The translations under genes and the position numbers were made by a program. Shown here in pieces: positions 1-63,913 of a stretch of DNA of 63,913 nt (positions within the stretch are counted from its first letter, which is position 1; each line of letters opens with the position of its first letter). The notes under the pieces are model-generated. The model had not been told where the DNA came from. It ran no database searches and was given only the letters and a program-made list of their open reading frames with translations. Origin of the DNA: Oscillospiraceae bacterium (GTDB taxonomy: Bacteria; Bacillota; Clostridia; Oscillospirales; CAG-272); assembly GCA_015065215.1 (NCBI GenBank), contig SVQT01000005.1, positions 1-63,913 of the forward strand. The letters are read 5' to 3'.

Positions 1-78
1 GGTGCAAACCGCATTGAATGCGAGAGCGCATGACTGTTAATCATGATGTCGCTGGTTCAAGCCCAGCAGGGGGAGCCA
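1..78 (+). tRNA. tRNA-Asn(GTT), 5' end outside window, with a hairpin insert in the D-loop
   Basis: Anticodon arm CATGACTGTTAATCATG, T arm GCTGGTTCAAGCCCAGC, acceptor 3' strand AGGGGGA plus G and CCA at 76-78. The expected 5' acceptor/D-stem would precede base 1; GGT at 1-3 is followed by a non-tRNA insert (about 4-22) containing CGCATT-G-AATGCG. Confidence 0.8.
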
Positions 79-79
79 A

Positions 80-200
80 CAAAAAGAAAAAATATCGCTT
101 ATGCACCTTTAGCTCAGTTGGTAGAGCAACTGACTCTTAATCAGTGGGTCCCGGGTTCGAATCCCTGAAGGTGCACCATAAGCGATATTTTTTCTTTTTG
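80..200. repeat. 23-bp perfect inverted repeats (80-102 / 178-200) flanking the intact tRNA-Lys
   Basis: CAAAAAGAAAAAATATCGCTTAT at 80-102 and its exact reverse complement ATAAGCGATATTTTTTCTTTTTG at 178-200. Confidence 0.95.
103..178 (+). tRNA. tRNA-Lys(CTT)
   Basis: Complete cloverleaf: GCACCTT acceptor, D arm AGCTCAGTTGGTAGAGC, anticodon loop CTCTTAA, GGTTCGAATCC T-loop, AAGGTGC, encoded ACCA. Confidence 0.97.
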
Positions 201-227
201 CTCTCTTTGCTTCGGGCTTGAACCACA

Positions 228-277
228 GGAAGATTCCCTCTGACTGACAGATCAGCACTTGCTTTAGAGAATCTTCC
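228..277. repeat. Inverted repeat GGAAGATTC...GAATCTTCC
   Basis: 9-bp perfect arms 228-236 / 269-277, with CTCT/AGAG near the inner edge. Confidence 0.7.
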
Positions 278-278
278 T

Positions 279-323
279 CCAAACGCGAAGCGTTTGGGCA
301 CAAGCATCCAGCAGGGGGAGCCA
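279..323 (+). pseudogene. tRNA-Asn 3' remnant (T-stem 3' strand, acceptor, CCA) preceded by a hairpin
   Basis: CCAGCAGGGGGAGCCA at 308-323 is identical to 63-78 of the tRNA-Asn. Hairpin CCAAACGC-GAA-GCGTTTGG at 279-297 lies just upstream. Confidence 0.75.
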
Positions 324-351
324 ATTACAACTGAAAATTGTCCTATTCCAT

Positions 352-517
352 GCACCTTTATGCCCACCCACCAGCCCGCACTGCGGTCTGGTATGAAGAA
401 TGCTAAAGCATTCTTCAAGTTGGTGCCAAGCAGAGCTTGGCCGAGCAACTAAGACTCACACCGTCGGCTTTGCCGACGGGCATCAGTGGGTCCCGGGGCA
501 AGCCGTATGCGGCTTGC
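352..517 (+). pseudogene. tRNA-Lys pseudogene split by multiple short hairpin inserts
   Basis: Collinear tRNA-Lys blocks GCACCTTTA (352-360), GTTGGT (419-424), GAGCAACT (443-450), GACTC (453-457), ATCAGTGGGTCCCGGG (482-497), interrupted by hairpins at 370-392, 394-417, 425-441, 461-479 and 498-517. Confidence 0.85.
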
Positions 518-674
518 GGATGAGCGGTTGACATGTCGGCGTTCGGGGGAGAGTGCCAATGAGGCAAAATGCCACAAAACGAGCATGCCGGTCGTGCCCT
601 TTTGATTTGCGTCCGCTTGCTTTGTTTTAAAAAGCATAAATTGCCGAAAAAATGAGAATAGCGAGCAAGAAATA

Positions 675-703
675 TTGTGTTTTTTTCGTTTATGTGCTAT
701 AAT
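675..703 (+). promoter_or_regulatory. Sigma70-type promoter
   Basis: TTGTGT-N17-TATAAT upstream of the 730 ORF. Confidence 0.6.
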
Positions 704-729
704 ATATAGGTAGTAAAAAAAGAAAGAGA

Positions 730-969
730 GTGAATAACATGAAAAAGACGATTTGTATGATTGACTACGACACCGAGACTGCAACATTGATCGCGAAGCG
801 CACCTCCGGCGAATTCGGCGATCCCGCCGGTTACGAGGAGAGCCTTTACAGGACCGAGGGAGGCAAGTTCTTTTTGTATACCAACGGTGGTGCTGAATCT
901 CCTTACACCAAAGAAAAGATCAAGCGCATGTCTGCTGCCAGGGCAAACGAGTGGCTTGGCAATGCCTAA
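730..969 (+). CDS. small hypothetical protein (79 aa)
   Basis: ORF with upstream promoter and AG-rich region before ATG; no recognised domain. Confidence 0.6.
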   Translation: MNNMKKTICMIDYDTETATLIAKRTSGEFGDPAGYEESLYRTEGGKFFLYTNGGAESPYTKEKIKRMSAARANEWLGNA

Positions 970-1035
970 AGCAAGCCTGTCGCCAAGCCGACAAGGTACA
1001 AGGTGGCGCAAAATGTCACTTTTTGCCCTTTTTTC

Positions 1036-1064
1036 TTGCGTTAAAATAGGTTTTGTGATATAAT
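1036..1064 (+). promoter_or_regulatory. Sigma70-type promoter
   Basis: TTGCGT-N17-TATAAT upstream of the acyltransferase gene. Confidence 0.6.
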
Positions 1065-1148
1065 AAATCTGATTTAGGTCAAAAAGCTTCTATCTAATAC
1101 CCTTCATCTATTTTTAGTACAAGGTTATTATGAATTGTTGCGATTTCA

Positions 1149-2402
1149 ATGCCGATATGCATGGAGGCAAAAATGGAACCAAACAAGAAAAAAAAGAAGA
1201 AACCCGGCAAGTGGACAAAGTTTCGCCATCGTATTGTGCGAAATGTTCTGTTTTTTTTGCTGGTACCCTACATTAAATGGAAATATCACGTGAAGGTAGA
1301 GCGCTACAAAGCGAAAGGAAAACGCCCATATCTCATTCTGATGAACCATCAGACGGCGTTTGACCAATTTTTTGTTGGTATGGCGTTCAAGGGCCCCATT
1401 TATTATGTGGCCAGCGAAGATCTTTTCTCAAAAGGTTGGATCTCCTCTATTATTCGTTATCTGGTGGCGCCGATTCCGATTAAGAAGCAAACCACCGATG
1501 TGCGCGCCATCATGAACTGCCTGAAGGTGGCCAGAGAAGGCGGAACCATTGCCATGGCTCCTGAGGGGAACCGTACCTTTAGCGGTCGGTTGGAGCATAT
1601 GAATCCTGCTGTAGCGCCGCTTGCCCGCAAGCTGAATATGCCGATCGCTCTGTTTCGCATTGAGGGCGGTTACGGTGTGCAGCCCCGTTGGAGCAATGTG
1701 GTACGCAAAGGTAAGATGAGGGCCTATGTTTCCCGCGTGTTGGAGCCGGAAGAGTATAAAAATCTTTCTGATGAAGAGCTGTTTCAACTCATCCGCGAGG
1801 AGCTGAACGTAAACGAAGGCTGCGTTTGCGGTGAGTTTCATCACAAAAAGCTTGCGGAATACATGGAACGTTTGGTTTATGTTTGTCCCAAATGCGGTTT
1901 GTCGCACTTTGAAAGTCATTTGGATACAGTTACCTGTCAAAAATGCGGTCAGACGGTCCGCTATTTGCCCACCAAAGAGCTGGAGGGCGTTGCAACGGCG
2001 TTCCCCTTCCGTTTTATGACCGAATGGTATGCGTACCAAAACGATTTCATCAATCAACTGGATACCGCCGCGTATTACGATACCCCTATGTATGAGGATA
2101 CCGTCAAATTTTTTGAAGTGATTCCTTATAAAAATAAGGTGTTGCTTGAAAAATCGGCACGGGTTTTATTGTATGGCAATAAGATTGTGATCATAGAAAA
2201 AGAGGGCGAGCGCACTTTTTTGTTTGATGAAACCTCTGCTGTAACCATCTTGGGGCGTAATAAAATCAACATTTATTTTGACAAGCGCATCTATCAGCTC
2301 AAAGGACCGAAACCGATGAACGGTGTGAAATATGTAAATATTTTCAATCGTTATCTCAACCAGAAAAGAGGAGAAGAAAATGTCGAATTTTTGGGACTTT
2401 AA
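1149..2402 (+). CDS. PlsC-like 1-acyl-sn-glycerol-3-phosphate acyltransferase with C-terminal zinc-ribbon-like region
   Basis: NHQTAFD (NHx4D-type) and APEGNRTFSG motifs; CxxC pairs VCPKCG/TCQKCG. Confidence 0.85.
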   Translation: MPICMEAKMEPNKKKKKKPGKWTKFRHRIVRNVLFFLLVPYIKWKYHVKVERYKAKGKRPYLILMNHQTAFDQFFVGMAFKGPIYYVASEDLFSKGWISSIIRYLVAPIPIKKQTTDVRAIMNCLKVAREGGTIAMAPEGNRTFSGRLEHMNPAVAPLARKLNMPIALFRIEGGYGVQPRWSNVVRKGKMRAYVSRVLEPEEYKNLSDEELFQLIREELNVNEGCVCGEFHHKKLAEYMERLVYVCPKCGLSHFESHLDTVTCQKCGQTVRYLPTKELEGVATAFPFRFMTEWYAYQNDFINQLDTAAYYDTPMYEDTVKFFEVIPYKNKVLLEKSARVLLYGNKIVIIEKEGERTFLFDETSAVTILGRNKINIYFDKRIYQLKGPKPMNGVKYVNIFNRYLNQKRGEENVEFLGL

Positions 2403-3831
2403 TGTATGGGGCAGCATTTTAATATTTGCCGCGCTGTTTGGAGCCCTTTTGGTTGCAAACATCATCAAAAAAATGATACCGTTTATGCGGAAATCCTTAA
2501 TTCCCACGTCGGTTCTGGCTGGCTTGCTGTTGCTCGCTACTTCCGCGATTTATCAAAGCGTTAGCGGTGGTCGTATCATGTTTGACGAGCCTGCCTTTAA
2601 CGGTAGCGGTATGGCTTTTTTAGAAGTGATTACATATCATTGCCTGGCGCTTGGCTTTATCGCCTCCGCTTTTAAAACCTCGAAAAACAAAATGAGCAAA
2701 AAGCGTACTGTTGAAATTTTCAATTCGGGTGTGACGACGGTTTCTACCTATCTCATTCAGGCAGTTTTTGGTCTTGGTATTACCTTGATCGTAGCACTGG
2801 TCATTCCCAGCTTTTTTGGGACCGCGGGTGTGCTGTTACCCTTTGGCTTTGGACAGGGAAGCGGTCAGGCACTGAACTACGGTACCATTTATCAAAACGA
2901 TTACGGATTTACCGGAGGCAGCTCTTTTGGCCTTGCCATTGCGGCGCTCGGTTTCCTCAGTGCCAGCATTGGCGGCGTCATTCACCTGAACATCAGCAAG
3001 CATCGTGGCAGATTGAAGGCCTCGGACAGTGAGGAGTGCGCTATTAGCTCAGAGGAGGTACAGGCCGCAAACGAGATCCCCATGCAGGAGAGCGTTGACA
3101 AGCTGACCATTCAGATTGCTTTGATTGCCTTTGCCTACTTTATCACTTATCTGATGATGTGGGGGTTGGGGTCTTTGTTGCCCGGCATGAAATCCACCAT
3201 CTATGGCTTTAACTTTTTACTGGGCGTGATCTCGGCTACCCTGATCAAGCTCACACTGAAATTTTTGCGCAAGAAGAATGTGGTGAAAAAGGAGTACACC
3301 AACAACTTTTTGCTAACCCGCACCAGCAATTTCTTCTTTGACATTATGGTTGTGGCAGGCATTGCCGCCATTCAGATTGAAACGCTCAAGACCTATTGGG
3401 GTGTTCTGTTGATTCTGGGTGCCGTGGGTATGGCCGTTACCTTTATCTATACCCGTTTGGTGTCGAAAGCGCTCTTTAAGGACTACGCCGAGGAGCAGTT
3501 CCTGGCCACCTACGGCATGCTGACCGGTACCGCAAGCACAGGTATCATCCTGCTGCGCGAGGTGGATCGCGATTTTAAGACCCCTGCCGCTGATAATCTG
3601 GTCTATCAGAATTTTCCGGCAATTGTGTTTGGCTTTCCGCTGATGTTGCTTGCTAACTGGGCGCCGAAGCAACCCTATTGGTGCTTGTTGGTGTTTGTGG
3701 TCTTTTTTGCGGTAATGAATATCATTTTGTTCCGTGGTAAAATTTTCCGCCTGGACAAAAATAGAACCACGAGCGAGCATGATGAAGATGCGGAGGAGAC
3801 AACTCCTGTCGAGCAAGATCATAAAGAGTAG
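2380..3831 (+). CDS. gltS: GltS-family sodium:glutamate symporter
   Basis: Polytopic; FGFGQGSGQALNYGTIYQNDYGFTGGSSFGLAIAALGF motif; overlaps the preceding CDS. Confidence 0.75.
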   Translation: MSNFWDFNVWGSILIFAALFGALLVANIIKKMIPFMRKSLIPTSVLAGLLLLATSAIYQSVSGGRIMFDEPAFNGSGMAFLEVITYHCLALGFIASAFKTSKNKMSKKRTVEIFNSGVTTVSTYLIQAVFGLGITLIVALVIPSFFGTAGVLLPFGFGQGSGQALNYGTIYQNDYGFTGGSSFGLAIAALGFLSASIGGVIHLNISKHRGRLKASDSEECAISSEEVQAANEIPMQESVDKLTIQIALIAFAYFITYLMMWGLGSLLPGMKSTIYGFNFLLGVISATLIKLTLKFLRKKNVVKKEYTNNFLLTRTSNFFFDIMVVAGIAAIQIETLKTYWGVLLILGAVGMAVTFIYTRLVSKALFKDYAEEQFLATYGMLTGTASTGIILLREVDRDFKTPAADNLVYQNFPAIVFGFPLMLLANWAPKQPYWCLLVFVVFFAVMNIILFRGKIFRLDKNRTTSEHDEDAEETTPVEQDHKE

Positions 3832-3832
3832 C

Positions 3833-3865
3833 AAAAAAACGCAGGGCGCAGCCCTGCGTTTTTTT
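3833..3865 (+). terminator. intrinsic terminator
   Basis: AAAAAAACGCAGGGC-GCA-GCCCTGCGTTTTTTT, 15-bp perfect stem. Confidence 0.9.
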
Positions 3866-3937
3866 GGTTTTCTCTTGCATTTTAGATCGAAATTTGATAC
3901 AATGTCTTTTGTAGTTTAAATTTGAGGTTTTGCTTAT

Positions 3938-4924
3938 ATGGAATCCTTTTTGTTTGCGATCAATGCTGTTTTACCCATCATTTTATTGGTGGCAATCGGC
4001 TATTTTTTAAAGCGGGTCGGCCTGATGAAGGCTGATTTTGCCAAGGCTGCCAACAAAGTGGTTTTTCGTGTTTTTTTGCCGGCCACGCTTTTTTTAAATG
4101 TTTATAAGATTACCGATTTTGGCGCGACCGACTTTGGCTATGCCGCCTATGCGCTGATCATGATTCTGGTGCTGTTCGCCATCGCCGTTCCGGTGGCTAT
4201 GCTCGTTACCAAGCATGGAGAACGGCGGGGGCCTTTGGTCCAGGTTGCCTTTCGCTCTAACTACGCGCTGGTGGGTATTCCCTTGGCGCAATCCCTGTTC
4301 GGAGATGAAGGTGCCATACTTGCCACGCTACTGTCAGCCGTTTCCATTCCGCTTTTTAATGTGTTAGCGGTGATCAGTCTTTCGGTTTTCCGACGGGAAG
4401 GGGAAGGGCCGAGTGTAAAAAAGATCCTGCTGGGCATTCTGAAAAACCCATTGATTTTGAGCATTGCCGCGGGCCTTGTGGCACTTGCTATCCGGGCGCT
4501 TTTTGTGCGCTGGAATGTTGCCTTCCGTCTGACCGATTTGTCTCCCATTTATCGGGTTTTGGAATATCTCTCGGCGCTCTCCACCCCCTTGGCGTTGCTG
4601 GCCTTGGGTGCGCAGTTTGAATTTTCCGCTATCAAATATTTACGTCGGGAAATTGTCACGGGTACAGCGGCTCGCATTGTGGTGGCACCGCTTTTGGGTG
4701 TGGGCATTGCCTATCTTTTCTTCCGCGGCAGATTTAGCGGCGCGCATTTCGCAACCTTTGTGGCATTGTTCGCTACGCCGGTTGCCGTCTCCAGTTTGCC
4801 GATGTCGCAGGAAATGGGAAACGATGCCGCGCTTGCGGGGCAGTATGTTGTCTGGACCACCATTCTATCAGCGATCACGATTTTCCTTTGCTCTTTCCTT
4901 TTAAAGCAAGCGGGCATATTTTGA
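3938..4924 (+). CDS. AEC family transporter (auxin efflux carrier-like permease)
   Basis: Polytopic protein with AEC-family features. Confidence 0.8.
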   Translation: MESFLFAINAVLPIILLVAIGYFLKRVGLMKADFAKAANKVVFRVFLPATLFLNVYKITDFGATDFGYAAYALIMILVLFAIAVPVAMLVTKHGERRGPLVQVAFRSNYALVGIPLAQSLFGDEGAILATLLSAVSIPLFNVLAVISLSVFRREGEGPSVKKILLGILKNPLILSIAAGLVALAIRALFVRWNVAFRLTDLSPIYRVLEYLSALSTPLALLALGAQFEFSAIKYLRREIVTGTAARIVVAPLLGVGIAYLFFRGRFSGAHFATFVALFATPVAVSSLPMSQEMGNDAALAGQYVVWTTILSAITIFLCSFLLKQAGIF

Positions 4925-4952
4925 AGAAAGCGGCCGGATGGCCGCTTTCTTC
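4923..4952 (+). terminator. intrinsic terminator
   Basis: GAAGAAAGCGGCC-GGAT-GGCCGCTTTCTTC then TTTT. Confidence 0.85.
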
Positions 4953-4961
4953 TTTTACAAA

Positions 4962-5014
4962 AAGGGGCGCCCGTAGCGACCTGCCCTGTGGCAGGTACGC
5001 TACGGGCGCCCCTT
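4962..5014. repeat. long GC-rich hairpin between convergent genes
   Basis: AAGGGGCGCCCGTAGCG-ACCTGCC-CTGT-GGCAGGT-A-CGCTACGGGCGCCCCTT; 24 bp with one bulged A. Confidence 0.9.
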
Positions 5015-5021
5015 GGCGTTT

Positions 5022-5291
5022 TTAGATCAAAAGAAGGATGAGCAAGGCCGCTTGCCACGCAAGTCCGATGATGTTGACCGCCCAGAAGTACCAATGCTTG
5101 GTCTTGTGGCGGAACAGTGACATGGCCACGGTACCGCCGATGGCACCGCCAAGAAAAGAGCAGCCAAGCAGCACCTTTTCAGGGATGCGCCACAGCTTTC
5201 GCTTGGCTTTGTATTTATCCAAGCCGTAGAGGGTGAAATTGATGAGCGAGAGCAAAGTGAAGATCATTGCCGCGATGATAACAGGGAGCAT
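5022..5291 (-). CDS. DUF1294-family membrane protein
   Basis: YGLDKYKAKRKLWRIPEKVLLGCSFLGGAIGGTVAMSLFRHKTKHWYF typical of DUF1294; start at internal Met. Confidence 0.85.
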   Translation of the reverse strand: MLPVIIAAMIFTLLSLINFTLYGLDKYKAKRKLWRIPEKVLLGCSFLGGAIGGTVAMSLFRHKTKHWYFWAVNIIGLAWQAALLILLLI

Positions 5292-5355
5292 AGGGATACC
5301 TCCTTTTTGTTCTGATAACAGTATAACGTATTTTCGCAAAAAAAGCAAGAGGGGA

Positions 5356-5832
5356 TTAACGCGAGAGCGCAAAGCCGTTTTGAGGCCAAAAATCAAGAAT
5401 CCAGCGTCTTGTGTATGCCAACCCCCGATCCCGATAAATAGCGGCGATAATCGCCTCTAAATAGATGTCATGATTGCCATAGGGTAGCCGACTACCCGAT
5501 GGTGCCTCATTTGCAAAATAGCGGTCGTTGTAGGCATAGAGATATAGCCCCGTCCTGTCCGAAATGGCTTTCAACGTTGCATTTTTTTCCATATGGGCTT
5601 TGCGCTCTGAAATGGCATCCTTGTCTAAGCCCCGGTCAAAGAAATACTCTGCAAAAACCAGCTTTAATACCGCATCGCCCAAGGTGGCCATGGCGTCATT
5701 GGTGTAGTCGTTATAGCCCGCCTCCTTTTTACAATACATGGCGGCACTAAGATGAGAAATGTCGCGGTAGTCATAATTCAATCGTTTTGCCAGCTCCTGC
5801 ATGCGCACGTGTATTTTTTCTTTACTGGGCAT
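5356..5832 (-). CDS. standalone RNase III-domain protein (no dsRBD)
   Basis: ATLGDAVLKLVFAEYFFDRG and LEAIIAAIYRDRG resemble RNase III signatures; start at MPSKEK. Confidence 0.75.
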   Translation of the reverse strand: MPSKEKIHVRMQELAKRLNYDYRDISHLSAAMYCKKEAGYNDYTNDAMATLGDAVLKLVFAEYFFDRGLDKDAISERKAHMEKNATLKAISDRTGLYLYAYNDRYFANEAPSGSRLPYGNHDIYLEAIIAAIYRDRGLAYTRRWILDFWPQNGFALSR

Positions 5833-5836
5833 AAGT

Positions 5837-6709
5837 TTATCCTTTCTGTGAATGGGTCGCGCGATAAATTTCAGGTGGCGCTCCCACGATTTTTTTAAAC
5901 ACCCGTGAAAAGTAGTTGGCATCATCAAATCCTACATTCAAAGCGATACTCTCGATGGGTAGCTTAGAGGAAGTCAGCAGACGGGTGGCGTTTTGCACAC
6001 GGATCTGATGGATGTAGGCGGTCAGGGTAAACCCTGTATGTTTTTTGAATTCACGCGCTACATAAGAGGGATTTAAGTGATATTTTTCGCAGATGCCTCT
6101 TGGCGTGATCGGTGACATGTATTTTGTGCGGATATACTCCGCGATTCGCTCCATGGGGATGCCGCTTGCCTCGGTGGCGATCTGTCTGATCCAATCCTTG
6201 CCCTCCAGCTCAATCAGATTGGCAAAGTATTGCATCAGTATCGTGCCCACATCCAGTAGCTCGTCACGGTCAAAAAGGGGCAGGGCGTGATAAAGATCAA
6301 CAAACCGCTCCGGCGCGCCTCCCAGGCGCTCTGCGCGCCGCGCGATTTCTGTATCGGCATCCTCGCCTTTAATGCGGCATTGACCGATAAAGATAAGGCC
6401 TATCAGCTCTTTTTCACTAAGCAACGGTAAGATCAGCTCACAGGTACCCATATGACATTTAAAAAAGAAGGGCTTTTGATAGTTTTTCGCAAGCGTAATG
6501 GCTTCCGTGCGGTCACTGCGGTCACATGCGGCTCTGCCACCCTCCAAAAGGCGGACATGACGGCAAAATTCGCAATAATGGCCACGGTTGTTTTGCTCGC
6601 CCAGCTTGCTGTAATGAAAAAAGGTATTCAGGTCATAAAAGCAGATACCGACGCCGCTGAGCGAGCGAATGGCATTGATGACCTGCGTGATTTTTTCGGC
6701 TGTTGCCAT
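5837..6709 (-). CDS. AraC-family regulator with PocR-type sensory domain
   Basis: N-terminal Cys-rich PocR-like region (HYCEFCRHVRLLEGGRAACDRSD), C-terminal double HTH AraC. Confidence 0.85.
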   Translation of the reverse strand: MATAEKITQVINAIRSLSGVGICFYDLNTFFHYSKLGEQNNRGHYCEFCRHVRLLEGGRAACDRSDRTEAITLAKNYQKPFFFKCHMGTCELILPLLSEKELIGLIFIGQCRIKGEDADTEIARRAERLGGAPERFVDLYHALPLFDRDELLDVGTILMQYFANLIELEGKDWIRQIATEASGIPMERIAEYIRTKYMSPITPRGICEKYHLNPSYVAREFKKHTGFTLTAYIHQIRVQNATRLLTSSKLPIESIALNVGFDDANYFSRVFKKIVGAPPEIYRATHSQKG

Positions 6710-6860
6710 ATGCGCACCTCCCTTATGTTTAGATTATCACATTTTGATCTCAAATGCAATAGGAAAGTCAAAATTGTGCTAATAAAAGCAAAATCCGTTT
6801 CTTTACTGCAAACGGCGGGTGGTCTATAATGAAAACGATGAAAAGCGAAAGGAGACCGTG

Positions 6861-7037
6861 ATGGCAACCTATCAAGTAACCGATGGATGCTGCTTTTGTA
6901 CAGAGTGCCAATTTGTTTGCCCTGTAGGGGCAATCACAATGGATAGCGGCGGCGCCCATATTGACGGGGGAAAATGCATTGGCTGTGGCAAATGCGCTCA
7001 AAATTGCGCCTCAGAGGCGATAGAGAGAAAGGAGTAA
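6861..7037 (+). CDS. 2[4Fe-4S] ferredoxin
   Basis: CCFCTECQFVCPVGAI and CIGCGKCAQNCASEAI; start MATYQV. Confidence 0.9.
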   Translation: MATYQVTDGCCFCTECQFVCPVGAITMDSGGAHIDGGKCIGCGKCAQNCASEAIERKE

Positions 7038-7040
7038 GAG

Positions 7041-8594
7041 ATGATTTATTATACTGGAAAAACGGTAAAAGAATTGGAAAGGGAATTGCCCGTTTACGGG
7101 GCATATGATGTGATCGTGGTCGGTGGCGGCGTTGCCGGTGTCGGCGCGGCTATGGCGGCAGGTAAGCGTGGCTGTAAAACCCTTTTGCTGGAGGCGACCT
7201 CAGCATTGGGCGGTCTTGTTACCATGGGTCTTGTCAATATCCCGTTGGATTTTGTGTCCGGCCTTGGCAAAGAGATGATGAACGAATTGGATGCCATTGA
7301 GGGCCACTGGCACCGCAATACAGACCCTGAAAAACATAAGCTGGTGCTGGATCGCATGATCAGAAAGTATCATGTTGAGGTGCTGTTTGTCACCTCTGTG
7401 GTAGATGCCATCATGGATGGCGATACCGTGAAGGGTGTGGTCATTCAGACCAAAACCGGCCGCCGCGCCGTATTTGGCAAGCGTTTTGTGGATGCCAGCG
7501 GCGATTCTGATCTGGCCTACTATGCCGGTGCCGAGACTGTTTCGGGCAGACCCGGGGACGGTATGAGCCAGGCCTGCTCGCTGGAATTTACTTTGGGTGG
7601 CGTGAATTGGGAGACCTATCGGAATTCAGATCTGAAAAAGAACGATCCCCGTTGGGTCAAGCGTATCCGCGAGGATCTGGCAAGCGGACTACTGCCTTAC
7701 GAATCGGATAATCACCTGAATTGGATCACCCACCTGCCCGGCAGGCCGCAGCATTGCGGTATGGACGAGGTGAGCATCTGCTTTGTGCATTCCCGTCGTT
7801 GCTTCCCGTTGGATCCAAGTGATCTGACCCGTATGTATTTTGAAGGCAGAGAGCAGTCGCATATGCTGGCGGCATATATTAAGAAGGCTATCCCGGGCTT
7901 TGAGAATTCTTACCTGACCGCCACAGCCTCCTTGCTTGGCGTGCGAGAGAGCCGCCGTATCGTCGGCGAGTACACGCTGACTGCTGAGGATATTGCCTTT
8001 ACACGTAAGCACGATGATGTGATCGCCATTTCCAATCACGGCTATGATATTCACAATTTTGAAGAAACCGGTAACATCAAGTGGGCGCCCATTGAATTGA
8101 ATGGAGAAACGCAGTATGTCATCAGCAATTCGGGTGGCTTCGGCACCACGACGCCGCCCCCCGACGGCAAGCCGGTGGTGAATTGCAAGGGGCAGACTGC
8201 CGAATTTGCCGAATTTGAGCCGGGACTGTACTATGACATTCCTTATCGTTGTTTAGTGCCCGAACGGGTAGAGAATTTGCTTGCCGCAGGCAGAAATCTT
8301 TCCTCTGACGTTTACGCGCAATCTGGCGCGCGCCTGATCATGTGTTGCCTTTCTATGGGTGAGGCGGCAGGGACCGCCGCCGCGCTATCCTTGGCAAAGG
8401 ACATCACGCCAAGACAGGTGGATCGCCGTGAGCTACAGCGTGAGTTGATCGCCAACGGTTGCAATCTGGGGCAGAATATGCGCGAGATCCCCGGTATTGG
8501 TAGTGGTGATTTCGAGGAGAACTATCAGAATCCCGAATTCCGTGCGGATGCCCGTGTGATTCAAAATGCTGCCAATGAATTTACAAGAAAATAA
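7041..8594 (+). CDS. FAD-dependent oxidoreductase (FAD_oxidored type)
   Basis: DVIVVGGGVAGVGAAMAAGKRGCKTLLLEAT Rossmann motif; C-terminal RNLSSDVYAQSGARLIMCCLSMGEAAGTAAALS. Confidence 0.9.
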   Translation: MIYYTGKTVKELERELPVYGAYDVIVVGGGVAGVGAAMAAGKRGCKTLLLEATSALGGLVTMGLVNIPLDFVSGLGKEMMNELDAIEGHWHRNTDPEKHKLVLDRMIRKYHVEVLFVTSVVDAIMDGDTVKGVVIQTKTGRRAVFGKRFVDASGDSDLAYYAGAETVSGRPGDGMSQACSLEFTLGGVNWETYRNSDLKKNDPRWVKRIREDLASGLLPYESDNHLNWITHLPGRPQHCGMDEVSICFVHSRRCFPLDPSDLTRMYFEGREQSHMLAAYIKKAIPGFENSYLTATASLLGVRESRRIVGEYTLTAEDIAFTRKHDDVIAISNHGYDIHNFEETGNIKWAPIELNGETQYVISNSGGFGTTTPPPDGKPVVNCKGQTAEFAEFEPGLYYDIPYRCLVPERVENLLAAGRNLSSDVYAQSGARLIMCCLSMGEAAGTAAALSLAKDITPRQVDRRELQRELIANGCNLGQNMREIPGIGSGDFEENYQNPEFRADARVIQNAANEFTRK

Positions 8595-8639
8595 GCAAAG
8601 CCCGTCCGCAAAATGCTTGCGGGCGGGCTTTGCTTATTT
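8589..8639 (+). terminator. intrinsic terminator with 23-bp stem overlapping the stop codon
   Basis: AAATAAGCAAAGCCCGTCCGCAA-AATGC-TTGCGGGCGGGCTTTGCTTATTT. Confidence 0.85.
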
Positions 8640-8647
8640 GGCTCATA

Positions 8648-9385
8648 TTACAGTCTTTTGCGGCAGCCGTCGATCTGAATATTCTGCCCCGAAATATAGC
8701 CTGCCCCCTCGCTTGCAAGGAAGCAGATGAGGTTGGCGTTCTCGCGGTCACTGCCCGTCCTGCCCATATAGGAAAGAGAGGAGGAGGTCACGGCATCCAC
8801 GTTCTCGTCCGAGGAGTCGGAAACGCTGCCGGGGGAGATGGCGTTCACCGTCACGCCCTTATCGGCAACCTCCTTGGCAAGTGCCTTGGTGAGGGAGATG
8901 ACCGCACCCTTGGTGGCGGAGTAGGCGGTCATGGTGCCGTTGCCGTAAACGCCTGCCACCGATGCCACGTTGATCACGCGACCAAAGCCCTGTGTCAGCA
9001 TGGCGGGCAGTACCGCACGGGTCACGTATACAGTGCCGAACACGTTGATGTTAAAAAACAGATGCCATTTCTCGGCGGAAAGCTCGGTGAAGGGGGTAAA
9101 CTCTCGCCAGAGCGCCGCGTTGTTCACCAGAATGTCGATCTTGCCGAAGTGCGCCATGACGGTGGCGATCACATCGTTTACCTTGGCCTCGTCGCTGATG
9201 TCGCAGACAAAGCTCTGCGCGTCACGCCCGAGGGCGGCACACTCCGCCTTGACGGCATTCAGCTTTTCCTCATTGATATCCAGCAATATCATGTCCGCGC
9301 CCCGCTCTGCCAGCTGCAGCGCCGTGGCTCTGCCAATGCCTACGGCAGCACCGGTCACCAGGGCGACCTTGTTACTAAAATCCAT
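8648..9385 (-). CDS. SDR family oxidoreductase
   Basis: VTGAAVGIGRATA; NNAALW; YSATKGA motifs. Confidence 0.9.
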   Translation of the reverse strand: MDFSNKVALVTGAAVGIGRATALQLAERGADMILLDINEEKLNAVKAECAALGRDAQSFVCDISDEAKVNDVIATVMAHFGKIDILVNNAALWREFTPFTELSAEKWHLFFNINVFGTVYVTRAVLPAMLTQGFGRVINVASVAGVYGNGTMTAYSATKGAVISLTKALAKEVADKGVTVNAISPGSVSDSSDENVDAVTSSSLSYMGRTGSDRENANLICFLASEGAGYISGQNIQIDGCRKRL

Positions 9386-9400
9386 GCACGTGTCTCCTTT

Positions 9401-10198
9401 TTAAAGTCTTTCCTTCGGCAGATAGTCAAAATTATCCAGTACCGCACGGGCGGCGCGGAGCAGGGGCTGATCCTTGGAGGAGCGCGCATCGTACTGCTGC
9501 ACGCACAGTCCCATCACGCAGCCCAGCGCCGGGCCGATCATACGGTGGAAGCGGCAATGGGTGCCCCCCGAGAGAAAGAGGAAGGGGATATCCAGCTCTT
9601 TTTTCAGCAGCGTTGTGATGCGCAGATTTTCCATTTCCTCCTCTGCCGAGTTGCCCGCAGTGACGATTTTCACAATATCCGCGCCGCGCTTTTGTTGCTC
9701 GAAGGCGATACGCAGCACCTCCTCGGCAGGGGTGTATTTCAGCACGTGCGAGGACATCAGCACCTCACCTCCCGCCTCGTGGATGCGGTCGATGAGGCGT
9801 CGCTGCTTGTCAATGGCGGCGGCATCCATAGTGAGCTCGTTTTCCTCGCGGTGATAATAGTCGCCCATCACGTCGCAAAGGGTAGCGCCCCATTTGGCAA
9901 GGTCGACCAGCTCATCGCCGATCTCGTCGTCGCTTTTACCCTTGTTAAAGCCGTGGCGATAGTTGGTTATATAAACGGGGCGGTTGCCCATATAGCGTAG
10001 CACGCGCTTGATCTCTTCCTCGGTGCGCTGGGTGGGATCCATGCGGCAGATCTGATAGCCGTAGGCATCTGCTCCCTCAAAGGCGGCGTTGCGGGCGGTG
10101 ATGATCGCCTGATCTGCCGTCTCGGTGATCACCATGCAGCACAGCAGCGGCTTGTTTTGCCCAAGAAATGTCGGCTTTTGTTGCATACGTAACCTCAC
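9401..10198 (-). CDS. class I 3-dehydroquinate dehydratase (AroD)-like protein
   Basis: Counterparts of the catalytic His (LMSSHVLKYTP), Schiff-base Lys (ADIVKIVT) and Arg (HRMIGPALG). Confidence 0.7.
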   Translation of the reverse strand: MRLRMQQKPTFLGQNKPLLCCMVITETADQAIITARNAAFEGADAYGYQICRMDPTQRTEEEIKRVLRYMGNRPVYITNYRHGFNKGKSDDEIGDELVDLAKWGATLCDVMGDYYHREENELTMDAAAIDKQRRLIDRIHEAGGEVLMSSHVLKYTPAEEVLRIAFEQQKRGADIVKIVTAGNSAEEEMENLRITTLLKKELDIPFLFLSGGTHCRFHRMIGPALGCVMGLCVQQYDARSSKDQPLLRAARAVLDNFDYLPKERL

Positions 10199-10965
10199 TT
10201 TTCGTATTTCAGACGTTGCATCGCGTCACGTCCGCCGTCGATTAAAAGATTGGTGCCGTTGACGAACTGTCCCTTGTCGGAGGCGACAAACAGCACCAGA
10301 TCAATGATCTCCTGCGGGTCGGCGGCGCGGTTTAGCATGGTGCGCATATTGGCCATGGCGGCGCGGGTCAGAACGGGGCCGGGGGAGATGCACACGCAGC
10401 GCACGCCGTAGCGAGCACCCGCCTGCGCCACCGACTTGGTAAAGCCGTTCATCAAGGCGGATTTGGCGGTGGGATAGTCCACACCGATGCGATCCCCCTC
10501 AATACCCGAGATCGAGCCGATGTTGATGATCAGACCGCTTTTCTGTTCTCGCATCTGCGACAGCACGGCGTGGGCAAAGTAAAAGGGCCCTTTGAGATTG
10601 ACGTCCAGTCCCCATTCGTACACGTCGATGGGCACGTCGCAAAAATCCTTGCCCTTGGTGTCGGCCTTCAGCATACGGACGGCTGTTCCGCCTGCAAAAT
10701 TGGCCATAACGTCGATGCGGCCGAACTCGCTGACCGCTCTGTCGCGGGCGGCGCAGACCTGTGCGTAGTCCCGTACGTCACAAAGCGCGCCTACGGCCCG
10801 TCCAACACCCTTTTGGTTAATCTCGTTGACTTTTTCGTTTAAAACGGCTTCGTTCACGTCGCACATCAATACATTGCCGCCTTCGGCGGCAAAGCATTGT
10901 GCAAACAGCAGCCCCATGCCCGAGGCGGCACCGGTGGAAATGGCGACTTGGTTTTGAAATCTCAT
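10195..10965 (-). CDS. SDR family oxidoreductase
   Basis: STGAASGMG; NFAGG; YPTAKSA motifs; start MRFQNQ. Confidence 0.88.
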   Translation of the reverse strand: MRFQNQVAISTGAASGMGLLFAQCFAAEGGNVLMCDVNEAVLNEKVNEINQKGVGRAVGALCDVRDYAQVCAARDRAVSEFGRIDVMANFAGGTAVRMLKADTKGKDFCDVPIDVYEWGLDVNLKGPFYFAHAVLSQMREQKSGLIINIGSISGIEGDRIGVDYPTAKSALMNGFTKSVAQAGARYGVRCVCISPGPVLTRAAMANMRTMLNRAADPQEIIDLVLFVASDKGQFVNGTNLLIDGGRDAMQRLKYEK

Positions 10966-11083
10966 AGCGGTTCTCCTGTGGATACAATCATACTTCTTTT
11001 TCACTTTACTATAACACGACGGCAAAGTCAATAATCAAAAATGATATTTTTTGCGTTTTTCGATGCTAATGCCATGAAAACGA

Positions 11084-11112
11084 TTGTTTTTCTTGCCTTT
11101 TTGCGTTATAAT
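11084..11112 (+). promoter_or_regulatory. Sigma70-type promoter
   Basis: TTGTTT-N17-TATAAT upstream of the AraC gene. Confidence 0.55.
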
Positions 11113-11131
11113 GAATCAAAGAGGTGAGGAT

Positions 11132-11896
11132 ATGACAGATTTGCGCGCACTGACTCCAACCGAGGTTGTGGAGGCGATAACCGTCCACTCAGAAAAGGGA
11201 CGGTACCTGAAAATGGAGTGCCGAGCGTGGTACGGACTTTCCTTTTGCCGCGAGGGGGAGATCATCTATACGCAAAACGGCAAACAGACCCGCTCAGATA
11301 AAAGCTGTGCGGTGATATTGCCCATGGGCGGCTACTATGAGTTGGAGGGTAGCAGGACTGGGGATTTCCCCCTGATCAATTTTTTGTGTACCGAGGATTG
11401 CGCAATACGCGAATTTGTGCGTATCCCCTTGCGCAGTCCCGAAACCTATTGGCGTGATTTTGAAAGCCTGCGCGAGCTGACACTATTGGGGCGCAACCGC
11501 TTGAAGGTGCTCGCTCAGCTTTACGCTATGCTACACCGATTGGCACAGGAAAATGAAATGCAAAACGATGCCTTGGGGCCAATCGTGGCATATTTGGAGG
11601 AGCATTATGCCGATCCCCAGCTCTCCAATACCGTACTGGCGGCCCAGGGAAATATCAGCGAAGTTTATATGCGTCAGCTCTTTCGGGAAAAATACGGCAC
11701 CTCTCCAAAGCAGTATGTTTTGGAGCTTCGAATGCAAAAGGCAAGGCAGCTGTTGGGAGAGGGGAGCGCCTCAATCGGAGAAGTTGCCGCCTCCTGCGGT
11801 TTTACCGCAATCTATCATTTTTGCCGCGCTTTCAAGAGCGCGATTGGCCAAACACCTACTGAGTACCGCCGCCATAACCGAAAAACACTGCTGTGA
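11132..11896 (+). CDS. AraC family transcriptional regulator
   Basis: C-terminal AraC HTH (IGEVAASCGFTAIYHFCRAFKSAIGQTPTEYRR); start MTDLRAL with RBS GAGGTGAGG. Confidence 0.88.
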   Translation: MTDLRALTPTEVVEAITVHSEKGRYLKMECRAWYGLSFCREGEIIYTQNGKQTRSDKSCAVILPMGGYYELEGSRTGDFPLINFLCTEDCAIREFVRIPLRSPETYWRDFESLRELTLLGRNRLKVLAQLYAMLHRLAQENEMQNDALGPIVAYLEEHYADPQLSNTVLAAQGNISEVYMRQLFREKYGTSPKQYVLELRMQKARQLLGEGSASIGEVAASCGFTAIYHFCRAFKSAIGQTPTEYRRHNRKTLL

Positions 11897-11914
11897 TCCG
11901 TTTGACGGCAGTAG

Positions 11915-11978
11915 CAAAAAGGCATCAGCCATAGCGTTGCGCGCACACGCGCGCAACGCTATGGCTGATGCCTTTTTG
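11915..11978. terminator. bidirectional hairpin with 30-bp perfect stem
   Basis: CAAAAAGGCATCAGCCATAGCGTTGCGCGC-ACAC-GCGCGCAACGCTATGGCTGATGCCTTTTTG. Confidence 0.92.
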
Positions 11979-11987
11979 TTTGGTCTG

Positions 11988-13349
11988 TTATTTGCCGGCG
12001 CCCACTTTGGTTTCTTTCTTAGAAGGCGTTTTTTGGCTTATGTTGGTTGCTGCGTTTGGTGCGGCGGCAAGCATTTCCGCATCGGTCTTTCTCGCGCTGG
12101 TCTTGCCCTCAGGCTTAATTTCTCCCGCCCGCATCAGCGAGATCTTGGTGAGGGTGGGGCCGACAATCTCGTAGATCAGCACCGCAAACAGGGTGATTTG
12201 CGCTACAATGGCACCGCCATCGGCCAGATTTTGCGCCTTCATTGCCATACCAAGGGCAACGCCCGCCTGTGGGAAGAGGGTGATACCCAAGTATTTTACA
12301 ATGTTATCGTCGCAATGCATCATTTTAGCACTGCCAAAGGCACCGCCGTATTTGCCGGCGCACCGTGCCAAGATGTATAGCAAGCCAATGACCACGATCG
12401 CCCAATCGGTAAAGACCGAAAGCTCCAGCTCGGCACCGCTGAGTACGAAAAACAGAATGAATAAGGGGCCGGTCCAGCGGTCCAGACGGTCCATGAGCTC
12501 CTCCGAGAAGTCGCACACGTTACAGAAAATGGTGCCCAGCATCATGCAGGAAAGCAGGGGGGAGAAGGCCACGTGAACTTGGCCGATATGAAAACTCATG
12601 TTGGAAAGCGCGACGGTCAGCAGAACAAAGGCCACCGACATCGAAAGACGCTTGGAGCGGGAGTGGAAGAAGCGCTCGCAGAAAGTGAAGATAAAGCCCA
12701 TGACGGTGCCCAAAATCAGCGAGAGCACTACCTCCAGGATCGGTTCCAGCACAATAGAAAGTATGCTGACCTTGCCCGCGGAAATGGCATTGGCAACGCC
12801 AAAGGAAACGGCAAAGAGAACAAGGCCAACCGCATCGTCCAAGGCGACCACGGGCAGTAGCGTGGAGGTAAGGGGACCTTTCGCCTTATATTGTCGTACC
12901 ACCATCAACGTGGCGGCAGGGGCGGTGGCAGATGCCACGGCGCCCAGAACGATGGCAGCGGAAAGACTCAACTTATCCGGCATCATAAAGTGCAGAGCAA
13001 TCAGTACACCATCCACCAAAAGAGTGGTGACGACCGCCTGCAAAATGCCGATCACGGTGGCTTGCTTGCCGGTATGCTTTAGCTCAGAAAGGCGAAACTC
13101 ATTGCCGATGGAGAAGGCGATAAAGCCAAGTGCGATGTCGCACAGGATCGAGAATGCCTCCACTTGCCCCATGTTGTTAAAGCCAAGACCGGGAACGCCG
13201 ATCAGGCCAAGGCAGTAGGGACCTACCAAAATACCGGCCACCAGATAGGCCGTCACGGCAGGGAGCTTTAATATTTTCGCAAGGCGGGACAGCATTAAGC
13301 CCGCAAAAAGCGCAATGGAAAGAGAGAGCAGGATTTGCGTGAGTGACAT
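11988..13349 (-). CDS. cation:proton antiporter (CPA2/Na+:H+ antiporter type)
   Basis: Polytopic; GAVASATAPAATLMVV, DDAVGLVLFA; start MSLTQIL. Confidence 0.85.
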   Translation of the reverse strand: MSLTQILLSLSIALFAGLMLSRLAKILKLPAVTAYLVAGILVGPYCLGLIGVPGLGFNNMGQVEAFSILCDIALGFIAFSIGNEFRLSELKHTGKQATVIGILQAVVTTLLVDGVLIALHFMMPDKLSLSAAIVLGAVASATAPAATLMVVRQYKAKGPLTSTLLPVVALDDAVGLVLFAVSFGVANAISAGKVSILSIVLEPILEVVLSLILGTVMGFIFTFCERFFHSRSKRLSMSVAFVLLTVALSNMSFHIGQVHVAFSPLLSCMMLGTIFCNVCDFSEELMDRLDRWTGPLFILFFVLSGAELELSVFTDWAIVVIGLLYILARCAGKYGGAFGSAKMMHCDDNIVKYLGITLFPQAGVALGMAMKAQNLADGGAIVAQITLFAVLIYEIVGPTLTKISLMRAGEIKPEGKTSARKTDAEMLAAAPNAATNISQKTPSKKETKVGAGK

Positions 13350-13442
13350 ATGATCATCTCCTATTATATCGTAAAGTCCGAATAGCATCATACCACCTTT
13401 TGGTGATAAAGTCAAGGCGAAATCGAAATTTGCCGAAAAAGA

Positions 13443-14078
13443 TTAAAAATCTTTTGGGCAATGGCGTTCGCACGCATCAAGATAAGCGGTGATTTCTGCC
13501 TGACCGTGCGCAAAAGCGCCCAGTGGTACATAGTCGTGGGAGGCCAGAATGTGGCATAAAGGAAGGGTGCGCAGACGCCGGAGGCTTTCCCGGTAAAGAG
13601 AGGGATAACGTACGCCGTTTACGTACTTATCCACGCCGCGTTGCTGTAGGCAATCGCCGGAAATGAGCGTGCCTGTGGGCAGATGAAAATACCCAACCGA
13701 CTGCTTGGTGTGCCCTGGCAGGTGTAGCGCTTGCAAGCAATCAAAAAGCAGCTCACCGTCGGATAAGTGGCGATACGGTAGCGATTTTACCGCTTCACTG
13801 GCGTAGATCTCCATTTCGGGAAAGTGCTCCCGCAAGCGTGACGCGCCGCCGGCGTGATCACCGTGCGAGTGGGTAAGAAGTAAGGCTTGCGGCGGATCGG
13901 TCAGATCAAGCGCGCGCAGAGCCGGAAGAATGCGCTGATCCACGTCGCGATCGGTGGTAGCACAGTCGATCAGCAGATAGCCCTCACGCAAGCATATGAC
14001 AAAAACAGCTGTATAGATGCGCTCAAAGGGCACCTCGATTTTAAAAATGCCGTCAATCGGCTCGGTGATCTTCATCAT
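13443..14078 (-). CDS. MBL-fold metallo-hydrolase
   Basis: LLTHSHGDHAGGAS (HxHxDH-like), LPGHTKQSVGYF, ISGDCL. Confidence 0.9.
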   Translation of the reverse strand: MMKITEPIDGIFKIEVPFERIYTAVFVICLREGYLLIDCATTDRDVDQRILPALRALDLTDPPQALLLTHSHGDHAGGASRLREHFPEMEIYASEAVKSLPYRHLSDGELLFDCLQALHLPGHTKQSVGYFHLPTGTLISGDCLQQRGVDKYVNGVRYPSLYRESLRRLRTLPLCHILASHDYVPLGAFAHGQAEITAYLDACERHCPKDF

Positions 14079-14887
14079 ATCCCCCTATACGTGTCGCTTT
14101 TTTGCCGCAATTTGATGGGCGAAAAGCCGTACACTCTTTTGAATTTTTCTGAAAAATAATTGCTGTCGTTAAAGCCGCAGGCAAAGGCCACGGCAGAGAT
14201 CTTCAGGTGCGGCTCGCTTTTCAGCATTGCCTCGGCCCGTTGCAGGCGGAGCATGGTGAGATATTCCGAAAAGCCGAAGCCGGTCTCTTTTTTGAAAAGG
14301 CGCGAGAGATGCTCGGGGCTTATCGAAATGATCCTTGCCGTGTCGGAAAGGGTCACGGTCTCAGCATAGTGCGCTTTAATATGCGCCACCGCTTGCTCAA
14401 TGTAGGGTGGGAGGGGAGAGATGGAAAGGCAGCTCGCGGCATTCCGCACCAGCGTGTAAAAAAGCAGATGGAGATGTGTGGTCAGCACGCTTTCGGAGAG
14501 GGCATCGGGGTGCTGATACTCCTCACGGATCTGCCCGAGCAGTGCGCGCAGCTGCGGTACCAGCGCGGGGTTGCGGTAAAGATGCAGCAACGGCGGCAGC
14601 TTATCCATCACGTCGGCAGGAATGTAATGGCGCGAGCAGTTGATCAACGTGCGCGCCCGCCTTTTTTCGGGATAGAACGTCTTGTGCAGGGTGCCCTCAG
14701 GGATCAGCACCAGGTCTCCCGCCTCGACGTGATAGAGCTTGTTGTCTATGAAGTAGTGGCATTCGCCTTCCTCTAAAAAATACAGCTCAAAGGTGTTGTG
14801 ATAGTGCTTGGAGCCCGCCATGCTCTTGGCGTTGATCAGGTCCTCAAAGAAAAAATATCTGCCCTCGGTAGCAAGTGCCTTCGTCAT
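14075..14887 (-). CDS. cupin-AraC family transcriptional regulator
   Basis: N-terminal cupin (HYHNTFELYFLEEGECHYFID), C-terminal AraC HTH; start MTKALA. Confidence 0.88.
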   Translation of the reverse strand: MTKALATEGRYFFFEDLINAKSMAGSKHYHNTFELYFLEEGECHYFIDNKLYHVEAGDLVLIPEGTLHKTFYPEKRRARTLINCSRHYIPADVMDKLPPLLHLYRNPALVPQLRALLGQIREEYQHPDALSESVLTTHLHLLFYTLVRNAASCLSISPLPPYIEQAVAHIKAHYAETVTLSDTARIISISPEHLSRLFKKETGFGFSEYLTMLRLQRAEAMLKSEPHLKISAVAFACGFNDSNYFSEKFKRVYGFSPIKLRQKSDTYRGI

Positions 14888-15030
14888 GACTACACCTCCC
14901 TTTGCGGTCATTGTAGCATAGAATGTCAAAAAAATCAAGATTTTTGCGGTGAAAAGTCAAATTGATAGAGGAAACATAAATAAATTTGACTTATAATGAA
15001 AGTGAAAACAGCCAAAGGAGGCGTAAAAAT

Positions 15031-16428
15031 ATGAAGTATACACAAAACGGCGTAGAGGGCGTGAAGATCGCCTATGTGGGCGGTGGCTCGCGCGGATGGG
15101 CGTGGGGGCTGATGAGCGACCTTGTCTCCACTGCGGATATCAGCGGCGAAGTGCGCCTTTTTGATATTGATAAGCAGGCGGCAGAGCATAACGTGATCAT
15201 CGGCGAAAAATTCAATGCCGCCCCGGGGGCAAGGTCCCATTGGAGCTATCACGCCTTCGATACGCTCGGTGAGGCGCTGGACGGGGCGGACTTTGTGGTG
15301 ATCTCGATCCTGCCGGGCACTTTTGACGAAATGGAAAGTGACGTGCATACCCCCGAAAAATATGGCATTTATCAATCTGTGGGTGACACCTCCGGTCCTG
15401 GCGGTATCGTGCGGGCCCTTCGCGCGATCCCCATGTTCGAAGAGATCGCCGCAGGCATCCGCGACCATTGCCCCAAGGCGTGGGTTATCAACTACACCAA
15501 CCCCATGACGGTGCTGGTGCGTACCCTGTATCGCGTCTTCCCCGAGATCAAGGCGTTCGGCTGCTGCCACGAGGTGTTCGGCACCCAGAAGCTGCTTGCC
15601 ACCATGGTGACCGACAAGTACGGCATCGAGAATATTCCCCGTGACGAGATCAAGGTCACGGTAACGGGCGTGAACCATTTTACCTGGCTAACGAGTGCGA
15701 AATACCGCAATATGGATCTGATGCCCCTTTACGCGGAATACGCAAAACGGTATGCGGAAACAGGCTTTGCGCGCATCGGCAGCCATGACGATAACTGGAT
15801 GAACAACGTGTTTGCCTGCAACCATCGCGTCAAGTTTGATCTGTTCAACCGCTACGGTGCCATCGCTGCCGCAGGGGATCGCCATCTGGCGGAGTTCTGC
15901 CCCGGCAAGTGGTATCTTTCCTCTCCCGAGGCGGTCGTGGAATGGCATTTTGGTCTCACCCCTGTCTCCTGGCGCAAGGAGGATCTGGGCAAGCGCCTGC
16001 GCAAGAGCGCCCGTCGTCTTTCCGGTGAGGAGGCAGTCACTCTGCGCCCTACGGGAGAGGACGGGGTCAATCAGATCCGCGCCCTGCTGGGGCTGAACAC
16101 CATGGTCACCAACGTGAACCTGCCCAATGTGGGGCAGGTGCCGAACCTGCCCATGGGCGCTGTGGTAGAGACCAACGCGGTCTTTACCTCGGATAGCGTG
16201 ATCCCTGTGATGACGGGGGCTCTGCCGCAGACGATCTATCCGCTCATTGCCCGTATCGTTGGTGAGCAGGAAATGGTGGTTGAGGCAGCGCTCACGCGTA
16301 ATATCGAGCTGGCCTTCAACGCCTTTGTCAACGATCCGCTCGTTACCGTGGGGGGTGAGCAAGCGCGGGAGCTGTTTGACAAAATGCTGAAAAATACCCA
16401 AACGTACTTAAAAATGTATGCTATTTAA
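15031..16428 (+). CDS. glycoside hydrolase family 4 (alpha-glucosidase/galactosidase type, NAD-dependent)
   Basis: KIAYVGGGSRGWAWGLMSDL, VINYTNPM, CCHEVFG, GVNHFTWL GH4 motifs; start MKYTQN. Confidence 0.9.
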   Translation: MKYTQNGVEGVKIAYVGGGSRGWAWGLMSDLVSTADISGEVRLFDIDKQAAEHNVIIGEKFNAAPGARSHWSYHAFDTLGEALDGADFVVISILPGTFDEMESDVHTPEKYGIYQSVGDTSGPGGIVRALRAIPMFEEIAAGIRDHCPKAWVINYTNPMTVLVRTLYRVFPEIKAFGCCHEVFGTQKLLATMVTDKYGIENIPRDEIKVTVTGVNHFTWLTSAKYRNMDLMPLYAEYAKRYAETGFARIGSHDDNWMNNVFACNHRVKFDLFNRYGAIAAAGDRHLAEFCPGKWYLSSPEAVVEWHFGLTPVSWRKEDLGKRLRKSARRLSGEEAVTLRPTGEDGVNQIRALLGLNTMVTNVNLPNVGQVPNLPMGAVVETNAVFTSDSVIPVMTGALPQTIYPLIARIVGEQEMVVEAALTRNIELAFNAFVNDPLVTVGGEQARELFDKMLKNTQTYLKMYAI

Positions 16429-16439
16429 AGGAGAACACT

Positions 16440-17900
16440 ATGAAGCACTGCACACCCGAGCAGGCGGGCATTTCCTCCGCTCATGTAGCCGCTTTTGTAA
16501 AAAAGCTGGAGGACTTTCATCTTTCCACCCACAGTATTTTGATGGCAAGAGGGGATGACATCTTTTTTGAGTGCTACTACGCTCCCTTTCACAAGGATTT
16601 TAAGCATCGTATGTATTCAGTTTCCAAAAGTTTTGTATCTGTTGCGATCGGTTTTTGCGAGCAGGAGGGGTTGCTCTCGCTTGACGATCCAATGCTGAAA
16701 TATTTCCCTGAATACGCCGTAGAGGGGGCACCGAATGCCACCCTGCGCGAAATGCTGATGATGGAGACGGCTGAGGAAACAATGGTGAAAAATTGGTTCC
16801 AGACAGTTGAAGATGACCGCGTGGCCTGCTATTTTAAGCCCTATGTCAAAAAATATCCTCATACGCTCTTTTCCTATGACAGTAGCGGCTCTTATATGCT
16901 GGGCGTCATCGTGGAGAGGGTCACGGGCAAGCCCTTCCTTGCCTATTTGCAGGAAAAGGTACTGAACGGTATCGGATTTTCAAAGGATGCCTACTGTTTG
17001 CAGGCACCGGGCGGCTACTCTTGGGGTGACTCTGGCGTGATGTGTACGGCAAGAGATCTGATGCTATTTGCCCGTTTCGTGCTCAATAAAGGTAGCTGGC
17101 AGGGTAAGCAATATTTGAACCGCGCCTATCTGGAGGCAGCGACCTCTATGCAAGTCAGCAACGGGGATTACGGTTTTGCGGCGCACGATGCAAACGGTTA
17201 TGGTTATCAGTTCTGGGGCGCACCGGAGGGGTGCTTCTCTATGCTCGGCATGGGCAACCAGGTGGCACTTTGCGATCCTACTCGCGATTTTATCTTTGTG
17301 ATCAACTCGGATAATCAAGGGAATGATCACGGCTATGAACAGATCTTTTTCGCGCTGTACGAGGAGATCATCCCGCATCTTGGCAAGCCGCTTTTGCCCG
17401 ATGCCAAGGCGGCAGAATGCCTGGCGGCGCTGAGCGCCGATCGCAAGCTGTTTTATCTTCCTGGTGCTGAGCACAGCAATTTCACCGAGTTAATTGACGG
17501 CAAGGTGTATTGGTGTGAGGAAAATCCCATGGGGATCGAATGGCTTCAGCTGACCTTTGAACGCGACGAGGGCGTATTGCACTACAAAAACGCCCAAGGG
17601 GAAAAGGCGATCTGCTTTGGCTTTGGCAAAAATGTCTTTGGCAAGTTCCCTGAGCAGGGATATGCCGATCTGGTTGGTACCGTCTTTGAAAAGGGACACT
17701 ATTACGACTGTGCCGCCAGCGCCGATTGGGTCGAGCCGCAAAAGCTACGTATCCGTGTGCAGATCATTGATAAGTATTTCGGTAATCTGGCTATCGTCAT
17801 TGGGTTTCGTGACGCGGAGCGCCTGTCGGTGCGCATGAGGAAGAAGGCAGAGGATTTTTTGGATAAATATAGCGGTATTTTAAACGCCACGCTTCAATAA
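16440..17900 (+). CDS. serine hydrolase (beta-lactamase/class C-like)
   Basis: SVSK (SxxK) and YDSS (YxS-like) motifs; C-terminal extension. Confidence 0.85.
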   Translation: MKHCTPEQAGISSAHVAAFVKKLEDFHLSTHSILMARGDDIFFECYYAPFHKDFKHRMYSVSKSFVSVAIGFCEQEGLLSLDDPMLKYFPEYAVEGAPNATLREMLMMETAEETMVKNWFQTVEDDRVACYFKPYVKKYPHTLFSYDSSGSYMLGVIVERVTGKPFLAYLQEKVLNGIGFSKDAYCLQAPGGYSWGDSGVMCTARDLMLFARFVLNKGSWQGKQYLNRAYLEAATSMQVSNGDYGFAAHDANGYGYQFWGAPEGCFSMLGMGNQVALCDPTRDFIFVINSDNQGNDHGYEQIFFALYEEIIPHLGKPLLPDAKAAECLAALSADRKLFYLPGAEHSNFTELIDGKVYWCEENPMGIEWLQLTFERDEGVLHYKNAQGEKAICFGFGKNVFGKFPEQGYADLVGTVFEKGHYYDCAASADWVEPQKLRIRVQIIDKYFGNLAIVIGFRDAERLSVRMRKKAEDFLDKYSGILNATLQ

Positions 17901-17916
17901 ATGGCATAACGGTATA

Positions 17917-17954
17917 AAAAAAGTCGGTTTGACGATCGTCAAACCGACTTTTTT
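17917..17954. terminator. 38-bp perfect palindrome, bidirectional terminator
   Basis: AAAAAAGTCGGTTTGACGATCGTCAAACCGACTTTTTT between convergent CDSs. Confidence 0.92.
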
Positions 17955-17957
17955 ATT

Positions 17958-20825
17958 TTACGCCTTTTTTGTTTTCTTCTTCTTGATCACAACAGCGGTC
18001 GCTACCGCGCCGCCCACTACCGCCACACCGGCAACGATCACAATGATGATGACCGTGCTATTGCCGCCTTCATCGGGCGTTTCGGTGCTTGCGTCACGGT
18101 AGGACAGGGTGTAAACGCTGTTGAAATCATCGGTTTCCAGCGAAAGCGTTTTGCTTGCCGCATCGTAAACGGCATCCACTACGGCGGCCTTGCCGTCGCG
18201 CAGGGCAATGACTTGATAGCTGCGCTCACCCTCGGTAGTCAGCAGATCGGCGGGGATCTGTAAGGTGACTGTCAAAGCTCCGCTGGTTTTGCCAACCTGC
18301 TGCGCGGCGTTGTTGCCGAGCTTTTTGTAAAGCGAAACAGTAAGATAAGAACCAACGGTATGGCCGTTTAGCAAAGCGTTGACCTCTGCCTTTTCCGCGT
18401 CGGTCAGCTCGGCAACAGCACTTTCCAGATAGATCTTTACATTCTCGCCCGCGGCAACCTCGGTGCGCTCCGCCTCGGTCAAGATGGTCTCTTTCCATTG
18501 GGCGTTATGACCGGAAAGCGATACGCTTTCGTTTTTGTCTGTGGTGTTGGTTAGGTTGCCGGCAGGATTTTTGGTGTAAATAGCGGTCACCGTCATATCC
18601 TTGGTTATAGTGCGCAAATCGGCATCCCAGCTGGGCGAAATCTTGTCATATCCCGCTTTGGTGGGAATTTCGGGGATGGCGGTGATAGCTGAACCGTGTG
18701 TGACTGTTTTTCGCTCAACCTCTGTGCCGTCAATTACAAAAACAATGGTGTAGCTGTTCAAGGTATAAACGGCATTGACCGTTATATCAGCGGTGATGTT
18801 GGTAAAAACGGTGCGATCCCAATAGGGAGCGACCTTATCGTAGCCGGCTCTATGGGGAACTGCGGGAATGTCGGTGAGTGTGGCATTCCAGGAAAGCTCT
18901 TTGACGATATTGGCGGTACCGGTCGCCTTGAAGGTGATCTTCAGCGCCCTACCCGCGGCAACCTCCAGCAAAACGGGGGAGGATGCGCTGTGGTTGTTGT
19001 CGGGGGCAGGATAGCGTACATAATAAACGCCTGCCGCGAGAGCGGTCAGCTCGCCGCTGACCGTCTCGTAATGCTCGCCGTCAGCGCTGATCTCCATCAC
19101 GGCGTTAAGACCCGTGATGGTGCCGTCCGCTTTGCCGCGGATGCTCTCATTGGTAATGGTAAAGAGCGTTCTTTCAGGCGCCGCAATGGGCGCTTTTTCA
19201 ATGGTAAAAGAAAGGGTTGCGGTCAGCTCGCCTAGGGTGGCGGTGGCGGTTGCGGTGCCGGCGTTGACGTTGTTGTGGTAGGTTACAACGCTGAGCGGTT
19301 CGCCGCACCAGCCTTCACTGTAGTCAACCGTTACGCCGGTGATCGCATTGCCGTTGTAAACGGCGGTTTCGGGGGCACGTAGGGTAGCGGATTCGCTGTG
19401 CGCGGCGTTGGCCACTGTGTCAGCGGAGGCATCCGCGCTGTGTCCCGCGCCGCTACAGCTTTGCAGGATCGAAGCGCCGCTTGCGACATAGGCGTAAGTG
19501 TGAATTTCATCCGCCACTGCGGTGACGCTGGACATGATGCTTTGCATCGTGTTGTCCTGCGCTCCGAGCTTGGCACTCTGATAGGTATTCAGGAAAAGGA
19601 TCTCGGTCTGCTCGTGCTCCGGTATGGCACCGGTGCTCCGGTAGGTGGAAAGGCGGCTGCCAGCGTACAGTGCTTTGTCTGCGGTAGTGAGTCCCTCACT
19701 ATAGGAATAGGAGATATTGCACTGATCGCTGATGATCATGGTGATGTCGCCGTAGACCTGATAGGTGGAGGTCCATTTGCCGAGATTGCCGAAAACAATT
19801 TCGAGGATGTTGCCGTTTTGAAACTCATTATAGCACCCACCGTAAATGCGTCGGGTGATCTCGCCGCCAAGCACGCGCACGTTGACGGTGACCGGGTTTT
19901 CAGTGCTGCCAAAAGAGGCACTTTCGCTCGCGCCAAAGATCTGCTGGATTTTGCCGCCGGTTACGGTGACCTCGGCGCCAAGACCGGTATTGACGCTTTT
20001 GTTGGCACCGTTCAGGTTCATCAGGTCGCCGCCGGTGACCAAAGCGTTGGTGTAGCCACCGATCTTACTGCTGCCGCCGTGCGAGCCACCTCTCGCGTGG
20101 ATCATTTTGGCATTGTCTTGGATGACCAGATAGGTGCTACCGCTGATCTGATCGTCCCAACCGCCGCCGTAGGCGTTGTAGTTGGAATCGTGATTGGAGG
20201 TTTTCGCGTTGCTGTTCACGCTACCGCCCACCGTCAGATGGGTATCACCGTTTACCTTGCCGCCGTGACCGCCGCCAAAGAGGTAGGTATAGGTACCCGC
20301 AAGCACGGTCAGGTTGGTATCGCCGTTGACCGTTTCGCCGTGACTGCCGCCGAACAGGCAGACGTTTGTGTTCGCGTAGCTGGTAAAGGTCACGTCCGCC
20401 GCCACGGTAAAGGGATGGCCGTTGGCGTAGATGTTGGTGCGGGGAAAGCTACCATCGCTCTTGGCGGTGGCGTCCTCGTTGTTGTCCGCATTCCAGTCAA
20501 TGGTGGCGAATTTCAGCTCGATGGACGAAAAGATAACGCCGGTGTTTACCTTCAAATGAGCGTTATTGCCCCAGTTGGAGAAATCCAATATGCCACCGGT
20601 GATTGTAACTGTTTTGCTGGCGGTGGGCCACACAAAATCCGAGGGGATCACATAGGTGCCGTCGATCACCACCGTGCCGTTATCCGGAGCCTGCTCCAGC
20701 GCGGCGGCAAGCGAGGTGGTATCGGTCACATGGAGCTCGTCGGACGCGGCACCGATCCAGATCGAAAGCGAAAGGGTCAAAGCCAGTACGGCGCAAAGTG
20801 CGCAAACAAGTAGGAGCTTCTTCAT
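17958..20825 (-). CDS. large cell-surface protein: signal peptide, beta-helix-like Gly/His repeats, two InlB B-type repeats, C-terminal TM with Lys tail
   Basis: MKKLLLVCALCAVLALTLSL signal; GGSHGETVNGDTNLTV / GGGHGGKVNGDTHLTV repeats; YDKVAPYWDRTVFTNITADITVNAVYT / YDKISPSWDADLRTITKDMTVTAIYT repeats; VIIIVIVAGVAVVGGAVATAVVIKKKKTKKA. Confidence 0.88.
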   Translation of the reverse strand: MKKLLLVCALCAVLALTLSLSIWIGAASDELHVTDTTSLAAALEQAPDNGTVVIDGTYVIPSDFVWPTASKTVTITGGILDFSNWGNNAHLKVNTGVIFSSIELKFATIDWNADNNEDATAKSDGSFPRTNIYANGHPFTVAADVTFTSYANTNVCLFGGSHGETVNGDTNLTVLAGTYTYLFGGGHGGKVNGDTHLTVGGSVNSNAKTSNHDSNYNAYGGGWDDQISGSTYLVIQDNAKMIHARGGSHGGSSKIGGYTNALVTGGDLMNLNGANKSVNTGLGAEVTVTGGKIQQIFGASESASFGSTENPVTVNVRVLGGEITRRIYGGCYNEFQNGNILEIVFGNLGKWTSTYQVYGDITMIISDQCNISYSYSEGLTTADKALYAGSRLSTYRSTGAIPEHEQTEILFLNTYQSAKLGAQDNTMQSIMSSVTAVADEIHTYAYVASGASILQSCSGAGHSADASADTVANAAHSESATLRAPETAVYNGNAITGVTVDYSEGWCGEPLSVVTYHNNVNAGTATATATLGELTATLSFTIEKAPIAAPERTLFTITNESIRGKADGTITGLNAVMEISADGEHYETVSGELTALAAGVYYVRYPAPDNNHSASSPVLLEVAAGRALKITFKATGTANIVKELSWNATLTDIPAVPHRAGYDKVAPYWDRTVFTNITADITVNAVYTLNSYTIVFVIDGTEVERKTVTHGSAITAIPEIPTKAGYDKISPSWDADLRTITKDMTVTAIYTKNPAGNLTNTTDKNESVSLSGHNAQWKETILTEAERTEVAAGENVKIYLESAVAELTDAEKAEVNALLNGHTVGSYLTVSLYKKLGNNAAQQVGKTSGALTVTLQIPADLLTTEGERSYQVIALRDGKAAVVDAVYDAASKTLSLETDDFNSVYTLSYRDASTETPDEGGNSTVIIIVIVAGVAVVGGAVATAVVIKKKKTKKA

Positions 20826-20915
20826 AGTCTTAGTTCCTTTCAAATCTTATTTAAGGAAATTTTATTTGAAGACATTATTATCATATCACACAAAATGATA
20901 AAAAGCAATAGGGGT

Positions 20916-21887
20916 TTAACGCTTTCCTGGTTCCCGCGCAAAAACGTAATCGCTCGGTCGCTTGCCGGTGACCTGAAAAAAGGATTTATAAAAGTTGGAG
21001 GAGCTGGAAAAGCCGCACCGCTCAGCGATCTCCAGCTTGGTAAGCTCTGTGGCTTTCAGCATTTCCACCGCTTTTTCCACCCGCTTGATGGTAATATATT
21101 CCCAAGGGGAGACGCCGTTGAATTTTTTGAATACCGCCGAAAAATAGGTGGGGGTCATGCAGGCCACCTCGGCGATCTCTTTCAGGGTCAGCCTGCCGTC
21201 CAGATGCTCATTGATATAATGGATCGCGCGGGAAAGGCTGCCCGTGGCGGCAGAGGGCGCGTTTACCGCCCGTTTGGTGTCGATATAATCGTATTGCCGC
21301 ATGATGTGGATCAACGCCGAAAAAAGCAGGTATTTGACCTGCACCGCGTAGCCGGTGGCCTTTTTCTCGATCTCACCCTCCAGAGAAAGCAAAATGCCGT
21401 TCAAGGAACGGTCATTCTGGGCGATGCGGTGCTGATAGTGCTTGTTGCGCGCGGTAAACAGGCTGAGCAGCTCCGCGTTTTCAGGATGCTCCCACAAAAT
21501 GCGTGGCTCAAACTGAAAATTAAGCAGATCCAGATCGCTTTGCACGCTGGTAATGCAGTGCGCCTCGTTGCTGCCGAACAAAAATACGTCACCGGCGGAA
21601 AATTCGTAGCGCTGCTCACCGACGGCATAAACGCCGTTGCCGGCCAAAAACAGCGAGAGCTCGCACTCGGTATGATGATGCTCCCGGTAGCCGCGGTCGC
21701 CGGGCTGTACACTGGAATGATACGCGCGGATGGTGACGTGGCCGTAATCATCGGAGATGTGTTTTTCGGAAAATCGCAGGGTACTCACCTCTTTCGTTTT
21801 CGTAAAATAGTGGAGAAAAAACATAAAATAGTGTTGGCATTGAAAATGTATCTGTGTTATACTGAACACAAAGAAATTATAGCACAC
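20916..21887 (-). CDS. AraC family transcriptional regulator (true start may be internal, near 21788)
   Basis: Cupin-like N-term (HHHTECELSLFLAGNGVY) and AraC HTH (LEIAERCGFSSSSNFYKSFFQVTGKRPSDY). Confidence 0.85.
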   Translation of the reverse strand: MCYNFFVFSITQIHFQCQHYFMFFLHYFTKTKEVSTLRFSEKHISDDYGHVTIRAYHSSVQPGDRGYREHHHTECELSLFLAGNGVYAVGEQRYEFSAGDVFLFGSNEAHCITSVQSDLDLLNFQFEPRILWEHPENAELLSLFTARNKHYQHRIAQNDRSLNGILLSLEGEIEKKATGYAVQVKYLLFSALIHIMRQYDYIDTKRAVNAPSAATGSLSRAIHYINEHLDGRLTLKEIAEVACMTPTYFSAVFKKFNGVSPWEYITIKRVEKAVEMLKATELTKLEIAERCGFSSSSNFYKSFFQVTGKRPSDYVFAREPGKR

Positions 21888-21917
21888 CTCAGAAAAAAGT
21901 CAAGGAGAAAGCCGAAA

Positions 21918-23285
21918 ATGGATGAGATCAAAGCCAAAATTTCCGAGAACGTAAACATTTGCTCCAGCCCATCCGATTTAAAAATAACGGATATTCGTGT
22001 TGCCAATATTACCGGTGCCCCCAAGCACTGTCCGCTGATCAAGGTCTACACCAACCAGGGCCTCGTGGGCTACGGCGAAGTGCGCGATGCCTCCAGCGCC
22101 AGCTATGCGCTGATGCTGAAATCCAGACTCATCGGTGAAAATCCCTGTAATGTGGATAAGCTCTTCCGCCGTATTAAGCAGTTCGGTGGTCCCTCCCGTC
22201 AGGGCGGCGGTGTCAGCGGCTTGGAGATCGCCTTTTGGGATTTGGCAGGTAAGGCCTGGGGTGTGCCGCTTTGGCAGATGCTGGGCGGCAAATTCCGCGA
22301 TAAGGTGCGTGTTTACGGCGATACCGACGTGGATGGTAAGCACACTGGCACCGACATGGGCAAGGCGATCCAGAAGCGCATCGACATGGGCTTTTCTATT
22401 GTGAAGATGGATCTGGGCATCGAGCTGCTCTATGACGAGCCCGGCACCCTCAATGCGCCCCTTGGTATGCTGGAGGAGATGCAAAAGTATTCGATGAAGG
22501 CCATTCAGCACCAGAGCGGCTCCATTGATATGGATATGATGTTGGGTAAGAATTACGAGGTCTTTACCATTCCGCACTATGCCACCGGCATTCGCATCAC
22601 CGAAAAGGGAATGGATATGCTGGAGGATTATGTCAGGCAGGTTCGCGCGGTGGTGGGCTATGAGGTGCCCCTTGCCATTGACCATTTCGGACATGTGGCG
22701 ATCGAGGACTGTATCAAGTTCGCGCGTCGTCTTGCAAAATACAATATCGCTTGGTTAGAGGATATTCAGCCCTGGCACCTGACCGACCACTACGTGCGCA
22801 TTGCCGAGAGCTGCAATGTGCCGCTGGCCACCGGAGAGGATATTTACTTGGCTGAGAATTTCCGCCCCCTCATGGAAAAACACGGCGTTTCGCTGGTGCA
22901 TCCCGACCTGCTCACCATCGGCGGCGCGCTGGAGACCAAGAAGCTGGGCGATATGTGCGAGCAGTACGGCGTTGGCATGGCCATCCACATGGCCGAAAGC
23001 CCCATTGCCTGCATGGCGGCGATCCATACCGCCGCCGCGATACAGAATGTGATGGCGGTGGAGTTCCACTCGGTTGATATTCCTTGGTGGAATGACCTTG
23101 CTAACGGTATTGCCAACCCCCTCTTCAAAAACGGCTTTGTAGAGGTGCCCAACACCCCCGGTCTTGGTATCGAGTCCCTCAACGAGGAGCTGATCGCACA
23201 GCATATGCATCCCAAGTATCCCGGCAGGTGGGAGCCGACCACGGCGTGGGATAAGGAATGGGCCAACGACCGCGAGTGGAGTTGA
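21918..23285 (+). CDS. enolase-superfamily (mandelate racemase/sugar-acid dehydratase-like) enzyme
   Basis: Metal-ligand motifs AIDHFG, WLEDIQPW, ATGEDIY and AIHMAES; ATG at 21918 with AAGGAG upstream. Confidence 0.88.
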   Translation: MDEIKAKISENVNICSSPSDLKITDIRVANITGAPKHCPLIKVYTNQGLVGYGEVRDASSASYALMLKSRLIGENPCNVDKLFRRIKQFGGPSRQGGGVSGLEIAFWDLAGKAWGVPLWQMLGGKFRDKVRVYGDTDVDGKHTGTDMGKAIQKRIDMGFSIVKMDLGIELLYDEPGTLNAPLGMLEEMQKYSMKAIQHQSGSIDMDMMLGKNYEVFTIPHYATGIRITEKGMDMLEDYVRQVRAVVGYEVPLAIDHFGHVAIEDCIKFARRLAKYNIAWLEDIQPWHLTDHYVRIAESCNVPLATGEDIYLAENFRPLMEKHGVSLVHPDLLTIGGALETKKLGDMCEQYGVGMAIHMAESPIACMAAIHTAAAIQNVMAVEFHSVDIPWWNDLANGIANPLFKNGFVEVPNTPGLGIESLNEELIAQHMHPKYPGRWEPTTAWDKEWANDREWS

Positions 23286-23320
23286 TTGGCCCCGCAATGG
23301 TATGAAAAAGGAGGGTTTTT

Positions 23321-24055
23321 ATGTTTGATTTAACGGGCAGGACTGCCCTTGTGACAGGTGCCACGCAGGGCATTGGCTTTGAGATTGCCCGACTATTGGC
23401 AGCTCATGGGGCCAAGGTCTTTGTGAATGGCGCCAGCAGTGAAGAGAAGTGCAAGCGGGCCGTAGCGAAGATCCCGGGGGCGGTGCCGGTGAGAGCCGAT
23501 CTGACACAGATGGCGGAGCTCGAGCGCCTCTATGCGGTGACCGGAGACGTGGATATTCTGGTGCTGAATGCCTCTGTTCAGTACAAGCGCGCGTGGGATG
23601 AATTTTCTGAGGCGGATTTTGACGAGCAGGTGGATTGCAATCTGAAAAGCAGCTACTTTCTTATCAAAAAGTACGCGGACGGTATGAAAAAACGCGGTTG
23701 GGGCCGCATTGTCACCATCGGCAGCGTCAACCAGTATAACCAGCACCCCGAGCTGACGCTTTACGGCATTACCAAGGCGGCACAGCTCAAATTGGTGCAG
23801 AATATCGCGCCGGCTCTTGCTCCCTTTGGCATCACGATGAACAACGTGGCCCCGGGTGCCATCGAAACGCCCCGCAACGAGGCGGTGTTAAGCGACCCCG
23901 CCAACAGAAGTGCCGTGGAGGGGAAGATCCCCTGCGGCTACGTGGGCACGCCCGAGGACGTTGCCCCTGCCGTACTGCTGCTTTGCTCCGAGGAGGGGCG
24001 CTATATCACCGGTGCCGACCTTCGCGTTGACGGTGGCATGTCACTAAAATCATAA
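23321..24055 (+). CDS. SDR family oxidoreductase
   Basis: VTGATQGIGFEIARLL; NASVQY; YGITKAA motifs. Confidence 0.9.
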   Translation: MFDLTGRTALVTGATQGIGFEIARLLAAHGAKVFVNGASSEEKCKRAVAKIPGAVPVRADLTQMAELERLYAVTGDVDILVLNASVQYKRAWDEFSEADFDEQVDCNLKSSYFLIKKYADGMKKRGWGRIVTIGSVNQYNQHPELTLYGITKAAQLKLVQNIAPALAPFGITMNNVAPGAIETPRNEAVLSDPANRSAVEGKIPCGYVGTPEDVAPAVLLLCSEEGRYITGADLRVDGGMSLKS

Positions 24056-24069
24056 GGAGAGGTTTAAAA

Positions 24070-25425
24070 ATGTCGGAACGCAGACAGGTTTTAGAGTTGT
24101 TTGAGGAATACAAGGATTTTACCAAGGATCGTGTGGAGCACGGCATCGAGCTCTATCGCAAGGGCTATGCCTACCTCACCGTGAAGGACGAAAACGGCGA
24201 GCCGGTGCAGGATGCCAAGGTCACCGTGAAGCAAAAGAGCCACGAATTCCGCTTCGGTGCCAATCTTTTCATGCTGGATGAGCTGGAGACCGACGAGAAG
24301 AACGAAGCATATAAGAAGCATTTTGCCGAGACCTTCAATATGGCGACCCTGCCGTTTTATTGGGATGCCACCGAGCCCGAGGAGGGCAAGACCCGCTACC
24401 ACAAGGATGCACCTCCCATGTACCGCCGCCCGCCCATTGACCGTTGCATGGCATTTTGCGAGCAGAACGGTATCGAGCCCCGCGAGCACGGCCTTGCCTA
24501 TGATAATTTTTATCCCAGGTGGCTTTATAACGCGCCTGTTTCTAAAATCAAGCAGGCTCTCAACCGTCGTTGCCGCGAAATTGCGGAGCGGTATGCGGAC
24601 AAGATCAATACCATCGAGGTTACCAACGAGATGTGCTGGGATCGCGAACGGGCACGCACTGCTTTTTATGAGGAGCCGGATTACGTTGCCGAGTGCTTTA
24701 GACTGGCCGATCACCATTTTCCTGCCAATCAGCTGGTGATCAACGAGGTCACCAGGCTGTGCTGGGAGGATAAATGCCGTGCGAGTGACAGATATTACGG
24801 CAATATTCAAAATGCCATTGATGCGGGCGCGCGCATTGACGCCATCGGCATGCAGTATCACCAGTTTCACAAGCGTGAGGTGGAATATGAAAAGACCCGC
24901 GTGAGCTACGACCCCGTTCAGCTTTATCGCCACATGGATCTGTACGCGCAGTTCGGCAAGCCGTTGCAGGTCACCGAGGTGACCGTTCCCGCTTACTCAT
25001 GGGAGGCGGAGGACGAGGAGATCCAGGCCGAAATTTTGAGAAACCTTTATTCCATCTGGTTCTCGCACCCGAATATGGAGCAGATCGTCTATTGGAATCT
25101 GGTGGATGGCTACGCCCACGTATGGGATCCCGACCCCGAAAAGATCCGCGCCTCGCAGGGGAATATGACCCTTGGCGAGAACTACTACCACGGCGGCCTG
25201 CTCCGCTTTGATATGACCCCCAAGCCCGCATTCTTTGTCATCAAGGATCTGATCGAAAAGAGATGGCACACTGAAGCGGAAATGTCCACCAACGGTATGG
25301 GAAAAGCGCAATTCAAGGGCTTTTTTGGTAGGTACGAGGTCACAGTGGAGTATGGCGGCAAGACCGTTACCAAGGAAATAAATCTTGCCAAAAAGGGAAG
25401 AGATAAGTTTGAACTGATCGTATAA
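24070..25425 (+). CDS. GH10 endo-1,4-beta-xylanase-like protein, no signal peptide
   Basis: IEVTNEMCWDR (acid/base Glu), LQVTEVTVP (nucleophile Glu), FRFGANLFMLDEL; no N-terminal signal. Confidence 0.82.
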   Translation: MSERRQVLELFEEYKDFTKDRVEHGIELYRKGYAYLTVKDENGEPVQDAKVTVKQKSHEFRFGANLFMLDELETDEKNEAYKKHFAETFNMATLPFYWDATEPEEGKTRYHKDAPPMYRRPPIDRCMAFCEQNGIEPREHGLAYDNFYPRWLYNAPVSKIKQALNRRCREIAERYADKINTIEVTNEMCWDRERARTAFYEEPDYVAECFRLADHHFPANQLVINEVTRLCWEDKCRASDRYYGNIQNAIDAGARIDAIGMQYHQFHKREVEYEKTRVSYDPVQLYRHMDLYAQFGKPLQVTEVTVPAYSWEAEDEEIQAEILRNLYSIWFSHPNMEQIVYWNLVDGYAHVWDPDPEKIRASQGNMTLGENYYHGGLLRFDMTPKPAFFVIKDLIEKRWHTEAEMSTNGMGKAQFKGFFGRYEVTVEYGGKTVTKEINLAKKGRDKFELIV

Positions 25426-25436
25426 GGAGAGACACT

Positions 25437-26345
25437 ATGCATTTCAATAACAGAGATGAGATTATCGCCCTGACCCCACAGTGGAAGGGGGAGAGATTGC
25501 CCGACGGTCGCCCCAAGGTGGAGGAAAAGTATCTGAAGGCGCTTCGCACCCTGACGCTGGAGGAGGTCTGGAAGCCCATCTTTGTCAAGGGCTATGAGAG
25601 CCAGTTTGAAGGGAGATTGCACACGTTGCACAGCGACGGCAGAAAGCTGATCGGCCGCGCCGTGACTGCCATTTATTGCCCCTACCGCCCCGATCTGGAC
25701 GAGGTTACCAAGGATGTGGGCAGAAGCGAGGGCAGAACCGGTACTTACAATCAGTGGGTCATCGACAATCTGATGGAATATGATGTCCCTGTGATTGATA
25801 TGTATGACAAGATCTATAAGGGCACATTCCTTGGCGGCAATCTGACCACCGCGCTGAAGAATAAGACCAAAAACGAGAATGGCGGTGCCGTGATCTGGGG
25901 CGGTATCCGGGATACCGAGCAAATGCTGAAGGTAGAGGATACACAAGTGTATTACCGTGGCATTGATCCCACTCCCATCCGTGATTTCATCATGACCGGC
26001 TACAATACCGTGACCCGTATTGGCAACGCGGTCTGCATGCCCGGTGACGTGGTGTTCGGTGCGGGCGGCGGCGTGCTGTTCATTCCCGCCCATCTTGTGG
26101 AGGAGGTTGTCGGCGGTGCGGCAAAGACCCAGGTGAAGGATATTTTCGGCTTTGAGATGATCAGCCAGAACAAGTTTACCACCGCCCAGATCGACCGCAA
26201 CACCTGGACCAAAGAGATGCTGGATCTCTTGCTGGATTTCATCCGGACCGATGATCGCGCCGCGGCTTATCGCGACCTGGATTGGTCTCACGAATACGAC
26301 CTCGCCATCAACGGCGACCCCAACGATACCCAGTCCTCGCTTTGA
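25437..26345 (+). CDS. RraA family protein (dimethylmenaquinone methyltransferase-like/aldolase fold)
   Basis: Glycine-rich GNLTTALKNK...GGAVIWGGIRDTEQM and PGDVVFGAGGGVLFIPAHL motifs. Confidence 0.78.
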   Translation: MHFNNRDEIIALTPQWKGERLPDGRPKVEEKYLKALRTLTLEEVWKPIFVKGYESQFEGRLHTLHSDGRKLIGRAVTAIYCPYRPDLDEVTKDVGRSEGRTGTYNQWVIDNLMEYDVPVIDMYDKIYKGTFLGGNLTTALKNKTKNENGGAVIWGGIRDTEQMLKVEDTQVYYRGIDPTPIRDFIMTGYNTVTRIGNAVCMPGDVVFGAGGGVLFIPAHLVEEVVGGAAKTQVKDIFGFEMISQNKFTTAQIDRNTWTKEMLDLLLDFIRTDDRAAAYRDLDWSHEYDLAINGDPNDTQSSL

Positions 26346-26351
26346 TCCGAT

Positions 26352-26418
26352 AAAAAAGACAGAGAGCATTCACACGCTTTCCTTAACGTTAGGAACGCTG
26401 ACGCTCTCTGTCTTTTTT
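26352..26418. terminator. bidirectional terminator, outer 16-bp stem
   Basis: AAAAAAGACAGAGAGC ... GCTCTCTGTCTTTTTT with inner TTAACGTTA palindrome. Confidence 0.85.
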
Positions 26419-26422
26419 GGTT

Positions 26423-27814
26423 TTAGAAGCAGATCTTGCCGGGGTTGAGGATATTCTTCTCGTCAAACACCCGCTTGATGCCCTGCATCAGGGCAATGGG
26501 CGTTTCGCCGTACTGCTTTTTTAGATATTCCTTTTTTGCGTAGCCGATGCCGTGCTCGCCCGAGACAAGGCCGCCCAGCTCTTCCGCTTTTTGATACATC
26601 CGGTCAAAGCAAAGGGAGAGCGTCTTTTTCCAATCCGCATCGGAAAGGGCATCCCGACAGATGTAAACGTGCAGATTGCCGTCCCCCGCGTGGCCGAAGC
26701 TGGGGATACGTACCTTGTATTCGTCAGCCAGAGCGTGGGTGAACTTGATGAAGGCATCCACCTTGTTGACCGGTACGACAACGTCACATTCATCCATTTC
26801 GGTGGTAGAGGCCTTGATGGCTTCCAAAAAGGCGCCTCGCGCGGACCAGACCGATTTCTTGCGCTCCTCGGTATCCACGATATAGGCATCCAACGCGCCA
26901 ATTTCAAGGCAAAGATCGGCAACTGTTGCCATATCCTTTTCTACTTGCGCATCGCTATTGCCGTCAAAGGTTAGCAGAATGTAGGCATCGCTTTTGGTAT
27001 CGGGGAATTTTTTGCCCAGATAATCCTCAGAAAACAGAATGGTGTCCCGGGACATATACTCAATAGCGGTGGGGATTACCTTAGAACAGATGATCTTCGG
27101 TACCGCCTCAATGGCGCTTTTCATGTCAGGGAAGGGGACAAGCAGGCTGACCGAAACCTTGGGTAGCGGAACCAGCTTTAAAACCGCCTCGCAGATGATG
27201 CAAAGGGTGCCCTCGGAGCCGATGACCAAATCCTTTAAACTATAGCCGGAGCTGTTCTTAGCGACCGCTTGACCAAGGGTTAGGATCTCGCCGTTTGGCA
27301 TGACGACCGTCAGTGAGCGGACGTAATCTCTGGTCACGCCGTACTTCACCGCCCGCATGCCGCCGGCGTTGGTCGAGATGTTACCGCCGATGGTGGCCGA
27401 CTTCTCGCCGGGATCGGGGGGATAGAGGAAATCGTTTTCCTCGGCAAAAGCGGCAAGCTCCATGAGAAGCACACCGGGCTGAACCGTAACGGTTAAACGG
27501 TCCTTATCCAAAGAGAGAATTTTGTTCATCTTGGTGGTTTCCAGCAGTATGCCGCCTTTCACCGGCACTGCCGCGCCGACTAAGCCTGTGCCGCTGCCGC
27601 GTACCGTCACCGGAATATTGCGGGTAAAGGCGTGCTTCATCACCGCCGCCACCTGATCGGTGGTGCGCACCCGTACCAGCGCCTCAGGCATATGCGAGAT
27701 ACCGCCCAGCTCATCGTGGGCATAATCGGGATTGATGGCGTCGCCGCATAGGACCTCCAGGCCCTCAATTTGCCGCAATGCGGCAATATCCTGCGCTGTC
27801 ATCTTGTTATACAT
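26423..27814 (-). CDS. GlcD/LctD-type FAD-binding 2-hydroxyacid dehydrogenase
   Basis: [35 protein letters not shown]_binding_4 signature; [29 protein letters not shown]. Confidence 0.9.
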
Positions 27815-29000
27815 GGCGACCCTCCTTTACCTTTTCGATCAGTCGGGGGAGAATTTCGTTCACGTCTCCTATCAAACAGTAGTGCGCAATATCAAAGATG
27901 GGGGCATTTCGATCCGTGTTGACTGCCACAATGCAATCCGAGGCCTTCATGCCTGCCGCAAACTGTACCGCCCCCGAAATACCGAGGCAGATGATCAGCT
28001 TGGGCTTGACGGTTCTGCCGGAAAGACCGATCTGACGCTTGGCGTCAAAAATATTGCTTTCCACCATGGGTCTTGTGCAGGCGACGACGCCGCCCAGCAG
28101 ATCGGCAAGCTCCTTGGCGCCCTGGCGCAAGCTTTCGGAAGAAGCGCCGCGGCCTACAGCTACGATCACATCCGCCTCAGCAATGTCAATATCCTTGGGT
28201 TTTTCGAAGGATGCCAAAACGTCAATCGCGGATTTTCTCATCTTGTCAGTGACCGTCATCCCGATCACCTGTCCGGTTGGACACGGGGTAGGCGCAGGCT
28301 CGGCAAACACCTTATAGCGCACGGTACAGAATTGCGGTCTGGTGTTGGGGGTAATGATTTGCGCCATGATATTGCCGCCGAAAGCGGGGCGAATCTGTAC
28401 CAGATCGGTGTTTTCTTTCATTTCCAGTACCGTACAGTCAGCGGTGAGGCCGGTACGACAGCGCGCTGCCACGCGAGGGGCAAGTTGCCGCCCCAGATTT
28501 GTGGCGCCCACCAGCACCGAGGAGGGCTTTTCTTTTTCGATAAAGTCGCAGAATGCTGCCGTATAAGGCTCAATGCGAAATTCGGCAAAGGCGGGATCGT
28601 CATACAAGAAGACCTTGTCTACGCCGTAAGCAAGTAGCTCCTGCGCCTGTTTTTTCATCCCGTTGCCGATCATAATGGCATAAACAGGGTGCCCTGTCAC
28701 GCCGGCCAGCTCCTTGGCCTTGCCGCAAAGCTCCAGGGTGACGCGGTGAAGCTTTCCGCTGGAGCAATCCGCGTAAACGCATATACCTCGCCAAAGAGAT
28801 TTGTCTATTTTTTGTACCGTTTCCTCTTCAAAGGTGACAAGCCCCTCGCCCTTGCGTACGCACATTTTGCACATTTTGCAAGCGGAGTTGATTTCTAATT
28901 TGCTGTCCTGATATGTAATGGCGTTAAAGGGGCAGAGCTTTACCAATGCCGCCGCCTTTTCAGGGGTAACTTTTTCATGATGTATGATCAATTTTCCCAT
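27807..29000 (-). CDS. etfA: electron transfer flavoprotein alpha subunit with N-terminal Fe-S region
   Basis: GRGASSES...[45 protein letters not shown]-term LCPFNA + CKMCKMC. Confidence 0.93.
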
Positions 29001-29013
29001 TTTTACCCCCTCC

Positions 29014-29802
29014 TTATACCAGTTTTTTGTCACGAAGCAGCTGATACAGCGCTTCTGCCTGCTCGTCGGCGGTACCGGCTATGTCGTGTTTTTGATCGTT
29101 TTTCTCGGGAGGGAAAATGCGCTCCACTTGGGTTGCCGAGCCATTCAAGCCGTAATGGGTGGGATCCTGATCTTCAAAATCGGCAAAGGAGAGAAATTTG
29201 ACTGTGCCCTCGGTTAAGGTCTTTTTGATCTTATAAGAGGGCAGTCGGGGCGTGTTAATATCCCCGTCTACCGAAATAAGGCAGGGGAACGACACGCTCA
29301 TTTGCACATTTTTGTCGTCAAGCGAGGCGGTCAGATAGATCTTGCCATCTTGTATGTCTTCGACCGACAACACCCCCGAAACATTGGCAAGCCCCATATA
29401 TTCCGCTACCTCGGCACCCACCTGAGCGGTATCACCGTCGGTGGTCTGCTTGCCGCAGACGATCAGGTCATAGCTGCCGGATTTTTGTATCCCTTGAGAG
29501 AGAGTATAGGCGGTTGCCAATACATCGGCACCCGCAAATTTGCGGTCCGAAAGCACTGTGCCGCCGGCAGCACCCATGCAGACCGTCTCCTCAATGACCG
29601 CTCTCGCCTGTGGCGGGCCCATGGTGATGCTCTCTACCGTGCCGCCGTATTTTTCCGCCAGCGTGAGGGCGGTTTCAATGGCATAAAGATCATAAGGATT
29701 GATCTTGCTTTGCACACCGCTTCGCTTCAACACACCGGTAACCGGATCCACCTCGACATGATTGGAGCCGGGCACCTGCTTGACACAGACCAAAATCTTC
29801 AT
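29014..29802 (-). CDS. etfB: electron transfer flavoprotein beta subunit
   Basis: MKILVCVKQVPG; NPYDLYAIETALTLAEKYGG; DLIVCGKQTTDGDTAQVGAEVAEYMG. Confidence 0.95.
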   Translation of the reverse strand: MKILVCVKQVPGSNHVEVDPVTGVLKRSGVQSKINPYDLYAIETALTLAEKYGGTVESITMGPPQARAVIEETVCMGAAGGTVLSDRKFAGADVLATAYTLSQGIQKSGSYDLIVCGKQTTDGDTAQVGAEVAEYMGLANVSGVLSVEDIQDGKIYLTASLDDKNVQMSVSFPCLISVDGDINTPRLPSYKIKKTLTEGTVKFLSFADFEDQDPTHYGLNGSATQVERIFPPEKNDQKHDIAGTADEQAEALYQLLRDKKLV

Positions 29803-29940
29803 CGAATGCCTCCGTTTTAAGAATGATATACAATAAAATTATATCATATTTTTCTTTGATGTTCAATATATCCGGTAAATAAATGTATTCTCCGCTTATT
29901 TTGCGCAAGATCCTTCCCGAAAAGGCGAGCGCTAAGCAAG

Positions 29941-29975
29941 CGAAAGCCCCATTCGCGCGGCGAATGGGGCTTTCG
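29941..29975. repeat. 16-bp perfect hairpin without clear U-tract
   Basis: CGAAAGCCCCATTCGC-GCG-GCGAATGGGGCTTTCG. Confidence 0.9.
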
Positions 29976-29977
29976 TA

Positions 29978-31177
29978 TCATTTTTGCTGGTATTCCTCGG
30001 CCAGCGCCGCAAAAGCGGGCAGAGCGTTCTTTACACGCGCGTAATCGGTGCAGTAAGCAATGCGCACATAGCCGCTAACGCCGAAATCGTCGCAGGGAAC
30101 CACCAGGAGCTCATGCTTTTTTGCTGCCTCATAGAAGCGGTAGGCATCCTTCTCCAAAGCCCTCACAAAGAGGTAAAAGGCGCCGTCTGGCTTGACGCAC
30201 TCATAGCCGTAGGCGGTCAGACTATTGTAGAGCAGATCGCGATTCTTTTTATAGGCCTCCACGTTCACCTTGGCTTCCAGACAGTTGGCGATAACCTGTT
30301 GAAAAAGACTGGGAGCGCAGACATAGCCAAGCGATCTGCCGGCGCCGCAAACGGCAAGATAGATGCTTTTTGCATCCTCCATCTGAGGGCAAACCGCTAT
30401 GTAGCCGATACGCTCACCGGGCAAAGAGAGCGACTTGGAATAGGAGTAACAAACCAGTGTGTTAGGGTAATAATTCATGAGGTAGGGAACAGAAACATCG
30501 GCATAAACCAGCTCACGGTAAGGCTCGTCGGCGATCAGATAGATCACCTTGCCGTATTCCTTGGATTTACGCTCCAAAACCGCGCAAAGGGCACGGATGG
30601 TCTCCTCGGAGTAAACAACACCGCTGGGGTTGTTGGGGGAGTTGACAATGACCGCCTTGGTGTGCTCGTTGATCTTGCTTTCAAAATCTGCAATATCTAC
30701 CTGAAAGGTTTTTTCGGTCGGTTGGCTGATGACGATCTTACCGCCGGCGTTTTCAATGAACACACGATACTCGGTAAAGAAGGGGGCGAAAACGACGCAC
30801 TCGTCACCCTGTCCCTCCTCGATAACCGCCTTTAGTGAGATAGAAAGAGAAGCGGCGGCGCCGCAGGTCATATAAAGCAGGTCGGGGGACATCTCCACAC
30901 CAAAATCGCGGGTGATACGCTCTGCGATGGCGCGGCGCACATTGGCATCGCCTTGGGCGGAGGTATAACCGTGCAAAAGCACCGAATTTTGCGTATCCAA
31001 CAGATGGCGGATGGCGTCATTGACCTCGGTAGGGGCAGGAACACTGGGGTTGCCCAGACTGAAATCAAACACCTTGTCGGCGCCGATCTCGGCTGCTCTT
31101 TGCTTGCTATATTCAAAAATCTCACGGATGATCGAGCGCTTATTGCCAAGCGCAAACATTTTTTGATTGTAACCCAT
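29978..31177 (-). CDS. PLP-dependent aminotransferase class I/II
   Basis: NSPNNPSGVVYS; YSYSKSLSLPGERIGYI (PLP Lys). Confidence 0.92.
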   Translation of the reverse strand: MGYNQKMFALGNKRSIIREIFEYSKQRAAEIGADKVFDFSLGNPSVPAPTEVNDAIRHLLDTQNSVLLHGYTSAQGDANVRRAIAERITRDFGVEMSPDLLYMTCGAAASLSISLKAVIEEGQGDECVVFAPFFTEYRVFIENAGGKIVISQPTEKTFQVDIADFESKINEHTKAVIVNSPNNPSGVVYSEETIRALCAVLERKSKEYGKVIYLIADEPYRELVYADVSVPYLMNYYPNTLVCYSYSKSLSLPGERIGYIAVCPQMEDAKSIYLAVCGAGRSLGYVCAPSLFQQVIANCLEAKVNVEAYKKNRDLLYNSLTAYGYECVKPDGAFYLFVRALEKDAYRFYEAAKKHELLVVPCDDFGVSGYVRIAYCTDYARVKNALPAFAALAEEYQQK

Positions 31178-31183
31178 TCTAAA

Positions 31184-31996
31184 TTACCTCATTCCAAGGA
31201 GCCTCTTCGCGTTTTGAAAGAAGAGCTTGTCCTCTGTCTTTTTGCCCAGCGCGAAGGAGCGCAAAATTTCTACATCCCTCTCGATACTGCTCCAGGGTGA
31301 GTCGGTAGCGAACAGAACGCGATCTTCACCGTGCTTTTGCAGGATCTCACGGAACAGCTGGGGGGTGATAAAGCGCAAAATATACGCCGTATCAAAATAA
31401 ACGTCAAGGCCGCACAGGGTTTTTACTACCTCTTCAAGCATCTCGTTGGCACCATAGTGAGCCAACACCAGCTTGCTGTAGGGAACAGCCTCGATCAGCC
31501 GCTTGGCGCGGCTTGGGGGACAACGCACCGGCAGGCCGCGGTAGGCACCATCAACGCCGGCGTGTGTGACAACGATCAACCCATGCCGCTTGGCGGCTGT
31601 CAAAATCTGCACATAACCCGCGTCGTCGATAAAGGTTTCCTGATAATCGGGGTGGAGCTTAACGCCAAGAAAGCCGTTTGCGGCGATCCAAGCCATTTTT
31701 TCCTCGATCCGCTCGCATTTCGGGTGAATGCCCGCAAAAGAAATCAGCCGCCGCGGCTGATTTGCGAAGGTGCGGTTGATCTCGGTGGCAAAGCGGTTGA
31801 CGCTGTCAAACTGGGAAGGACTGGTTAAAACAGGCAAGGTGATAGCCAGATCCGCCGCGCCCTTTTTCATCTCAGACAGCAGTCCGTCGACAGAGCCGTT
31901 CGAAAAGGGCGGAATGCCGCCCTTTTTTGATAGCAGATCAATGGTTTTTTGCGCGATTTTGTCGGGGAAGATGTGCGTGTGAAAATCAATAATCAT
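31184..31996 (-). CDS. amidohydrolase family (TIM-barrel) protein
   Basis: IIDFHTHIFPDKIA; LVLAHYGAN; LFATDSPWS. Confidence 0.9.
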   Translation of the reverse strand: MIIDFHTHIFPDKIAQKTIDLLSKKGGIPPFSNGSVDGLLSEMKKGAADLAITLPVLTSPSQFDSVNRFATEINRTFANQPRRLISFAGIHPKCERIEEKMAWIAANGFLGVKLHPDYQETFIDDAGYVQILTAAKRHGLIVVTHAGVDGAYRGLPVRCPPSRAKRLIEAVPYSKLVLAHYGANEMLEEVVKTLCGLDVYFDTAYILRFITPQLFREILQKHGEDRVLFATDSPWSSIERDVEILRSFALGKKTEDKLFFQNAKRLLGMR

Positions 31997-32012
31997 TTAA
32001 GAGCCTCTTTGA

Positions 32013-32441
32013 TTAAATGTTAGAAAGCTCCTCGCAGGAAATGGTATCAACGCCGTTGTCGGCAAGGATCTTATCTGTTTTTTGAATATCCGAAGCCTTT
32101 AACACCACATAGGCCTCGTCGGATTCGATGGAAAGGCCGTACATGTATTCAATGTTGATCTTGTTGTCGTCAATGATTTTTAAAAGGCTCTGTAAGCTGC
32201 CTACCTTGTGGGGGATTTTGATGATTGAAACATCAGAGAGCAGAGAAGAGAAGCCGCTTTCCGAAAGCTTTTCCTTTCCCTTGGCAGCGTTGTCCACAAT
32301 CAGGCGGAGCAAGCCGTACTCGGTGGTGTCGGCAAGGCTGAGAGAGAGAATATTGACATCATTCTCCTTGAGTACATTCAACACCTCAGAAAGTCTGCCG
32401 GATCTGTTTTCAATGAATACAGTCAACTGCTTTGCAAACAT
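32013..32441 (-). CDS. ACT domain protein (tandem ACT)
   Basis: QLTVFIENRSGRLSEVLNVLKENDVNILSLSL and repeat VGSLQSLLKIIDDNKINIEYMYG. Confidence 0.88.
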   Translation of the reverse strand: MFAKQLTVFIENRSGRLSEVLNVLKENDVNILSLSLADTTEYGLLRLIVDNAAKGKEKLSESGFSSLLSDVSIIKIPHKVGSLQSLLKIIDDNKINIEYMYGLSIESDEAYVVLKASDIQKTDKILADNGVDTISCEELSNI

Positions 32442-32458
32442 AGTAGGATCCTCCTTTA

Positions 32459-33757
32459 TCAGTACAATTTGCGCTTATCAATGACGTGAACAGCCTTGCC
32501 CTCGCTACGCACCAGGGTTTGGGGCTCTACGATCTTGATTTTGGCGTTAATGCCAAGCGCTTGTTGAATTACGTGAGCAATCTTTTTGGTCATGGTTTCA
32601 ATGGCGCGGATCTCGTCAGTGTAGTACTTGGGGTCCAGCTCCACCTGAATTTCCAGTGTGTCCAGATTGTTTACACGGTCCACGACCATCATATAGTGAG
32701 GGGTAACCTCCTCTACCTCGATGAGCGCTGCCTCCACCTGGCTTGGGAATACATTGACACCGCGGATGATCAGCATATCGTCCACACGTCCCTTGAAGCG
32801 GGAGATGCGGGCACTGGTACGGCCGCATTCGCACTGGGCGTGGTCGATGCTGGTCAGATCCTTGGTCCTGTAACGGATCATGGGGATACCCTCCTTGGTA
32901 AGGGTGGTAAAGGCCAGCTCGCCGGTTTCGCCGTCCGCAACCGGAGAGAGGGTGGCGGTGTTCAGCACTTCGGGGTAAAAGTGATCCTCGCAAACATGAA
33001 GGCCCTTGTGGTAAGCACAGTCGCAGGCCACACCCGGACCCATGATCTCACTGAGACCATAAATATCGTAGGCTTTGATATGCAGTCTTGTTTCGATTTC
33101 GTGGCGCATCTTTTCGGTCCAGGGCTCCGCGCCGCAGATGGCTGCCTTCAGCTTGATCTGATCCAGCAGACCCTCGCTTGCCAGCACCTCGGAGATGTGC
33201 AACAGGTAAGAGGGGGTACAGGCAATAGCGGTGGCACCGAAGTCTACCATCATGGTCGTCAGCTTTTTGGAGTTGCCGGTGCTCATCGGTACAACGGTCG
33301 CGCCGATTTTCTCGGCACCGCCGTGGGCCCCAAGGCCGCCGGTAAAGAGGCCGTAGCCATAAGCGATCTGTACAATGTCGTCCTTGCCGACGCCCGCCAT
33401 GGTCAGGCATCGTGCCACGCACTCAGACCAAACATCCAGATCGTAGCGGGTATAGCCCACAACGGTGGCCTTTCCGGTGGTACCGCTGGAGGCGTGGATG
33501 CGAACGATTTCAGAGTTTGGAACGGCAAAAAGCCCAAACGGGTAGTTGTCGCGCAGGTCGTCCTTGGTGGTAAAGGGCAGCTTGGTAATATCCTCAATGC
33601 TCTTAATATCGCCGGGCATGAGGTCAATAGCTTGCATCTTTTTGCGGTAGAATTCTACATTGTGATAAACATAGTCTACCAATTTGACCAGTCGTTTGCT
33701 TTGCAGAGCGGTCATTTCGTCTCTGCTCATGCACTCTTTTGTTTCATTCCAAATCAT
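32459..33757 (-). CDS. paaK: phenylacetate-CoA ligase family
   Basis: RIHASSGTTGKATVVGYT; YGLSEIMGPGV; YRTKDLT; FKGRVDDMLIIRGVNVFPSQVE. Confidence 0.92.
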   Translation of the reverse strand: MIWNETKECMSRDEMTALQSKRLVKLVDYVYHNVEFYRKKMQAIDLMPGDIKSIEDITKLPFTTKDDLRDNYPFGLFAVPNSEIVRIHASSGTTGKATVVGYTRYDLDVWSECVARCLTMAGVGKDDIVQIAYGYGLFTGGLGAHGGAEKIGATVVPMSTGNSKKLTTMMVDFGATAIACTPSYLLHISEVLASEGLLDQIKLKAAICGAEPWTEKMRHEIETRLHIKAYDIYGLSEIMGPGVACDCAYHKGLHVCEDHFYPEVLNTATLSPVADGETGELAFTTLTKEGIPMIRYRTKDLTSIDHAQCECGRTSARISRFKGRVDDMLIIRGVNVFPSQVEAALIEVEEVTPHYMMVVDRVNNLDTLEIQVELDPKYYTDEIRAIETMTKKIAHVIQQALGINAKIKIVEPQTLVRSEGKAVHVIDKRKLY

Positions 33758-33769
33758 AGTTATTCCCCC

Positions 33770-34342
33770 TTAGCGCTTTGCCTCATACCCGCAAAGGAAA
33801 GCTTTTTTGTTGATTTCAATGGTTTTGGCGGGAACAGTGGTTTCTACCGTTTTCAGCCAGGTATCAAGGTCAAAGCCGATATAGCTTGCGGCATATCCCA
33901 GTACTACCGAGTTGAGCACCTTGCTGTTGCCCAGCTCTAAGGCGATCTTTTGACCGTCAATGGCACAGACCTGGTGGCGCTCGGAAAGTGTTTCCAAAAT
34001 GTCAGCGGGGTATTCCTTGGCGCCGATCACCACTGTCATCGGGTCAATACGGCAGTCGTTGACCACCAACACGCCGTCTTTTTTTAGAAAATGCGCGTAG
34101 CGGAGTGCCTCCAGGCGTTCAAAGGCGATGATCACGTCTGCCTGGCCCTCTTCCACGACCGGTTCGCTGACCTTTTCACCAAAGCGGACAAAGGTTACCA
34201 CGCTACCGCCGCGCTGTGCCATACCGTGTACCTCAGAAATCTTGACGTCAAGGCCCATCGAAAGGGCTGTTTTACCGATAATTCTACTGGTCAGCAGGGT
34301 ACCCTGGCCGCCCACACCTACGATCATAATATTTTTTGTCAT
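33770..34342 (-). CDS. iorB: indolepyruvate ferredoxin oxidoreductase beta subunit
   Basis: IMIVGVGGQGTLLTSRIIG; EVHGMAQRGGSVVTFVRFG. Confidence 0.93.
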   Translation of the reverse strand: MTKNIMIVGVGGQGTLLTSRIIGKTALSMGLDVKISEVHGMAQRGGSVVTFVRFGEKVSEPVVEEGQADVIIAFERLEALRYAHFLKKDGVLVVNDCRIDPMTVVIGAKEYPADILETLSERHQVCAIDGQKIALELGNSKVLNSVVLGYAASYIGFDLDTWLKTVETTVPAKTIEINKKAFLCGYEAKR

Positions 34343-34345
34343 GAC

Positions 34346-36085
34346 TTATCTCTCCACTACCTTAATGGCATTGAATTTGCAGTAGTTCTGGCAAAGACCG
34401 CAGCCGTTACACATGGTCGCGTCAATCCTTACCTTGCCGTCCTCACCCTTGGTCATAGCAGGGCATCCGATCCTCATGCAGGCACCGCATTTGCGGCACA
34501 GCTCGGCATCCACCACACACTTGTTCGGGAACTTTTGACCTTTCAGCAGTACGCAGGGGGATTTGGTGATGATTACGGTGAGGGTATCACTTGCCACACT
34601 CTCGCGGATCACCTGCTCCAAGCCCTTCACGTCAAAGGCGTTGATCTCGATCACGTTCGGCACGCCGACCGAGCGGCAGAGCGCGGCCAGATCAATGGCG
34701 TAGGTCTCCTCGCCCTTCAGGGTCTTACCGGTGGCGGCGTGATCCTGATGCCCGGTCATACCGGTGGTGCGGTTGTCCAGAATCATTACGGTGCCGGTGG
34801 ATTTGTTGTAGACCATATTGATCAGCGAGTTGATGCCGGTATGTAGGAAGGTGGAGTCACCGATCACGGCGACCCAGTTCTTGATATAATCCTTGCCCTT
34901 GGCCTTTTCCATGCCGTGCAGAGCGGAAATGCTGGCACCCATGCAGATGGTGGTATCAATGACGCCGAGGGGGGCGACAGCGCCAAGGGTATAGCAGCCA
35001 ATGTCGCCGGAGGCGTGGATTTTCAGTTTATTCAGTACCGAGAAGATGCTTCTGTGGGGGCAACCGGGGCAAAGGATAGGCGGGCGGTTGGGCGCTTCCT
35101 GTTTTTCAAACACGGCATCATCCTTGCCAAACAGCACACGGCGCAGCAGATTGGCGCTGTATTCGCCCTGACGGGTGAAGCACTCCTTGCCCTTGACATC
35201 AAGTCCCCAGGCGCGGATCTGCTCTTCGATGACCGGCTCCAGCTCCTCAAAAACGTAGACGGTTTCTACTTCCTTTACAAAATTTTCAATCATCTCACGG
35301 GAAAGGGGATTTACCAAGCCCAATTTTAATACGCTGGCATCAGGGCAAACCTCTTTTACGTACTGATAAGCGATACCGCAAGTGATAAAGCCGATCTTTT
35401 TGTCCCCCATTTCCACGCGGTTGACGGGGAAGGTAGCGGCGTCGGCTGCCATCCGTTTTTCTCTGTCCTCGACCACCAGATGTCTGCCGATGGCGGAGGC
35501 GGGCATCATCACGTATTTGGGAACGGTGCGCTCATAGGGCTTATCGGCTACCTCCACACGGTCGCACAGCTCGACGGTGCTTTGCGAGTGCGCCAGCTTG
35601 GTGGTGGTACGCAGGATGACGGGGGTGTCATATTTTTCGCTGAGCTCATAAGCGTATTTCATAAAGTCCTTGGCCTCTTGGCTGTCGGAGGGCTCCAGCA
35701 CTGGAACGTGAGCGGAGCGGCCGATCATGCGGGTGTCCTGCTCGTTTTGCGAGCTGGCAAGGCCGGGGTCGTCGGCGACCACCAGAACAGAACCGCCGTT
35801 TACACCGGTGTAAGCAAAGGTGTAAAGAGGATCGCTTGCCACGTTCAATCCCACGTGCTTCATGCACGCCATACTACGCACACCGGAAATCGAGGCGCCG
35901 ATGGCAACCTCAGCGGCAACCTTTTCGTTGGGTGCCCATTCGGTGTAGATTTCGTCGTATTTTGCCAGATATTCGCTGATTTCGGTGCTCGGCGTTCCGG
36001 GATAAGCACTGGAAAGCTTTACGCCTGCCTCAAAGGCGCCTCTCGCGATCGCCTCGTTACCGAGCATGATTGTTTTGTTTGCCAT
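34346..36085 (-). CDS. iorA: indolepyruvate ferredoxin oxidoreductase alpha subunit
   Basis: LGNEAIARGAFEAGVKLSSAYPGTPSTEI; GDIGCYTLGA; ferredoxin-like CRKCGACMRIGCPAM / CNGCGLCQNYCKFNAI. Confidence 0.95.
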   Translation of the reverse strand: MANKTIMLGNEAIARGAFEAGVKLSSAYPGTPSTEISEYLAKYDEIYTEWAPNEKVAAEVAIGASISGVRSMACMKHVGLNVASDPLYTFAYTGVNGGSVLVVADDPGLASSQNEQDTRMIGRSAHVPVLEPSDSQEAKDFMKYAYELSEKYDTPVILRTTTKLAHSQSTVELCDRVEVADKPYERTVPKYVMMPASAIGRHLVVEDREKRMAADAATFPVNRVEMGDKKIGFITCGIAYQYVKEVCPDASVLKLGLVNPLSREMIENFVKEVETVYVFEELEPVIEEQIRAWGLDVKGKECFTRQGEYSANLLRRVLFGKDDAVFEKQEAPNRPPILCPGCPHRSIFSVLNKLKIHASGDIGCYTLGAVAPLGVIDTTICMGASISALHGMEKAKGKDYIKNWVAVIGDSTFLHTGINSLINMVYNKSTGTVMILDNRTTGMTGHQDHAATGKTLKGEETYAIDLAALCRSVGVPNVIEINAFDVKGLEQVIRESVASDTLTVIITKSPCVLLKGQKFPNKCVVDAELCRKCGACMRIGCPAMTKGEDGKVRIDATMCNGCGLCQNYCKFNAIKVVER

Positions 36086-36089
36086 GATT

Positions 36090-37388
36090 TTATACTCCTC
36101 TTAAGTCCTTTACTCGTTTTGCTTTGCCTTCAAAGCGTTGCAACGTGTTGGGAGATTCCAGCATGATCTTGGCATCCAGTCCCAGCACGATCTTGATCTT
36201 TTCCCGAACAGCGCGGGTGATTCGCTCCAGCTCAGAGAAGGAATCGGTGCTTTGCGCCAACTCGACCTTAATGGTCAGTTTATCCAGATAGCCCTCGCGC
36301 TCCAGAATGATTTCATAGTGGGGGCCCAGCTCCGCAAAGGAGAGAACGACTTCCTCGATCTGGCTGGGGAAGACGTTGACCCCGCGGATTTTGAGCATGT
36401 CGTCGCTTCTGCCGGAGAGGTTCTCCATGCGGCAGAAGGTGCGGCCGCACTTGCAGGGCTCATAGTACAGGCGGGTAATATCTTTGGTTCTGTAGCGAAT
36501 GAGCGGGAGTCCCTCTTTTTTGATACAGGTAATGACCAGCTCTCCCTTCTCGCCCGCGGGCAATACCTCGCCGGTGATGGGATCAATAATTTCCGGGATG
36601 AAATAGTCCTCATTGATATGCATGCCGCAATGCTCCAAACACTCACCGGAAACGCCGGGGCCCATCAGCTCACTCATACCGTAGTTGGAGGTGATCAAAA
36701 TGTCCTTTCCCCAAAACTTATGCATTTCCTCACGCATGGCATCCGTCAAAAGCTCGCTGCCAACAAGGGCGATCTTTACCTTCAGATCCTTGACCGGATC
36801 CAGCCCCATCTCTCTTGCCACTTCAGCAAGGCGCAGAGCGTAAGAGGGGGTCGCTACCAGCAAAGAGGTCTCAAAATCCTGCATGTACATGATCTGCTTT
36901 TGCGAATTGCCGGTGGAGGAGGGCACAATGGCGGCGCCGATCTTTTCCAAGCCGTAGTGCAGACCAAGGGCACCGGTAAACATGCCGTAGCCAAAGCAGA
37001 TCTGCGCCGTGTCCTTCGCGCTGGCACCGCCCATGCAGGCAATGCGAGAGACACATTCGGTCCAGGTTTCAAGATCGCCTTGGGTATAACCTACTACGGT
37101 GGGCTTGCCGGTGGTGCCGCTGGAGGCGTGAATGCGCACCAGGCTGTCACGGTCAACGGCAAAGAGCCCAAAGGGATAATTGTCACGCATGTCTTGTTTT
37201 GTAACAAAGGGGAGCTTGGCGAGGTCCGCGAGGCACTTGATGTCCTCCGGCTTCACGCCCGCTTCGTCCATTTTCTTTCGGTAAGGGGCAACATGCTCAT
37301 ACACGCGATGTACGGTTTCCTGCAATCGCTCTAATTGTAATTTCTCAATTTGCTCTCTGGGGAGCGTTTCTTCTTTTGACCAGATCAT
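36090..37388 (-). CDS. paaK: phenylacetate-CoA ligase family (second copy)
   Basis: RIHASSGTTGKPTVVGYT; YGMSELMGPGVSGEC; LSGRSDDMLKIRGVNVFPSQIE. Confidence 0.92.
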   Translation of the reverse strand: MIWSKEETLPREQIEKLQLERLQETVHRVYEHVAPYRKKMDEAGVKPEDIKCLADLAKLPFVTKQDMRDNYPFGLFAVDRDSLVRIHASSGTTGKPTVVGYTQGDLETWTECVSRIACMGGASAKDTAQICFGYGMFTGALGLHYGLEKIGAAIVPSSTGNSQKQIMYMQDFETSLLVATPSYALRLAEVAREMGLDPVKDLKVKIALVGSELLTDAMREEMHKFWGKDILITSNYGMSELMGPGVSGECLEHCGMHINEDYFIPEIIDPITGEVLPAGEKGELVITCIKKEGLPLIRYRTKDITRLYYEPCKCGRTFCRMENLSGRSDDMLKIRGVNVFPSQIEEVVLSFAELGPHYEIILEREGYLDKLTIKVELAQSTDSFSELERITRAVREKIKIVLGLDAKIMLESPNTLQRFEGKAKRVKDLRGV

Positions 37389-37405
37389 GGGGAACACCTT
37401 TCACT

Positions 37406-38947
37406 TTATTTGATTTCATCTTCAATCGGTTTGTCAAATGCTTCATAAAGAACGGCATCGTCCGGCCTTTTGGTGCAAAGGCTGACGATAACGGTGATAG
37501 CCAGCGAGAAAAGCATACAGATCGCGCCGATCATGGGGGAGGTGGCGACGCCGGATTTCAGTGCCGCGCCCAAGGTGCAGTGCCAACCGTTCTTATCAAA
37601 GCCGAAAATAAAGATCAATGCCACGGTCAGCACAAGCGAGCTGATGATAGAAGTCCATACGGCAGGCTTGGTCACCCGTTTCCATACCACACCCAATACA
37701 TAGGGGCCGATGAAGCAGCCGGCAAGTGTGCCCCAACTGATGCCCATCATATAGGCAATGGCGGCAATGCCGAACTTTTCGTTCAGAATGGCAAGAACCA
37801 CCGAGATCACTACGAAGGCAAGGCAAAGCACACGCATGACGATATTGACGCGCTTGTCGTCAGCCTTTTCGTTGATCTTGCCCTTATAGAGGTTTACCGC
37901 GATGACCGATGCGCTTGCCAGCGACACAGAGGAGAGGGTAGACATACTGGCGGAGAGGATTAGCACCGCGATGACACCGGTCAGACCAACCGGAATGGCA
38001 AGATTGAGCATGGTAGGGATTACGTTGGCATCTGCCACACCCTGCGTTTCAGGGAAGAAGTGGCTGAGAGCACCGGTGAAATAGGCGACAAAGCCGATGA
38101 TCAAGGCAAAGGCGGTGCTGACGACAACGCCCTGATGAATGGCTTTTTTGTCGCGGATGGCGTAATATTTGTGGATGGTTTGGGGGAGTGCCCACACGCC
38201 CAGCGAGGTCAGCAGGATGAGCGAGATCAGCGACATCGTACTGCCGTACAGTCCCTTGCTCTCGGCGCCAAAGGTCACCCAAGCAAGATTGGGGTCGGTA
38301 GCGATCTTGGAAATATCCCAGTTGATGTTGTCATGATTCATAAAGCAGAGAATCATGCAAACCACGCCGATGATCATAATGATGCCCTGGATGAAGTCGG
38401 AGAGCGCGGTGGCAAAGTAGCCGCCGAAGAAGAGGTAAACAGCGGTCAGCGCGGCAAGGGCGATCATGACCACCCAGCCGGGGATGCCAAATACGATCTC
38501 AAACAGACTGCTCAGGCCGTTATAAACCGATGCGGAGTAGGGAATAAGAAATATAAAGATGATCACCGCGCAGACCAGTTTGAGATTTTTGCTGCCATAG
38601 CGCTTTTCAAAAAAGTCGGGCATGGTTTTGGAGCCAAGGCGCCGGGTCATGTTCTTGGTGCGCTTTGCCAGCACCAGCCAGGCGATCAGAGTGCCGATGA
38701 TGGCGTTGCCGATGCCGATCCAAACCGAGGCGAGACCGAAGGAGCGACCGAACTGCCCCGCGTACCCGATAAAGATAACGGCGGAAAAATAGGTGGTGCC
38801 GTAAGCAAAAGCGGTCATCCATCCGTTCAGCCCCTTTTTGCCGGCCAACAAAAAGTCATTGACAGAGCCGGAGCGGTTTTTGGTATAGATTGCAACCCCT
38901 ATCATGGAAAGGGCATATAAAATCAAAATCAAACAGTCCCAAAACAT
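37406..38947 (-). CDS. sodium:solute symporter (SSS family)
   Basis: Polytopic; YGTTYFSAVIFIGYAGQFG; SASMSTLSSVSLASASVIAVNLY. Confidence 0.88.
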   Translation of the reverse strand: MFWDCLILILYALSMIGVAIYTKNRSGSVNDFLLAGKKGLNGWMTAFAYGTTYFSAVIFIGYAGQFGRSFGLASVWIGIGNAIIGTLIAWLVLAKRTKNMTRRLGSKTMPDFFEKRYGSKNLKLVCAVIIFIFLIPYSASVYNGLSSLFEIVFGIPGWVVMIALAALTAVYLFFGGYFATALSDFIQGIIMIIGVVCMILCFMNHDNINWDISKIATDPNLAWVTFGAESKGLYGSTMSLISLILLTSLGVWALPQTIHKYYAIRDKKAIHQGVVVSTAFALIIGFVAYFTGALSHFFPETQGVADANVIPTMLNLAIPVGLTGVIAVLILSASMSTLSSVSLASASVIAVNLYKGKINEKADDKRVNIVMRVLCLAFVVISVVLAILNEKFGIAAIAYMMGISWGTLAGCFIGPYVLGVVWKRVTKPAVWTSIISSLVLTVALIFIFGFDKNGWHCTLGAALKSGVATSPMIGAICMLFSLAITVIVSLCTKRPDDAVLYEAFDKPIEDEIK

Positions 38948-39288
38948 AAGTAAAACTCCTGATGCGCAATAAGAATATATTTCCATAGACTAATATGAAA
39001 ACAAAGCATGTAAAATTATAGCATGTTTTGCGCTTATTGTCAATATGACTTCTATCTTTTTCTCTATCATTTCGACTTCGCAAAACCGAGCATTTTTCGG
39101 TGTGAGACAAAAAGCGGAGTAGCCGCAAAACAATTGTAAAGAATGACAGCCTCCTTCCGGTTGTCAATATTGTTATGTTTGAACAATGTAAGGGCTTTTT
39201 TGAGGGAGGTGTGGTGATGTATGCACAAAAACAGCAGTCGAAAAGAGGGGGATTTTGCGTTTTAAATACCATTTGTCCATTTTCACTA

Positions 39289-39317
39289 TTGCTTTTTTGC
39301 TTGAGCCGTGGTATAAT
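39289..39317 (+). promoter_or_regulatory. Sigma70-type promoter of the polysaccharide locus
   Basis: TTGCTT-N17-TATAAT, about 95 nt upstream of rfbA. Confidence 0.6.
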
Positions 39318-39410
39318 AAAAGCATAATGGGTTATTTGTGCGCTGTCACTGCGTATCCGCGCGGAAGATCTGCGCATGTGAGCAACGAAATTTATTCAGG
39401 AGGCATTTTT

Positions 39411-40310
39411 ATGAAAGGTATTATCCTTGCAGGCGGCTCCGGGACACGTCTGTATCCCTTGACCCGTGTGACCAGTAAGCAGCTACTGCCTGTTTATGAC
39501 AAGCCCATGATCTATTACCCTCTTTCGGTTTTGATGCATGCGGGCATTCGTGACATTCTGATTATTTCCACCCCCGACGATGTCCCGAGATTTGAAAATC
39601 TGTTCAGGGACGGTAGCGACTTCGGTATTCGCTTGCAGTACGCCGTGCAGGAAAAGCCGGAGGGGCTTGCTCAGGCTTTTTTGATCGGCGAGGAGTTCAT
39701 CGGCGATGATTGTGTCGCTATGGTTTTGGGTGATAATATTTTCGCGGGCTACGGTCTGCGCAACCGTGTGCGTAAGGCGGTACAGATGGCCAAGAGTGGT
39801 GAGTCTACCGTTTTTGGTTATTATGTGGATGATCCTCATCGTTTTGGTATCGTGGAATTTGACGCGGAGGGCAGGGCAGTCTCGATCGAGGAAAAGCCGG
39901 AGGCTCCCAAGAGCAACTATTGTGTGACCGGCCTGTACTTCTATAGCAACGATGTGGTGCGGTACGCCAAGGAGATCAAGCCCTCTCCCAGAGGAGAGCT
40001 GGAGATTACCGACATCAATCAGCGCTATCTCGCCGAGGGCAGATTGCAGGTGGAAGTGCTGGGCCCCGGGTTTACCTGGCTGGACACCGGTACGCACGAG
40101 AGCTTGGCAGAGGCCACCGATTTTATTAAAAACGTAGAGACTCACCAGCACCGTAAGATCGCGTGCTTGGAGGAGATCGCATATACCAGCGGTTGGATTT
40201 CAAAGGAGCAGGCGTTGGAGCTGTGCGATAAACTTAACAATCAATACGGTGAATACGTGAGAAACGTTGTCAACGGAAAATTTGTTGACGGCACCTATAA
40301 GACGGAGTAA
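39411..40310 (+). CDS. rfbA: glucose-1-phosphate thymidylyltransferase
   Basis: [39 protein letters not shown]. Confidence 0.97.
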
Positions 40311-40323
40311 GGAGCGATTTGCT

Positions 40324-41346
40324 ATGACGATCATTGTAACCGGCGGCGCCGGCTTTATCGGGGGAAATTTTGTTCACTATATGTTGAAAAAGTATCCGGA
40401 GGATCGGATTGTTTGTCTTGACAAGCTGACCTATGCCGGTAATATGTCTACACTCGCGTCCGTCATGGATGACCCAGGGTTTCGCTTTTGCAAGACTGAT
40501 ATTTGCGACCGTGAGGCGGTGTATGCAATTTTCGAAGAGGAAAAGCCGGACGTGGTGATCAATTTTGCCGCAGAAAGTCACGTGGATAGAAGCATCGAAA
40601 ATCCCGAGGTCTTTTTGCAGACCAACATTCTTGGTACCCAGGTGCTGATGGACGCTTGCCGGAAATACGGTATTAAGCGTTATCATCAGGTTTCTACCGA
40701 TGAGGTCTACGGCGATCTTCCCTTGGACAGACCTGATCTGTTCTTTACCGAGGAAACACCCATTCACACCAGCTCACCCTATTCCAGTTCTAAGGCGGGT
40801 GCTGATCTGCTGGTGTTGGCCTACCATAGAACCTATGGATTGCCGGTTACCATCAGCCGTTGCTCCAATAATTACGGCCCCTATCATTTTCCTGAAAAGC
40901 TGATTCCGTTGATGATCGCTAACGCACTCAACGATAAGGCGTTGCCCGTTTACGGCGAGGGGCTTAACGTGCGCGACTGGCTCTATGTAGAGGATCATTG
41001 TAAGGCCATTGATCTGATCGTTCGCAAGGGACGTGTGGGTGAGGTCTACAATGTGGGCGGTCATAATGAAAAGCGCAATATTGACATTGTCAAGATTATT
41101 TTGCGGGAGCTGGGCAAGCCCGAGAGCCTGATCACCTATGTGGCCGATCGCAAGGGCCATGACATGCGTTACGCTATTGATCCCACCAAGATTCACAGCG
41201 AGCTTGGCTGGCTTCCTGAAACAAAGTTCGAGGACGGTATCAAAAAAACCATCCAATGGTATTTGGATAACAGAAAATGGTGGGAGGATATTATCTCGGG
41301 CGAGTATCAGAGCTATTACGACAAAATGTACGGAGATCGCAAATGA
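40324..41346 (+). CDS. rfbB: dTDP-glucose 4,6-dehydratase
   Basis: MTIIVTGGAGFIGGNFVHYML; AAESHVDRSI; SSSKAGADLLV. Confidence 0.97.
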   Translation: MTIIVTGGAGFIGGNFVHYMLKKYPEDRIVCLDKLTYAGNMSTLASVMDDPGFRFCKTDICDREAVYAIFEEEKPDVVINFAAESHVDRSIENPEVFLQTNILGTQVLMDACRKYGIKRYHQVSTDEVYGDLPLDRPDLFFTEETPIHTSSPYSSSKAGADLLVLAYHRTYGLPVTISRCSNNYGPYHFPEKLIPLMIANALNDKALPVYGEGLNVRDWLYVEDHCKAIDLIVRKGRVGEVYNVGGHNEKRNIDIVKIILRELGKPESLITYVADRKGHDMRYAIDPTKIHSELGWLPETKFEDGIKKTIQWYLDNRKWWEDIISGEYQSYYDKMYGDRK

Positions 41347-42236
41347 GAGTGTTTGTAACCGGCGTTGGCGGACAGCTTGGCCACGATGTTATCAACGAGC
41401 TGCAACAACGGGGCATTGAAGCGATTGGTAGCGATATTTCTGCCGATAACCCCATGAACGGTATGAGATATTTGCCGCTGGACATTACCGATCGTGCGGC
41501 CGTTGTGCGCACGCTGAACGAAGTTAAACCCGATGCCGTGATCCATTGCGCCGCCTGGACGGCAGTGGATCTTGCCGAGGATGAGGATAAGAAAGCGTTG
41601 GTGCGCGCCGTTAACGCAGACGGTACCCGTCATATTGCCGAGGCTTGCAGGGATTTGGATTGCAAGATGGTCTACATCAGCACCGACTATGTCTTTGATG
41701 GTCGGGGCGAAACCCCATGGGATCCCGATTGCAAGGATTATGCGCCCTTGAGTGTGTATGGCCAGACCAAGTTGGAGGGGGAGCTTGCTGTTTCCTCTCT
41801 GTTGGAAAAATATTTTATTGTTCGCATTGCTTGGGTTTTTGGTGTCAATGGTAAGAACTTTATCAAAACCATGCTGAACGTGGGAAAAAAATATGATACC
41901 GTTCGTGTGGTTTGCGATCAGGTAGGAACCCCTACCTATACCTTGGATCTTGCTGTTTTGCTGGCAGATATGATCGAAACCGAGCGGTACGGCTATTATC
42001 ATGCCACGAATGAGGGCGGCTTTATCAGCTGGTATGATTTTACCTGCGAAATTTTCCGTCAGGCGGGCTATACCACCAAGGTGGTGCCGGTCACTACGGC
42101 GGAATACGGCCTTTCCAAGGCCGCCAGACCCTTTAATAGCCGTCTGGATAAATCAAAGCTGATCAGGGAAGGTTTTACGCCTCTGCCCACTTGGCAGGAT
42201 GCGCTTTCCCGCTATCTCAAGGAAATGAAGGAGTGA
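41343..42236 (+). CDS. rfbD: dTDP-4-dehydrorhamnose reductase
   Basis: MRVFVTGVGGQLGHDV; HCAAWTAVDLAEDE; YGQTKLEGE. Confidence 0.96.
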   Translation: MRVFVTGVGGQLGHDVINELQQRGIEAIGSDISADNPMNGMRYLPLDITDRAAVVRTLNEVKPDAVIHCAAWTAVDLAEDEDKKALVRAVNADGTRHIAEACRDLDCKMVYISTDYVFDGRGETPWDPDCKDYAPLSVYGQTKLEGELAVSSLLEKYFIVRIAWVFGVNGKNFIKTMLNVGKKYDTVRVVCDQVGTPTYTLDLAVLLADMIETERYGYYHATNEGGFISWYDFTCEIFRQAGYTTKVVPVTTAEYGLSKAARPFNSRLDKSKLIREGFTPLPTWQDALSRYLKEMKE

Positions 42237-42240
42237 GGTC

Positions 42241-42843
42241 ATGGGACAAATCAAGGTAACGCCGGCCCCTATTCGTGGGCTTTACATCATTGAGCCAACC
42301 GTTCACGGTGATAGCCGTGGCTATTTTATGGAGACTTACAGCCTGCGGGATATGACCGAGGCGGGACTTGATATGCATTTTGTGCAGGATAACCAGTCTA
42401 TGAGCGTGAAGGGCGTTTTGCGCGGCCTTCATTTTCAAAAGGAGTATCCGCAAGGGAAGCTTGTCCGTGTGATCAAGGGGCGCGTGTTTGACGTAGCGGT
42501 GGATCTGCGCCGTGATTCCGAGACTTATGGCAAATGGTACGGCGTGGAGTTGACCGAGGAAAACAAAAAGCAATTCTACATCTCCGAGGGTTTTGCCCAC
42601 GGCTTTTTGGTGCTCAGCGATACGGCGGAATTCTGCTACAAGGTCACCGATTTTTATCATCCGGGCGATGAGGGTGGCCTCGCGTGGAATGACCCCGCGA
42701 TCGGTATCGAATGGCCGGAGCTTGTAGGGAACTATAAGAATTCCGCGGATAGTGAGGGCTACGCTCTTGCTGACGGCACGCCTTTGAATTTGAGTGATAA
42801 GGACAAAAAGTGGTTTTGCTTGAAGGACACTTTTGCTTTTTGA
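42241..42843 (+). CDS. rfbC: dTDP-4-dehydrorhamnose 3,5-epimerase
   Basis: FVQDNQSMSVKGVLRGLHFQ; PQGKLVRVIKGRVFDVAVDLR. Confidence 0.97.
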   Translation: MGQIKVTPAPIRGLYIIEPTVHGDSRGYFMETYSLRDMTEAGLDMHFVQDNQSMSVKGVLRGLHFQKEYPQGKLVRVIKGRVFDVAVDLRRDSETYGKWYGVELTEENKKQFYISEGFAHGFLVLSDTAEFCYKVTDFYHPGDEGGLAWNDPAIGIEWPELVGNYKNSADSEGYALADGTPLNLSDKDKKWFCLKDTFAF

Positions 42844-42846
42844 GAT

Positions 42847-43701
42847 ATGATGAAAATTGACGTTGTATGTCCCCTTTACTGCGCTGACGATGAGATTGAC
42901 GGCGTGATTGCGGGGTTGAAGTCGCAAAGCAATATACAATTGCATAAGGTTGTGTTCCCAATCACCGACGACGGCGATGTTTCGGCTGTTGTGCAGAAGA
43001 TCGAGAAGGCGGGCTTTGACTATTTTTGTGTGTCTTTGTCTGATTTTTCTCACAGCCTGACTCGGCAAAAAGCGATGATGGAGTACTGCGAGAGCGATGT
43101 GGTGCTGATGATGTCGCAGGATGTACATTTCGTGGATGAAAATGCTGTTTTCGCGTTGGTATCCGCCATAAATGAGATCACGGTGTACGCTTACGGCAGG
43201 CAAATATGCAAAAAAAAGACGATCGAAAAATATACCCGCGAGAAAAATTACGGTAAAGAAAGCCATACCGTGACTGCCGCCGATGTGGCATCAATGCAGC
43301 TCTCTGCTTTTTTTGCGTCGGATGCCTTTTCGGCCTATCATCGCCCCACGTTTGTGGCATTGAACGGCTACGACAATAGCCATATGATGATGAACGAGGA
43401 TATGTATTACGCAAAAAAAATCATAGACAGGGGCTATAGCAAGGCCTATGTTGCCCAGGCGGTCGTAGAGCACTCGCACAGCTATGGCTTTAAGGCACTG
43501 TACGAAAGGTACCGCGCAACCGGCCATTGGTTTGCGGAACATCCGGAATTTGACAATTATAAAACCACTGATTCTGGCATGAAGCTGGCAAAATACGTTT
43601 TAAAGCGCGCCTTGCGGGATTTCAACGTTCCTGTTCTGTTTCGCTTTTTGCCTGATATGACGTCGAGATATTTGGGCATGAAAAAAGGAAAGAAGGGCTG
43701 A
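42847..43701 (+). CDS. glycosyltransferase family 2
   Basis: GT-A-like fold sequence in the polysaccharide operon; NEDMYYAKKIIDRGY. Confidence 0.8.
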   Translation: MMKIDVVCPLYCADDEIDGVIAGLKSQSNIQLHKVVFPITDDGDVSAVVQKIEKAGFDYFCVSLSDFSHSLTRQKAMMEYCESDVVLMMSQDVHFVDENAVFALVSAINEITVYAYGRQICKKKTIEKYTREKNYGKESHTVTAADVASMQLSAFFASDAFSAYHRPTFVALNGYDNSHMMMNEDMYYAKKIIDRGYSKAYVAQAVVEHSHSYGFKALYERYRATGHWFAEHPEFDNYKTTDSGMKLAKYVLKRALRDFNVPVLFRFLPDMTSRYLGMKKGKKG

Positions 43702-43718
43702 CCCTTCAGGGTGATTTT

Positions 43719-44621
43719 ATGAAAGTTAATGTTTTGTTATCCACTTATAACGGCGAAAAGTATTTGAGAGAGCAATTGGATAGCATTTTGGCACAAAGAG
43801 ATGTTGATGTTTATCTCAATGTGGCGGATGACTGCTCGGTTGATTCTACTGCTGATATTCTTGCGGAATATAAGGAAAAGCACGAAAACTTTCATTATTG
43901 TGTCAACGAGAAAAATAAAAATTTTACATATAATTTTATTGATTTATTTTGGTCTGTTGCCGACTCAGACTTTGATTATTATGCGTTCAGCGACCAGGAT
44001 GATGTATGGTTGCCCGACAAGCTGATTAGAGCCATTGAACAAATATCCGGGGCACAGGATCTGCCAAACGGCACGCTTTACTGCTCTAATCTTTTTGTGG
44101 CAGATAGCCAGTTAACCCCCAAGGGGCTCCAAGAAAACGAGAGCATTTTTAAGGCAGGCCACCGCAACTTCATGTTTGAAAACATTGCAACCGGGTGCAC
44201 GATCGTATTTGACAAAAAATTCAAGGAGCACTGTTTAAAATATTACCCCAAAAACATTATTTTGCATGATTATTGGTTCTTTTTGATTGCCGCGTATACG
44301 GCGCAATATATATATGATTACAATGCGTATATTTTATACCGTCAGCACGAAAGCAACCAAATTGGAACAAACAAAAAATTAATGACAGCTGCAAATGTTA
44401 AAAAGTTCTTTTCCTATAGAGGACCTCAATCGCATCTGATCTCGGAATTGATCGAAGGCTTTCGGGATGATATTGATCCCGCGTATCAACAGAGCTTGAT
44501 ACAAGTCAGAGATTATAAACGCAAATTCAGATATAAGTTAAAGCTTCTATTTTCTGCTAAATGTCATTCCTTTGCTAAGACTTGCGTTTTGAAACTGAAA
44601 ATATTATTCAATAAGCTCTGA
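43719..44621 (+). CDS. glycosyltransferase family 2 (rhamnosyltransferase-like)
   Basis: VLLSTYNGEKYLREQLDSILAQ; YYAFSDQDDVWLPDKL. Confidence 0.9.
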   Translation: MKVNVLLSTYNGEKYLREQLDSILAQRDVDVYLNVADDCSVDSTADILAEYKEKHENFHYCVNEKNKNFTYNFIDLFWSVADSDFDYYAFSDQDDVWLPDKLIRAIEQISGAQDLPNGTLYCSNLFVADSQLTPKGLQENESIFKAGHRNFMFENIATGCTIVFDKKFKEHCLKYYPKNIILHDYWFFLIAAYTAQYIYDYNAYILYRQHESNQIGTNKKLMTAANVKKFFSYRGPQSHLISELIEGFRDDIDPAYQQSLIQVRDYKRKFRYKLKLLFSAKCHSFAKTCVLKLKILFNKL

Positions 44622-44675
44622 CGATAGAACAAATCAGAACACCAATAAGAGAATTTTACCGAAAAGGGGATCATT

Positions 44676-45740
44676 ATGAAAGTTTTGGCAATTCATCTGC
44701 CCGCGTTTCATCAAATACCTGAAAATGATGAATGGTGGGGAGAGGGGTTTACCGAATGGGATAATGTCAAAAGCGGCACGCCGTTTTTTAAAGGACATTA
44801 TCAGCCCATAAAGCCCATAGATGATTATTATTATGATCTGTCTAAAATGGAAGATATAGAATCGCAGTTTCGCATTGCTAACGAATACGGCGTACACGGT
44901 TTTATATTTTACCATTACTGGTTCGGTGACGGAAGAATGCTGTTTGAACGCCCCGTTGAGATGATATTGAACAACAAAAACATCAAAGGTAATTTCTGCT
45001 TTTGTTGGGCAAATGCCACATGGATCACCACTTGGCATGGTATGGATCCCAAAACTCTTATCGAGCAAAAATACGGTCGAGAGGAAGAATGGGAAAAGCA
45101 TTTGAATTATTTTTTGCCTATTTTTTCAGATAATCGCTATATCAAAAAAGACGGCAAGCCGATGCTCTACATTTATAACCCTTCTCAAATCCCCCATTAT
45201 GACGAGATGCTGGAATATTGGAACGGCCGGTTAAAGGAGGAGGGCTTTAACGGAATTTATATTGTTGAATATATTTCCTCTCACAATCGTGTCCTGCATT
45301 CTGAAAAGAGCGATGCGGTGATGGAATTTGAACCCTTGTACACCACATTCTTTGACATCTCCAAGTTCAATCTGGCCAAGCGTTTTATTTGCAAAAAGCT
45401 CAAGCGCGTGGATTACCAAAGCTATGATAAGCTATGGCGCTATAAGCTCAAGCGCACGCGCACTTACGGCGGGAAAACCATTCAAAAAAGCTGCTTTGTC
45501 GGATGGGACAACTCCGCGCGCAAGGGTAGAAACTCGATGATCGTAAAAGGCAATACACCGGAAAAATTTGGAAAGTATTTCAAAGCTTTGATCGATAGTA
45601 GCCGTACCGATGCGGACGATGAATTTATTGTTATCAACGCATGGAACGAATGGAGCGAGGGCGCCTATCTGGAACCGGATAGCAAGCACGGATACCGATA
45701 TTTGGAGCAGATCAAAAACGCACTGAAAAAAGACGAGTGA
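44676..45740 (+). CDS. WbsX-like / GH99-like protein of polysaccharide loci
   Basis: AIHLPAFHQIPENDEWWGEGFTEWDNV; GFIFYHYWF; NAWNEWSEGAYLEPD. Confidence 0.9.
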   Translation: MKVLAIHLPAFHQIPENDEWWGEGFTEWDNVKSGTPFFKGHYQPIKPIDDYYYDLSKMEDIESQFRIANEYGVHGFIFYHYWFGDGRMLFERPVEMILNNKNIKGNFCFCWANATWITTWHGMDPKTLIEQKYGREEEWEKHLNYFLPIFSDNRYIKKDGKPMLYIYNPSQIPHYDEMLEYWNGRLKEEGFNGIYIVEYISSHNRVLHSEKSDAVMEFEPLYTTFFDISKFNLAKRFICKKLKRVDYQSYDKLWRYKLKRTRTYGGKTIQKSCFVGWDNSARKGRNSMIVKGNTPEKFGKYFKALIDSSRTDADDEFIVINAWNEWSEGAYLEPDSKHGYRYLEQIKNALKKDE

Positions 45741-46633
45741 CAGAAATGAAAAAAGTTCTTGTAATGATGTCCACCTATAATGGACAATTCTATCTGAAGC
45801 AACAGCTGGACAGTCTCATTTCGCAAGAAGGTGTTGATCTCACTATTTATATTCGCGATGACGGTTCCGGCGATAACACCAAAGATATTATCAAGGAATA
45901 TGCTACGCTTTATCCCTGCATCCAATATGAATTCGGCGAAAATCTGGGCTACGCAAAAAGCTTTTGGCGTATTTTTGAAATACAAGAAGCATACGACTAC
46001 TACGCTTTTTGCGATCAAGACGATGTTTGGAAATCGGATAAGCTGATTCGCGCCATTACGAAGCTGGAAGAAATCGAAAAACATGATCAAATTCCCGCAC
46101 TGTATGCAAGTGACGCGGTTTCGGTCGACAACGATATGCAGGTCCTTTCCGAAAAAACTTTCAATCCCCCCGGGGTTTTAAGCTTTTACAGATCGTTGCA
46201 AATTTCCACGGTGCCGGGATGTACATTTGTTTTTAATCGATACGCTTTCGAATTGGCCTCTTTGTATAAAGGCTTTATGGAATCTCACGATTGGGCATTG
46301 TATAATATCGTATCATCCTTTGGAAAGATTGTTTTGGATGATGAGAGCCGTATCCTCTATCGCATACACGGCAACAACACCATTGGCAAAACATCGCGCT
46401 TTCAGGTGTTGATGACCAAAATAAAGCGCCTGTTCAAAAAGCCGCCGAGAACGCGATCGCGTTTCGCGAAGGATTTCTATGATTGTTACAAAGACGGGTT
46501 ATCTGCCGAATATGCTGATGCTGCCTATAAGCTTGGCTATTATCGGCTTTCTCGCAAAAAAGGCGCTTTGCTGTTTGACAGGCGTTTTAAAGGTTTAACA
46601 TTTAAATTTATGGTTCTACTGAATAGAGTATGA
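45737..46633 (+). CDS. glycosyltransferase family 2
   Basis: VMMSTYNGQFYLKQQLDSLISQ; YYAFCDQDDVWKSDKL. Confidence 0.9.
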   Translation: MTEMKKVLVMMSTYNGQFYLKQQLDSLISQEGVDLTIYIRDDGSGDNTKDIIKEYATLYPCIQYEFGENLGYAKSFWRIFEIQEAYDYYAFCDQDDVWKSDKLIRAITKLEEIEKHDQIPALYASDAVSVDNDMQVLSEKTFNPPGVLSFYRSLQISTVPGCTFVFNRYAFELASLYKGFMESHDWALYNIVSSFGKIVLDDESRILYRIHGNNTIGKTSRFQVLMTKIKRLFKKPPRTRSRFAKDFYDCYKDGLSAEYADAAYKLGYYRLSRKKGALLFDRRFKGLTFKFMVLLNRV

Positions 46634-46640
46634 GGAGCCT

Positions 46641-47951
46641 ATGTTGCTAAATATTTTTTATTTATATGCTGTTGTATGGAGCGTGATATTGCTCTTATAT
46701 GGCCTGGGATGGTCGGATCTATGCATTCGGTTAAGCGCGCCGATCGTGCTTTTCGTTTTGTTTATGATCTTGTCCTCTTTGGCGCTTGGATACCTGATGA
46801 GGAAAAAGTTTAAATTTCATAAATTGAGCGAAAACCCTCATAAAAAGCCGTTCGTTACCATTGCGTTAGTCCTTTTCTATATCATTGAATTTATTTGCGC
46901 AAAACATGTCCCTTTAATCTCGGTTATGACCGGAAACTCGTACAACGCGCAAGGCTTTTTTGGCATTCCGGTGGTGCATTCCTGGGTAACAGGCTTTTCC
47001 ATTCTCTATGCCTTCTATTTGGCCTATTTGTTTTTTTGCTTCAAGAAAAAAGGTTTGATTTTTGAATATCTTGGCATTTTTAGTTACTTTTTGCTGCTGT
47101 TCCAACGCCAAAACATGTTGGTTGTGCTGCTTGGCGGGCTGTGGATTGGCGTCGCAAGTCTGGATTTCAAGCGTTTGAGCAGACGGAATAAGATTTTGCT
47201 TTGCGCCGGGGGCGTCGTTGCCATCATTGTACTTGCACTTCTTTTCGGCGTGGTCGGAAATGTGCGATACGGCTTATGGCAATGGTTTGATTCCTCTATG
47301 ATCTGCGAGGTCGGCGCTATCAATGACAGGTGGCCGCCGTTTGTTCCCAAGCTAATGGCATGGGCATATGTGTATATGATCTCGCCGCTGGCAAACCTGC
47401 AATGCAACTATCTGGCGGGAATACAGGCGGGACTTACCTTTGCGGATTATATGTGGCAGCTTGTTCCCAGCTGTTTTGCAAACTATATACCGCACGTTTC
47501 AGCGGTCGATGTAAAGCTATTGCATCCCGCCTTGATCGTTTCTACGGCTTTTGTGGCTGTCTATCGCATTGGCGGAATAGGCGGCATGTTCGCGTTTTAT
47601 TTTATCGAGATCGCACTGATTGTAGCGGTTGTATTTGCCACGCAAAAGCGCATAGAGCATTCTTGCGCATACTATATGGGGTTGTTCTATTTTTTCATGA
47701 TGAACTTCTTTGATAATCCTGTTGCGTATGAAATTACCGCTTTCATGATCATGTATCCGCTCCTATACGAATTGTTTGCTTTGATCGTAAAAGAGGTTAG
47801 AAAATTGATCAGCAAGCACAAAAAGCCTGTTGCGGTTACCGCCGAAACCGACGCACCGACCGTGATACAAGAGGGAGCTGAAAACGACGCGCCGAGCATG
47901 GTACAAGAAGCCGCCTCGAATGATGAACAGCCGCCAGCAGAAGATGACTGA
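46641..47951 (+). CDS. O-antigen polymerase-like (Wzy-type) membrane protein
   Basis: Polytopic protein in polysaccharide operon; hydrophilic C-terminal tail. Confidence 0.7.
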   Translation: MLLNIFYLYAVVWSVILLLYGLGWSDLCIRLSAPIVLFVLFMILSSLALGYLMRKKFKFHKLSENPHKKPFVTIALVLFYIIEFICAKHVPLISVMTGNSYNAQGFFGIPVVHSWVTGFSILYAFYLAYLFFCFKKKGLIFEYLGIFSYFLLLFQRQNMLVVLLGGLWIGVASLDFKRLSRRNKILLCAGGVVAIIVLALLFGVVGNVRYGLWQWFDSSMICEVGAINDRWPPFVPKLMAWAYVYMISPLANLQCNYLAGIQAGLTFADYMWQLVPSCFANYIPHVSAVDVKLLHPALIVSTAFVAVYRIGGIGGMFAFYFIEIALIVAVVFATQKRIEHSCAYYMGLFYFFMMNFFDNPVAYEITAFMIMYPLLYELFALIVKEVRKLISKHKKPVAVTAETDAPTVIQEGAENDAPSMVQEAASNDEQPPAEDD

Positions 47952-47986
47952 CAACACGCATAGGATCCATGTGAAAAGGAATAAAT

Positions 47987-49447
47987 ATGGAGCGTTCTGT
48001 TAATTTAAAAACAATATTGAAAAATTGTTTTTTATCGATTGGCGTTCAATGCGTTTCGCTATTTACAAGCTTTGTTTTGGGCTTTATCGTTCCGAAATTC
48101 ATTGACGAATTGAACTATGCCTATTGGCAAATCTATACCATGTATGCGACCTACACTGGGGTATTGCATTTCGGACTTTTGGATGGCTTGATCCTGCGGT
48201 ATTCTGGTACCGACTTTGAGGATCTGGACAAAAAGAAAATGCGCTCTCAGTGCATGGTGGTATCCGGGTTCAACGTCCTTTTCGCAATTGCCATGAGCCT
48301 GTTTGCTTATTGCGTATGGGATCAGAATTACTTTATTATCGCTTCTTTGTTCGGGGTGGCTGTTGTTACGAAAAATATTGTACTGTATTTTTCGTATCTG
48401 CTTCAGATCGCCAATCGCATCAAGCAATACGCTAAGATTATCTTAGTTCAAAGGGTCGCTTATCTTATTACAGTTGTCATACTGATGATCTCTGGCGTGC
48501 GCGATTTTTATTGGTATTGCATTGCCGATATTATTGGGGATCTGTTCGGTATCGTTGTCGGCGCCTTGCTCAATAGAGGGATGTCTATTGGCAAATTATC
48601 GGCGCCCAAGGATGCTTTTTCTGAGGCGTGGCGCAACCTGAGCGTAGGCTTTTTTCTGCTCATTGCCAATTTTTCCTCCATGTTCATCGTGGGGGGCGCC
48701 AAGTTTATCATTCAAATCAGATGGGACGAGCTGACCTTTGGAAAGGCTTCTTTTAGCTTTAGTGTTGTTAATATCTTTATTGCCTTTATATCCGCCATCA
48801 GCGTTGTTTTGTTTCCTTCTTTAAAAAGGATCGGAACAGAAGAACTGGCACCGCTATACAGCAAAATCCGGAACGTGATTTCGCCGCTGATGTTTGTTGC
48901 CATGCTTTGCTATTTCCCGCTTGCTAAAATCTTGTATTGGTGGTTGCCGCAATATGCGGTAAGCATTCAATATTTAGGCGTTTTGTTGCCTATGATGGTA
49001 TTTACCTCAAAGGTGGGGATCTTGACAGACAATTATCTCAAAGCATATCGCAAAGAACGTTTGATGCTGCTCATCAATGTTGTCGCTATGGCTATTGGGA
49101 TGACCGCATTTTGCCTAAGCGCATATGCCTTTAACAGCCTTGACGCCATCATGTTTTCTGTGGTGCTTACTGTCATGCTCCGATCAGTCATATCCGAGAT
49201 TGCCGTGACCAAAATTGTGGGCAAAACGCCATATGTGGATTTTTTGTTAGAGTTGGCAATGTCGTCCCTGTTTATTGTGGTGGCACGGTACTGCGGTCTG
49301 TTGCAAGGCTTTTTGATTTTCTTAGCGGTGGTTGCTGTTTATATGTTCTTGAAAAGAAAAGCCATCTGCGCTGTTTTGTTGCCGATTTTGCGCAAGGCCT
49401 TTAAAAAAAGCAGAGGGCTTGAAAACGGCAAAGACGACTGCGAATGA
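47987..49447 (+). CDS. polysaccharide flippase (Wzx-type, MOP superfamily)
   Basis: Polytopic about 12 TM, position in operon. Confidence 0.8.
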   Translation: MERSVNLKTILKNCFLSIGVQCVSLFTSFVLGFIVPKFIDELNYAYWQIYTMYATYTGVLHFGLLDGLILRYSGTDFEDLDKKKMRSQCMVVSGFNVLFAIAMSLFAYCVWDQNYFIIASLFGVAVVTKNIVLYFSYLLQIANRIKQYAKIILVQRVAYLITVVILMISGVRDFYWYCIADIIGDLFGIVVGALLNRGMSIGKLSAPKDAFSEAWRNLSVGFFLLIANFSSMFIVGGAKFIIQIRWDELTFGKASFSFSVVNIFIAFISAISVVLFPSLKRIGTEELAPLYSKIRNVISPLMFVAMLCYFPLAKILYWWLPQYAVSIQYLGVLLPMMVFTSKVGILTDNYLKAYRKERLMLLINVVAMAIGMTAFCLSAYAFNSLDAIMFSVVLTVMLRSVISEIAVTKIVGKTPYVDFLLELAMSSLFIVVARYCGLLQGFLIFLAVVAVYMFLKRKAICAVLLPILRKAFKKSRGLENGKDDCE

Positions 49448-49473
49448 ACTATGAAATAAACCGAAGATGAGGT

Positions 49474-50190
49474 ATGTGTATGTCAGAAGAAAATATAAAT
49501 GATAGCACGGTTCTGGCGTGTGAAGAACCGCAAGCTAAGAAAAACACCTGCCGCCGCAAAAGGGGAGGGCGATATATTTGCTATTTGTTTATCAAGCGCA
49601 CGTTTGACATCGTTTCTTCCGCTCTTTTTATACTTCTTTTTTCATGGCTGTACATTATTCTGGCGCTTTTGGTTAAATGTGGCGACGGAGGCAGGGTGTT
49701 TTACAAGCATAAACGGGTTGGAAAAAATGGAAAAGACATTTATTTGCGTAAATTTCGCAGTATGGTAAAGGATGCTGACAAAATACAGCTTCAGCTTACC
49801 CCTGAACAGCAAGAGCAATATGCGCGAGAGTATAAGGTAGATGACGACCCCCGCATTACAAAGTTGGGTAAGTTTTTGCGCAAGACAAGTCTTGACGAGT
49901 TGCCGAATATATTTGCTGTTTTTGTAGGGCATATATCGATGATTGGTCCCCGTCCGATCATGCGTGAGGAGGCGGAAGCCAAATACGGAGAAGATGTAGA
50001 AAAGTTGCTTTCGGTTAAGCCCGGCATGATAGGCTGGTGGGTTGCGAATGGACGAAGCAACTGTACATATGAGAGTGGTCAACGTCAAAAGCTGGAGCTT
50101 TATTATGTAGATCACTGCTCTGTTTGGTTGGATATTAAAATCCTTTTTAAAACTGTGATTAAGGTGATTAAGCGGGATGGTGCCAAGTGA
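49474..50190 (+). CDS. sugar transferase (undecaprenyl-phosphate hexose-1-P transferase, WbaP/WcaJ-like)
   Basis: KRTFDIVSSALF; GRVFYKHKRVGKNGKDIYLRKFRSMV; KTSLDELPNIFAVFVGHISMIGPRP. Confidence 0.93.
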   Translation: MCMSEENINDSTVLACEEPQAKKNTCRRKRGGRYICYLFIKRTFDIVSSALFILLFSWLYIILALLVKCGDGGRVFYKHKRVGKNGKDIYLRKFRSMVKDADKIQLQLTPEQQEQYAREYKVDDDPRITKLGKFLRKTSLDELPNIFAVFVGHISMIGPRPIMREEAEAKYGEDVEKLLSVKPGMIGWWVANGRSNCTYESGQRQKLELYYVDHCSVWLDIKILFKTVIKVIKRDGAK

Positions 50191-50217
50191 CCGACCCAAA
50201 AGAGAAGGAGGAGGCAG

Positions 50218-51525
50218 ATGGAAACTGTATCGCTCAATCAGCGGCCGGTTCCCTTAAAAGGTGCCAAAACGGCATGCGTTTTCCGCCATATTTTTGATTA
50301 TATTATCGCTGCGGTTCTGTTGATCCAATGCAATACGGTTTGGATGACCATTGCGTCGGTCAGACAGCAGATGAGCACCGCTTTGCCAATTGTGCTGTTT
50401 GTTTGCGTTGTTGGGCGCATGGCGCTCTCGATGCGGCGCTTCTCTCTTGCGGAGCTAAAGCGCGACGCGATCTTGCTGGGTGCGCTATGTGCGTATTTGG
50501 CTATACTGTATGCTGTTATCAAGACAAACAAGAATGTTTATTTGTCTTTTGCGTGCATGTTCCTACTTTTGTTGGTCTATTGCCTGATATGTCAGCGTGA
50601 CGGTGTTTCGCAAATCTTACTAAAGTACAGAACGCTTGTTTGCGCAGTGGCTGCGATTTCAATTGTGATGTGGCTTCTTTGTTCGGTCTTTCGGCTGATT
50701 CCGCCGTCCGGTGTCGAGATGACCTCATGGAACGATACCTCTAACAGCGATACGCCGATTGTCAGTTGGTTCGGTCTTTACTTCGAGGCGCAGTCTGGCC
50801 GTAACACCTCGATCTTTACAGAGGGACCTATGGCGGCGTTGCAATATTCGCTGGCACTGCTGATTGAAACGTTTTTGGCCAAAAAGCCACATCCGGTTCT
50901 TTCCGGAATTTTAGTAGCGGCGCTTTGCACCACAATGACCACCACCGGTTTTTTGGTGTTGTTGCTTGTGGCTTTGACCTACATATTGCGATGGCTTTAC
51001 CGAAAAGGATGGTTGCAGAAAAAGGCAGGGAAGATCACGATCGCGACTGTTGGTTCTATAGGGCTTGTGACGGTGATCGTCATTTTGATATGGAAGATTG
51101 ATACCCTTTCGGGTTCGATCCGCTTTGACGATTTGCGTGCCGGTTGGTTAGCGTTTCTGGATGCGCCGCTATTCGGTAACGGCTGTAATAATTTGCCTGC
51201 CATTCAACACTATATGTCGGAATGGCGCCATTTTAATATGGGCTATAGCAGCGGCTTACTTTGGATACTTTCTGACGGGGGACTTTGGCTGGGAGCTGTA
51301 TATCTGTGCCCGATCGTTTTGGCAACGGTCAAGGGTATTCGAAGCCGACATTGGGGCGTTGTTGTCTTTGCGCTCTGTTTGTTCGCGATCTTTTTGATCA
51401 CTGTATTTCAATATTCCTATCTGCTTAGCTTTCTGACGGTTTTTCTGTTGCTTTGGCAACCGCCATTCAACGCAACCCAAAAGGAACCTGTGAGACAGGA
51501 ACTGTCCAAGCAAACAAGCGAATAA
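50218..51525 (+). CDS. O-antigen ligase/polymerase-like membrane protein
   Basis: Polytopic; GRNTSIFTEGPM...; APLFGNGCNNLP resembles O-antigen ligase family loops. Confidence 0.7.
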   Translation: METVSLNQRPVPLKGAKTACVFRHIFDYIIAAVLLIQCNTVWMTIASVRQQMSTALPIVLFVCVVGRMALSMRRFSLAELKRDAILLGALCAYLAILYAVIKTNKNVYLSFACMFLLLLVYCLICQRDGVSQILLKYRTLVCAVAAISIVMWLLCSVFRLIPPSGVEMTSWNDTSNSDTPIVSWFGLYFEAQSGRNTSIFTEGPMAALQYSLALLIETFLAKKPHPVLSGILVAALCTTMTTTGFLVLLLVALTYILRWLYRKGWLQKKAGKITIATVGSIGLVTVIVILIWKIDTLSGSIRFDDLRAGWLAFLDAPLFGNGCNNLPAIQHYMSEWRHFNMGYSSGLLWILSDGGLWLGAVYLCPIVLATVKGIRSRHWGVVVFALCLFAIFLITVFQYSYLLSFLTVFLLLWQPPFNATQKEPVRQELSKQTSE

Positions 51526-51527
51526 CA

Positions 51528-51573
51528 ATCAAAATCAGGCTTTGGGTGCTAGCTCCCAAGGCCTGATTTTGAT
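51528..51573 (+). terminator. intrinsic terminator-like hairpin, 19-bp stem
   Basis: ATCAAAATCAGGCTTTGGG-TGCTAGCT-CCCAAGGCCTGATTTTGAT. Confidence 0.75.
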
Positions 51574-51942
51574 GAAAGCTGACCAACGAGGGGCGGAGAG
51601 GAGGCTTTTTTAGCCGGATTCCCGGCGGCAGTGCGTGTGGTGTGTTGAAAAATCCCCGCCAACGGTACAAGAAAAAGCCAAAAACGCCGTGTCGCCGCCA
51701 TGCGCCAATGAACCGCACAAGCAAGAGGGAAACCGCACTCGTTTGGGCACGTCATTTTCTTGCGATAGATCGTTGCGCAAATTTCTGTCAATCTGCGTTG
51801 GGAGCTAAAATGAAAGGTTTTGTATCCAAATCGAGATTGACAAGCAACCAAACGTGCTGTAAAATGAAATACAAGAAGTATTTTTTAAAACTGGCATCGA
51901 CAGTTCTATTTACGAAAAGCCTGATACGGAAAGGAAACTATC

Positions 51943-54129
51943 ATGAAATATTCATTACCGGAAGTAAGAAAAGATAAAAAATTGAATTTTGAATGGTTTC
52001 CCACCAGGGCTCAGTGCTTTATCTACCGCAATTGGGGCACTGTAACTCCGTTAAAAATGTCGGAAATCCTCAAGTGTACCGAAAAAGAGGTTCTTTTGGC
52101 GGCATCGGATATGGGGCTTGACTTGTCGGTGCGCGTATCAGCCGATTGGGTTGACCGCGGATACATTACGCTAATCAGGAATAATTGGCACTTACTCGAC
52201 TATGACGGGCTTTGCGCTCTTTTGAATTGGGACAAAGAATATCTTGCGTTTATTTTGCAGGAAGATGATTTTTTGTCCGTTAAGCTTGGCGGCTTCAAGC
52301 CTTATACCGAAAATCCAAAACTGGAAGCGTTAAGTGAAGCGCAAAGGCGCCAGACGCAAAAAATCAAGTCGGTGACACAGGAGATATACGCGAGGGTAAA
52401 AGCTTTTACCGTGGCTCCCTTTGACTTTTTTGCAAACACGCATTGCGAAAGGAATTCTTGTGATGCTGAAAATCAGCGTTTTAAGCGTAAAATCATATAC
52501 TCCTATTGCGCGCTGTATGGCGATACCTTTGCTGACAGGCGACTGATCGATCTGTCCTTTCCCGAGAAAATGCTTGATGCTTACAGTAAGCTTGGGATCA
52601 CGGGAATATGGACGCAGGGGGTGTTGTCCAAGCTCGCGCCGTATCCCTTTGTCAAGGGTGAGGACAAGGGCTATAAAACCCGCCTTGACGGTATGAATTA
52701 TCTTGCCCAAAAGCTTGCCCGTCACGGCATGAAGCTGTATCTGTATTTCAACGAGCCGAGAGCTGTGTCAGAAGGGGTGTTGGCCCATCGCGACGACATC
52801 CGTGGACACGTTACGGGAAAAGGCCTTGCCTGTCTTTGCGTGCGCACCGAGCAGGTTCAGCAATATCTCAAGGAAGCAGTAGCTTACGTGGTACGCTCGG
52901 TTCCTGGGCTTGGAGGCATATACACCATCACCGCTTCGGAAAACCAGACCAACTGCCTCAGTAAGATCAAGCCGAAAAATACTCATATGCTCAATTGCCC
53001 GCATTGCAAGGGGCATACCCGCGCTGAAAATTTTGCTCTTGTCAACCAGCTTATTTGCGAGGGGGCGAAATCCGCTGATCCTAACATAGATTGTATCGCG
53101 TTTGGTTGGGAATGGGGCGACGTTGACACATCCTGCGAGGTTGTTGACCGACTCGATCGCGATATTTCGGTGATGAATGTCAGTGAAACAAGAAAAACCA
53201 AGCGGATCGGCGGGGTAGAGACCACCGTGGTGGACTATTCCATGTCGGTAGAAGGCCCCGGCGAGTTCTCGAAAACTCTTTGGAAATATGCCTTTGACCG
53301 TGGGCACAGCACACTCGCGAAAATTCAGGTGAACAATACGTGGGAGCTGTCTACTGTGCCGTATATTCCCGTGTTCGATAAGATATACAATCACATAAAG
53401 GGACTTGTCGAGACGGGGCATGTGGATGGGCTGATGCTGAGCTGGACGCTGGGGGGCTATCCCTCTCCCGTGCTTCAGATGGTGGATATGATGTCAGCTG
53501 AAGCTGACGCTTTGCGCACCCCCCGACAGGTATACGACAGGATTTTTAAGGGAGCGGATATACAGACACTTACACAAGTGTTCGGCATTTTCTCAGACGC
53601 GTTTGACGAATATCCGTTCCATGTGCAGTGCGCTTACAACGGCCCGCAGCAGAGCGCGCCCGCAAATCTTCTCTACAAGACACCAACCGATTTTTCTGCG
53701 ACAATGGTATGCAATCCTTACGATGACCTTAAGGGCTGGAGCGGCATTTTCCCCGTGGACGTATACGTTGGGCAGATTGAAAAGATGGTGAGCAAATGGC
53801 AGAAAGGCTTTGATTTGCTCTCCACCGTCAGTCTTGAGGCCAACCCTTACCTTGGCGAGCTTTACGATGTATCGCTGGCGTGTTTGATCCATTTTCGTTG
53901 CATGCTCAATCAGTGCAAATTTGTGCTGAAAAGAGAAAATATGGCGTCCTGCAAGGATATTATAGAAAATGAGGCAGAGCTTGCCTTTGCCGCGTTGGAA
54001 CTGATTGGAAGAAACGCCACCGTGGGCTATGAGTCCTCAAACCATTATTTCTATACCGCGGGGAACCTTATGGAAAAGATCATCAACTGTCAATATCTGC
54101 TTGACGCTTTAAGTGACAAGGATATATAA
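51943..54129 (+). CDS. uncharacterised glycoside-hydrolase-like protein with N-terminal HTH-like segment
   Basis: 728-aa ORF; NWGTVTPLKMSEILKCTEKEVLLAASDMGL (HTH-like), TIM-barrel-like TITASENQTNC, CPHCKGH, AFGWEWGD. Confidence 0.65.
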   Translation: MKYSLPEVRKDKKLNFEWFPTRAQCFIYRNWGTVTPLKMSEILKCTEKEVLLAASDMGLDLSVRVSADWVDRGYITLIRNNWHLLDYDGLCALLNWDKEYLAFILQEDDFLSVKLGGFKPYTENPKLEALSEAQRRQTQKIKSVTQEIYARVKAFTVAPFDFFANTHCERNSCDAENQRFKRKIIYSYCALYGDTFADRRLIDLSFPEKMLDAYSKLGITGIWTQGVLSKLAPYPFVKGEDKGYKTRLDGMNYLAQKLARHGMKLYLYFNEPRAVSEGVLAHRDDIRGHVTGKGLACLCVRTEQVQQYLKEAVAYVVRSVPGLGGIYTITASENQTNCLSKIKPKNTHMLNCPHCKGHTRAENFALVNQLICEGAKSADPNIDCIAFGWEWGDVDTSCEVVDRLDRDISVMNVSETRKTKRIGGVETTVVDYSMSVEGPGEFSKTLWKYAFDRGHSTLAKIQVNNTWELSTVPYIPVFDKIYNHIKGLVETGHVDGLMLSWTLGGYPSPVLQMVDMMSAEADALRTPRQVYDRIFKGADIQTLTQVFGIFSDAFDEYPFHVQCAYNGPQQSAPANLLYKTPTDFSATMVCNPYDDLKGWSGIFPVDVYVGQIEKMVSKWQKGFDLLSTVSLEANPYLGELYDVSLACLIHFRCMLNQCKFVLKRENMASCKDIIENEAELAFAALELIGRNATVGYESSNHYFYTAGNLMEKIINCQYLLDALSDKDI

Positions 54130-54147
54130 AGAAAAGAGGAAAAACGC

Positions 54148-55167
54148 ATGAAGAACGTAAAGGTTGCCGTCATCGGATACGGCGGAATCGCAAGAGCGCA
54201 CAGCGCTGGGTATAATGCATTGAAAGCCGAGGGTGAACCGATAAGACTTGTTGCGGTATGTGACATTGACCCTGATCAGCTTGCCCGCAAGGTTGCCATC
54301 AACACGGGTGCGGATAAAAGTCGCCTCCCCGCAGACATTCGAACCTACACAAGCGTGGATGCTCTTATCGCAAACGAGGATTTTGATATGGCGGATATTT
54401 GTCTGCCCTCCTATTTGCACAGTGAATATGCGATCAAACTACTAAGAGCCGGGAAACACGTTTTGTCCGAGAAGCCGATGGCGCTGAATGTGCGGCAATG
54501 TGATGCCATGATAGAGGCGGCAAGGGAAGCGGGGCGCAAGCTCATGATCGGCCAGTGTCTACGCTTCAACGCGTGTTACCTGTATCTCAAGGATTGCGTT
54601 GACAGCGGCAGATATGGCAAGCTGCGGCATCTGTTTATGGATCGGCTCAGCGCCCAGCCTCGCTGGGGTTTTGAGCATTGGTTTGAGCAGACCGAGAAGA
54701 GCGGCGGATGCATCCTGGATATGCACATCCATGACGTTGATATGGTACGCTTTTTGCTTGGTGAGCCCGAGGCGGTAAGCACGGTTGCGCTTGATAGGGA
54801 CGTTCGTTGGCAGATCGAAAACACCCGTATGTATTATGAAGGGAAGCTGGTTGTGATCAACGCGTCGTGGGATGAGGCGGCAAGCTGTAAGTTCAAGGCA
54901 AGCTACCGCGCGAGATTTGAGCGGGCAACCGTTTGCTATGATGGCGGCACGGTCACGGTTTATCCCGATGAGGGGGAGCCTTTCGCCCCGGCGCTCACGC
55001 ATCAAAGCCATCATATTACGCAAGAGATTCGCGCTTTCCTGCATGAGCTGCTGGAGGGTAGGCTGGTGAGCGATGTCAATCCCCCCGAGAGCGCGAGAGA
55101 GTCGGTAAGGGTGATCGAAAAGCTCCGTGAAAGCGCGGCGCGCGGCGGAGCAATCATAAAGCTTTAA
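54148..55167 (+). CDS. Gfo/Idh/MocA family oxidoreductase
   Basis: KVAVIGYGGIARAHSAGY; KHVLSEKPMALNVRQCDAMI; DMHIHDVDM. Confidence 0.95.
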   Translation: MKNVKVAVIGYGGIARAHSAGYNALKAEGEPIRLVAVCDIDPDQLARKVAINTGADKSRLPADIRTYTSVDALIANEDFDMADICLPSYLHSEYAIKLLRAGKHVLSEKPMALNVRQCDAMIEAAREAGRKLMIGQCLRFNACYLYLKDCVDSGRYGKLRHLFMDRLSAQPRWGFEHWFEQTEKSGGCILDMHIHDVDMVRFLLGEPEAVSTVALDRDVRWQIENTRMYYEGKLVVINASWDEAASCKFKASYRARFERATVCYDGGTVTVYPDEGEPFAPALTHQSHHITQEIRAFLHELLEGRLVSDVNPPESARESVRVIEKLRESAARGGAIIKL

Positions 55168-55182
55168 GGAGTGAGGTTGAAA

Positions 55183-56019
55183 ATGCAGAACAGTATCGGC
55201 GTTCAAATCGTTTATAAAACAACAACAGACCTTGATAAAGAATTGAAAAAGGCGATCGACATGGAGCTGGAATCCTGCCAGCTTTGCATCTGGGACGAGG
55301 CTATATTTAGTGATGAGTATGCCGCCAAGGTAAACGAAGCTGTTCAAAATAACAGCTTCAAAATCACGTCGGTGTGGGCCGGCTGGGGGGGACCTCGCGA
55401 GTGGAATTTTACCTACGGCCCCTCAACCATCGGTCTTGTCCCCGCGGCGTACAGAGATGCCAGAGTGCAAGCCTTGAAAAAGGCTGCCGATTTTGCTGAA
55501 AAAATAGGCGTTGACAGGATCGTGACCCACGTGGGCTTCATTCCCGAAAATCCGGACAGCCCGGATTTTGCGGGAACCGTGGCGGCCCTGCGCCATCTTT
55601 GCAAATACTTAAAGGCCAAAAATCAATATTTCCTGTTTGAAACCGGGCAGGAAACGCCGATTACGCTGTTGCGCACCATACAAGCCATCGGATATGAGAA
55701 TGTCGGCATCAACTTTGATACTGCTAATCTTCTTCTGTACGGCAAGGCCAATCCCCTGGATGCGCTGGACGTTTTCGGGCAATACGTGATGGAAACGCAT
55801 ATCAAGGACGGCTTTTATCCCACCGATGGCATGTTACTTGGCAAAGAGGCGCCTGTCGGAGAGGGGCGGGCAAACATTCGCGCCATTGTAAAAAAGCTCG
55901 GTGAACTCGGCTATACGGGTACGCTTACCATTGAAAGAGAAATCTCGGGCGAGCAGCAGATCAAGGATATTATCATGGCCAGAGACCTGCTGCGTGAATG
56001 GATGCGGGAACTTGGCTGA
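55183..56019 (+). CDS. sugar phosphate isomerase/epimerase (AP endonuclease 2/xylose isomerase-like TIM barrel)
   Basis: RIVTHVGFIPEN; NVGINFDTANLLLYG; ETHIKDGFYP; TLTIEREISG. Confidence 0.9.
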   Translation: MQNSIGVQIVYKTTTDLDKELKKAIDMELESCQLCIWDEAIFSDEYAAKVNEAVQNNSFKITSVWAGWGGPREWNFTYGPSTIGLVPAAYRDARVQALKKAADFAEKIGVDRIVTHVGFIPENPDSPDFAGTVAALRHLCKYLKAKNQYFLFETGQETPITLLRTIQAIGYENVGINFDTANLLLYGKANPLDALDVFGQYVMETHIKDGFYPTDGMLLGKEAPVGEGRANIRAIVKKLGELGYTGTLTIEREISGEQQIKDIIMARDLLREWMRELG

Positions 56020-56020
56020 T

Positions 56021-56860
56021 ATGAGATTGACAAATTACAACCAGTTTTACCATGACCGCAAGCAATTCGGTATCGAATACGCAGCGGCACATACGGTGTC
56101 GTTGGGCTTTGACGCGGTTGAATATCTCGTGCTTTCTTTTACGGAACATGCCATAGATGCCCAAAAAGAGAAAGAAATATTGGATCGCCACGGTCTTTGC
56201 GTGACGTGTTATTCGGTGTATGTACAGCTGTTCACGCCTGACCGGGCTGACGTGGAAAGGCAAATGCTCCGGCAGGTTGAAACGGCGGCGGCGCTTGGCG
56301 CGAAGTATTTTCATCACACGCTTTTCCCGCCCTATAACAGGGAGCGGATCGCAAACACGTATGACGAGGTGTATGACGGCATTGTTGACATGGCCGAGCG
56401 TATCGCGAAAGCGTGTAACAAGCATGGGATCGTTTGCCTCTACGAGCCGCAGGGCGCCTATTTCAACGGCATCATCGGTCTTAAGACGTTTCTGAGCGAA
56501 ATGAAAAAAAGAAATTGTGAGGTCGGCGTTTGCGGTGACTTTGGAAATTCTGTATTCGTGGATGTTGACCCGCGTGACGTGTTCAAAGCATTCGCGGGGG
56601 AGATCCGCCACGTGCACGTAAAGGATTACCTTGTAACCGACACCGATATACCCGAAAAAAAGGCGCATCGTAGCATTGGCGGCAGACTGATTTACGAGTC
56701 GGAGCTGGGTGAGGGCTCGGTGGACTTTGCCTACGGCTTTCGGGAGCTGAAGCGGGCCGGCTATGACGGCGCGATCAGCTTTGAGATACAAAAAAGCGAT
56801 GGAGAATTCGCAAAAGCAATTTCGTATATCAAGGATGTTATGAAAAAGGCCGGTTTTTGA
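56021..56860 (+). CDS. sugar phosphate isomerase/epimerase
   Basis: VGVCGDFGNSVFVDVDPRDVF; IRHVHVKDYLV; AISFEIQKSD. Confidence 0.9.
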   Translation: MRLTNYNQFYHDRKQFGIEYAAAHTVSLGFDAVEYLVLSFTEHAIDAQKEKEILDRHGLCVTCYSVYVQLFTPDRADVERQMLRQVETAAALGAKYFHHTLFPPYNRERIANTYDEVYDGIVDMAERIAKACNKHGIVCLYEPQGAYFNGIIGLKTFLSEMKKRNCEVGVCGDFGNSVFVDVDPRDVFKAFAGEIRHVHVKDYLVTDTDIPEKKAHRSIGGRLIYESELGEGSVDFAYGFRELKRAGYDGAISFEIQKSDGEFAKAISYIKDVMKKAGF

Positions 56861-56925
56861 ACTGATACCGCGCCAAATGTGACAGTCCCGTTTTGATACC
56901 GCGCGGTTCCGGTAGATCAATCAAG

Positions 56926-57039
56926 GCATTGGCGGCGAAGGATTTGCAGGTCTTTCACATCCACGATAATGCTGGAAAAGATGATCGCCATTGGGAGCCC
57001 TGCACGGGTGTGATCGATTGGCGGGATTTTGCCAAAGCG
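56926..57039 (+). pseudogene. C-terminal fragment of a third sugar phosphate isomerase/epimerase
   Basis: Translation ALAAKDLQVFHIHDNAGKDDRHWEPCTGVIDWRDFAKA matches the family's C-terminal HIHDN...DxHxxPxxGxIDW pattern; no start or rest of gene. Confidence 0.75.
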
Positions 57040-57072
57040 CAGAGGGGCGCTATTGTCAAATTCCGCACCCAA

Positions 57073-57144
57073 CGCCAAAAAGGCGTGCCAGGTCGCGTTG
57101 TGTCCTTACGGACATAAAACGCTGTTTGGCACGCCTTTTTGGCG
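57073..57144. repeat. 72-bp nested inverted repeat
   Basis: CGCCAAAAAGGCGTGCCA (57073-57090) / TGGCACGCCTTTTTGGCG (57127-57144) with inner GCGTT/AACGC and TGTCC/GGACA stems. Confidence 0.9.
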
Positions 57145-57223
57145 AGAAGTTGAGTGCTTGTGTGGCTTTGCGGCGCACTGTAAGCACCTTGGCGCATGGC
57201 GCCAGGCGTGGAACGAAAGAAAG

Positions 57224-59206
57224 TTACTTGAGTTGCCCCTCAATATGCGTGAGCCCATGGTCAAAGAAGCTCCAATCCTTGTGCCAACGCAGGTTTTCGA
57301 GTCGGAAGGCGCAGGGCCAGGCAGGGAGCCACTGAGAAGGACTGAAGGGCTTTGTGGTATGACGTCCCCAACGGGTATGGAACACAGCCTCATCCTGCGC
57401 CCCCGCGGGGCGCAATCTCTTATTCAGGAAAAGCGTACCGTCTGAGATGCCTTGGCTGGTGTTACACCAAAAGGCGATGGCGCGTTCTTTCCACTGGCTG
57501 TAGCCTGTAATCTCATATAGCTTGAGGAAGGAAAGCACGTCGCGCAGCGCATATTGGTCAAGCGCCTGATGCGGGGTGGAAACACTGGTGGAGCCAAAGG
57601 TGTCATATCCAAGCTTGGCGATCAGACAATCCTCGGGATATTTCACGGTAAAGTGCATCATCCAAGTGCAAAGATACCATGCGATCTTCTCGGCCTTTGC
57701 CACATAATGCTTTTCTCCCGTTATCTCGTAAAGTGCCAAGGCGTCACGAAGCAACGGAGAGGACGATTCCTTGTCAATGCTATAGGTATCAAGCGCGCCC
57801 GCTGTCGTAAAGCCCTCACGCTCCAGCTCATCGTAGTAAAAATCAAAGGCACGTATCGCGGCGTCAAGGTATTTTTTATCATTGGATTTCTGATATGCGG
57901 TCAATATGGGCAGGATCAAAAAACATCCTATTGTTCCTTTTTTAGCAAGAACGTTTCCGTCATCATCCCAGGATTTGGCAAAGCAACCGTTTTCATCCTG
58001 ACTCTCAAGCGCAAAATCACAAGTATCAAAAGCCGCTTTCAGGTATGCGGGCTTGTCGATTCCGATCTCACGGAGCAGATCATAGGCCTCAAAATAGCAA
58101 TCCGCGCCGGTGCCCAGATTACAGGCATCGTGTGTAATGGCGATCTTGCCCGCGGCGTTACGCCGCTGGGGCTTGCCTACCTTATTGAGCAGGGATTCAA
58201 ACTGATCCTCTCCCCATTCCCAACGGTCAAGGTCGGCAGCGGTCATCGTCTCCAGCGGTAGCTCACGGAAGCGGTGATATTCCATCTTGGCGGAAAGGAA
58301 CTTACCTCTTGCCTCTCCGTATTTCAGCCAGGCGTCATGTGCCTCTAAGGCAAGCTCGAGATTGTCATTGTCGCCATGTTTGAGGTAATCGTAAAGAAAG
58401 GCATTTGCCATAGAAGCGCTCTGGCCCACCCAGCCCAGCTCATAGCGGTGCTCCTTTTTCTTGTATGCGTTCACGTCTGGATGCCACTGCGAGCCGGTCA
58501 CAAAGCCCGCAAAGCCGTCGGGCTCACGCATAAAGAGCGAGCGTGTATAGGCGATGGAAAGGCGATAGAGCTCCTCCGCTGTTCTGGGCGCCTTGATGGC
58601 GTGACCGTAATAGCGCCACGCAAAATCAAGCAATCCCTTATAGCGATGGCGAGTGCCGTCCGAGGGGATGGCCAAAACAATCCCCTCGAAATGGTCACGG
58701 GGCTCCATGGTTCCCTGAAAGGCCTCTCCCCAAAAGTGACGTTGGAGCGTTTTTGGCTTTTCTTCCTCGGGGAATATCAGAACATGCTTTTCGCCCTCGT
58801 CGACCCGGTAGAGAGAACAAGCGGAATTGCTGTTGGGCTCGGCCATCAGTGCCACGCTGATGTCGGCATTTTCGCTATACGTACACGCCGGAATGGTGAC
58901 GCGGTGAGAGGCAAAGCTCCAAGGCGTTCCGTCTTCCGCTCGGTCACCCACATACTCGGGGATGTTACCCCACCCATTTCCGTTGTAGCTGACGGCAGGG
59001 ATCATGGTAAAGTCGGGGGCGCCAAGGAGGATCATCTCCATGCGCATATGATCGGTAGGCGCGTCGGTGTGGCGATGCCACCTCCAGGCACCGTCCTCGA
59101 TCGGCTCAAAGGTATCGGTGGCCCCTGCCATTGCAGGGATGCAAACGAGGCTCTTGCCGTTCACGGCAATTAGATGACCGCTCTCTGTTTTGATGATTTC
59201 AGGCAT
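57224..59206 (-). CDS. uncharacterised (alpha/alpha)-barrel glycosidase-like protein, paralogue A
   Basis: 660 aa; repeated Tyr/Leu-rich helical pairs; highly similar to the neighbouring 59209-61233 protein. Confidence 0.7.
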   Translation of the reverse strand: MPEIIKTESGHLIAVNGKSLVCIPAMAGATDTFEPIEDGAWRWHRHTDAPTDHMRMEMILLGAPDFTMIPAVSYNGNGWGNIPEYVGDRAEDGTPWSFASHRVTIPACTYSENADISVALMAEPNSNSACSLYRVDEGEKHVLIFPEEEKPKTLQRHFWGEAFQGTMEPRDHFEGIVLAIPSDGTRHRYKGLLDFAWRYYGHAIKAPRTAEELYRLSIAYTRSLFMREPDGFAGFVTGSQWHPDVNAYKKKEHRYELGWVGQSASMANAFLYDYLKHGDNDNLELALEAHDAWLKYGEARGKFLSAKMEYHRFRELPLETMTAADLDRWEWGEDQFESLLNKVGKPQRRNAAGKIAITHDACNLGTGADCYFEAYDLLREIGIDKPAYLKAAFDTCDFALESQDENGCFAKSWDDDGNVLAKKGTIGCFLILPILTAYQKSNDKKYLDAAIRAFDFYYDELEREGFTTAGALDTYSIDKESSSPLLRDALALYEITGEKHYVAKAEKIAWYLCTWMMHFTVKYPEDCLIAKLGYDTFGSTSVSTPHQALDQYALRDVLSFLKLYEITGYSQWKERAIAFWCNTSQGISDGTLFLNKRLRPAGAQDEAVFHTRWGRHTTKPFSPSQWLPAWPCAFRLENLRWHKDWSFFDHGLTHIEGQLK

Positions 59207-59208
59207 GA

Positions 59209-61233
59209 TTATTGCTCCTGTTTTTCAGAATTTGAGGTCGACGCAGTATGCTTGATCGCGTTTTCGATGTGCGCAAGCCCCTGGTCAAAAAGGTTCCAGT
59301 CCTTCTGCCAACGAAGCGTCTCCAGGCGGAAGCCGCAGGGCCAAGCAGGGAGCCACTGGGAGATGCTGAAGGGCTTGCCCGTATGACGCGCCCAACGGGT
59401 GTGGAACACCGCCTCGTCCTGTGCGCCTGCGGGACGCAAACGATTGTTGATGAACAGCGTACCGTCCGAAATGCCTTGGCTGGTATTGCACCAGAAGGCG
59501 ATGGCGCGCTCCTTCCACTGAATATATCCCGTCAGCTCGTAGAGCTTAAGGAATGAGATGACGTCTCGCAACGCGTACTGATCCAGCGCCTGGTGAGGAG
59601 TCGAAACACTGGTGGAGCCGAAGGTATCGTAGCCGAGCTGCGTGATCAGGCAATCCTCGGGGTAATTCACGGTAAAATGCATCATCCAGGTGCACAGATA
59701 CCAGCCGATCTTTTCTGCTTTTGTGACATACGCGCGATCCCCCGTGATCTCGTAAAGCGCCAACGCGATGCGGAGCAGGGGAGAGGAGGATTCCTTATCG
59801 ATGCTGTAGGTGTCAAGGGCACCTGCGGTGGTAAAGCCCTCGCGCTCCAGCTCTTCATAGTAGAAATCAAAGGCGCGAACGGCGGAATTCAAATACTTTT
59901 CATTCTTGGTATGCTGATACGCCGCGATCATGGGAAGCGCGAGGAAGCAGCCTACCGTTCCTTTTTTTGCGATGACGTTGCCATCGTTATCCCAGGATTT
60001 GGCAAAGCAGCCCTCCTGGTCCTGATGCTTCAATGCGAAATCGCAGGTGTCCAGCGCCGCCTTGAGATATTCGGGCTTGTCGATACCAATCTCACGCGTC
60101 AGATCGTAAGCCTCGAAATAGCCGTGCGCGCCGGTACCTACGTTGCAGGCATCGTGCTTTAAGACGGGCTTACCGTTGGCATCGCGCTTTTTGGGCTTGC
60201 CCACTTGATTGAGCAGAGATTCATACTGATCCTCGCCCCATTCCCAGCGGTCAAGATCAGCGGCGGTCATATTTTCTACGCGCAGCGTAGAGACCCAAGG
60301 GCGGTATTCCATTCTGCAGCAAAGAAAATCGCCGTTTGCTTGCGTGTATTTGAGCCAGGCATCGTTGGCCTCAAGTGCCATATCAAGGCTGGCCTTGTCG
60401 CCGCTTTTAATGTAATCGTGGAGGAATGCGTTGGCCATCGACACATTTTGTCCCACCCAGCCAAGGCCGTATTGATGCTCGTATTTTTTATAGCCGTTCA
60501 GCGAGGGGTGCCATTGCGAGCCGGTGGTAAAGCCCGCAAAGCCGTCGCGCTCCTTCATATACAGCGAGCGGGCGTAGGCAAGGGAAAGTCGATGAAGCTC
60601 GGCAGCACTTCTGGCAGGCTTGATGGCGTGGCCGTAATAGCGCCAGGCAAAGTCCAAAAGATACTTGTAGCGGTGGCGGCTGCCATCCGAGGGAGTGGCA
60701 AGGATGATGCCCTCAAAATCCTGCGCGGGCTCCATGGTGCCCTGGAAGGGATCCCCCCAGAAGTGGCGCTGCAACGTTCTCGGTTTCTCCTCCTCGGGGA
60801 AGATCAGCACGTGCTTTTCACCCTCCTCCACGCGGTAGAGAGAACAAGCGGAATTGCTGTTGGGCTCGGCCATCAGCGCCACACTGATGGCGGCATTTTC
60901 GCTATACGTACACGAAGGGATCGTCACACGGTGGGAGGCCCAGCTCCAAGGAGTGCCGTCCTCATCGCGATCACCCACGTATTCCGGCATCGTTCCCCAT
61001 CCGTTGCCGTTATAGCTGATCGCTGGGACCATCGTAAAGGTGGGTGCCCCAAGCAAGATCATTTCCATACGCATATGATCGGTAGGCGCGTCGGTGTGGC
61101 GATGCCATTTCCAGGCACCGTCCTCGATCGGCTCAAAGGTATCGGTGGCCCCCGCCATTGTGGGCAGCAGCGCGTAAGGCTTTTTGTCAATGGTAATGAC
61201 GTGTCCCGTTCCCTGCTTTAAGATCTCGATCAT
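59209..61233 (-). CDS. uncharacterised (alpha/alpha)-barrel glycosidase-like protein, paralogue B
   Basis: 674 aa; shares MAGATDTFEPIEDGAW.WHRHTDAPTDHMRMEMILLGAP and many other blocks with paralogue A. Confidence 0.7.
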   Translation of the reverse strand: MIEILKQGTGHVITIDKKPYALLPTMAGATDTFEPIEDGAWKWHRHTDAPTDHMRMEMILLGAPTFTMVPAISYNGNGWGTMPEYVGDRDEDGTPWSWASHRVTIPSCTYSENAAISVALMAEPNSNSACSLYRVEEGEKHVLIFPEEEKPRTLQRHFWGDPFQGTMEPAQDFEGIILATPSDGSRHRYKYLLDFAWRYYGHAIKPARSAAELHRLSLAYARSLYMKERDGFAGFTTGSQWHPSLNGYKKYEHQYGLGWVGQNVSMANAFLHDYIKSGDKASLDMALEANDAWLKYTQANGDFLCCRMEYRPWVSTLRVENMTAADLDRWEWGEDQYESLLNQVGKPKKRDANGKPVLKHDACNVGTGAHGYFEAYDLTREIGIDKPEYLKAALDTCDFALKHQDQEGCFAKSWDNDGNVIAKKGTVGCFLALPMIAAYQHTKNEKYLNSAVRAFDFYYEELEREGFTTAGALDTYSIDKESSSPLLRIALALYEITGDRAYVTKAEKIGWYLCTWMMHFTVNYPEDCLITQLGYDTFGSTSVSTPHQALDQYALRDVISFLKLYELTGYIQWKERAIAFWCNTSQGISDGTLFINNRLRPAGAQDEAVFHTRWARHTGKPFSISQWLPAWPCGFRLETLRWQKDWNLFDQGLAHIENAIKHTASTSNSEKQEQ

Positions 61234-61251
61234 CTCGCTTCTCCTTTTCGC

Positions 61252-62193
61252 TTATTTCTTTTCAAAATCGGCGATGTCAAAGCTCCAGGGCTCGCGCTTG
61301 CGGAAGGGGGTCTTGAAGCTCTTTGTCAGGGCGCCCTTTTTTTCAAGATGGATGTAGCAATTTATATCACAAGCTCTGCCGCAAATAGAGCACTGATACG
61401 CGTGCTGAGCGGGAGGATAAAAATATATATTGCGAAGGATTTTTCTCGCTGTTTCGGGAGTAACCTTTGCCTCTCCGCTGATAATAGAGACTCTGTCCTC
61501 AAAGTCTTTAAACGCATCGGGGGGCATAAAAGGGTTTTTCAAGCCATTCGCGCCATTATAGTAAACAGCGCACTGCCAAGCGTCAACCGTGCCGTCCTCG
61601 GCAATCGCCCCTCCGGGGCAGCCCTTTACACATTCACCGCACTTGTCGCAAAGATGGGGCTCCTTGATAGGTGTTCCTTCTATCTCGGCGTCGGTCAATA
61701 CAAAGCAGGTGCGTACAAAGGGGCCAAATTCATCTGTGAGAAGAGCGCCGTGAAAGCCGATCTCGCCAAGGCCGCAAAGCACCGCGGCTCTTGAAAAATC
61801 CATTTGCGTTTCCTGGGGACGGTTTCTGTAGATCGCGTCAAACGCAACCTCTGGATTGGTTGAATTTTCCTCGGCCATGATCTGCTGATGACGGCGCTGG
61901 GGAAGGGCAGAGTAACCCTGCTCCTCCAGCATCATCGAAAGACGAACCGAAACCATCGGCATGACCGTCTCTTCCATATTCTCAACGCCCATTGTTGTAT
62001 ACTGATAGTAGGTGCTTCCTTCCTCAATTCCGCGATAGGCGCCGCGAAGAACACGAAAGCCAAGGCCGATGACTGTTTTTGCCTCGGGCATCAGCTTGTG
62101 AACCGCGGAATCCTTGGGGAAACGGTTGATTGGCGCAAAGCCGATCAGATCCGCTCCGCATTTTTTGCACAGCTCAATGATCCGTTCTTTCAT
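61252..62193 (-). CDS. QueG-like 4Fe-4S double-cluster protein
   Basis: LCDKCGECVKGCPGGAI plus CSICGRACDINC; epoxyqueuosine-reductase-like organisation. Confidence 0.8.
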   Translation of the reverse strand: MKERIIELCKKCGADLIGFAPINRFPKDSAVHKLMPEAKTVIGLGFRVLRGAYRGIEEGSTYYQYTTMGVENMEETVMPMVSVRLSMMLEEQGYSALPQRRHQQIMAEENSTNPEVAFDAIYRNRPQETQMDFSRAAVLCGLGEIGFHGALLTDEFGPFVRTCFVLTDAEIEGTPIKEPHLCDKCGECVKGCPGGAIAEDGTVDAWQCAVYYNGANGLKNPFMPPDAFKDFEDRVSIISGEAKVTPETARKILRNIYFYPPAQHAYQCSICGRACDINCYIHLEKKGALTKSFKTPFRKREPWSFDIADFEKK

Positions 62194-63089
62194 TTCTTCT
62201 TACCTCCAATCAAATGATTGTAGCAGGCGTAATCGCAAGCTCTTCCGCAAAGGCAAGCCGAATAGCCCCATTGTGTATCGGGCAAAAAGTTCATCTTGGG
62301 ATATAGCGCGCGCGCGCTGCTCGCGTCAAAGCGCATTTCTCCGTTGATAATGGCCTCGCGGTTGGGGTCGCCCTTCAGAAAATCCTCGGTCATAAAGGGG
62401 TTGGACCTGTGAGCACCCTTGTAGTAAACGGAGCATTGCCAGGTGTTCAGTCCGTTTTCATCTATCGCTTTACCCGGGCAAGCCTTCATACATTCACCGC
62501 AACCGTCACAAACAGGGGTATCCAACGGCTCATCTACCTCAAGGGGGGCATCGGTAATGATAAAGCAATAACGGATATACGGACCGTATTTCGGGCTGAG
62601 GATCTTGCCGCTAAGACCTCTCTCGCCGATGCCGCAGGCCTTGGCGGCCTTACCGAAATCAATGATGACGTCGGGTACGGGCTTTCCGGGGGCTACGGCC
62701 GTTGCGTGCACCAGCTCATAGGTATCCATGACCTCGGGATTGGTCGTTTTATCGCCTTTCGCGCGAAGATTGGGCACGGATTTTTGCAGACAGGCGTCAT
62801 AGCCCTCATCCTCGATCATGCCGCCGATCTTCAAGAGAAAGATCTCAGCCAGCTCCTCGTCGGGATATTTTACACCCAAGGTGGTATATGTATAATATTG
62901 AACGTCCCTGTTCATGGTGTTGAAAAGGGTTTTAGGTACGACAAAGCCAAATCCTATGATGCATTTCGCGCCCGGCAGGATCTGTCTTGGGTCTCTTTGC
63001 GCGTCAGGCTCATCGTAAACCCTGCCTATTCCGCAAACGCTGGCGCCAAGCTCTTTTGCCTTTTGCTTTATCATTTCGCTTGTAAGCAT
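62190..63089 (-). CDS. QueG-like 4Fe-4S double-cluster protein (paralogue)
   Basis: VCDGCGECMKACPGKAI plus CLCGRACDYAC. Confidence 0.8.
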   Translation of the reverse strand: MLTSEMIKQKAKELGASVCGIGRVYDEPDAQRDPRQILPGAKCIIGFGFVVPKTLFNTMNRDVQYYTYTTLGVKYPDEELAEIFLLKIGGMIEDEGYDACLQKSVPNLRAKGDKTTNPEVMDTYELVHATAVAPGKPVPDVIIDFGKAAKACGIGERGLSGKILSPKYGPYIRYCFIITDAPLEVDEPLDTPVCDGCGECMKACPGKAIDENGLNTWQCSVYYKGAHRSNPFMTEDFLKGDPNREAIINGEMRFDASSARALYPKMNFLPDTQWGYSACLCGRACDYACYNHLIGGKKK

Positions 63090-63449
63090 TTATTTGTTCT
63101 CCTTTTCGTCGATGTATTTCTTCTCGGTATTTTCGCGTGAAGTGTTTCGGTTTTCAACCACCAGTACATTGGCGTCGTTGCTGACTACAATATGGTGCCA
63201 CACTCCCACAGGAACGGTATACACGCATCCGCGTGCCATCTCCATGGCTTCCTTGTCGGTGTAAAGTGTAGCTTTTCCGGATAGGAGAACGAATACCTCG
63301 TCAGTGAGTAAATGCCGCTCCAATTCAGCCAAGCGAGAAAAACGCTCGCTGTAACCGAGCAGGCCGACCTTCCATTCCCCGTATTCGGTCATGACCTGAA
63401 AGCCTTCGGCTTTGCGGGTGCTGACTTCTATCATCTGTCGAGCTTCCAT
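63090..63449 (-). CDS. cupin-domain protein
   Basis: EVFVLLSGKATLYTDKE...GCVYTVPVGVWHHIVV cupin pattern. Confidence 0.85.
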   Translation of the reverse strand: MEARQMIEVSTRKAEGFQVMTEYGEWKVGLLGYSERFSRLAELERHLLTDEVFVLLSGKATLYTDKEAMEMARGCVYTVPVGVWHHIVVSNDANVLVVENRNTSRENTEKKYIDEKENK

Positions 63450-63913
63450 GGCTTTCCCTTTCTGAGCGGCTCCTTAAAGCGAGCTTCCATGCAACCGCCC
63501 TTCTTTTCAAGCATAGATACACAGCCTCTGATACAGCCGCCGCACTTTGCCATGTTGTATCCGACCCAGCTCGGGAAATATTTCTGAAGCGCTCCGTAAA
63601 CCTTCATGATCTCCTTTTCGTCCGCGACGTCGGTTTTTCCCTCCAGAAGATTAAGGTCGCCGTTTTCGTTGGCGTCAAAAACCTCCTTGGGCACAAAAGG
63701 ATTATAATATCTTCCGGCGTGGGTATAGAAAGCGTAACAACGCCACATATCAATGTCGCCCCACTCGCAGATCTTGCCGTCCAGGTCCACGCGTACCGTC
63801 TTGCCGGAATTGATGGCGGGAATGCAGCCGCCGGGGCACTCGCGCACGCAAGCGCCGCATTTGCGGCAAAGGGGCTCGCCGTGATACATCTCGTCGTATT
63901 CCAGCTCGGCAGA
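63431..63913 (-). CDS. QueG-like 4Fe-4S protein, C-terminal part (truncated by window edge)
   Basis: LCRKCGACVRECPGGCI plus CGGCIRGC; reading frame stays open through position 63913. Confidence 0.78.
   Translation of the reverse strand, partial: SAELEYDEMYHGEPLCRKCGACVRECPGGCIPAINSGKTVRVDLDGKICEWGDIDMWRCYAFYTHAGRYYNPFVPKEVFDANENGDLNLLEGKTDVADEKEIMKVYGALQKYFPSWVGYNMAKCGGCIRGCVSMLEKKGGCMEARFKEPLRKGKPWKLDR

Follow-up and report, generated by a model that had tools for sequence, protein, structure and literature searches.

How does a copy of a tRNA gene come to be split by five hairpins that have almost no sequence in common, and what kind of process could produce them? The question is raised by the beginning of a 63,913-nucleotide stretch of DNA from an Oscillospiraceae bacterium, here called the window, which starts at the end of contig C33 in a genome (G000) of 2.14 Mb and 85 contigs. 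Blocks of tRNA-Lys (GCACCTTTA, GTTGGT, GAGCAACT and ATCAGTGGGTCCCGGG) follow each other there in gene order with the five hairpins between them (Table 1). A preliminary description had reported this arrangement, and all blocks and hairpins are found where it placed them, the blocks matching the intact tRNA-Lys gene nearby. It had described all five hairpins as perfect, which is true of four, and A2 is correctly located but has an AA loop in place of the TAAA loop assigned to it. The dismembered gene is not the working tRNA-Lys; the intact gene ends 174 bp before the start of the broken one, and the affected copy is a spare. This copy is truncated past the T-loop hairpin and lacks the 3' end, which, together with the adjacent intact gene, argues against a tRNA intron or a split tRNA. 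Since all intact tRNA-Lys(CUU) genes found in the genus are free of hairpins, it is spare copies that are affected. The interrupted tRNA-Asn copy at the start of the window also has an intact counterpart, located on contig C44 of the same genome. In other species, the spacers flanking the intact tRNA-Lys have a different sequence and are again complementary (e.g., loci L078 and L089).

Table 1. Features at the start of the window (a dot marks features given without a strand).
Feature	Positions	Strand	Description and basis
tRNA-Asn(GTT) copy	1..78	+	cut by contig end; D-loop insert of about 20 nt, GGT-gcaaaccgcattgaatgc-GAGAGC; Rfam tRNA, 27.9 bits with the insertion
Left arm of perfect 21-bp stem around intact tRNA-Lys	81..101	+	exact reverse complement of 179-199; direct reading
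Intact tRNA-Lys(CTT), template of the broken copy	103..178	+	ARAGORN; Rfam, 69.4 bits
Right arm of 21-bp stem	179..199	+	direct reading
Inverted tRNA-Asn T-arm fragment	214..225	-	GGGCTTGAACCA, reverse complement of TGGTTCAAGCCC
Perfect hairpin	279..297	.	CCAAACGC-GAA-GCGTTTGG; hairpin scan of the window
tRNA-Asn 3' end, direct copy	308..323	+	CCAGCAGGGGGAGCCA; direct reading; same piece in relatives
Dismembered tRNA-Lys(CUU) copy	352..517	+	tRNA blocks 1-9, 15-20, 22-29 and 38-53; alignment to intact tRNA-Lys
Hairpin A1	370..392	.	one C.T mismatch
Hairpin A2	394..417	.	perfect; 11 bp paired, AA loop
Hairpin B, D-loop	425..441	.	GCCAAGC-AGA-GCTTGGC; perfect; different sequence in other genomes, still pairs
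Hairpin C, anticodon loop	461..479	.	CCGTCGGC-TTT-GCCGACGG; perfect
Hairpin D, T-loop	498..517	.	GCAAGCCG-TATG-CGGCTTGC; perfect

The dismembered copy contains four perfect hairpins (arms of at least 7 nt, loops of 1 to 6 nt) in 166 bp, compared with about 0.3 per kb in shuffled window sequence. Its folding energy with DNA parameters is -51.2 kcal/mol, whereas shuffled versions reach -27.1 +/- 2.8 kcal/mol (z -8.5), and with RNA parameters the z-score is -6.9. The hairpins interrupt the tRNA-Lys sequence at nucleotides 14/15 (start of the D-loop), 19-21 (D-loop), 34-38 (anticodon loop) and 53-57 (T-loop), and relatives carry additional hairpins at 48/49, 62-65 (T-stem) and 72-73 (3' end). The sites in the D-loop, anticodon loop and T-loop correspond to the loops of inverted repeats within the gene itself, and the D-loop hairpin position falls in the loop of the best palindrome of the intact gene (TCAGTTG-GTAGAG-CAACTGA, 114-133). 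It is thus fair to say, as was proposed, that the hairpins mostly sit at tRNA loops; however, the preference, which is based on seven positions and is not significant alone, is only suggestive. Hairpins of a similar kind are present away from tRNA loops as well, namely in spacers, within inverted copies of tRNAs located behind terminators, and in arrays with TGAAAT between the hairpins.

A DNA search gave matches in 10 of the 21 genomes of the genus. When 120 genomes of the family were searched, matches were limited to this genus, and phage records gave no match. Eight species besides that of the window (G002, G004, G008 with four copies, G009, G010, G011, G014 and G019) carry homologous hairpin-bearing tRNA-Lys copies with hairpins at common tRNA positions, and further partial copies are present in G012 and G013. 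The carriers, which include Oscillospiraceae SIG629 and SIG702 and Clostridia RGIG1736 from goat cecum, belong to a little-known genus of ruminant-gut bacteria. Several of the tRNA-Lys copies are clustered with 5S rRNA, tRNA-Asn and tRNA-Lys genes; the number of hairpins per copy ranges from two to about nine, and some copies are truncated. Contigs often terminate in or close to the hairpin arrays, which is what an assembly or binning artefact might produce, and the arrays may account for the assembly breaks at tRNA clusters. However, similar structures occur in many genomes that were assembled separately by different projects. The tabulation of hairpins by tRNA coordinate in other genomes, which had been suggested as a check, reveals homologous copies with shared positions and thereby excludes an artefact as the source of the locus; the probability left for this explanation is negligible. 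The phenomenon is real, clade-specific and unusual. In the 97%-complete genome G010 (locus L085), a dismembered tRNA-Lys(CTT) copy lies at two contig starts; an intact copy was not found, and the array coincides with contig breaks in this genome.

The wider sample consisted of tRNA neighbourhoods and one 320-kb contig. Beside many of the other tRNA genes of the genus lie additional hairpins and pieces of the respective gene, in inverted or direct orientation. With Lys-CTT and Asn left out, direct tRNA 12-mers occur in 13.6% of flanks compared with 3.1% in the control, which consists of the flanks of other tRNAs, and inverted 12-mers occur in 8.9% compared with 0.8%; in outgroups of the order, the values are 2.6% and 5.1%, respectively. 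The inverted pieces are frequently located directly after the terminator, where they mirror the tRNA 3' end, with a 33-bp perfect palindrome at Arg-acg. In front of some tRNA genes, fold-backs of the first 20 nt of the gene are found: upstream of tRNA-Lys in G012 and G017, GCACCTTTAGCTCATGTCGG-ACCA-CCAACTGAGCCAAAG consists of the tRNA 5' end and, after it, the reverse complement of this end, and similar arrangements exist for Asn and Leu-tag. When chains of dismembered copies were searched for automatically outside tRNA-Lys, clear cases were few (17 own-flank chains, mostly Lys, compared with 4.3 in the control). The density of hairpins 70-500 bp downstream of tRNA genes is 3.66 per kb, compared with 1.57 in outgroups of the order and 0.48 in shuffled sequence, and non-terminator hairpins remote from tRNA genes reach about 1.0 per kb of non-coding DNA on contig C10 of G002. 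The idea that hairpins are everywhere in intergenic DNA is contradicted by this contig and by the window. The array hairpins form a class distinct from the local terminators: loops of 2-3 nt are present in 76% of non-terminator hairpins and in 15% of terminators, and a GC..GC apex is found in 45% of the former and in 6% of the terminators of the same genes, 64% of which have 4-nt loops.

Downstream of several tRNA genes, at a distance of about 150-350 bp, there are direct copies of tRNA 3' ends. Together with the excess of direct 12-mers, these copies could be remnants, decorated later, of integrative elements with tRNA 3' ends as their attachment sites. However, the spacing is too short for a gene-bearing element, and hairpins and inverted copies would be left unexplained; such an origin is very improbable. 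Mobile hairpin elements that depend on an enzyme for their insertion, a mechanism proposed for REPs, mitochondrial hairpin elements and Rickettsia palindromes, have a somewhat better, though still small, chance. Some stems do recur in different tRNA neighbourhoods, with 16 hairpin pairs sharing a 7-bp inner stem where 1.5 are expected; however, many of these recurrences lie in the same tRNA cluster of related genomes, and the 147 distinct stems are otherwise near-uniform in composition and near-random past the apex. The statement that the arms do not belong to one repeat family thus stands: stem sequence is mostly unshared, and a tight loop and the GC..GC apex are the sole common traits. A Y1 transposase (PF01797) gave no match in seven array-bearing genomes (G000, G002, G004, G009, G010, G011 and G019), all of which are incomplete. 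The parallel drawn with Rickettsia-type palindromic elements found no backing, and there was no sign of a REP/RAYT system either.

The comparison of species and of tandem copies shows how the stems change. The stems at a given position of tRNA-Lys vary between species, sometimes wholly, and yet they pair: 292 of 303 pairs are Watson-Crick, five are G.T, two are A.C and four are other combinations, although the slot alignments behind this count were anchored at the apex by hand and therefore overstate the proportion of pairs. In a small sample of other hairpins, nine G.T and seven A.C pairs were counted. Perfect stems are in excess over mismatched stems, and the arms are complementary in the way template-switch products are. 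Two tandem copies of G008, a and b, are near-identical outside the hairpins, with linkers matching at 94 of 101 positions; however, one hairpin on the T-loop side appears to have been swapped entirely, reading TTGACGG-CTTG-CTGTCAA in one copy and CAACGAC-CAAG-GTCGTTG in the other, with an inverted loop and intact pairing. The 3'-end hairpin has been re-armed with only its core kept and still pairs, and two more hairpins differ in several pairs, on both sides. In G019, copies b and c, which lie about 226 bp apart, are near-identical except for a pair of 3'-end hairpins of about 55 nt that is present in b and absent from c. As this hairpin pair is common to G008, G009 and G019, copy c and a two-hairpin copy of G002 were not used as proof of insertion; they had been considered as insertion intermediates and were dropped, as they may be recombinants with an intact tRNA.

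The main rival to fold-back synthesis, which is set out below, is a maintained structured RNA (or a structured DNA site) derived from tRNA-Lys, in which the hairpins are selected for structure and the linkers for sequence. It holds this place because the foreign arms hide the first step of fold-back synthesis and because linkers, including derived ones, persist between species. Hairpins occur at the same positions in many species, and linkers are better conserved than arms, with 70 of 76 positions identical between G002 and G010 compared with 18 of 26 in the arms. Derived linkers (e.g., AAGACTCACAC) are common to species with only about 72-79% coding-DNA identity; this persistence suggests constraint or ongoing exchange within arrays. 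Furthermore, outer helices (AGTTG/CAACT and GACTCAC/GTGGGTC) surround hairpins B and C in the minimum-energy fold of the window copy, and most pairs covary. Covariation, however, is expected of structured RNA and of template switching alike. The tRNA helices in the window copy, in G011 and in copy a of G019 have decayed without compensation, the 303 aligned pairs include few G.U pairs, and the variable number of hairpins and the truncation of some copies are likewise difficult to reconcile with a maintained RNA. Beyond tRNA and 5S, no Rfam family reaches the cut-off at the locus, where a scan was also run at a relaxed threshold. A maintained RNA is regarded as possible but doubtful.

The reading that we prefer, with a probability of about 0.48, is that the spare tRNA copies were made by local duplication and that fold-back (template-switch) DNA synthesis generates their hairpins, keeps them perfect and rewrites them. 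The duplication, both direct and inverted, would yield the spare copies seen in the 5S-tRNA cluster. In single-stranded DNA, a growing 3' end would then fold onto its own strand at the apex of a short palindrome (typically GC-N2-3-GC), copy this strand for about 7-30 nt and return, leaving a perfect stem of any sequence. Repeated rounds could generate unrelated, perfectly paired stems, the whole-stem replacement at fixed positions and loop inversion described above, and the mirrored tRNA ends. tRNA genes would be favoured targets as they are sets of inverted repeats and highly transcribed, and selection would remove broken working copies, thereby keeping working copies intact. While the duplicates, the perfect pairing and tight-loop apex of their hairpins, the jump-like turnover and the mirrored ends can be read from the DNA directly, we infer the action of the polymerase, the contribution of transcription and the neutrality of the copies. 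An arm that pre-exists in the parent sequence is seen for the mirrored tRNA ends; within the tRNA-Lys copies, the hairpins have two arms foreign to the tRNA, and neither the origin of the first arm nor, accordingly, the first step of the mechanism is seen there. Moreover, the derived linkers outlast what is expected of neutral sequence, which counts against neutral copies. The proposal that a process generates hairpins remains the most economical reading of the locus; however, the five hairpins are not five recent deposits, as their positions are inherited across species while their sequences turn over.

We consider it unlikely that the genus has a clade-specific hairpin generator, in the form of a DNA-copying activity, either dedicated or unusually prone to error, by which hairpins are written at palindrome apices in tRNA and rRNA regions. 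A simple loss of hairpin cleavage does not explain the restriction of the hairpins to one clade, as SbcD is found in most genomes; loss of SbcD as the cause was rejected because G000 has it. A match to sbcD over the family cut-off is absent in several genomes (e.g., G002, G004, G010, G014 and G019), some of which carry arrays, and the correlation is not clean.

Template switching can create and maintain hairpins (PMC8794818), and quasi-palindromes are described as mutation hotspots in Escherichia coli (PMC7202029). According to a yeast study, RNA-DNA hybrids in highly transcribed DNA promote quasi-palindrome mutations (PMC3820800); high transcription of the tRNA and rRNA clusters could be a cause of the hairpin location. 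The arrays resemble the products of such mutagenesis in that their stems are perfect, are extended and apparently change by compensatory jumps of several bases and by inversion of the loop, with the palindrome apex as the switch point. However, quasi-palindrome mutagenesis has been described as single mutation events or in RNA-gene evolution, whereas here many hairpins accumulate beside the tRNA genes of one genus, and the array hairpins have loops of 2-3 nt while 4-nt loops are the enriched class in template-switch hairpins (PMC8794818). In mitochondrial genes of Nematomorpha, inverted repeats have nearly always perfect arms, for which arm conversion was suggested and template switching proposed; these share arm perfection with the arrays but measure up to 284 bp and lie in animal protein genes (PMC6649704). 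The short repetitive hairpin elements of sponge mitochondria are similarly placed, in spacers and inside an rRNA gene, and have conserved stems and variable loops (PMC2800124), whereas the arrays vary in their stems as well. Palindromes of 20-40 bp beside genes are also known as REP/BIME elements (PMC3733652) and from families of stem-loop repeats (PMC2267715); however, REP/RAYT systems comprise a conserved high-copy palindrome family, in contrast to the diverse stems of the arrays. None of the five window hairpins has the GTAG/CGTC motif of REP stems at an unpaired foot, and no RAYT-type transposase was found in the genome of the window. Rickettsia palindromic elements are one sequence family inserted in the coding frames of genes; they share with the arrays the presence of palindromes inside genes, but the arrays consist of unrelated stems in a tRNA copy rather than in-frame insertions into ORFs. 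No bacterial tRNA-gene arrays of this kind were found in the open-access literature searched. The arrays are best seen, with moderate confidence in the mechanism, as a new form of template-switch hairpin evolution that is concentrated in spare tRNA copies.

Compensatory changes in perfect stems are normally taken to prove that an RNA structure is under selection. In this genus, next to intact tRNA genes, the stems of seemingly dispensable copies are exchanged while pairing is kept, and covarying hairpins in such clades should not automatically be regarded as functional RNAs. The genus could show whether fold-back copying at the DNA level alone makes and maintains hairpins, and paralogous copies within genomes and species at graded distances make this question directly testable. 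Three further arrangements were observed near other tRNA genes. Short arrays of tight-loop hairpins with TGAAAT or GTGAAAT separators lie behind terminators at L007 (480-690) and at L023, downstream of tRNA-Tyr. At L025 and L046, tandem units consisting of the tRNA 5' end and its own reverse complement run into the intact tRNA-Asn and tRNA-Leu(tag) genes, respectively. At L041 and L043, direct copies of nucleotides 1-39 of tRNA-Leu(cag) and tRNA-Arg(cct), which end in the anticodon loop, are located 120-178 bp upstream of the genes.
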